In this document: one piece after another, positions 1 to 21,411 of the stretch
How the letters are laid out: each line of letters begins with the position of its first letter
Position numbering within the stretch: the first letter of the stretch is position 1
From: a virus
DNA: 21,411 nucleotides
Direction: 5' to 3' (one strand)
IMG/VR virus record: IMGVR_UViG_3300046010_006676
Coordinates: 1-21,411 of that record
Made by a program: the position numbers and the translations under genes
Notes under the pieces: generated by a model
Databases searched by the model: none
What the model was told of the DNA's origin: nothing
What the model saw: the letters and a program-made list of their open reading frames with translations, nothing else

Positions 1-1440
1 AGACCTGCGGCTGGTGCTATTGTTTGGTCTGGTGCTGATGGGCTGTACATTGGCCCTGTCGGGCTTGCTGGACAAGTATTAGTGTCTGGTGGTGCAGGAG
101 CGCCTACATGGGGTTCTGCGCTGTTGGTGGTGGATCAACCTGCCAATGTGGTCTACGCTGGCCCTGCCGCTGGAGCCGCCGCACCTACAGCTTTCCGCTC
201 TTTGGTGAACGCAGACTTGCCAGCCTCTGGTGTGACTGCTAACACTTACGGTTCATCGACTGCAATCCCTGTAGTCACGGTCAATGCTAAAGGTGTGATC
301 ACAAGCGTCACAACTGCAAGTTTTACAGGTGGTTTGTCGTATCAGGGTTCATGGAACGCATCAACTAACACGCCTACGCTGACTTCTAGCGTTGGTGTAA
401 ACGGTTACTACTACATTGTTTCCGTAGCAGGCTCGACCAATTTGAATGGCGTGACTGACTGGCAGGTTGGTGATTGGGCTATCTTTAACGGATCAACTTG
501 GCAGAAGATCGACCAGACTAACTTGGTCAGTTCTGTTAACGGTCAAGTAGGTGTCGTCAGTATTGCTTACGCAGACTTGGCTGGCTCTATTCCAACATGG
601 AACCAAAACACCACAGGCACTGCGGCTGGTCTGTCAGCGACCTTAGCAATTGGCTCTGGTGGTACTGGACAGACAACAGCTTCTGCGGCATTTAACGCTT
701 TGTCGCCTATCACCACAACTGGCGACCTGATTCTTGGTAACGGTACTAACAGCGCTACCAGATTAGCAATTGGTGCTAACGGTTATCTTTTATCGTCTAA
801 CGGCACAACTGCATCATGGCAACCAGCCCCTGCTGGTGGAGTAACTACTTTTGACGCAGGAACTACAGGCTTTACTCCAAGCACGGCAACCTCTGGATCA
901 ATCTCCTTAGCTGGAACCCTTGTGGTATCCAATGGTGGCACTGGTGCTACTACATTGACAGGCTATGTTAAAGGCGCTGGTACAACTGCGTTAACAGCCT
1001 CATCGACTATTCCAAACACAGACATTACTGGTTTGGGAACCATGTCTACGCAGAATGCAAACTCTGTGGCGGTGACTGGTGGCTCAATTAACGGTACGAC
1101 TGTTGGCGCTACAACAGCGGCGGCTGGAACATTCACAAATTTAACTGTAAACGACAATTCAACCTTTGGTAGCAGTAACACCGACACAATCAATTTTGTC
1201 GGGCGCATAAATTCCGACTTTGATCCCGCAACTGATAACACTTACGATTTGGGCCGTGTTGGACATGAATGGCGAGATTTGTTCATTGACGGAACAGCCA
1301 ACATTGACAGTTTAATTGCTGACACGGCTGACATCAACGCTGGCACTATCGATGGCACGGTAATCGGTGGCGCATCAGCGGCGGCGGGAACATTTACAAC
1401 TGTGGTCGCAACGAGTGGCATCTCAGGAGGCACATTCTGA
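1..1440 (+). CDS. Tail-fibre-like structural protein (5' partial)
   Basis: The frame is open from the first base of the window, so the gene starts upstream; 479 residues are visible. The sequence is low-complexity and rich in Gly, Ala, Thr and Ser, as in phage fibre shafts. It contains GGTGQTT and GGTGATT segments of the kind found in tail-fibre repeats. Roughly codons 115-190 form a module with the motifs YQGSWNAST, DWQVGDWAIFNGSTWQK and SSVNGQVG, which I recognise as recurrent in phage fibre proteins. Near the C terminus there is a YDLGRVGHEWRDLFIDG motif followed by alternating 'IDGTVIGG-AAAGTFT' units. The protein ends in GGTF-stop, and its TGA shares one base with the next ATG. Virion fibre role is inferred from composition and motifs; the receptor or position in the tail cannot be read from the sequence. 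Confidence 0.8.
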   Translation, partial: RPAAGAIVWSGADGLYIGPVGLAGQVLVSGGAGAPTWGSALLVVDQPANVVYAGPAAGAAAPTAFRSLVNADLPASGVTANTYGSSTAIPVVTVNAKGVITSVTTASFTGGLSYQGSWNASTNTPTLTSSVGVNGYYYIVSVAGSTNLNGVTDWQVGDWAIFNGSTWQKIDQTNLVSSVNGQVGVVSIAYADLAGSIPTWNQNTTGTAAGLSATLAIGSGGTGQTTASAAFNALSPITTTGDLILGNGTNSATRLAIGANGYLLSSNGTTASWQPAPAGGVTTFDAGTTGFTPSTATSGSISLAGTLVVSNGGTGATTLTGYVKGAGTTALTASSTIPNTDITGLGTMSTQNANSVAVTGGSINGTTVGATTAAAGTFTNLTVNDNSTFGSSNTDTINFVGRINSDFDPATDNTYDLGRVGHEWRDLFIDGTANIDSLIADTADINAGTIDGTVIGGASAAAGTFTTVVATSGISGGTF

Positions 1441-1784
1441 TGGTAGAAGAACTCATCAACCGAATGTTTAAGGCTCGTAACGCCGCGCACATCAGGCACT
1501 GGAAGACGAACAGTTACTCAGAGCACAAAGCGCTAGGTCACTACTACGACGACTTGATAGACGACTTGGACAAGTATGTCGAAGCCTACCAAGGTGGGTT
1601 TGGGCTTTTGGGTGAAATCGAAGGTAGCGTGGAAAACACGACAAAAATGATTCACGACGATATAATTTGGCTAACCGAAAATCGTGAAAAGATAGCCAAG
1701 AATGTGCCTGCGCTAGAGAACATCATTGATGAGCTAACGGCGTTGCACATGAAGACTTTGTACAAACTTGAGAATTTGAGGTAA
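1440..1784 (+). CDS. Small helical protein, DUF5856/Dps-like
   Basis: 114 residues, all predicted helical. The start ATG overlaps the previous TGA by one base (TGATG), with AGGAGG at 1425-1430 as ribosome binding site. Residues about 12-55 carry an Ala-His-x-x-His-Trp-Lys segment followed by EHKALGHYYDDLIDDLDKY, a pattern of His, Asp and Glu on helices that recalls Dps/ferritin-type four-helix bundles and the phage family DUF5856. A central Gly-rich turn (YQGGFGLLG) separates the two helical halves. The family function is unknown to me; a metal-binding or DNA-protecting activity is only an analogy. Its place between fibre genes suggests co-expression with virion genes rather than a proven structural role. 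Confidence 0.7.
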   Translation: MVEELINRMFKARNAAHIRHWKTNSYSEHKALGHYYDDLIDDLDKYVEAYQGGFGLLGEIEGSVENTTKMIHDDIIWLTENREKIAKNVPALENIIDELTALHMKTLYKLENLR

Positions 1785-1788
1785 CACT

Positions 1789-2109
1789 ATGGCGGCATCA
1801 GGCTTTACACCTATTCAGCTTTATCGCACGACGACAGGGGCGGCTGTGCCTTCTGCGGCTAACCTGTTGCCGGGGGAGCTTGGCTTCAACATCGCCGACA
1901 CCGACATGGCCCTGTATGCCGAAAACGCCTCTGGCACGGTCACCCGCATCATGAACAACCCTGCTGGCTTAAAGTACCCCACTGCGGATGGCTCAGCAAA
2001 TCAAGTTATTAAAACTGACGGTGCTGGCAACTTGTCTTTTGTAACTCCTGCTTCGGCTGGCGCTACCAAGGGTCAAGCCATCGCTTTTTCAATCGTTTTT
2101 GGTCTGTAA
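1789..2109 (+). CDS. Short tail-fibre/virion protein
   Basis: 106 residues beginning MAASGFTPIQLYRTTT. The middle part (PGELGFNIADTDMALYAEN) matches a pattern I recognise from small phage tail proteins that bind fibre or baseplate components: a 'PxxGELxFNxxDxxLY' strand followed by a Gly/Ser-rich stretch. It starts four bases after the previous stop. The ATG is preceded by GAGGTAAC at 1778-1785, a usable ribosome binding site overlapping the end of the upstream gene. No membrane segment or enzyme motif is visible. The assignment as a virion protein rests on that motif and on the gene neighbourhood. Confidence 0.6.
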   Translation: MAASGFTPIQLYRTTTGAAVPSAANLLPGELGFNIADTDMALYAENASGTVTRIMNNPAGLKYPTADGSANQVIKTDGAGNLSFVTPASAGATKGQAIAFSIVFGL

Positions 2110-2118
2110 GGAACCACC

Positions 2119-2496
2119 ATGGCAAATCCAAATATTATCAATGTCACAACCCTCACAGGTAACACGACATACCTCACACCAGCTAACACAACAGCTAACA
2201 CCTTGTTGTCTAACGCCGCATCTTCTGGTCTGGTCTTCAAGATCAACCAGATCGTGTGTGCTAATGTGAACGGCGCAAGTGCAGTAAACGCAACGGTTGC
2301 AATTAACAACGCCGCCGCTGGTGCAGGTACGAACTTCCCAATTATCTCTACGATCTCTGTGCCTGCTAGTGCATCTGTGATTGCAGTGGATAAGACAACG
2401 GCTGTGTACCTGATGGAAAATCAATCCATCGTGGTGACTTCTGGTACATCTAGCGGTATCACTTACACGATCAGCTACGAGTCAATCGCAAGCTGA
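2119..2496 (+). CDS. Small beta-rich virion protein
   Basis: 125 residues, Thr/Ala/Asn/Val-rich, with alternating hydrophobic strands and no charged helices. Features include an N-terminal TTLTGNTTYLTPANTTAN stretch, a central VFKINQIVCANVNG strand and a C-terminal SGTSSGITYTISYESI segment. This resembles small jelly-roll or beta-sandwich decoration proteins of phages, but I do not recognise a named family. AAGGAACC at 2108-2115 precedes the ATG. Function is inferred from composition and from its position between a fibre-like gene and the propeller genes. Confidence 0.55.
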   Translation: MANPNIINVTTLTGNTTYLTPANTTANTLLSNAASSGLVFKINQIVCANVNGASAVNATVAINNAAAGAGTNFPIISTISVPASASVIAVDKTTAVYLMENQSIVVTSGTSSGITYTISYESIAS

Positions 2497-2508
2497 TAGG
2501 GGAACAGT

Positions 2509-3651
2509 ATGTCTATAAGACAAATGTTCTTGGGGAGCATAGTTAAGCCGGGGTTCAATCCTCTAGCGGCTCAGACTACAACCACTTTTTACAACTTATA
2601 TAGTTGGGGAAGAAATGGTCAGGGTCAGCTAGGTCTTGGAAATAGAACAGATTATTCATCCCCCAAACAAGTTGGCTCTTTAACTGATTGGTTAACTGTT
2701 GTTGGTGGTCAATACGATAGTTTTTCTGTTAAAAATGATGGTAGTCTTTGGGATTGGGGTTGGAATAATAATGCTCAGTTAGGTCTTGGAAACACGACTC
2801 AATATTCAAGTCCCAAACAAGTTGGCGCTCTTATAACTTGGTCTAAGATAGCAACTTCTAAAGCATATTACTCCACATTAGCTGTTAAAACTGACGGTAC
2901 TTTATGGAGTTGGGGTAACAGTAGTTTTGGTCAATTAGGTCTTGGAAACTTAACAGCTTATTCATCCCCAAAACAAATTGGCGCTTTAACTAATTGGTTA
3001 AGTGTTACTGGTTCTTATGCCTCATTCATGGCAGTAAAAACTAATGGAACATTGTGGGCTTGGGGAAATAATATTAACGGTCAACTTGGACAGGGAAATG
3101 TAACAAGATATTCTAGCCCCAAGCAAATTGGTTCTTTGACTAATTGGTTGCAAGTATCTGGTTGTTATTTAGCAGTTGCCGCAATTAAAACAGATGGAAC
3201 AATGTGGTCTTGGGGCGCTAATAATGAAGGCCAACTAGGTCTTGGTAATGGCACATATTATTCCTCTCCTAAACAGATTGGCGCTTTGACTAATTGGTCT
3301 AAACTTTCTGTAAATGGCGGCAGTAACAATGGTTTTTTAGCTGTTAAAACAGACGGAACATTGTGGGCTTGGGGGTCAAATGGCTCTGGTCAATTGGGCG
3401 ATGGAACTAGAACAAATCGTAATTCTCCTGTACAGATTGGTGCACTAACTAATTGGTCAATTGTTGCTACTGGGCAGGCTTTTTCTCTTTCAATTAAAAC
3501 AGATGGTACTCTTTGGTCTTGGGGTCGAGGAAGTTCAGGTCAATTGGGGTTTAATAATTTAACTTATTACTCTTCCCCAAAACAAGTTGGCTCGTCAACA
3601 ACATGGCTTGCAGTTGCGGCAGGGGAACGACATACTCTGGCTCTAGGATAA
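2509..3651 (+). CDS. RCC1-repeat seven-bladed beta-propeller, copy A1
   Basis: 380 residues. After an N-terminal anchor of about 30 residues (with the motif VKPGFNPL), seven repeats of about 50 residues follow. Each carries a core close to GQLGLGN-T-YSSPKQ-G-LTNW and ends in KTDGTLWSWG, the RCC1 signature. The N-terminal strand (YSWG) and the C-terminal strand (HTLAL) look able to close one ring, giving a seven-bladed propeller. The sixth repeat has SPVQ in place of SPKQ. AGGGGAA upstream is the ribosome binding site. In phages such propellers are probably virion-exposed binding domains; the anchor would hold it to the tail. The ligand is unknown. The coding sequence is AT-richer than the enzyme genes nearby. 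Confidence 0.85.
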   Translation: MSIRQMFLGSIVKPGFNPLAAQTTTTFYNLYSWGRNGQGQLGLGNRTDYSSPKQVGSLTDWLTVVGGQYDSFSVKNDGSLWDWGWNNNAQLGLGNTTQYSSPKQVGALITWSKIATSKAYYSTLAVKTDGTLWSWGNSSFGQLGLGNLTAYSSPKQIGALTNWLSVTGSYASFMAVKTNGTLWAWGNNINGQLGQGNVTRYSSPKQIGSLTNWLQVSGCYLAVAAIKTDGTMWSWGANNEGQLGLGNGTYYSSPKQIGALTNWSKLSVNGGSNNGFLAVKTDGTLWAWGSNGSGQLGDGTRTNRNSPVQIGALTNWSIVATGQAFSLSIKTDGTLWSWGRGSSGQLGFNNLTYYSSPKQVGSSTTWLAVAAGERHTLALG

Positions 3652-3654
3652 ATC

Positions 3655-4821
3655 ATGGCAGTAACAGTAACCACAGGCGTTCAATACTCAGGCATCTGGA
3701 CAATGCAACAGGTGAATGCCGCTATTGCGGCTGGGACTTGGCCTGTCGGAAGCCCTAATCGTTTGTACTCATTTGGTGCAAACAATCAAGGTCAACTCGG
3801 CCTTGGAAATACTACCTCTTACTCATCTCCCAAACAAATTGGGACAGGAAATAGATGGCTTCGTGTCAATGGCGCTATGGATGGCGGTCATATGCTGTCT
3901 GTTTTTTCAACTGGTGCTTTGTATGCTTGGGGTCAAAATGATCGTGGTCAACTTGGTCTTAGTAACAGTTCTTATGGTGTAAGCAGTCCTACTCAAGTTG
4001 GAGCATTGACTAATTGGTCAACAACTTCAGGTGGATATGCTTGTACTCTTGCGGTCAAAACTGATGGTACTTTATGGTCATGGGGACGAGGTGATAATGG
4101 TGTTCTTGGCTTAGGCAATGTTACAGATTATTCATCCCCCAAACAAGTTGGCGCATTGACTGGCTGGTCTTCCGTTGCGGCTGGACAAGATTCTAGCTAT
4201 GCCATTAAAACAGATGGTACTTTATGGGCGTGGGGTTCTGGTGGTTCTGGTGCTTTGGGTCTAGGCAACACTACTAGCTATTCCTCTCCAAAACAAGTGG
4301 GTGCTTTAACAAGTTGGTTGCAAGTGGTTGGTGGTTACGGATGGGCTTTTGCTATTCGTTCTGACAATACAATTTGGGCGTGGGGCAGAGGTGGGCAAGG
4401 TCAGCTTGGAAATAGCAATACATTTGATCGTTCTTCACCAGTTCAAATTGGAGCTTTAACTAATTGGTCTTCTGGCGCGGCTGGTCAACAATCTGGTTAT
4501 GGGATTAAAACCGATGGCACTATGTGGGCATGGGGTAACAATGGTCAAGGTCGTTTAGGAATTGGAACGGCGGTAAACAATTCATCTCCAGTTCAAGTTG
4601 GTGCATTGACTACTTGGTTAAAAGTTTGTTCTGGAAAATATCAAGCGTACGCTGTAAAAACTGACGGGACTTTATGGTCTTGGGGTGACGGAAGTGGTGG
4701 AAAATTGGGTCTTGGAAATACAACAACTTATTCATCTCCAGTGCAAATTGGTTCATCTACCAATTGGATTGCGATACCATCACAAGTTCAAGTCTCATTT
4801 GCCGCAATAACAACAGCATAA
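3655..4821 (+). CDS. RCC1-repeat seven-bladed beta-propeller, copy B1
   Basis: 388 residues. The N-terminal anchor differs from that of the upstream copy: GVQYSGIW, then an Ala-rich helix and GTWP. It is followed by seven RCC1 repeats (YSSPKQ-G...KTDGTLWSWG type). Repeats 5 to 7 carry SPVQ rather than SPKQ. The ribosome binding site AGGA lies inside the last two codons of the preceding gene (Leu-Gly-stop), so the two propellers are probably made in a fixed ratio. No signal peptide is visible. A virion receptor-binding or decoration role is inferred from the phage context and the anchor; an enzyme role is not supported. Confidence 0.85.
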   Translation: MAVTVTTGVQYSGIWTMQQVNAAIAAGTWPVGSPNRLYSFGANNQGQLGLGNTTSYSSPKQIGTGNRWLRVNGAMDGGHMLSVFSTGALYAWGQNDRGQLGLSNSSYGVSSPTQVGALTNWSTTSGGYACTLAVKTDGTLWSWGRGDNGVLGLGNVTDYSSPKQVGALTGWSSVAAGQDSSYAIKTDGTLWAWGSGGSGALGLGNTTSYSSPKQVGALTSWLQVVGGYGWAFAIRSDNTIWAWGRGGQGQLGNSNTFDRSSPVQIGALTNWSSGAAGQQSGYGIKTDGTMWAWGNNGQGRLGIGTAVNNSSPVQVGALTTWLKVCSGKYQAYAVKTDGTLWSWGDGSGGKLGLGNTTTYSSPVQIGSSTNWIAIPSQVQVSFAAITTA

Positions 4822-4825
4822 ACAC

Positions 4826-6598
4826 ATGAACAAAACACTGCACTTCCTCTCTGGCATTCCTCGTTCTGGCTCAACAGTCCTTGCGGCTATCCTGAATCAG
4901 AATCCGATGACTCATGTATCCACCACATCTGGGCTTGTCCACGCCCTTGATGGCTTGGCTAATACATGGCACTCAGCGGGTCTTCTCAATGAGAACGATC
5001 CCACCAGAGAGAAGCTTGCACAGACGATGCGTGGTTGCATTGATGCGTTCTACGAAGATACAGACAAACCTGTCATCATTGACAAGTCTCGTGGCTGGCC
5101 TATCCCCCAGATCATGGGTGCGATGTCTCAGGTGATTGGTCGCCCATGCAAGGTGATTGCTACAGTGCGTCCAGTACCAGACTGCATGGCTTCATTTGTC
5201 CGTGTGGCAAAGCCTGCTGATCTGGATGAGTTTATGTACTCAGGCCAGTTAGCTGACCACTTGAAAGCCGCTTACCTGTCTTTGGAAGCTGGCTACCAAG
5301 CCATGCCAGAGAACTTCCTGTTTGTTGAATACGACAAGCTGTTGGCTGATCCCCGCGCAGAACTTGCCCGTATCCATGAGTTCTTGGAACTTCCCGAATA
5401 CGACTACGACTTCTCCAACATTGATGGCTCATCAGTCAAAGAAGATGACGAGAACCTCCATGGTTACGCTGGTATGCACGATGTCAAACCAGTTTTGGCT
5501 AAACAGCACAACGACAAGTCTAAAGACCTGCTCAAACACCACTACAACCAGTTCTGCCAGCCAGAATTCTGGAGCGGTGGCGTTCGTACCATGCCAGAGT
5601 TGGATGACCTTGATCTACAGGTAGCCGCAGGCAAGATGGGTGACTTTGTTGAAGGCTGGAGACTGTCTGAGAAGCTCCACGCAGAGCGTCCTAACGACCA
5701 CCGTGCGGCTTATAACCGTTCATGGTATTTACTCAAGCAGGGTCAGATTGGCGAAGGCTACAAGCAGATGGATCGTGGTCGCTACTGTGGGATCATTGGT
5801 GAGCGCCGCCCAGACACACCAGCCCCTGAGTGGGACGGTAAGACCAAAGGGACTATCCTCCTGTACTGCGACCACGGCTTGGGCGATCAGATTCACCAAG
5901 TGCGCTATGCCCGTGATTTAGTGGCTAGGGGTAACAAGGTTGTGGTCTGCTGTTCTGGTCAACTGGCTCACTTGTTTGCTGGCATTGAAGGCGTATCCGC
6001 TGTGGTTCAGGTTGGTGCTGAGTTTGGCGTGTTCCACGACTTCTGGTGCTATGGCATGACAGCCCCTAACTACCTTGGCTACGAGATGTCTGATCTGCGT
6101 GGTGATGCTTACATTCCTAAGCCTACGACCATCAAAGGCCGTAAGAAACGCATCGGTATCCGCTGGCAGGGCAACTCAAAGTTTGAAGACGATCACAACA
6201 AGAAGTTCCCTTACGAACTGCTGTTCAACGCCATCAAAGATGCTGACGCAGAATTCATTTCTTTACAGCGTGATGAGGGTGCTGAGGCTTGCCCAACATG
6301 GGTAAAACAAGTACCATTAAACACATGGGCAGACACCCAAGCGGCGGTGGCTAGTTGTGATCTGGTGATCTCTTCTTGCACATCGGTCAGCCATTTGGCG
6401 GCGGCTATGGGCGTTGAGACTTGGGTAGTGATTCCAGTGATGGGCTACTACCTGTATGCACTTGATGGCGACAAGACACCTTATTACGACACCATGACTT
6501 TATTTAGGCAAGAAGTGTTTGGCGAATGGGAAGCTCCGTTTGAGAAGATCAAGGAGCGTTTAAACGCCAATCGTGCCGCACTGAGGAGCGTAGCGTGA
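4826..6598 (+). CDS. Sulfotransferase fused to a GT9/heptosyltransferase-like glycosyltransferase
   Basis: 590 residues with two enzymatic halves. Residues 1-250 are a PAPS-dependent sulfotransferase: the 5'-phosphosulfate loop is PRSGST (12-17), DKSRGW lies at 86-91, and the 3'-phosphate site is the VRP...S segment (114-123). Residues about 260-320 look like one or two TPR-type helices. Residues 340-580 are a GT-B fold domain of the type seen in TPR-linked GT9-like proteins: GLGDQIHQVRYARD (351-364), RIGIRWQGN (442-450) and CTSVSHLAAAMG (518-529). Known relatives of the second half include ADP-heptose:LPS heptosyltransferases, which matters because ADP-heptose genes lie downstream. The acceptor and the sugar donor cannot be read from the sequence. 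It sits between two pairs of propeller genes. Confidence 0.8.
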   Translation: MNKTLHFLSGIPRSGSTVLAAILNQNPMTHVSTTSGLVHALDGLANTWHSAGLLNENDPTREKLAQTMRGCIDAFYEDTDKPVIIDKSRGWPIPQIMGAMSQVIGRPCKVIATVRPVPDCMASFVRVAKPADLDEFMYSGQLADHLKAAYLSLEAGYQAMPENFLFVEYDKLLADPRAELARIHEFLELPEYDYDFSNIDGSSVKEDDENLHGYAGMHDVKPVLAKQHNDKSKDLLKHHYNQFCQPEFWSGGVRTMPELDDLDLQVAAGKMGDFVEGWRLSEKLHAERPNDHRAAYNRSWYLLKQGQIGEGYKQMDRGRYCGIIGERRPDTPAPEWDGKTKGTILLYCDHGLGDQIHQVRYARDLVARGNKVVVCCSGQLAHLFAGIEGVSAVVQVGAEFGVFHDFWCYGMTAPNYLGYEMSDLRGDAYIPKPTTIKGRKKRIGIRWQGNSKFEDDHNKKFPYELLFNAIKDADAEFISLQRDEGAEACPTWVKQVPLNTWADTQAAVASCDLVISSCTSVSHLAAAMGVETWVVIPVMGYYLYALDGDKTPYYDTMTLFRQEVFGEWEAPFEKIKERLNANRAALRSVA

Positions 6599-7728
6599 GC
6601 TTTAGATACGCCGCTGGGATAAACAAGCCCGGGTTCAACCCGCTTGGAACCCAGACTTCTACATTGCTTTACAACCTGTTTAGTTGGGGTAATGGAAACA
6701 ACGGAGCCTTAGGGCTTGGCAATTTAACTTATTACTCATCTCCTAAACAAGTTGGGTCATTGACTAATTGGTCAAAAATTTCTGGTGGAAATCAATTTGT
6801 TTTGAGTACAAAGACAGATGGTACGCTCTGGGCTTGGGGAGATCACGGAGATGGTCAATTAGGGTTAGGAAACTTAATTGGATATTCTTCCCCTAAACAA
6901 GTTGGGTCATTGACTACTTGGTTAAATATAAGCGCAAATTTTAGATCTTCGTTAGCAATAAAAACTGACGGTACTTTATGGGCGTGGGGGTTAAATAGCA
7001 ACGGTCAACTTGGTCTTGGTAACACCACAGGTTATTCCTCTCCTAAACAAGTTGGGTCATTGACTACTTGGGCAAGTATATCTTCCTCACCGCATAGCAA
7101 ACTTAATTTTGCCATTACAACATCCGGCACACTTTATGGCTGGGGTCAAAATACTGACGGACAACTTGGTCTTGGTAATACAACACAGTATTCCTCTCCA
7201 AAGCAAGTCGGTGCTTTAACCAATTGGTTAAAAGTAGCTGGCGGCGCGTACTTTACCCTTGCAGTAAAAACAGATGGTACTCTTTGGTCATGGGGAAATA
7301 GTGCCTATGGACAATTAGGTTTAGGTAATACAACGGCGTACTCTTCTCCTAAACAAATTGGCGCAGGAACAAGTTGGTTAAATATTGCCGCAAATTATGG
7401 AAGTTCTTTTGCTGTTAAAACAGATGGAACTATTTGGGGTTGGGGTTTAAATAATTATGGTCAATTAGGTTTAGGTAACACAACCAGCCGCAACTCTCCA
7501 GTGCAAATTGGTGCATTAACAAATTGGTCAACCATATCTACAAGCGGTGTTGACCAAGGTGGAATGGCTACAAAAACCGATGGGACATTATGGGGTTGGG
7601 GCCGAAATAGTGATGGTCAACTAGGTTTAGGTAACACAACAGATTACTCTAGCCCAAAACAAATTGGGTCTTCAACAACATGGCTTAGAGTGGCTAGTGT
7701 CAACAAGTCTTGCGTGGCTTTAGGATAA
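6595..7728 (+). CDS. RCC1-repeat seven-bladed beta-propeller, copy A2
   Basis: 377 residues starting at GTG, whose last two bases begin the TGA of the upstream gene (GTGA); GAGGAGC lies a few bases before. The anchor (INKPGFNPL, then a Thr/Ser stretch and YNLFSWG) matches that of the propeller at 2509, so these two are paralogues. Seven RCC1 repeats follow, more regular than in the other copies (GQLGLGNTT in most). As in the first copy, the sixth repeat has RNSPVQIG. The protein ends in Ala-Leu-Gly-stop, and AGGA in those codons serves the next gene, exactly as in the first pair. Role as for the other propellers: probable exposed virion protein of unknown ligand. Confidence 0.85.
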   Translation: MSFRYAAGINKPGFNPLGTQTSTLLYNLFSWGNGNNGALGLGNLTYYSSPKQVGSLTNWSKISGGNQFVLSTKTDGTLWAWGDHGDGQLGLGNLIGYSSPKQVGSLTTWLNISANFRSSLAIKTDGTLWAWGLNSNGQLGLGNTTGYSSPKQVGSLTTWASISSSPHSKLNFAITTSGTLYGWGQNTDGQLGLGNTTQYSSPKQVGALTNWLKVAGGAYFTLAVKTDGTLWSWGNSAYGQLGLGNTTAYSSPKQIGAGTSWLNIAANYGSSFAVKTDGTIWGWGLNNYGQLGLGNTTSRNSPVQIGALTNWSTISTSGVDQGGMATKTDGTLWGWGRNSDGQLGLGNTTDYSSPKQIGSSTTWLRVASVNKSCVALG

Positions 7729-7731
7729 AAG

Positions 7732-8886
7732 ATGGCAACCACTCTAGTATCAGGCGTTCAATACTCAGGTATCTGGAACATCAGCAGTCAAGCCAATGCT
7801 AAGGGGGCTGGGACATGGCCTATACCTCCGGGGCCAAGTATATTTTCTTGGGGCCTTGGGACTTCTGGACAGCTTGGCTTGAGTAATACTACAAGTTATT
7901 CATCACCTAAACAAGTTGGTTCATTGTTAACTTGGTTAACAGTCTCAGCGGGTGGAGATTTTTCTTATGGTAAAAAGAATGATGGTTCACTCTGGGCTTG
8001 GGGGTACAATGGTAGTGGTGAATTAGGTTTAGGTGATACCGTACAAAAAAATAGTCCAGTACAAATTGGAACACTTTACAATTGGTCAGTTACGGCAGGT
8101 GGTTATCAACACACAATTGCTACAAAGACTGACGGTACTCTTTGGTCTTGGGGAAATAACAACAGTGGTCAGCTTGGTTTGGGCAATATAACCAATTATT
8201 CATCCCCAAAACAAATTGGAGCTTTAACTACTTGGTTAAATGTTGCCGCAGGTTACAGGTACTCATTTGCAATCAAAACCGATGGAACTTTGTGGTCTTG
8301 GGGCCGTGGGGGGAATGGCGCTCTTGGGTTGGGCAATGTAACAAATTATTCAAGTCCAATGCAAGTAGGCTCGCTTACTAGCTGGTTAAAAGTTGCCTGT
8401 GGGTACAACCAAACTTTGGCTATAAAAACTGACGGAACGCTCTGGTCTTGGGGAAATAATAGTACTGGCGGGCTTGGATTAGGAAATACAACATATTATT
8501 CATCTCCTAAACAAGTAGGTTCTCTAACAAATTGGTTAAGTTTTTCTTGTAGATCAAATCAAACATTAGCAACCAAAACTGATGGTACTTTATGGTCTTG
8601 GGGCGCTAATGCTTATGGACAAATTGGCGATGGCTCGACTACAGATAAATCCTCCCCAGTTCAAATTGGGGCGTTAACTACTTGGTCAGCCGTTGCGGCT
8701 GGTGAGGTGCAGAGCATAGCTTATAAAACTGACGGAACTTTGTGGGGTTGGGGCCGAAATAATGAAGGTCAGCTTGGTCTTGGCAATAGAACAAGCTATT
8801 CTTCTCCCAAACAAGTTGGCTCACTAACTACTTGGTTAGCCATAGCAAGTGGCAGGTATCACACCTTAGCTATTAAAAACACTTAA
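7732..8886 (+). CDS. RCC1-repeat seven-bladed beta-propeller, copy B2
   Basis: 384 residues. The anchor (SGVQYSGIW ... GAGTWP) matches that of the propeller at 3655, making this the second B-type paralogue. Seven RCC1 repeats follow; repeats 2 and 6 carry SPVQ in place of SPKQ. The ATG lies three bases after the preceding stop. The last repeat closes with GRYHTLAIKNT, suggesting the usual strand-sharing closure of the ring. The gene is followed by a 26-base gap with a strong ribosome binding site and then by the enzyme operon. No catalytic motif is visible. Confidence 0.85.
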   Translation: MATTLVSGVQYSGIWNISSQANAKGAGTWPIPPGPSIFSWGLGTSGQLGLSNTTSYSSPKQVGSLLTWLTVSAGGDFSYGKKNDGSLWAWGYNGSGELGLGDTVQKNSPVQIGTLYNWSVTAGGYQHTIATKTDGTLWSWGNNNSGQLGLGNITNYSSPKQIGALTTWLNVAAGYRYSFAIKTDGTLWSWGRGGNGALGLGNVTNYSSPMQVGSLTSWLKVACGYNQTLAIKTDGTLWSWGNNSTGGLGLGNTTYYSSPKQVGSLTNWLSFSCRSNQTLATKTDGTLWSWGANAYGQIGDGSTTDKSSPVQIGALTTWSAVAAGEVQSIAYKTDGTLWGWGRNNEGQLGLGNRTSYSSPKQVGSLTTWLAIASGRYHTLAIKNT

Positions 8887-8912
8887 ACTAACATTTTTTA
8901 AAGGAGTCTTAA

Positions 8913-9302
8913 ATGACACATTATGTACAAGTCCTCAATGGTGAGGTAAAACAAGTTTGGGACACACCTCCATCTGAAGGTGTCGGTAACAACGGCTGGC
9001 GTAACGCTGTCGAAGTTCGTCCTGCTATTCAAGCCGGTCGCCAAGGCTACACAGCCCACCGCTTTGACTTGAACGCTGACCCCGTGCAGATCATCTGGGA
9101 CACCTACGAAATCTCCGTAGATGACCGCAAAGGTGGCATGAAGTCTAACGCTGGCTTTGAGTTCCAGATGGTTGTGAACCAACAGGCTCGTAACCCTGCG
9201 ACTTATGATGCCGCCGCCATTGAAACTGCTCGTCAGGCTATGGTTGCCAAGCAAGCCGCTATTGATGCTTGCACTACGCACGACCAGCTAGACGCTCTGT
9301 GA
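8913..9302 (+). CDS. Hypothetical phage protein
   Basis: 129 residues, starting at ATG after an excellent AAGGAG at 8901-8906. The N-terminal half is strand-rich (YVQVLNGEVKQVWDTPP, then an Arg/Pro-rich segment). The middle has QIIWDTYEISVDDRKGG, and the C-terminal third is an Ala/Gln-rich helix. The overall plan, a small strand-rich head and a helical tail next to fibre genes, recalls tail-fibre assembly or chaperone proteins, but I cannot name a family. The strong ribosome binding site and its place directly after the propellers suggest high expression. Its stop overlaps the start of the methyltransferase by four bases. Confidence 0.6.
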   Translation: MTHYVQVLNGEVKQVWDTPPSEGVGNNGWRNAVEVRPAIQAGRQGYTAHRFDLNADPVQIIWDTYEISVDDRKGGMKSNAGFEFQMVVNQQARNPATYDAAAIETARQAMVAKQAAIDACTTHDQLDAL

Positions 9303-9865
9303 AGCTCAACCTTGGCTGTGGGTATAACAAGCTAGACGGCTACATCAATGTAGACCATGACCCTCTATGCAATCCTGATATGGTTGCTGACTTAGAGGGT
9401 ACGCTCCCATTTGAAGACAGCACGGTTGATGAGATCGTGTTGTCTCATGTGCTTGAGCATCTTGGGCAGGATACCAAGACATACCTCAATATCTGGCGCG
9501 AGTTCTATCGTGTGCTAAAAGATGGTGGCAAGGTTCATATTGTCGTACCCCACCACAATCACGACAACTTTCACCATGACCCTACCCATGTTCGCAAAGT
9601 CACGCCTCTTGGGGTTGATATGTTCAGCCAAGAGAGAAACATGGAGACTATCCGCACTGGTGGTCAAGAGACTACGCTAGGGTTACAGGTAGGGATTGAC
9701 ATTGGTGTAACGGAAGTTGGCTACGATCTGACCCCTTGGTTTCAACAGCATATTGCAGGAAAACCACAGGATTGGGCAGAGCGTGAGTTGAATAAGTACA
9801 ACAACACTTGTTTTCAGGTGAAAATAAATGCTCAGGCATTTAAACCACCAAGGAGCAAAAGATGA
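9299..9865 (+). CDS. Class I SAM-dependent methyltransferase
   Basis: 188 residues from the GTG at 9299, which overlaps the previous TGA by four bases (GTGA). I prefer this start to a TTG 30 bases upstream because the protein then begins KLNLGCG, the SAM-binding glycine loop, directly at the N terminus, as in other small members. Asp-19 after the second strand would bind the ribose, and SHVLEHL (49-55) is the typical post-strand-4 motif of the Methyltransf_11 family. A His-rich segment (PHHNHDNFHHDP, 84-95) follows. The substrate is unknown; in this cluster a sugar or glycan O-methylation is the natural guess. No clear ribosome binding site, so translation probably depends on coupling. Confidence 0.8.
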   Translation: MKLNLGCGYNKLDGYINVDHDPLCNPDMVADLEGTLPFEDSTVDEIVLSHVLEHLGQDTKTYLNIWREFYRVLKDGGKVHIVVPHHNHDNFHHDPTHVRKVTPLGVDMFSQERNMETIRTGGQETTLGLQVGIDIGVTEVGYDLTPWFQQHIAGKPQDWAERELNKYNNTCFQVKINAQAFKPPRSKR

Positions 9866-10647
9866 AGAGAATTTTAGTTATGGGGTTACCCGGGGCGGGC
9901 AAGACCACCCTAGCCCAATACATCCTTGACCACTTGCAAAACGAACGCAAGACCGTCATGTGGCTCAACGCCGATGATGTGCGCAAGAAGTTCAACGACT
10001 GGGACTTCTCCCACGAAGGTCGCATTCGCCAGAGCCTGCGTATGCGTGAGCTTGCTGACAGCTACGATGTAGATTATGTGATCTGCGACTTTGTTGCTCC
10101 TCTTGTTGAGATGCGTAACAACTTCAAAGCTGACTGGACTATCTGGGTTGACACCATCAATCAAGGTCGTTTTGAAGACACCAACAAGGTGTTCGTTCCT
10201 CCTAAAGAATATGACTTCAGGATCACCGAGCAGAAGTCTGAGAAGTGGGGTGAGTTTATTGCCGCGCACATTTTGGATGACCGCCGCCGCCCTGTATTTG
10301 ACTGGCAAAAAGAAACAGTCCAGATGCTTGGCAGATGGCAACCTTGGCATGAAGGCCACCGTAAACTGTTTGAACGGGCGTTAGCTAAGACTGGTCAAGT
10401 TGTGATCCAGATCAGGGACTGCCAAGGCTGGAACGGCTCTAACCCGTTTGCCGCCAATCAGGTCAAAGAGTTTATTAGCCGTGATCTAGACCCCCTGTAT
10501 CAAGGACAGTACGAAGTTCAATTGGTTCCTAACATTGTCAACATTACCTACGGGCGCGATGTTGGCTACAAGATTGAGCAGGAATCTTTTGACGATGCTA
10601 CCCACGCTATCTCGGCAACCAAGATACGCAAAGAGATGGGTTTGTGA
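9862..10647 (+). CDS. APS-kinase-like domain fused to HxGH nucleotidyltransferase
   Basis: 261 residues, ATGA overlap with the methyltransferase. Residues 1-140 resemble adenylylsulfate kinase (CysC): Walker A GLPGAGKTT (8-16), NADDVRKKF (36-44) in the place of the usual Asp-Gly-Asn substrate loop, and FSHEGR-IRQSLR (49-60). Residues 150-261 form a compact nucleotidyltransferase: LGRWQPWHEGH (156-166) with the catalytic HxGH and ISATKIRKEM (250-259), the ISxTxxR signature shared by NMN adenylyltransferases, cytidylyltransferases and ATP sulfurylases. The domain order equals that of animal PAPS synthetase, but the second domain is far shorter than ATP sulfurylase. Making PAPS for the upstream sulfotransferase is plausible. 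CysC homologues can also phosphorylate other nucleotides, so the substrate is not settled. Confidence 0.75.
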   Translation: MKRILVMGLPGAGKTTLAQYILDHLQNERKTVMWLNADDVRKKFNDWDFSHEGRIRQSLRMRELADSYDVDYVICDFVAPLVEMRNNFKADWTIWVDTINQGRFEDTNKVFVPPKEYDFRITEQKSEKWGEFIAAHILDDRRRPVFDWQKETVQMLGRWQPWHEGHRKLFERALAKTGQVVIQIRDCQGWNGSNPFAANQVKEFISRDLDPLYQGQYEVQLVPNIVNITYGRDVGYKIEQESFDDATHAISATKIRKEMGL

Positions 10648-11081
10648 TTGTCTTCACCAATGGATGCTTTGATGTGCTCCACCGTGGTCACATCGAGTAT
10701 CTCAAAGAGTCCCGCAAACTTGGGACTAGGCTAGTTGTGGGGTTGAACTCAGACGCTTCTGTTAAGAGGCTCAAGGGTGATAGCAGACCTATCAACAATC
10801 AGGATGACCGCAGAGCACTGTTGCTGGCGCTCAGGTGTGTAGATCAGGTGGAAATCTTCGAGGAAGATACGCCACTAGAGTTGATCATGCGAATCAACCC
10901 TGACATCATTACCAAAGGTGGTGACTACCAGCCTGCTCAAGTTGTGGGACACGCTATTGTTCAGAAAACAGTTATCATTCCATTTTTAGACGGGTATTCA
11001 TCAACAAGGATTATCCATGCGGTTAAAAGGAATAGTGGAGAAGGGTTGGGGTTCGGAGCTAATCTGGGCAACCAACGATAA
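10644..11081 (+). CDS. rfaE2: D-glycero-beta-D-manno-heptose 1-phosphate adenylyltransferase (HldE C-terminal type)
   Basis: 145 residues, GTG start with GTGA overlap. It transfers AMP from ATP to heptose 1-phosphate to make ADP-D,D-heptose. The full signature is visible: TNGCFDVLHRGH (5-16) with HxGH, GLNSDASVKRLKG (33-45), RPINNQDDRR (48-57), the KGGDY motif (91-95) and SSTRII (119-124). In Escherichia coli this is the C-terminal half of HldE; here it stands alone and precedes the kinase half. The last 22 codons or so (after RIIHAVKR) overlap the start of the cupin gene and look like an added tail. Glycerol-3-phosphate cytidylyltransferase is related but lacks the RPIN-Q-DRR and KGGDY pattern. 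Confidence 0.85.
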   Translation: MIVFTNGCFDVLHRGHIEYLKESRKLGTRLVVGLNSDASVKRLKGDSRPINNQDDRRALLLALRCVDQVEIFEEDTPLELIMRINPDIITKGGDYQPAQVVGHAIVQKTVIIPFLDGYSSTRIIHAVKRNSGEGLGFGANLGNQR

Positions 11082-11379
11082 ATACTGCGGAAAGCTGATG
11101 ACCTTTCGCAAGGGTGCTAAGTTTTCCATGCACTTCCACGCTGAGAAAGACGAGACTTGGCTAGTCCAAGGTGGTCTGTTCAAGGTCATCTGGATTGACA
11201 CCAAAGATGCCAGTCGCCATGAAAAGATTCTCAACATTGGGGACACATGGCACAACCCACCATTATTGCCACACCAGCTAGTCTGCCTAACAGCAGGTGT
11301 GATCTTGGAAGTCTCAACTGCTGACTCTGTGGAGGATAACTACCGAGTCGAAACAGGAGACAGCCAATGCGCATCCTAG
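11017..11379 (+). CDS. Cupin, sugar-isomerase (mannose-6-phosphate isomerase C-domain) like
   Basis: 120 residues with a single cupin barrel. KGWGSELIW (9-17) followed by GKLMTFRKG is the opening motif of the cupin domain of type II phosphomannose isomerase/GDP-mannose pyrophosphorylase proteins. HFHAEKDET (39-47) and PHQ (85-87) supply the likely metal ligands His-39, His-41, Glu-46 and His-86. EVSTADSVEDNYR matches the family's C-terminal end. The ATG at 11017 has AAGGA at 11005-11009, and the WGSE motif requires a start here, so the 65-base overlap with the adenylyltransferase gene looks real. Its substrate is not readable; a sugar phosphate or nucleotide sugar of the heptose pathway is the contextual guess. 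Confidence 0.75.
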   Translation: MRLKGIVEKGWGSELIWATNDKYCGKLMTFRKGAKFSMHFHAEKDETWLVQGGLFKVIWIDTKDASRHEKILNIGDTWHNPPLLPHQLVCLTAGVILEVSTADSVEDNYRVETGDSQCAS

Positions 11380-12080
11380 TTGTTGGCGATGGTTGCATAG
11401 ACGAATACCGCTATGGCGAGATACGAAGGGTAAACCCTGAATCTACTGCGCCCCTCCTAAACTTTGAAAAAAGCGAAGAGAAGATGGGCATGGCGTTTAA
11501 TGTTGCTCAAAACCTTCAGGCGTTTGGTGCTGAAGTCACTTTGTGCGTAAGCGACGAGATATCCCGCAAGATCAGATACATTGACCGTAGGACTGGTGAG
11601 CACCTTCTGAGGGTTGATCAAGATGTCGAAGCTACGCCCTACGACTTTGGCGTGCCCATGGAGGGGTTTGATGCCATTGTGATCTCTGACTACAACAAGG
11701 GACATGTGCTTGACGAGGTTGTTTTGCAGTTGCGCCAGCAGTTTGAGGGGCCAATCTACATGGACACCAAGAAACGCAACTTGGCAGACTTTCCTGACAT
11801 CTACATCAAGATCAACCAGCGCGAACTGTACGACTCTACCTCACTGCCTGATTCAGAATATCTGATAGTCACCTATGGCGCTAAGGGCTGTGGATACAAG
11901 GACAAGCTATATCCTGCCAAGCCTATTGAGGTGGTTGATGTTTGTGGGGCTGGTGATGTGTTTCTTGCCGCGATGGTGGTCAAGCACCTAGAGACTGGCG
12001 ACATGGGCATAGCTTTGCCGTTTGCTAACGAAAAAGCGGCAATATCTTGCCAGAGTCTAGGAACTGTATGCGTATCTTGA
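11367..12080 (+). CDS. rfaE1: D-glycero-beta-D-manno-heptose 7-phosphate kinase (HldE N-terminal type, shortened)
   Basis: 237 residues of the PfkB/ribokinase family, ATG overlapping the cupin gene by 13 bases, with CAGGAGA upstream. VVGDGCIDEYRYGEIRRVNPE (5-25) matches the HldE opening, MAFNVAQNLQAFGAEVTL (42-59) stands for its GGAANVA sugar site, and HLLRVDQD (79-86) is its conserved later strand. KINQREL (148-154) and VVDVCGAGD (189-197), with the catalytic Asp-197, complete the active site. The end, LGTVCVS, also matches the family. It is about 80 residues shorter than the E. coli kinase domain, and much of the loss lies between residues 60 and 68, where the family has an extra subdomain. 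It makes heptose 1,7-bisphosphate; the shortened form may still be active since the catalytic motifs are kept. Confidence 0.8.
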   Translation: MRILVVGDGCIDEYRYGEIRRVNPESTAPLLNFEKSEEKMGMAFNVAQNLQAFGAEVTLCVSDEISRKIRYIDRRTGEHLLRVDQDVEATPYDFGVPMEGFDAIVISDYNKGHVLDEVVLQLRQQFEGPIYMDTKKRNLADFPDIYIKINQRELYDSTSLPDSEYLIVTYGAKGCGYKDKLYPAKPIEVVDVCGAGDVFLAAMVVKHLETGDMGIALPFANEKAAISCQSLGTVCVS

Positions 12081-12838
12081 TCACTGGTTACAAGGGGTTT
12101 ATTGGTCAAAACATGGTCAAGGCGCTGTCTGACCACGAGTTAGACCTGTGTGATTGGGGCGACGAGTATTCCCTCTATGGCATAGACAGGGTGATCCACC
12201 TTGGCGCGATCTCGGATACAAGATGTCAGGACTGGTCGGCTTTGCGTAAGCAGAACTTCTCGTTCTCAGTGACTTTGATGGAGCGTTGCCAGAAGTATGG
12301 CATCCCTATTCAGATAGCATCCTCCGCATCGGTCTATGGCCCCCACAACACGACATTTTGCGAGACTGACCCAGTAGCACCAGCTAACCTTTACGCTGAG
12401 TCTAAGGCGCTTGTTGAGAACTATTTCCACAATATGCGCCCTGAGTCGCCTGTTCAGATATTCAGGTACTTTAATGTGTATGGCCCCCACGAGGATCACA
12501 AGGGCGATCAGGCTTCACCCTTTCACAAGTTCCGTGAGCAGGCAAAAACAGGAACTATCAAGATATTTGAGGGAAGTTCTGAGTTTAAGAGAGACTTTAT
12601 CCATGTGGATAAGGTCATCGATGTGCACAAAAAATTTTTTAAGATTAAAGAATCTGGCATTTGGAATGTAGGCACTGGAAATATATTGTCATTTGAGGAT
12701 GTTGCACACTTGGCAAGCGCTGAATTTCCAGCGAAAATAGAGACAATCCCGATGCCCAAAGATTTAACTGGGTATCAAAAATTCACCAAGGCTGATATGC
12801 ACAAATTACAGGCAACCTTGAATGAAAGACTGGGCTGA
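12068..12838 (+). CDS. hldD: ADP-L-glycero-D-manno-heptose 6-epimerase
   Basis: 256 residues of the extended short-chain dehydrogenase family. I chose the ATG at 12068 (AGGAA at 12059-12063) because it puts the NAD(P)-binding GYKGFIG (7-13) at the N terminus; it overlaps the kinase gene by 13 bases, like the previous pair. Other motifs: HLGAISDT (44-51), SSASVYG (85-91), catalytic Tyr-109 and Lys-113 in LYAESK, FRYFNVYGPHEDHKG (122-136), FEGSSEFKRDFIHV (157-170) and the late NVGTGN. The HKG and EFKRDF motifs point to HldD rather than to a generic UDP-sugar epimerase. It converts ADP-D,D-heptose to ADP-L,D-heptose, the donor for LPS core heptosyltransferases. It is about 50 residues shorter than the E. 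coli enzyme. Confidence 0.85.
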   Translation: MRILITGYKGFIGQNMVKALSDHELDLCDWGDEYSLYGIDRVIHLGAISDTRCQDWSALRKQNFSFSVTLMERCQKYGIPIQIASSASVYGPHNTTFCETDPVAPANLYAESKALVENYFHNMRPESPVQIFRYFNVYGPHEDHKGDQASPFHKFREQAKTGTIKIFEGSSEFKRDFIHVDKVIDVHKKFFKIKESGIWNVGTGNILSFEDVAHLASAEFPAKIETIPMPKDLTGYQKFTKADMHKLQATLNERLG

Positions 12839-12914
12839 AGCAATCATCGCGGCGGCGTTCGTAACCATCTTTTTTGTATGGGGTATTTTTACCCTCTTAT
12901 GGATATGGCAATGA
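12822..12914 (+). CDS. 30-residue membrane peptide
   Basis: ATG at 12822 lies inside the end of the epimerase gene (17-base overlap) and the frame ends at TGA 12912-12914. The peptide starts with the polar MKDWAEA and continues as a single hydrophobic helix of about 20 residues rich in Ile, Phe, Ala and Trp, ending WIWQ. The compact layout fits a real gene: its end overlaps or abuts the next gene with only a few bases between stop and start. Position at the head of the lysis cassette suggests a small membrane effector (pinholin- or antiholin-like), but no family is recognised and the ribosome binding site is weak. Confidence 0.45.
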   Translation: MKDWAEAIIAAAFVTIFFVWGIFTLLWIWQ

Positions 12915-12917
12915 CCA

Positions 12918-13205
12918 ATGCGCTGGCTTGTTCTGTTACTTTTATTAGGGCTAGTTGGAGCCACAGCCAAGAATGGCTGTCATGTGCGCGAATTTTGGTC
13001 AATTGCTTGGACAATCCACAACCCATCCGAGCGCCATCAGCAGATGTCAATGTGGCTAACAAACAATGCAAAGCACTGTCGATCTCAAGATTATGTGGCG
13101 ATATGGAACAACTTGTCAGAGTGGGCTGGCGCGGCAGACTCAGCAGAACTCAGAACTAAAGTCATTCATGGATACAAAGATGCGCTTGATCGGGAAAAGA
13201 AGTGA
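12918..13205 (+). CDS. Secreted small protein of unknown function
   Basis: 95 residues. Residues 1-17 are a clear signal peptide: Met-Arg-Trp, a run of Leu/Val, then GATA as a plausible cleavage site. There is no lipobox, so it is not an obvious lipoprotein. The mature part has two cysteines (Cys-21 and Cys-54) that could form a disulfide, a Trp-rich core (REFWSIAW, DYVAIWNNLSEWAG) and a charged helical end. It starts four bases after the small membrane peptide, and its stop overlaps the next gene by GTGA. Location in a lysis cassette suggests a periplasmic job such as a spanin-like or exclusion function, but this is inference. Confidence 0.65.
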   Translation: MRWLVLLLLLGLVGATAKNGCHVREFWSIAWTIHNPSERHQQMSMWLTNNAKHCRSQDYVAIWNNLSEWAGAADSAELRTKVIHGYKDALDREKK

Positions 13206-13441
13206 AGATCAGTTACGACAAATGGTATCCAGTGGTTCAGCCAAATCCACCGATGCAATCAGAAGTGTTTGCAAAAAGGGTGGAGAGGCTAGATGCTGAG
13301 AGGGCTTTGCAGGTTCAGATTGACCAGCAGGTAAAGAAGTTTCACCAGTATGAGTATGAGATTTATGAATACAGGATGCGGCAGATAACTCTGAACATTG
13401 ACATTACAAACCTTAAACGGGAAATAGATAAGTTGGTTTAA
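13202..13441 (+). CDS. Small coiled-coil protein
   Basis: 79 residues from a GTG overlapping the previous TGA (GTGA). After a short N-terminal part (YDKWYPVVQPNPP), residues 20-79 are almost entirely helical and charged, with heptad-like spacing of hydrophobic residues and a Tyr-rich stretch (YEYEIYEYRM). No membrane segment, no enzyme motif. I recognise no family. Being between a secreted protein and a membrane protein it may assist lysis or scaffold a partner, which is not shown by the sequence. Confidence 0.6.
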   Translation: MKISYDKWYPVVQPNPPMQSEVFAKRVERLDAERALQVQIDQQVKKFHQYEYEIYEYRMRQITLNIDITNLKREIDKLV

Positions 13442-13443
13442 AC

Positions 13444-14187
13444 ATGGTTACAGCAAAGAAAACTACAGCTAAAGCGCCAGCAAAGGTAGCGCCTGTTAAG
13501 AGGCGTACACCCAAGCCTAAAGCCGAGCAGACAATCAATGTGTCTGTTGCCGCACCAGCTTCTGCGCCAAAACCTGAAGCCCCCAAGACAGATACCATTG
13601 GTCGCATCACAGATTTAATTAAATGGGTAGACAATCCGTTTAAATTGTTTACGGTTATTTTGCTCTCGTTTTTAGTCTTTGCTGGCTACTTTGCATGGGA
13701 TTCTCGCCAAGTTATCCTTCACGCAATTACGACTCAAGACAAGATGCCTCAGTTGGCAAAACAGGAAAACTTACTTGCTCCAGCCCGTGATTTGATGAAG
13801 GATGTGGATGGCTTAGTTGTGTTAGTCCACAAGGCTAACTTGGCGACTAACAGCCGCACTACTGTGCTGGCTTTGAACGCTGACGGTTCACGGGAAAAGA
13901 CAATGGAAGGCACGGTAACATCCTTGTTTAATGCAAGCGCAGACCGTAATGCCGCTATGGTGGCTATGCTTAATAACGAGGTTCTCTGTGAAGAGTTCAA
14001 CCCATCATCCAAAGTAGGCGAATGGGGTGTAAAGCAGGGTGTAAAGTTTATGTGTAGAGGCTCTATCCCCCCAGATATGGGTAAGTTTGCGGGGTATATA
14101 GCTATTGGTTTTAAAGATAAGCCAGAGGATATTGCGGCTCTGAAGACCCGTATAAACTTGGCGGCAACTGATATGTCAGAGGAGTAA
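13444..14187 (+). CDS. One-pass membrane protein with Lys/Ala/Pro-rich cytoplasmic arm
   Basis: 247 residues. Residues 1-50 are a disordered, positively charged Lys/Ala/Pro arm. Residues 66-85 form one transmembrane helix (starting FKLFTVILLSFLVF). The remaining 160 residues, probably periplasmic by the positive-inside rule, form a mixed domain with two cysteines (the LCEEF and MCRGSI segments). No lipobox and no peptidoglycan-binding motif are seen. It lies three bases from its neighbours in a lysis cassette just before the holin, so a role in membrane damage or in regulating the holin is possible. No family recognised. Confidence 0.65.
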   Translation: MVTAKKTTAKAPAKVAPVKRRTPKPKAEQTINVSVAAPASAPKPEAPKTDTIGRITDLIKWVDNPFKLFTVILLSFLVFAGYFAWDSRQVILHAITTQDKMPQLAKQENLLAPARDLMKDVDGLVVLVHKANLATNSRTTVLALNADGSREKTMEGTVTSLFNASADRNAAMVAMLNNEVLCEEFNPSSKVGEWGVKQGVKFMCRGSIPPDMGKFAGYIAIGFKDKPEDIAALKTRINLAATDMSEE

Positions 14188-14189
14188 TC

Positions 14190-14681
14190 ATGTTTGAAGT
14201 ATTTGGTGGAATATTGGGTGGGGCGCTAGGTGGTATTTTTCGCTTGGCTCCTGAAGTTCTTAAGTTCTTTGACAAAAAGAATGAAAGGTCGCATGAGATG
14301 CTCATGTTTGCCCGCCAGTGTGAACTGGAGCAAATCAGAGGTCAGATGAAGCTGGCTGAAATTGGGGCACAACGGGAAGCGGCTGTTGATGTAGGGGTTA
14401 TGGATGCCTTTAACTCTGCAATTGAGCAACAAGCCGCAATGGTTAAAGCCGCTGGTGGTTGGGCGGCTAGTTTGTCTGCATCTGTTCGCCCTGTCGTTAC
14501 ATACTGGATTCTTTTAGTCTGGTCTTTTGTGCATTTGTGGTTTGGTTGGAACTCATGGCTTGCAGGCGCTTCCCCTATGGAAGTCTTTAAGATGATGATG
14601 TCGCCTGACTTTTCGGCACTATTGGCTGGAACAATTAACTATTGGTTCCTTGATAGAACTCTGAAACAGCGTGGGTTATGA
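14190..14681 (+). CDS. Holin-like protein, three-TM (GTA_holin_3TM) type
   Basis: 163 residues. The Gly-rich hydrophobic N terminus (GGILGGALGGIF, residues 6-17) could be a first membrane-associated helix. It is followed by a charged coiled-coil segment (30-65) and then SVRPVVTYWILLVWSFVHLW (98-117), a strong membrane helix. A last hydrophobic segment ending YWFLDRTLKQ (151-160) closes the protein. The SVRP-TYW and the terminal FLDRTLK motifs match the GTA-type three-TM holin family. It directly precedes, and overlaps by ATGA, the lysozyme gene, as expected. It would open the inner membrane so that the cytoplasmic lysozyme reaches the cell wall. Confidence 0.75.
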   Translation: MFEVFGGILGGALGGIFRLAPEVLKFFDKKNERSHEMLMFARQCELEQIRGQMKLAEIGAQREAAVDVGVMDAFNSAIEQQAAMVKAAGGWAASLSASVRPVVTYWILLVWSFVHLWFGWNSWLAGASPMEVFKMMMSPDFSALLAGTINYWFLDRTLKQRGL

Positions 14682-15118
14682 ACTTAGAACTAGCCGCCGC
14701 ACTGTGCAGGAAGTTTGAGGGCTACAAAGCCAAGCCGTACCTTTGTCCAGCTAATGTGGCTACGATTGGGTACGGTTCTACCTATTACGCTGATGGGAAA
14801 AAGGTAACTTTACAAGACCCTCCCATGGACGAGCCAACGGCTAGGGCGTTGTTGATGTACGAGTTGGAGCACACCTACCTCCCCGGAGTCCTGCGGAATT
14901 GTCCCATTCTGGCTACCGACGAACGCAAGTGCAACGCTATTGTTGATTTTTGCTATAACTTAGGCGTTGGCAGGCTCCAAACCTCCACCTTAAAGCGTAA
15001 GATAAACGCGCAAGACTGGGAAGAGGCTAAAGAACAATTAAAGCTCTGGAACAAGGGTGGCGGTGTAGTTCTGTCAGGCTTAAAAAAGCGCAGAGATGCA
15101 GAATGTCTGCTTATGTAA
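14678..15118 (+). CDS. Endolysin, GH24 phage-type lysozyme
   Basis: 146 residues of the T4/P1-type muramidase family; it cleaves the MurNAc-GlcNAc bond of peptidoglycan. The catalytic pattern E-8-(D/C)-5-T is exact: Glu-14 in KFEGYK, Cys-23 in the usual Asp position, Thr-29 before IGYGSTYY. Later conserved parts include FCYNLGVGRLQTSTL and the LSGLKKRRDAE end. There is no signal peptide or signal-anchor segment, so export must depend on the holin encoded just upstream. The length is normal for the family. ATGA overlap with the holin gene. It is the last gene before the only large intergenic gap. Confidence 0.9.
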   Translation: MNLELAAALCRKFEGYKAKPYLCPANVATIGYGSTYYADGKKVTLQDPPMDEPTARALLMYELEHTYLPGVLRNCPILATDERKCNAIVDFCYNLGVGRLQTSTLKRKINAQDWEEAKEQLKLWNKGGGVVLSGLKKRRDAECLLM

Positions 15119-15124
15119 CACAAG

Positions 15125-15154
15125 TTGCCTTGAACTACCTTTCAAGAGTATAAT
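15125..15154 (+). promoter_or_regulatory. Sigma70-type promoter
   Basis: In the intergenic gap there is a perfect TATAAT at 15149-15154 and, 18 bases upstream, TTGCCT at 15125-15130 (four of six matches to TTGACA). The start of transcription would lie near 15161, about 40 bases before the adaptor gene. The gap 15119-15202 is the only non-coding stretch over 50 bases in the window, which supports the call. It would let the tail-neck and injection genes be transcribed by host RNA polymerase separately from the lysis genes. I see no terminator and no RNA gene in the rest of the gap. Confidence 0.6.
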
Positions 15155-15202
15155 TTTTCTCAGGCGCATGCTGTATCAGCGGCTAATACTATTGGAGTAT
15201 TT

Positions 15203-15835
15203 ATGAGCTATACCATGACCTACGACAGTCTGCTCGTAGATGTGCGCCGTTATCTTGAGCGTGGATTCACCCAAGAAAGCGACCAGATCGTCTACGACCA
15301 ACTGCCTCGGTTGATCACATTGGGCGAACGCAGAATTGCGCGAGAGCTTAAAATTATGGGGTTCATCCGAGCGGTGAGTACCCCTCTATCCGTTGGCGTG
15401 GCTGTCTATTTAAAGCCTGATAGGTGGCGAGACACCATCAGCATGACGGTTGCTGGATCGCCTATTTTTGCTCGAGCATATGAGTATTGCCGCAGTTACT
15501 GGCCTAACGAAGCCCAGACCGCCGCACCTCAGTTTTATGCTGACTATGATTATCAAAACTGGCTGATAACGCCAACACCTTCGACGGTACAGACTCTTGA
15601 GGTTCTGTATTACGAACAACCAGCCCTTCTGGGTGATGACCTACAAACCAACTGGCTTACTGAATACGCACCTGATGTGTTGCTGTATGCAACCTTGCTT
15701 GAGGCGACTCCGTTCTTAAAAAAGGACGAGCGCATTCAAACTTGGCAAGCCATGTATGACCGTGCGGCGCAAGCGCTCAATGGCGAAGACTTGAAGCGCA
15801 TCATGGATCGCACAGCAACTAGGAGTGAAGCGTAA
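15203..15835 (+). CDS. Head-tail adaptor (SU10-type adaptor / tail tubular protein A-like)
   Basis: 210 residues, ATG with GGAG upstream. The N-terminal YDSLLVDVRRYLERG, followed by YDQLPRLITLGERRIARELKI, forms the long helices typical of podovirus adaptor proteins that line the portal-tail joint. The C-terminal half has the LYYEQPALLGDD strand and the helix YAPDVLLYATLLEATPFLKKDERI, a pattern common to T7 gp11-like and SU10-type adaptors. Gene order (adaptor, fibre-like protein, nozzle) also fits a podovirus. The protein would bind beneath the portal as a ring. Which adaptor family it belongs to is not certain. Confidence 0.65.
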   Translation: MSYTMTYDSLLVDVRRYLERGFTQESDQIVYDQLPRLITLGERRIARELKIMGFIRAVSTPLSVGVAVYLKPDRWRDTISMTVAGSPIFARAYEYCRSYWPNEAQTAAPQFYADYDYQNWLITPTPSTVQTLEVLYYEQPALLGDDLQTNWLTEYAPDVLLYATLLEATPFLKKDERIQTWQAMYDRAAQALNGEDLKRIMDRTATRSEA

Positions 15836-17040
15836 TGCCTATCTATACAGATGTCTTTGGTGGTGCAAACATCTACCCAAGCGAAATAAGCTACAGCGCC
15901 ATAACGCTGACGACTACGGATGTGACGCTAAGTTGGCCCGAGGAAACCTCGACTAACACTAACCTAGCGACCCGCATCATCGATGTGACAGCCACTAATG
16001 CTGGCAGGTCAATCTTCTTGCCTGATGCTCAAAAGAGTGGCGTTGGCAACACTATTCTTTTTAACAACCAAGGCGCTCAAACTTTTATAGTTAAGAACGC
16101 TGGGGGTACGCAAGTTGCGTCGATTGCCGCTGGGACGGTCTATCAGATTTATTTGACTAGCAACACCACAACAAATGGTTTGTGGGAGTCATTGCAGTTT
16201 GGCGCTACGGTATCCGAGGCTAACGCTTCTGCACTGGCTGGCACTGGCATTGTGGCTGTGGGCACATTGTTGTCTCAATCTGTACCTATTACGCAGTTCA
16301 ACACAAACTACACCGCAGGCGACTCAGACCGCGCCAAAATGTATTTGTGGACTGGTTCAGGGTCAGGAACTTTGACACTGCCTAGTGCGGCTACAGTGGG
16401 CAATAACTGGTTCATGTACTTGCGCAACTCAGGTGGTGGTCAAGTTACCCTTACACCCTCTGGTGTCAACACAATTGATGGTTTAGCAACAAAAGCCTAC
16501 CAGCCTACTGAGTCGTCTGTGATCATCAGCGATGGCACAAACTTCTACACATTAGGGTTTGGTCAGGCTTCTGTTTTTGTGTTTGACTACACAACAATTG
16601 CAATTGCTGGCACTGGAACTTACACACTGACTGGCTCAGAACTCAACCGTATTGTGTACAAGTTCACAGGGTTGCTGACTGGAAACCGCACTGTGGTTGT
16701 GCCTGCAACTGTCCAACAGTATTGGATTGACAATGCCACGACTGGTGCTTTCACGCTGACTGTCAAAACTTCCGCTGGAACGGGAATCGCTGTTGCCCAA
16801 GGTTCACGAGGCATTTATTACTGTGATGGCAGTGATGTGGTTGATGCTGATACAACAACAGCAAGTTTTCCAATCACAATTGCGCAAGGTGGAACAGGAG
16901 CTACTACAGCAGGTGGTGCACTGATTAACCTTGGTGGTACTGCTGTTGGTATTCCTATTTTTGAAGCGGCTAACCAACAAGCGGCATGGACTGCTTTGGG
17001 TGTTGCCCCTGCGGGCGTTGTTAATGGTGGGACTTACTGA
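15835..17040 (+). CDS. Beta-repeat virion protein
   Basis: 401 residues, TAATG overlap with the adaptor gene and AGGAG at 15821-15825. Three related beta-rich units can be seen: residues about 48-125 (RSIFLPDAQKSGVGN ... LWESLQFG), 165-245 (GTLTLPSAATVGNNWFMYLRNSG ... FYTLGFG) and 275-345 (RTVVVPATVQQYWIDNA ... YYCDGSD). Each reads as 'x-(L/V)-P-x-A ... V-T-x ... Y'. After these comes GGTGATTAGGALINLGG, a fibre-type repeat, and the protein ends GGTY-stop. It sits between the adaptor and nozzle genes, so it is probably a tail-associated fibre or hub protein. No enzymatic motif. Confidence 0.65.
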   Translation: MPIYTDVFGGANIYPSEISYSAITLTTTDVTLSWPEETSTNTNLATRIIDVTATNAGRSIFLPDAQKSGVGNTILFNNQGAQTFIVKNAGGTQVASIAAGTVYQIYLTSNTTTNGLWESLQFGATVSEANASALAGTGIVAVGTLLSQSVPITQFNTNYTAGDSDRAKMYLWTGSGSGTLTLPSAATVGNNWFMYLRNSGGGQVTLTPSGVNTIDGLATKAYQPTESSVIISDGTNFYTLGFGQASVFVFDYTTIAIAGTGTYTLTGSELNRIVYKFTGLLTGNRTVVVPATVQQYWIDNATTGAFTLTVKTSAGTGIAVAQGSRGIYYCDGSDVVDADTTTASFPITIAQGGTGATTAGGALINLGGTAVGIPIFEAANQQAAWTALGVAPAGVVNGGTY

Positions 17041-18875
17041 TGCCAGAATCCACGATAGTCCTGAAGTCTCTTGCTGGTATCAAGCGAGATGGTACTAGGT
17101 ACGATGGTGACTTTTACATTGACGGACAGTGGGTCAGGTTTCAGCGTGGCTTGCCTAGAAAGATTCTAGGGTATCGATCAATCAATAAATACCTGACAGA
17201 GATTTCTCGCGGGTTTAACAGCTTTACTCAGCAAAGTTTGCAGTATTGTCATTCAGCAGGCGCAACTAAAGTTGAGCGTTTTACGATTGATGCAACTACA
17301 AATAGTTCAGTTATCAGTAACCGAACCCCTGTAGCTGTTAGCGCAACTGGAACAGTTACTTTGACTGGTGGTGGCGCTGGATCAGTTAACAGCGTCACAG
17401 TCAATGGCGTGACGATCACATCAGGCTCAGTTTCTTTTACGACTGACTTAGCTACAACGGCTACGGCTGTTGCGGCAAACATTACAGCTTTTACTTCTTC
17501 GCCAAATTACAGTGCTGTTGCAGTTGGTGCAGTGATTACCATTACAGCCTCAACTGCTGGGCAAGCTACTAACGGGTTTGTGGTGGTGGCTAACACGACA
17601 ACGATCACAACCACAGTGACTAACATGACTGGTGGCGCAAATGCTTTGGTTAGTTCTCCCTACAACCAATGGATGTTCCAGACATCGTATGACGCATCAA
17701 CCACATACAACTCCATCATTGCGCATGTAGCGCCTAATTTGCAGTGCGTATGTAACGACACTGGTGGTCAGATTTTCTATGGTGATGTGCTTGGAACCGC
17801 CCCCTTAGTTGAGATTCCATTACCCGCTGGTGCTAACACCACTGGTGGAATTGTGATGCTGTTTCCCTACCTGTTTTACTACGGTACTGCTGGTATTGTG
17901 GGCTGGTCTGTTGGTGGTGACTTTACTGATCTAAGTGGCTCAGGCTCAGGCATAGCTCGTGTATGGGGTCAAAAGATTGTCAAGGGCATGCCACTGCGTG
18001 CAGGCTCTGGATCAGCGCCAGCAGGACTGTTCTGGGCTTATGACGCTGTGATCCGTGCGACCTTTACAGGTGGTGCAACCGTATTCCAGTTTGATACCAT
18101 TGCCACGGATACTTCTATCATGTCGCCTGACTGCGTGGTGGACTACGATGGCGTGTTCTTCTGGTGTGGTGTTGACCGATTCTTGATGTTCAATGGTGTG
18201 GTGCGTGAAGTGCCTAATGCTATGAACTTGAACTACTTCTTTGACAATGTAAACCCAGACCATCGCGCTAAAGTGTTTGCATTTAAAGTGCCTCATTTTG
18301 GTGAAATTTGGTGGTGTTATCCAAGAGGTGACGCAACCGAATGTACACACGCCATTATTTACAATGTGCGTGAGAACTCTTGGTATGACACAGAACTGCC
18401 TGCGTCTGGACGCGCTTCTGGTGGCTACAACAATGGTTTTGCCGCACCTTTGCTGACAGATTGTGTTCCAACAACCAGTGGTTATCGTGTGTGGATTCAC
18501 GAGCAAGGTGTTGACGCAATTGAAGGTCAATCAACATTGCCAATTCAATCTTACTTTGAGACAGCAGACTTATCCTCATTGCCACAGGGCAAGAACGAAT
18601 ATCTGCGGATCACAGAGATTGAGCCTGACTTTATCCAGAGTGGCCCCATGACCGTGCAAGTCACAGGACGCGCTAACGCTAGAGCACCTGAAGTCTATAG
18701 CAGTGTGTTCTCGTTCCCTGAGACAGCGTCCGAGCCATACCAACAGATTGTGATGCTTAAAGAACAGCGCCGCGAGTTGCGTGTGCGCTTTGAGTCTAAT
18801 GCTGTAGGTGGCAACTATCAGATGGGTCAGATCATTGGACACATTGATTCTGGCGACAGGACGGTGCTTGGATGA
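17040..18875 (+). CDS. Tail nozzle / tail tubular protein B-like, with inserted beta domain
   Basis: 611 residues, TGATG overlap. Residues 1-90 (KSLAGIKRDGTRYDGDFYIDGQWVRF at 9-34) and 200-600 form the body: strand repeats such as CVVDYDGVFFWCGVDRFLMFNGV and AIIYNVRENSWYD are typical of the beta-propeller platform of podovirus nozzle proteins (T7 gp12, P22 gp10, SU10 nozzle). Residues about 94-200 are different: a Thr/Val/Ala-only segment with a SVTVNGVTIT motif, which looks like an independent beta-sandwich inserted between two propeller blades. The nozzle forms the distal tube for DNA exit. Assignment rests on length, strand patterns and position after the adaptor. Confidence 0.7.
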   Translation: MPESTIVLKSLAGIKRDGTRYDGDFYIDGQWVRFQRGLPRKILGYRSINKYLTEISRGFNSFTQQSLQYCHSAGATKVERFTIDATTNSSVISNRTPVAVSATGTVTLTGGGAGSVNSVTVNGVTITSGSVSFTTDLATTATAVAANITAFTSSPNYSAVAVGAVITITASTAGQATNGFVVVANTTTITTTVTNMTGGANALVSSPYNQWMFQTSYDASTTYNSIIAHVAPNLQCVCNDTGGQIFYGDVLGTAPLVEIPLPAGANTTGGIVMLFPYLFYYGTAGIVGWSVGGDFTDLSGSGSGIARVWGQKIVKGMPLRAGSGSAPAGLFWAYDAVIRATFTGGATVFQFDTIATDTSIMSPDCVVDYDGVFFWCGVDRFLMFNGVVREVPNAMNLNYFFDNVNPDHRAKVFAFKVPHFGEIWWCYPRGDATECTHAIIYNVRENSWYDTELPASGRASGGYNNGFAAPLLTDCVPTTSGYRVWIHEQGVDAIEGQSTLPIQSYFETADLSSLPQGKNEYLRITEIEPDFIQSGPMTVQVTGRANARAPEVYSSVFSFPETASEPYQQIVMLKEQRRELRVRFESNAVGGNYQMGQIIGHIDSGDRTVLG

Positions 18876-19099
18876 CCACCATCACACGCCCATCTTATAT
18901 GTCGCTCCATGACTGGGCTGACCAGATTGCGCTCGATCTGGACAGCTATGGGGCGCTTAGTCGCCTTGATGGGGATGACTGGCAGAACTGGGCTATGCAG
19001 TTTTTAAACAATACATCGCTAGGCAGAAACTTTCCTTTGCCTTACGATTTTGATGATTGGCGTGACTGGGCTGAGCGGTTTGCTCAATCGCTGTCTTAA
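18872..19099 (+). CDS. Small acidic Trp-repeat protein
   Basis: 75 residues, ATGA overlap with the nozzle gene. Three short, similar segments can be aligned: SLHDWADQIALDL, DDWQNWAMQFLN and DDWRDWAERFAQ, each with the pattern D-x-W-x-x-W/A followed by a hydrophobic helix. The protein is acidic with no signal peptide or membrane segment. It lies between nozzle and internal-virion genes, so a minor virion or assembly role is likely. No family recognised. Confidence 0.65.
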   Translation: MTTITRPSYMSLHDWADQIALDLDSYGALSRLDGDDWQNWAMQFLNNTSLGRNFPLPYDFDDWRDWAERFAQSLS

Positions 19100-19111
19100 T
19101 TGGAGTGACAA

Positions 19112-20908
19112 ATGGATAAGCAACAGATTCTTGAAATTGCAAAGAACGACCCACGGTTTTCTAAAGCGATCCTGACCCTTGAGAACCAGATTGGCGACAT
19201 GCCCATCACAACAGAGGGCTTGGACGAATTAGTCAAGTTGCTTGAGTTTGCTCTGAACAACCCTGACAAGTACCCTGAGATCGTTGCGTCCGCAGTGCAG
19301 GACGACATGGTTGAAGAGGGCGATCTGCCTGAGCAGTTTGACCCTGTAATTATTATCTCCTTGCTGGTGCTTTTGTATGGCATGCAGGAGCGCACAAAAC
19401 AAAAGGGCTATGCTAGAGGTGGTCTGGCGGCTATGGGTCGTCATGGCGACACGATGCTTGCGCACATCAACCCACGCGAGGCAGAGATGCTACAGCGCAT
19501 GGGTGGCTCAGGAACAATTAACCCGCGCACTGGATTGCCTGAGTACAAGTTCAGTCTCAAGAAGTTTTTGGCTGTGGCGTTGCCTATTGCGTTGGACTTC
19601 ATTGTCCCCGGGGCTGGGTCGGCTATTGGCGCTTCCATGGGCTTCACAGGCACTGCCGCTACCATGGTCGGTGGCGCTGTCATCGGTGGTGGCACTGCCG
19701 CGCTGACTGGCGGCGACCCCCTCAAAGGCGCTCTGTTGGGCGGCTTAGGTGGTGGTCTAGGCGAGTACGCTGGCTCAGCCGCTAACAATGCTATGGGCCT
19801 TAACTTAGGCTCAACTGGTCAGACTCTACTTGGTAACTCTTTAGTTGGTGGTGTGTCTGGTCTGGCATCAGGTCAAGGATTCTTAAAGGGTGCGGCAACA
19901 GGTGCTTTGGGTACTTATGCTGGTCAGGCACTTGGTGATGTGACTGGAAACGCCTCAATCGGTGCTGGTGGTAAACAGTTTGGAAACATGATTACCGCTG
20001 GCTACGACCCTAAATCAGCCATCATTGGTGGTGGTTTGGCAGGTCTTGCAACAAGCATGGCTAAGCCTGCTGAATCTAGCCGCTTAGGTCTTAAGCCATC
20101 AGACGCTGTGCTTGAAGGTTTGAAAATGCCTAAAGGTGGCGACTACTCTTACAGTGGTGTGCCAGAAGCTGGTTTTGGAACAAAAAACTTTATGACTGGC
20201 GAGATGGGTTACAAAGGCCCATCCGAGTTTGGTGTTGATTATTCTTTGACAAACCCAGCGCCTCCTGTTGCAACTGGTGGTTACGGTAGTCAGGACATGG
20301 GTGCTGGTCTTAATGCGCCAGCCCAATCCCCACTTGGTCAATTTAAAACAGGCGCTCAAACAGGTTCTAGCCCACTCACAATGAAAAACGCCTTGATTGG
20401 CGCTACTTTGTTAGGCAGTTTGAGCAGTGCTCCTCCTGATGTCAAACAGGCAGTCAGCACCATGTCTCCTGAGAAGAAAGAGTATTTCAACCGCCCATCT
20501 ATCCAGTGGGACTGGAACCGCATGCAACAAGATGCTAACAATGCAGGTTTAGGTTTAAGCCAATATATGGCTCAAGCATGGCCTCAAATCACTGGTGGTG
20601 CTTATAATATGACCGTCCAGCGTCCTGCGGGTTTAGCACGAGGAGGAGCGCTTTCACAGATCGCGTACATGGCTCGTGGCTCAGGCTCAGGTAGAGATGA
20701 CACCATTGATGCCAAACTCTCTGATGGTGAATATGTAATGGATGCTGAAACAGTTGCACTTCTAGGGGATGGTTCTACAAAGGCTGGAGCCGAGCGCCTT
20801 GACGCGATGCGTAGCCAATTGCGCAAACAAAAGGGTCGTCAGCTTGCCAAAGGCAAATTCAGCCCTAACGCTAAATCACCTCTTGCATATCTGAAGGGAG
20901 TCATGTAA
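19112..20908 (+). CDS. Large Gly/Ala-rich internal virion or tape-measure-like protein
   Basis: 598 residues, GGAG upstream of the ATG. An acidic helical N terminus (1-78) is followed by a short hydrophobic helix (79-91, VIIISLLVLLYGM). LAHINPREAEML and GGSGTINPRTGLPE (117-144) form a motif pair I have seen in phage structural proteins. Residues 153 to about 330 are a long Gly/Ala-rich hydrophobic stretch with many G-x-x-x-G spacings, suited to inserting in a membrane. The C-terminal segment from residue 523 (DDTIDAKLSDGEYVMDAETVALLGDGST, then a basic helix) is a recognisable end of such proteins. I infer an injection or ejection role. A tape measure is the alternative, but the short-tail context favours an internal virion protein. 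Confidence 0.65.
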   Translation: MDKQQILEIAKNDPRFSKAILTLENQIGDMPITTEGLDELVKLLEFALNNPDKYPEIVASAVQDDMVEEGDLPEQFDPVIIISLLVLLYGMQERTKQKGYARGGLAAMGRHGDTMLAHINPREAEMLQRMGGSGTINPRTGLPEYKFSLKKFLAVALPIALDFIVPGAGSAIGASMGFTGTAATMVGGAVIGGGTAALTGGDPLKGALLGGLGGGLGEYAGSAANNAMGLNLGSTGQTLLGNSLVGGVSGLASGQGFLKGAATGALGTYAGQALGDVTGNASIGAGGKQFGNMITAGYDPKSAIIGGGLAGLATSMAKPAESSRLGLKPSDAVLEGLKMPKGGDYSYSGVPEAGFGTKNFMTGEMGYKGPSEFGVDYSLTNPAPPVATGGYGSQDMGAGLNAPAQSPLGQFKTGAQTGSSPLTMKNALIGATLLGSLSSAPPDVKQAVSTMSPEKKEYFNRPSIQWDWNRMQQDANNAGLGLSQYMAQAWPQITGGAYNMTVQRPAGLARGGALSQIAYMARGSGSGRDDTIDAKLSDGEYVMDAETVALLGDGSTKAGAERLDAMRSQLRKQKGRQLAKGKFSPNAKSPLAYLKGVM

Positions 20909-21411
20909 TGGGCAGTCTATTTCAAGGTTCGCCACAAACGGCGACTTCGTACACCACCTCTTCCACTGAGACACCAAAGTGGATGCAGGATGCAATCTAC
21001 AACCAAATTCAAGTTGCTACTAATGTAGCTAACACACCCTACCAGCCCTACAGTTTGCCAACTGTGGCTGAGTTGTCGCCACTCCAGCAACAAGCCTACA
21101 AGCAGGTACAAGACCAGCAAGGCGCGTGGAAGGGTGACATGAACTATGCCACTTCAGGCATGAAAGACTTTTCCACTAAGGGAACTGCTGACGCATTAAA
21201 GACTGCACAAGGTCAATATTTGCGTCAAGATTTGGTTGGTAAAAACTTAGACGCAGGTCAAGGTTACTTCAACAAAGCAGGTCAAATGGACATTGTGGGT
21301 GCGGCTCAGCCCTACCTGTCCCAAGCTGGTCAACAAAACATCATGGGTGCGGCTAGTCCGTACCTACAGCAATCTAGCCAAACAACTGCTGAAGCATTGT
21401 CTGACAAGGCT
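20908..21411 (+). CDS. Probable virion/ejection protein (3' partial)
   Basis: The ATG at 20908 shares one base with the preceding TAA, and the frame stays open to the last base of the window (168 codons), so the stop lies beyond it. The sequence begins MGSLFQGSPQTATSY and continues with a Gln-, Ala- and Tyr-rich body. There is a PYQPYSLPTVAELSPLQQQAY segment typical of phage structural proteins, and two near repeats: IVGAAQPYLSQAGQQ and IMGAASPYLQQSSQ. Its place directly after the Gly/Ala-rich protein suggests a second injection or internal virion protein. The total length cannot be judged. Confidence 0.7.
   Translation, partial: MGSLFQGSPQTATSYTTSSTETPKWMQDAIYNQIQVATNVANTPYQPYSLPTVAELSPLQQQAYKQVQDQQGAWKGDMNYATSGMKDFSTKGTADALKTAQGQYLRQDLVGKNLDAGQGYFNKAGQMDIVGAAQPYLSQAGQQNIMGAASPYLQQSSQTTAEALSDKA

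Follow-up and report, generated by a model that had tools for sequence, protein, structure and literature searches.

The locus is that of a phage with four seven-bladed RCC1 propellers around one enzyme gene. The window (the whole analysed stretch, 21,411 nucleotides, positions 1 to 21,411 of IMG/VR record IMGVR_UViG_3300046010_006676; all features given here lie on the + strand) contains 28 PF00415 repeat matches, all above the curated cut-off, with seven in each of the four genes counted in the preliminary description. A1 (2509..3651), in the A_up slot, consists of a 28-residue anchor (MSIRQMF..KPGFNPL; 2509..2592), which is slot-specific and conserved across phages in comparison with relatives, followed by a seven-bladed ring. 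B1 (3655..4821) occupies the B_up slot with the anchor GVQYSGIWTMQQVNAAIAAGTWP and a seven-bladed ring, A2 (6595..7728; GTG start) the A_down slot with the anchor VSFRYAAGINKPGFNPL and its ring, and B2 (7732..8886) the B_down slot with the anchor GVQYSGIWNISSQANAKGAGTWP and its ring. The two pairs are separated by X (4826..6598), a two-domain sulfotransferase-glycosyltransferase identified by Pfam, a structure model and fold matches. The ribosome binding site of each B gene does lie in the final Leu-Gly codons of its A gene, as had been noticed earlier, with a Shine-Dalgarno-like AGGA at 3645..3648 for B1 (A1/B1 junction CTA GGA TAA ATC ATG) and at 7722..7725 for B2 (A2/B2 junction TTA GGA TAA AAG ATG), and AGGA is found inside the final A codons at 26/64 A-B junctions of relatives. 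The stop of X and the start of A2 share 4 nt, an overlap that is the most frequent X-A gap among relatives. Immediately 5' of A1 is a conserved small protein of 125 aa (2119..2496) present in nearly all loci, and further upstream is a short fibre/baseplate-like N-terminal protein (1789..2109; weak PHROG matches to baseplate wedge and tail fibre), relatives of which stand upstream in many X loci.

The propellers-X-propellers arrangement recurs in lake phages, where 72 distinct X loci were found, 34 of them with two propellers on either side of X. As 7+7-X-7+7 is repeated in dozens of independent contigs, the four-propeller layout is not due to chance. When X alone served as the query, a propeller was directly upstream in 51/52 loci and directly downstream in 34/44, and X comes after the B_up gene in 80/81 cases. 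Single-propeller slots, whose anchor is either an A+B fusion or a composite, appear and vanish on both sides of X, and the slot layout has changed approximately 15 times on the X tree. The A+B fusions suggest that the A and B anchors are neighbours. The layout is old, and X is flanked by propellers in every complete relative, at variance with the earlier suggestion that the central enzyme gene was lost or inserted between the copies.

Ring closure and a propeller fold are predicted with high confidence by the AF2 model of A1 (pLDDT 90, pTM 0.86; residues 1-14 below pLDDT 50), which matches UVR8 and HERC2 with TM 0.82-0.87. The hypervariable ring columns align with W94, D96, F97, D107 and W285 of UVR8, in which R286 pairs with D96 and D107 over the dimer interface (PMC5091643). 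Since R286 is beside W285, these columns point to one common binding face, which may bind the host receptor. Three RCC1 proteins from three genes (phrog_4219) are present in the virion of E. coli phage W70 (Septuagintavirus; PMC11370258), so that several variant propellers on one virion are not the unusual layout that the preliminary description took them to be, and one RCC1 protein is in the virion of Cronobacter phage GAP32 (PMC5259590). The propellers in the window are probably receptor-binding tail proteins, with a location in the virion presumed by analogy. PHROG tail families also contain RCC1 repeats like those of the four genes.

The enzyme between the propellers had been named a sulfotransferase-glycosyltransferase, which agrees with Pfam sulfotransferase matches for the first half and, for the C-terminal glycosyltransferase, with the structure model only. 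Residues 1-257 of X (4826..5596) form a putative PAPS-type sulfotransferase domain, the closest solved fold of which is that of tyrosylprotein sulfotransferase (VIA Z 17.4 to TPST1, 5wrj; profile E 6e-7 to TPST2). The 5'-PSB and 3'-PB motifs are present, with PRSGST (residues 12-17), R115 and S123 all invariant, the latter two aligning with the TPST Arg and Ser. X thus resembles TPST1/2 in its fold and in the retained PAPS-site motifs, but the catalytic Glu and Arg of GEETR in TPST align with the invariant T34 and G36, and X was therefore rejected as a true tyrosylprotein sulfotransferase; tyrosine is accordingly not an assured acceptor. Residues 342-585 (5849..6580) are predicted to be a glycosyltransferase domain with the ADP-heptose transferase fold (VIA Z 16.0 to WaaC, 15.5 to WaaF and 14.9 to TibC, over 228-245 residues), for which ADP-heptose is possibly the donor. 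A bacterial source of X was considered and rejected, as a genome scan gave only seven loci, several of them on short MAG contigs, which carry RCC1 beside X and resemble binned phage.

Downstream of the propellers, a 129-aa protein (8913..9302), which has no Pfam or PHROG match and is possibly an assembly factor, directly follows the last propeller in 44/47 loci. A gene that joins an APS-kinase-like domain to an HxGH nucleotidyltransferase domain (9862..10647; PF01583, E 2e-10) is a possible PAPS supplier and is 0.4-1.8 kb from the last propeller in 41/47 loci. The next genes encode the HldE C-domain, a heptose-1-phosphate adenylyltransferase (10644..11081; TIGR02199, E 4e-52, 176 bits against a cut-off of 181.5), a shortened HldE kinase domain (11367..12080; TIGR02198, E 4e-31, in three pieces) and an HldD-like ADP-heptose epimerase (12047..12838; TIGR02197, E 1e-58). 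Only 16/47 loci carry the HldE/HldD heptose genes.

Taken as a whole, the locus is best read as a tail-adhesin locus in which rings are swapped and X modifies the virion propellers, an explanation to which a probability of about 0.5 is assigned. Each slot provides a short fixed anchor, probably docking at one tail site, followed by a seven-bladed ring that displays the hypervariable face, and recombination at the conserved anchors swaps whole ring cassettes among phages as well as from slot to slot. X, translationally coupled to A_down, would act on the propellers, its putative substrate, before or during assembly, moving sulfate from PAPS with the aid of the APS-kinase-like gene and adding a sugar, possibly ADP-heptose from HldE/HldD in part of the phages. 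The full claim, in which the phage's own receptor-binding propellers, carried as exchangeable rings in four fixed virion slots, receive both sulfate and sugar from a phage-encoded system with its own PAPS supply, is more tentative and is given somewhat worse than even odds. The blade N-x-T / Y, a candidate modification site, has frequencies of 0.75/0.74 in freshwater rings, 0.33/0.44 in marine rings and 0.07 each in bacterial RCC1. The freshwater frequencies are above those of bacterial RCC1; the motif is absent in Kyanoviridae rings despite the linked glycosyltransferase and sulfotransferase there, which is counted against modification of the phage's own propellers.

The best surviving alternative, itself unlikely, is that X and the sugar genes act on the host, adding sulfate or sugar to its LPS or to some other glycan of its surface, perhaps as a block to superinfection, and that X adjoins the propellers only because both set surface recognition. 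The LPS heptosyltransferase fold (WaaC, WaaF) of the glycosyltransferase half would suit such a role, as would the HldE/HldD product, which is an LPS precursor, and a GT25 gene with an LPS-biosynthesis annotation is also present in marine loci. However, X stays fixed between propellers, with its 4-nt A_down overlap, across lineages that differ in other surface genes, the same enzyme halves adjoin RCC1 genes in unrelated phages, both marine and cyanobacterial, and the best fold match of the sulfotransferase half is a protein sulfotransferase.

In the preferred reading of an adhesin locus, the anchors are the constant parts. KPGFNPL is indeed common to propeller genes 1 and 3, and GVQYSGIW...GTWP to genes 2 and 4, as first described. 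There are four slot-specific anchors, the closest anchor in another genome being that of the same slot in 127/128 cases, with identities of 54% between A_up and A_down, 53% between B_up and B_down and 18-29% between A and B. Sequence comparison of the anchors thus supports a relationship between the A genes, and likewise between the B genes, on either side of X. To this extent the proposed duplication of a two-gene unit stands; it is not readable from the blades. Expected to cluster by position, the blades do not (A1-A2 blades 2-6, P=0.53; almost no positional signal in 243 rings), nor do they cluster by gene, because the rings have been exchanged and are saturated. SPVQ is present at repeat 6 of all four rings, as reported, but also in blades 5 and 7 of B1 and blade 2 of B2. 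It was rejected as an ancestral marker of blade 6 family-wide and is coincidental, as V occupies the site in 19% of blades 6 and in 19-22% of blades 3-5 (243 rings). A recent duplication of the A-B unit in the phage of this window, with blades still matched by position, would fit the common anchors and the slight excess of same-position identity (0.565 vs 0.526, all gene pairs), but is very improbable, given the A1-A2 result, the presence of the same four slots in phages whose X is only ~72% identical and the repeated layout changes on the X tree. A single duplication of the two-gene unit is also too simple for an old layout in which single-propeller slots come and go; duplication is contradicted as a recent event and possible as an ancient one.

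The rings behave differently from X. Ring identity is ~58% both at X identity of 97% and at 72%, independent of slot or genome, and rings have pS 0.67 and pN 0.31 versus 0.30 and 0.02 for X (56 pairs). Among 242 distinct rings, a few near-identical ones are common to different phages, and one ring allele occupies both an up and a down slot (A_up of L091 and A_down of L111, 90% over 1195 nt), the shared stretch starting within the A anchor and ending within the B anchor. The pattern is that expected if old alleles are traded at the conserved anchors, rather than that of hypermutation, and close phage relatives consequently show unrelated ring sets. Fast positive selection on swapped rings was considered and rejected (dN/dS of 0.40 at the variable sites). 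Since every relative is a metagenomic contig and the blades are near-repeats, misjoining of these repeat-rich genes from mixed populations might imitate shuffling; such an assembly artefact is, however, quite improbable, as almost all complete rings are in frame with exactly seven blades, near-identical rings are found in separate assemblies and differ evenly along their length rather than as a patchwork, and the anchors are faithful to their slots. Fast targeted mutation, for example by a diversity-generating retroelement (DGR), instead of exchange would suit the few highly variable loop positions on a fixed scaffold and the known variation of phage receptor-binding proteins by DGRs (PMC10743442), but is the least credible explanation of all, as silent ring sites are near saturation as well, variable sites change more slowly than silent sites in near-identical ring pairs, identical rings occur in differing phages and slots, and no reverse transcriptase was found in any of 20 related contigs of 17-84 kb, which may be incomplete.

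If the adhesin reading is true, the locus would produce combinatorial, chemically modified adhesins and include the first phage protein-sulfation pathway, none having been found in the literature searched. The sulfotransferases and TPR-glycosyltransferases of aquatic phages, usually called auxiliary metabolic genes, would gain a testable role in modification of the phage's own adhesins, and a phage lineage could alter its recognition surface by placing other rings on fixed anchors, with no need of a retroelement; the host range of lake phages may then be readable from ring alleles. No paper joining RCC1, sulfotransferase and phage was found in the literature searched, most RCC1 matches being Roscoff strain numbers.

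The rings share variable loops on a fixed scaffold with DGR-varied phage receptor-binding proteins such as tentaclins (PMC10743442), but differ in that no RT was found and old whole-ring alleles are exchanged rather than mutated. Most phage RCC1 proteins (121Q, GAP32 and Clostridioides phages) were found to lack X relatives nearby or elsewhere in what was compared, and some sulfotransferase relatives stand apart from RCC1 genes, as in S-SKS1; RCC1 and X therefore need not co-occur in general. In marine loci, which are independent replicates, separate glycosyltransferase and sulfotransferase genes each adjoin an RCC1 gene, and two cyanophages are further replicates. Relatives of the glycosyltransferase half stand directly beside RCC1 genes in tail-gene regions of the marine virus AG-345-E08 and of the Synechococcus phages S-SRM01, which has a laboratory host, and BUCT-ZZ01, as do relatives of the sulfotransferase half in the first two. 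Unlike X, the enzyme domains of these three phages are separate genes, accompanied by 2OG-Fe(II) oxygenases and other transferases, and no A/B anchors were noted. BAHT enzymes (TibC, with TibA/AIDA-I) use a heptosyltransferase fold to glycosylate a repetitive autotransporter adhesin from ADP-heptose (PMC4358343), and X is likened to them by the TibC fold match alone, its acceptor being putative; X differs in its fusion to a sulfotransferase and in matching WaaC and WaaF slightly better than TibC. W70, GAP32 and 121Q have no described counterpart of the slot anchors, of the four-slot layout or of X, and the RCC1 array of 121Q, unlike this locus, includes no sulfotransferase or glycosyltransferase. 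These three phages share with the window several RCC1 propellers of ~40 kDa from adjacent genes, and the W70 proteins, which provide the in-particle proof, belong to the same PHROG as the four propellers described here.

In the window, a linear IMG/VR record of 21,411 bases, the propeller genes A1, B1, A2 and B2 and the two-domain sulfotransferase-glycosyltransferase gene X occupy positions 2509–8886 on the same strand, in the order A1, B1, X, A2, B2, and the start of A2 overlaps the stop of X by 4 nt. A PF00415 search confirmed the 28 RCC1 repeats of the preliminary description, exactly seven per propeller gene, and the anchors, ribosome-binding sites and blade-6 SPVQ are present as it described them. 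The structural genes resemble the tail genes of 62-kb Caulobacter phages, among them GB2A and RW (adaptor identity 56%). A DUF5856/phrog_858 gene ("starvation-inducible transcriptional regulator"; 1440–1784), which a few relatives also have, lies within the tail-fibre block.

Scans of viral contigs recovered 60 loci with X alone as query and 80 with B1, leaving 72 once identical X were merged. Thirty-four of these have two propellers on each side of X, while the remainder have fewer, many lying at contig ends; about 15 layout changes fall on the X tree. In the loci that X alone recovered, the next gene upstream is a propeller in 51 of 52 and the next gene downstream in 34 of 44. The anchors of the 32 complete loci are slot-specific, namely MSIRQMFPGSIVKPGFNPL (A_up), GVQYSGIWTMQQVNAAIAAGTWP (B_up), VSFRYAAGINKPGFNPL (A_down) and GVQYSGIWNISSQANAKAAGTWP (B_down). 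Of 128 genes, 127 find their closest anchor from another genome in their own slot, but only 50 (32 expected) find their closest ring there. The four slots, with their fixed anchors and exchanged rings, form a conserved locus together with the linked dual transferase. In eight distinct single-propeller genes the A and B anchors are fused in tandem, which suggests that the two anchors are adjacent on the particle.

Several loci depart from this form. Single genes adjoining X or an X fragment contain 21 (L054/L055) or about 26 (L135) RCC1 repeats, with counts of 14 and at least 21 in L131, the polypeptides of these loci amounting to about three rings. A fibronectin-III-like domain separates anchor and ring in some propellers (L019, L025, L089, L112, L132), and L052, otherwise normal, has an extra X-like open frame of 253 aa beyond B_down. 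In phage 121Q (L209, 7090–21256), an array of about 13 RCC1-like genes plus fragments, containing neither a sulfotransferase nor a glycosyltransferase, could be another store of ring cassettes.

Duplication of an A-B unit had been proposed, with the blades of A1 and A2 expected to pair by position; blades 2–6 do not (P=0.53). Across 243 rings there is little to tell these blades apart; V in the SPxQ motif, taken earlier as a mark of blade 6, is as frequent in blades 3–5. The blades speak neither for nor against duplication, and it is the anchors that support an old one.

Ring identity is about 0.58 in phage pairs with X at 97% and at 72% alike, and is the same within and between slots and genomes. 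Over 56 close pairs, pS and pN are 0.30 and 0.02 for X and about 0.67 and about 0.31 for the rings; the small proteins immediately flanking the propellers, one upstream and one downstream, diverge far less than the rings. Saturation of the silent sites makes targeted mutation a very unlikely source of ring diversity, and a search of 20 related contigs turned up no reverse transcriptase. The same saturation indicates that the rings are old alleles imported by recombination. A few of the 242 distinct rings are common to otherwise different phages, and likeness is even along the ring. A_up of L091 and A_down of L111, from two related loci, are 90% identical over 1195 nt; since this match begins within the KPGFNPL anchor and stops 96 nt into the following B gene, a ring has moved between slots, with its ends within conserved anchors.

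The A1 model is a closed seven-bladed ring (pLDDT 90, pTM 0.86) with its first 14 residues disordered, and its nearest folds are the RCC1 domains of UVR8 and HERC. The ring columns that vary most are the three x that follow WG in WGxNxxG, the x of TTxY and, in the last loop, the position next to G on its C-terminal side; they align to UVR8 W94, D96, F97, D107 and W285. At the dimer interface of UVR8, D96 and D107 pair with R286 of the opposite subunit, the neighbour of W285 (PMC5091643). Ring variation therefore lies on one face, which a relative uses for binding.

X (590 aa) is strongly conserved, its alignment columns averaging 74% identity across 21 relatives. In structure model comparison it matches human TPST1 best over residues 1–257 (Z 17.4), and WaaC (Z 16.0), WaaF (Z 15.5) and TibC (Z 14.9) over residues 342–585. 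It shares the PAPS motifs with TPST, but does not retain the catalytic Glu/Arg. An APS-kinase-like gene lies within 0.4–1.8 kb downstream of the last propeller in 41 of 47 loci; in the window (9862–10647) its P-loop domain is fused to an NMN-adenylyltransferase-type domain (HxGH...ISATKIR), and in other contigs it is free-standing (about 150 aa). An ADP-heptose set (HldE kinase, HldE adenylyltransferase, HldD) occurs in 16 of 47 loci, being compact in the window (10644–12838; HldE adenylyltransferase, cupin, shortened HldE kinase, HldD; GmhA/GmhB absent). Host LPS as the target of modification is the main rival reading, which we consider rather doubtful; that X modifies the propellers is an even call.

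Marine contigs related to virus AG-345-E08 encode the glycosyltransferase and sulfotransferase as separate genes; wherever the flank is long enough, each of the two adjoins an RCC1 gene. The same pattern is seen for both enzymes in cyanophage S-SRM01 and for the glycosyltransferase in cyanophage BUCT-ZZ01, and RCC1 occurs in four of nine phage records (three phages) having X relatives. In marine clusters L138 and L142–L166, 2OG-Fe(II) oxygenases, a GT25 gene, a TPR-glycosyltransferase and a sulfotransferase come in alternation with RCC1 genes, an arrangement that looks like an entire protein-modification island surrounding the propellers. A DUF4376 protein between two RCC1 genes of S-SRM01 (L137, 5232–5876) is perhaps a tail-fibre assembly factor, and the 129-aa protein at 8913–9302 of the window may play the same part.

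The four propellers are probably receptor-binding tail parts (probability about 0.8). An RCC1 protein lies amid the tail-fibre genes of a Clostridioides phage, and RCC1 is a proven particle component in Cronobacter phage GAP32 (PMC5259590). In E. coli phage W70, the RCC1 proteins of three genes, belonging to phrog_4219, are likewise proven components of the particle (PMC11370258), and all four propeller genes of the window match this same PHROG.

Follow-up and report, generated by a model that had tools for sequence, protein, structure and literature searches.

A sulfotransferase–GT9-like glycosyltransferase fusion of phages and its linkage to RCC1-repeat genes

The protein described here resembles known enzymes in each of its halves. 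The N-terminal half resembles the tyrosylprotein sulfotransferases TPST1/2 and the family Sulfotransfer_3 (PF13469) in its family match, its PAPS motifs, and its best PDB relatives. The C-terminal region aligns with the GT-B fold GT9 heptosyltransferases WaaC, WaaF, WaaQ, and WaaU of E. coli. TibC is a bacterial autotransporter heptosyltransferase of the GT-B type, which transfers heptose from ADP-D,D-heptose onto repeat-rich surface proteins (PMC4358343). Two cyanophage proteins, one from BUCT-ZZ01 (UTS52179) and the TPR protein of S-SRM01 (QPX48303), have the same GT domain at ~26–34% identity, and both adjoin RCC1 genes. In BUCT-ZZ01 a methyltransferase takes the place of the sulfotransferase (ST), and in S-SRM01 the ST is a separate gene. 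In the literature searched, which covered papers available without subscription, no assigned role was found for phage sulfotransferases, and no description of this system came up under these enzymes or under RCC1 and phage.

The window is the whole stretch of 21,411 nucleotides of the IMG/VR virus record IMGVR_UViG_3300046010_006676. The fusion gene in it consists of the following parts.

4826..6598, + strand: sulfotransferase / TPR-like / GT-B (GT9-like) fusion protein, 590 aa
4826..5575, + strand: sulfotransferase domain, residues 1–250 (Pfam; PHROG 27463; PDB profile search)
4859–4876, + strand: PRSGST motif, residues 12–17, 5'-PSB loop
5168–5194, + strand: R115-x7-S123, 3'-PB R...S motif
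5618..5782, + strand: TPR-like stretch, residues ~265–319 (C-half profile against designed TPR proteins, E 4e-13)
5849..6580, + strand: GT-B, GT9-like domain, residues ~342–585 (hhalign; invariant GT9 columns; conservation)

The open reading frame is intact from ATG to stop. The earlier note had read it as a single protein, half sulfotransferase and half GT-B; this is confirmed, and the arrangement is conserved across many phages. The full-length fusion was found again in dozens of IMG/VR contigs. A viral scan with the fusion gave 60 loci. A further scan, by alignment, picked up 378 relatives, and 80 of these were retained. The frame is open across the junction in all 40 loci read by script, and 146 ORFs with both domains were seen in a profile scan, a number in which some contigs recur. 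These facts indicate that the junction is neither a frameshift nor an assembly artefact. Among GTDB genomes, two MAG contigs carry the fusion with 60–67% identity and are probably phage sequence, and the remaining 60 bacterial matches are the ST half alone. Contigs L136 and L137, which carry the fusion and are likely phage, are binned as Halothiobacillus and a betaproteobacterium. In a tree of 28 representatives, the ST domains of the fusions group together in a single clade (100/99). The fused GT domains form one group in a quick tree, with one exception, a row cut off where its contig ends. Both trees are consistent with one fusion event. In S-SRM01, AG-345-E08, and L437, one cluster encodes the two domains as separate genes, and the halves of the fusion probably act in one pathway.

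The N-terminal half passes the Pfam cut-offs of both Sulfotransfer_3 (55.4 bits; cut-off 27) and Sulfotransfer_1 (PF00685; 37.6 bits; cut-off 22). All 33 fusion homologues aligned have PRSGST and R115-x7-S123 unchanged. Sixteen bacterial sulfotransferases keep both motifs, save for S/A at position 14 and S/T at position 16. The closest PDB relatives of the ST profile are TPST1/2 (E 6e-12). Unlike TPST1/2, the fusion is phage-borne, has a GT attached, and has T33/T34 at the position aligned with the catalytic Glu. The catalytic base differs between sulfotransferase families. The sulfotransferase site had been called complete; this holds for the PAPS motifs but is not established for the whole site, because the TPST Glu position is Thr.

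The two C-terminal motifs quoted previously, GLGDQIHQ (residues 351–358) and RIGIRWQGN (residues 442–450), are present. This half reaches no Pfam family cut-off, and its best family is GT9 (PF01075), with 11.4 bits against a cut-off of 22. By profile-profile alignment with hhalign, it matches WaaC/WaaF/WaaQ/WaaU at 91% (E 9e-7, 73 columns), while the control set of GT4/GT30 gives 0.3%. A plasmid-encoded TPR-GT relative (L332) clears the PF01075 cut-off with 27.2 bits. The C-terminal half thus appears distantly but specifically related to GT9.

WaaC D13, K192, D261, and H266 are invariant GT9 residues. At these positions the fusion has D354, K459, C518, and H523, respectively. The hhalign block gives the counterparts of D261 and H266; those of D13 and K192, which lie outside the 73 aligned columns, were matched by eye. 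With this assignment, three of the four residues of the GT9 heptosyltransferases would be kept. The fusion differs from these enzymes in the Cys, in scoring below the Pfam cut-off, and in the TPR-like stretch preceding the domain. The label GT9-like is therefore weakly backed, by the profile match and the TPR-GT intermediates, but not by the Pfam score or by the residue at position 518.

The replacement of WaaC Asp261 by Cys and of the TPST Glu by Thr implies that the donor chemistry may differ or that the activity may be altered. They would also fit a protein in which one half has lost its catalytic role and now acts in binding, as when the GT half recognizes RCC1 for the sulfotransferase. 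This is improbable, as D354, K459, H523, PRSGST, R115, and S123 are all invariant in the 33 fusions, and Cys at position 518 is also seen in some cellular TPR-GT proteins of Azospirillum. By analogy, TibC could be a model for how the GT half works, although TibC has no sulfotransferase and was not matched in the PDB search with the C-half profile. TibC itself has an iron site and forms a ring oligomer.

The genes on both sides of the fusion encode RCC1-repeat proteins.

2509..3651, + strand: RCC1-repeat protein, KPGFNPL-type N-terminus (Pfam RCC1, E 4e-68)
3655..4821, + strand: RCC1-repeat protein, GVQYSGIW-type N-terminus (Pfam RCC1, E 3e-62); ends 4 nt before the fusion
6595..7728, + strand: RCC1-repeat protein, KPGFNPL-type N-terminus, GTG start (sequence; homologues)
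7732..8886, + strand: RCC1-repeat protein, GVQYSGIW-type N-terminus (sequence; homologues)
6595..6598, + strand: GTGA, in which the fusion stop overlaps the GTG start of the RCC1 gene that follows

These four genes make two pairs (2509–4821 and 6595–8886), each with one KPGFNPL-type and one GVQYSGIW-type member. The two N-termini are perhaps two types of anchor. A small protein at 1440–1784, amid tail genes, matches PHROG 858 (starvation-inducible transcriptional regulator).

An RCC1-repeat gene is the near-obligate partner of the fusion, which the earlier note missed. It is present in 134 of 134 fusion loci, a count in which contigs repeat since two overlapping scans were pooled. In the second scan, taken as the main set, an RCC1 ORF lies at most 300 nt away for all 74 GT ORFs. 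The final four bases of the fusion, GTGA or ATGA, open an RCC1 frame in 41 of 76 counted ORFs. In loci seeded with an RCC1 gene, every one of the 43 of at least 15 kb has a GT or ST, and four have the heptose gene. When, as a control, 78 loci were seeded with heptose adenylyltransferase, RCC1 was seen in 17 of the 18 with the GT and in none of the 60 without it. In INPHARED, strong RCC1 matches are rare overall and occur in three of four distinct GT phages.

The linkage extends beyond the fusion. The GT, either unfused or fused to a methyltransferase, adjoins RCC1 genes in unrelated phages too. The related GT fused to a methyltransferase (BUCT-ZZ01 and kin) has RCC1 in 69 of 80 loci. The related TPR-GT encoded as a separate gene (S-SRM01 kin) has RCC1 in all 47 loci and ST in 36 of them. 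In S-SRM01 and AG-345-E08, an RCC1 gene is directly upstream of the ST gene. The BUCT-ZZ01 protein (L198:7857–9572) is annotated as hypothetical.

The near-obligate RCC1 gene makes the phage's own proteins at least as good a candidate for the acceptor as the host surface. The adjacency of RCC1 in the tail-gene region of many freshwater phages suggests sulfated sugars on the phage's own surface proteins and not just heptose production for the host surface, and the position among tail genes places the RCC1 proteins probably on the virion. With about even confidence, the fusion is proposed to be a bifunctional enzyme that modifies the RCC1-repeat beta-propeller proteins of the phage with sugar and sulfate. 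The TPR-like/GT9-like half would transfer a sugar onto RCC1 proteins or onto a glycan on them. The donor might be heptose in phages with a heptose cassette and a host sugar in others. The N-terminal half would then move sulfate from PAPS, and in many phages an APS-kinase-like protein may assist sulfation. The proposal is favoured, too, by the ST half having protein-tyrosine sulfotransferases as its best solved relatives and by the precedent of TibC. This role in RCC1 modification is based on linkage and homology; from these we infer that the two halves are catalytic, which donor and acceptor they use, in which order they act, and that RCC1 is on the virion. Linkage to RCC1 is not the same as substrate identity; the genes could just share a late operon. 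The loci are also not independent, because the aquatic phages carrying the cluster may share ancestry.

More tentatively, and with some doubt, it can be speculated that phages encode a protein modification system whose modular, fused enzymes add sugar and sulfate (or methyl groups) to RCC1 beta-propeller proteins of the virion. If so, there would be phage particles bearing sulfated glycoproteins. The fixed ST-GT fusion tied to RCC1 in several phage groups offers a concrete acceptor candidate, and phage RCC1 proteins, labelled 'chromosome condensation', gain a more plausible surface role.

The tyrosine before S-x-P is seen in 78% of RCC1 repeats in fusion phages (loci L062–L135) versus 4% in GT-methyltransferase phages. 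These tyrosines were considered as the sulfate acceptor and dropped, as the RCC1 proteins of ST-bearing S-SRM01-type phages are without them.

Downstream of the second RCC1 pair are the following genes.

9269..9865, + strand: SAM methyltransferase; homologue of the domain at the C-terminus of the BUCT-ZZ01 GT-methyltransferase fusion
9862..10647, + strand: APS-kinase-like P-loop kinase fused to HxGH nucleotidyltransferase
10644..12838, + strand: heptose cassette of HldE-C-like adenylyltransferase, cupin, HldE-N-like kinase, and HldD-like epimerase (NCBIfam)

The heptose cassette, ~4 kb downstream of the fusion, had been taken as a link between the fusion and heptose. The cassette is real in the window, although its HldE-C, HldE-N, and HldD matches fall below the curated NCBIfam cut-offs. 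At 10644–12080, the HldE halves are separate genes in reversed order, with the cupin gene between them. The fusion recurs in other phages, but with heptose genes in only 7 of 25 long fusion records. Among the 29 loci whose downstream sequence extends for 8 kb or more, 10 have heptose genes and 26 have the APS-kinase-like gene. This distribution leaves the link to heptose weak and rules out the cassette as an obligate partner.

The same data bear on the host surface as the acceptor. The fusion might add heptose and then sulfate to host LPS or capsule, by which receptors would be altered or other phages excluded. The cassette, the GT9 kinship, and bacterial ST relatives in Rhodanobacteraceae that occur without RCC1 point in this direction. 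The low frequency of heptose genes beside the fusion, the 60 of 78 heptose-gene phage loci without this GT, and the placement of the fusion between RCC1 genes with overlapping start and stop make it unlikely.

It is also possible, though quite unlikely, that the fusion makes or decorates a free glycan, which other enzymes attach to virion fibres, with RCC1 as one of several carriers. The clusters of S-SRM01 and L437 contain further glycosyltransferase-like genes, and that of S-SRM01 also a nucleotide-sugar epimerase, which speaks for this reading. Against it, no further glycosyltransferase was seen among the scanned proteins of the window.

Returning to the modification of RCC1 proteins, the APS-kinase-like gene tracks the ST in RCC1-seeded loci, being present in 12 of 49 with ST and 0 of 18 without. 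Its kinase part matches APS kinase models over part of their length only, so that its role in PAPS supply is tentative. In L437, the genes for the kinase and the separate ST share 8 nt. The HxGH nucleotidyltransferase part of 9862–10647 resembles NMN adenylyltransferase, and many relatives consist of the kinase alone.
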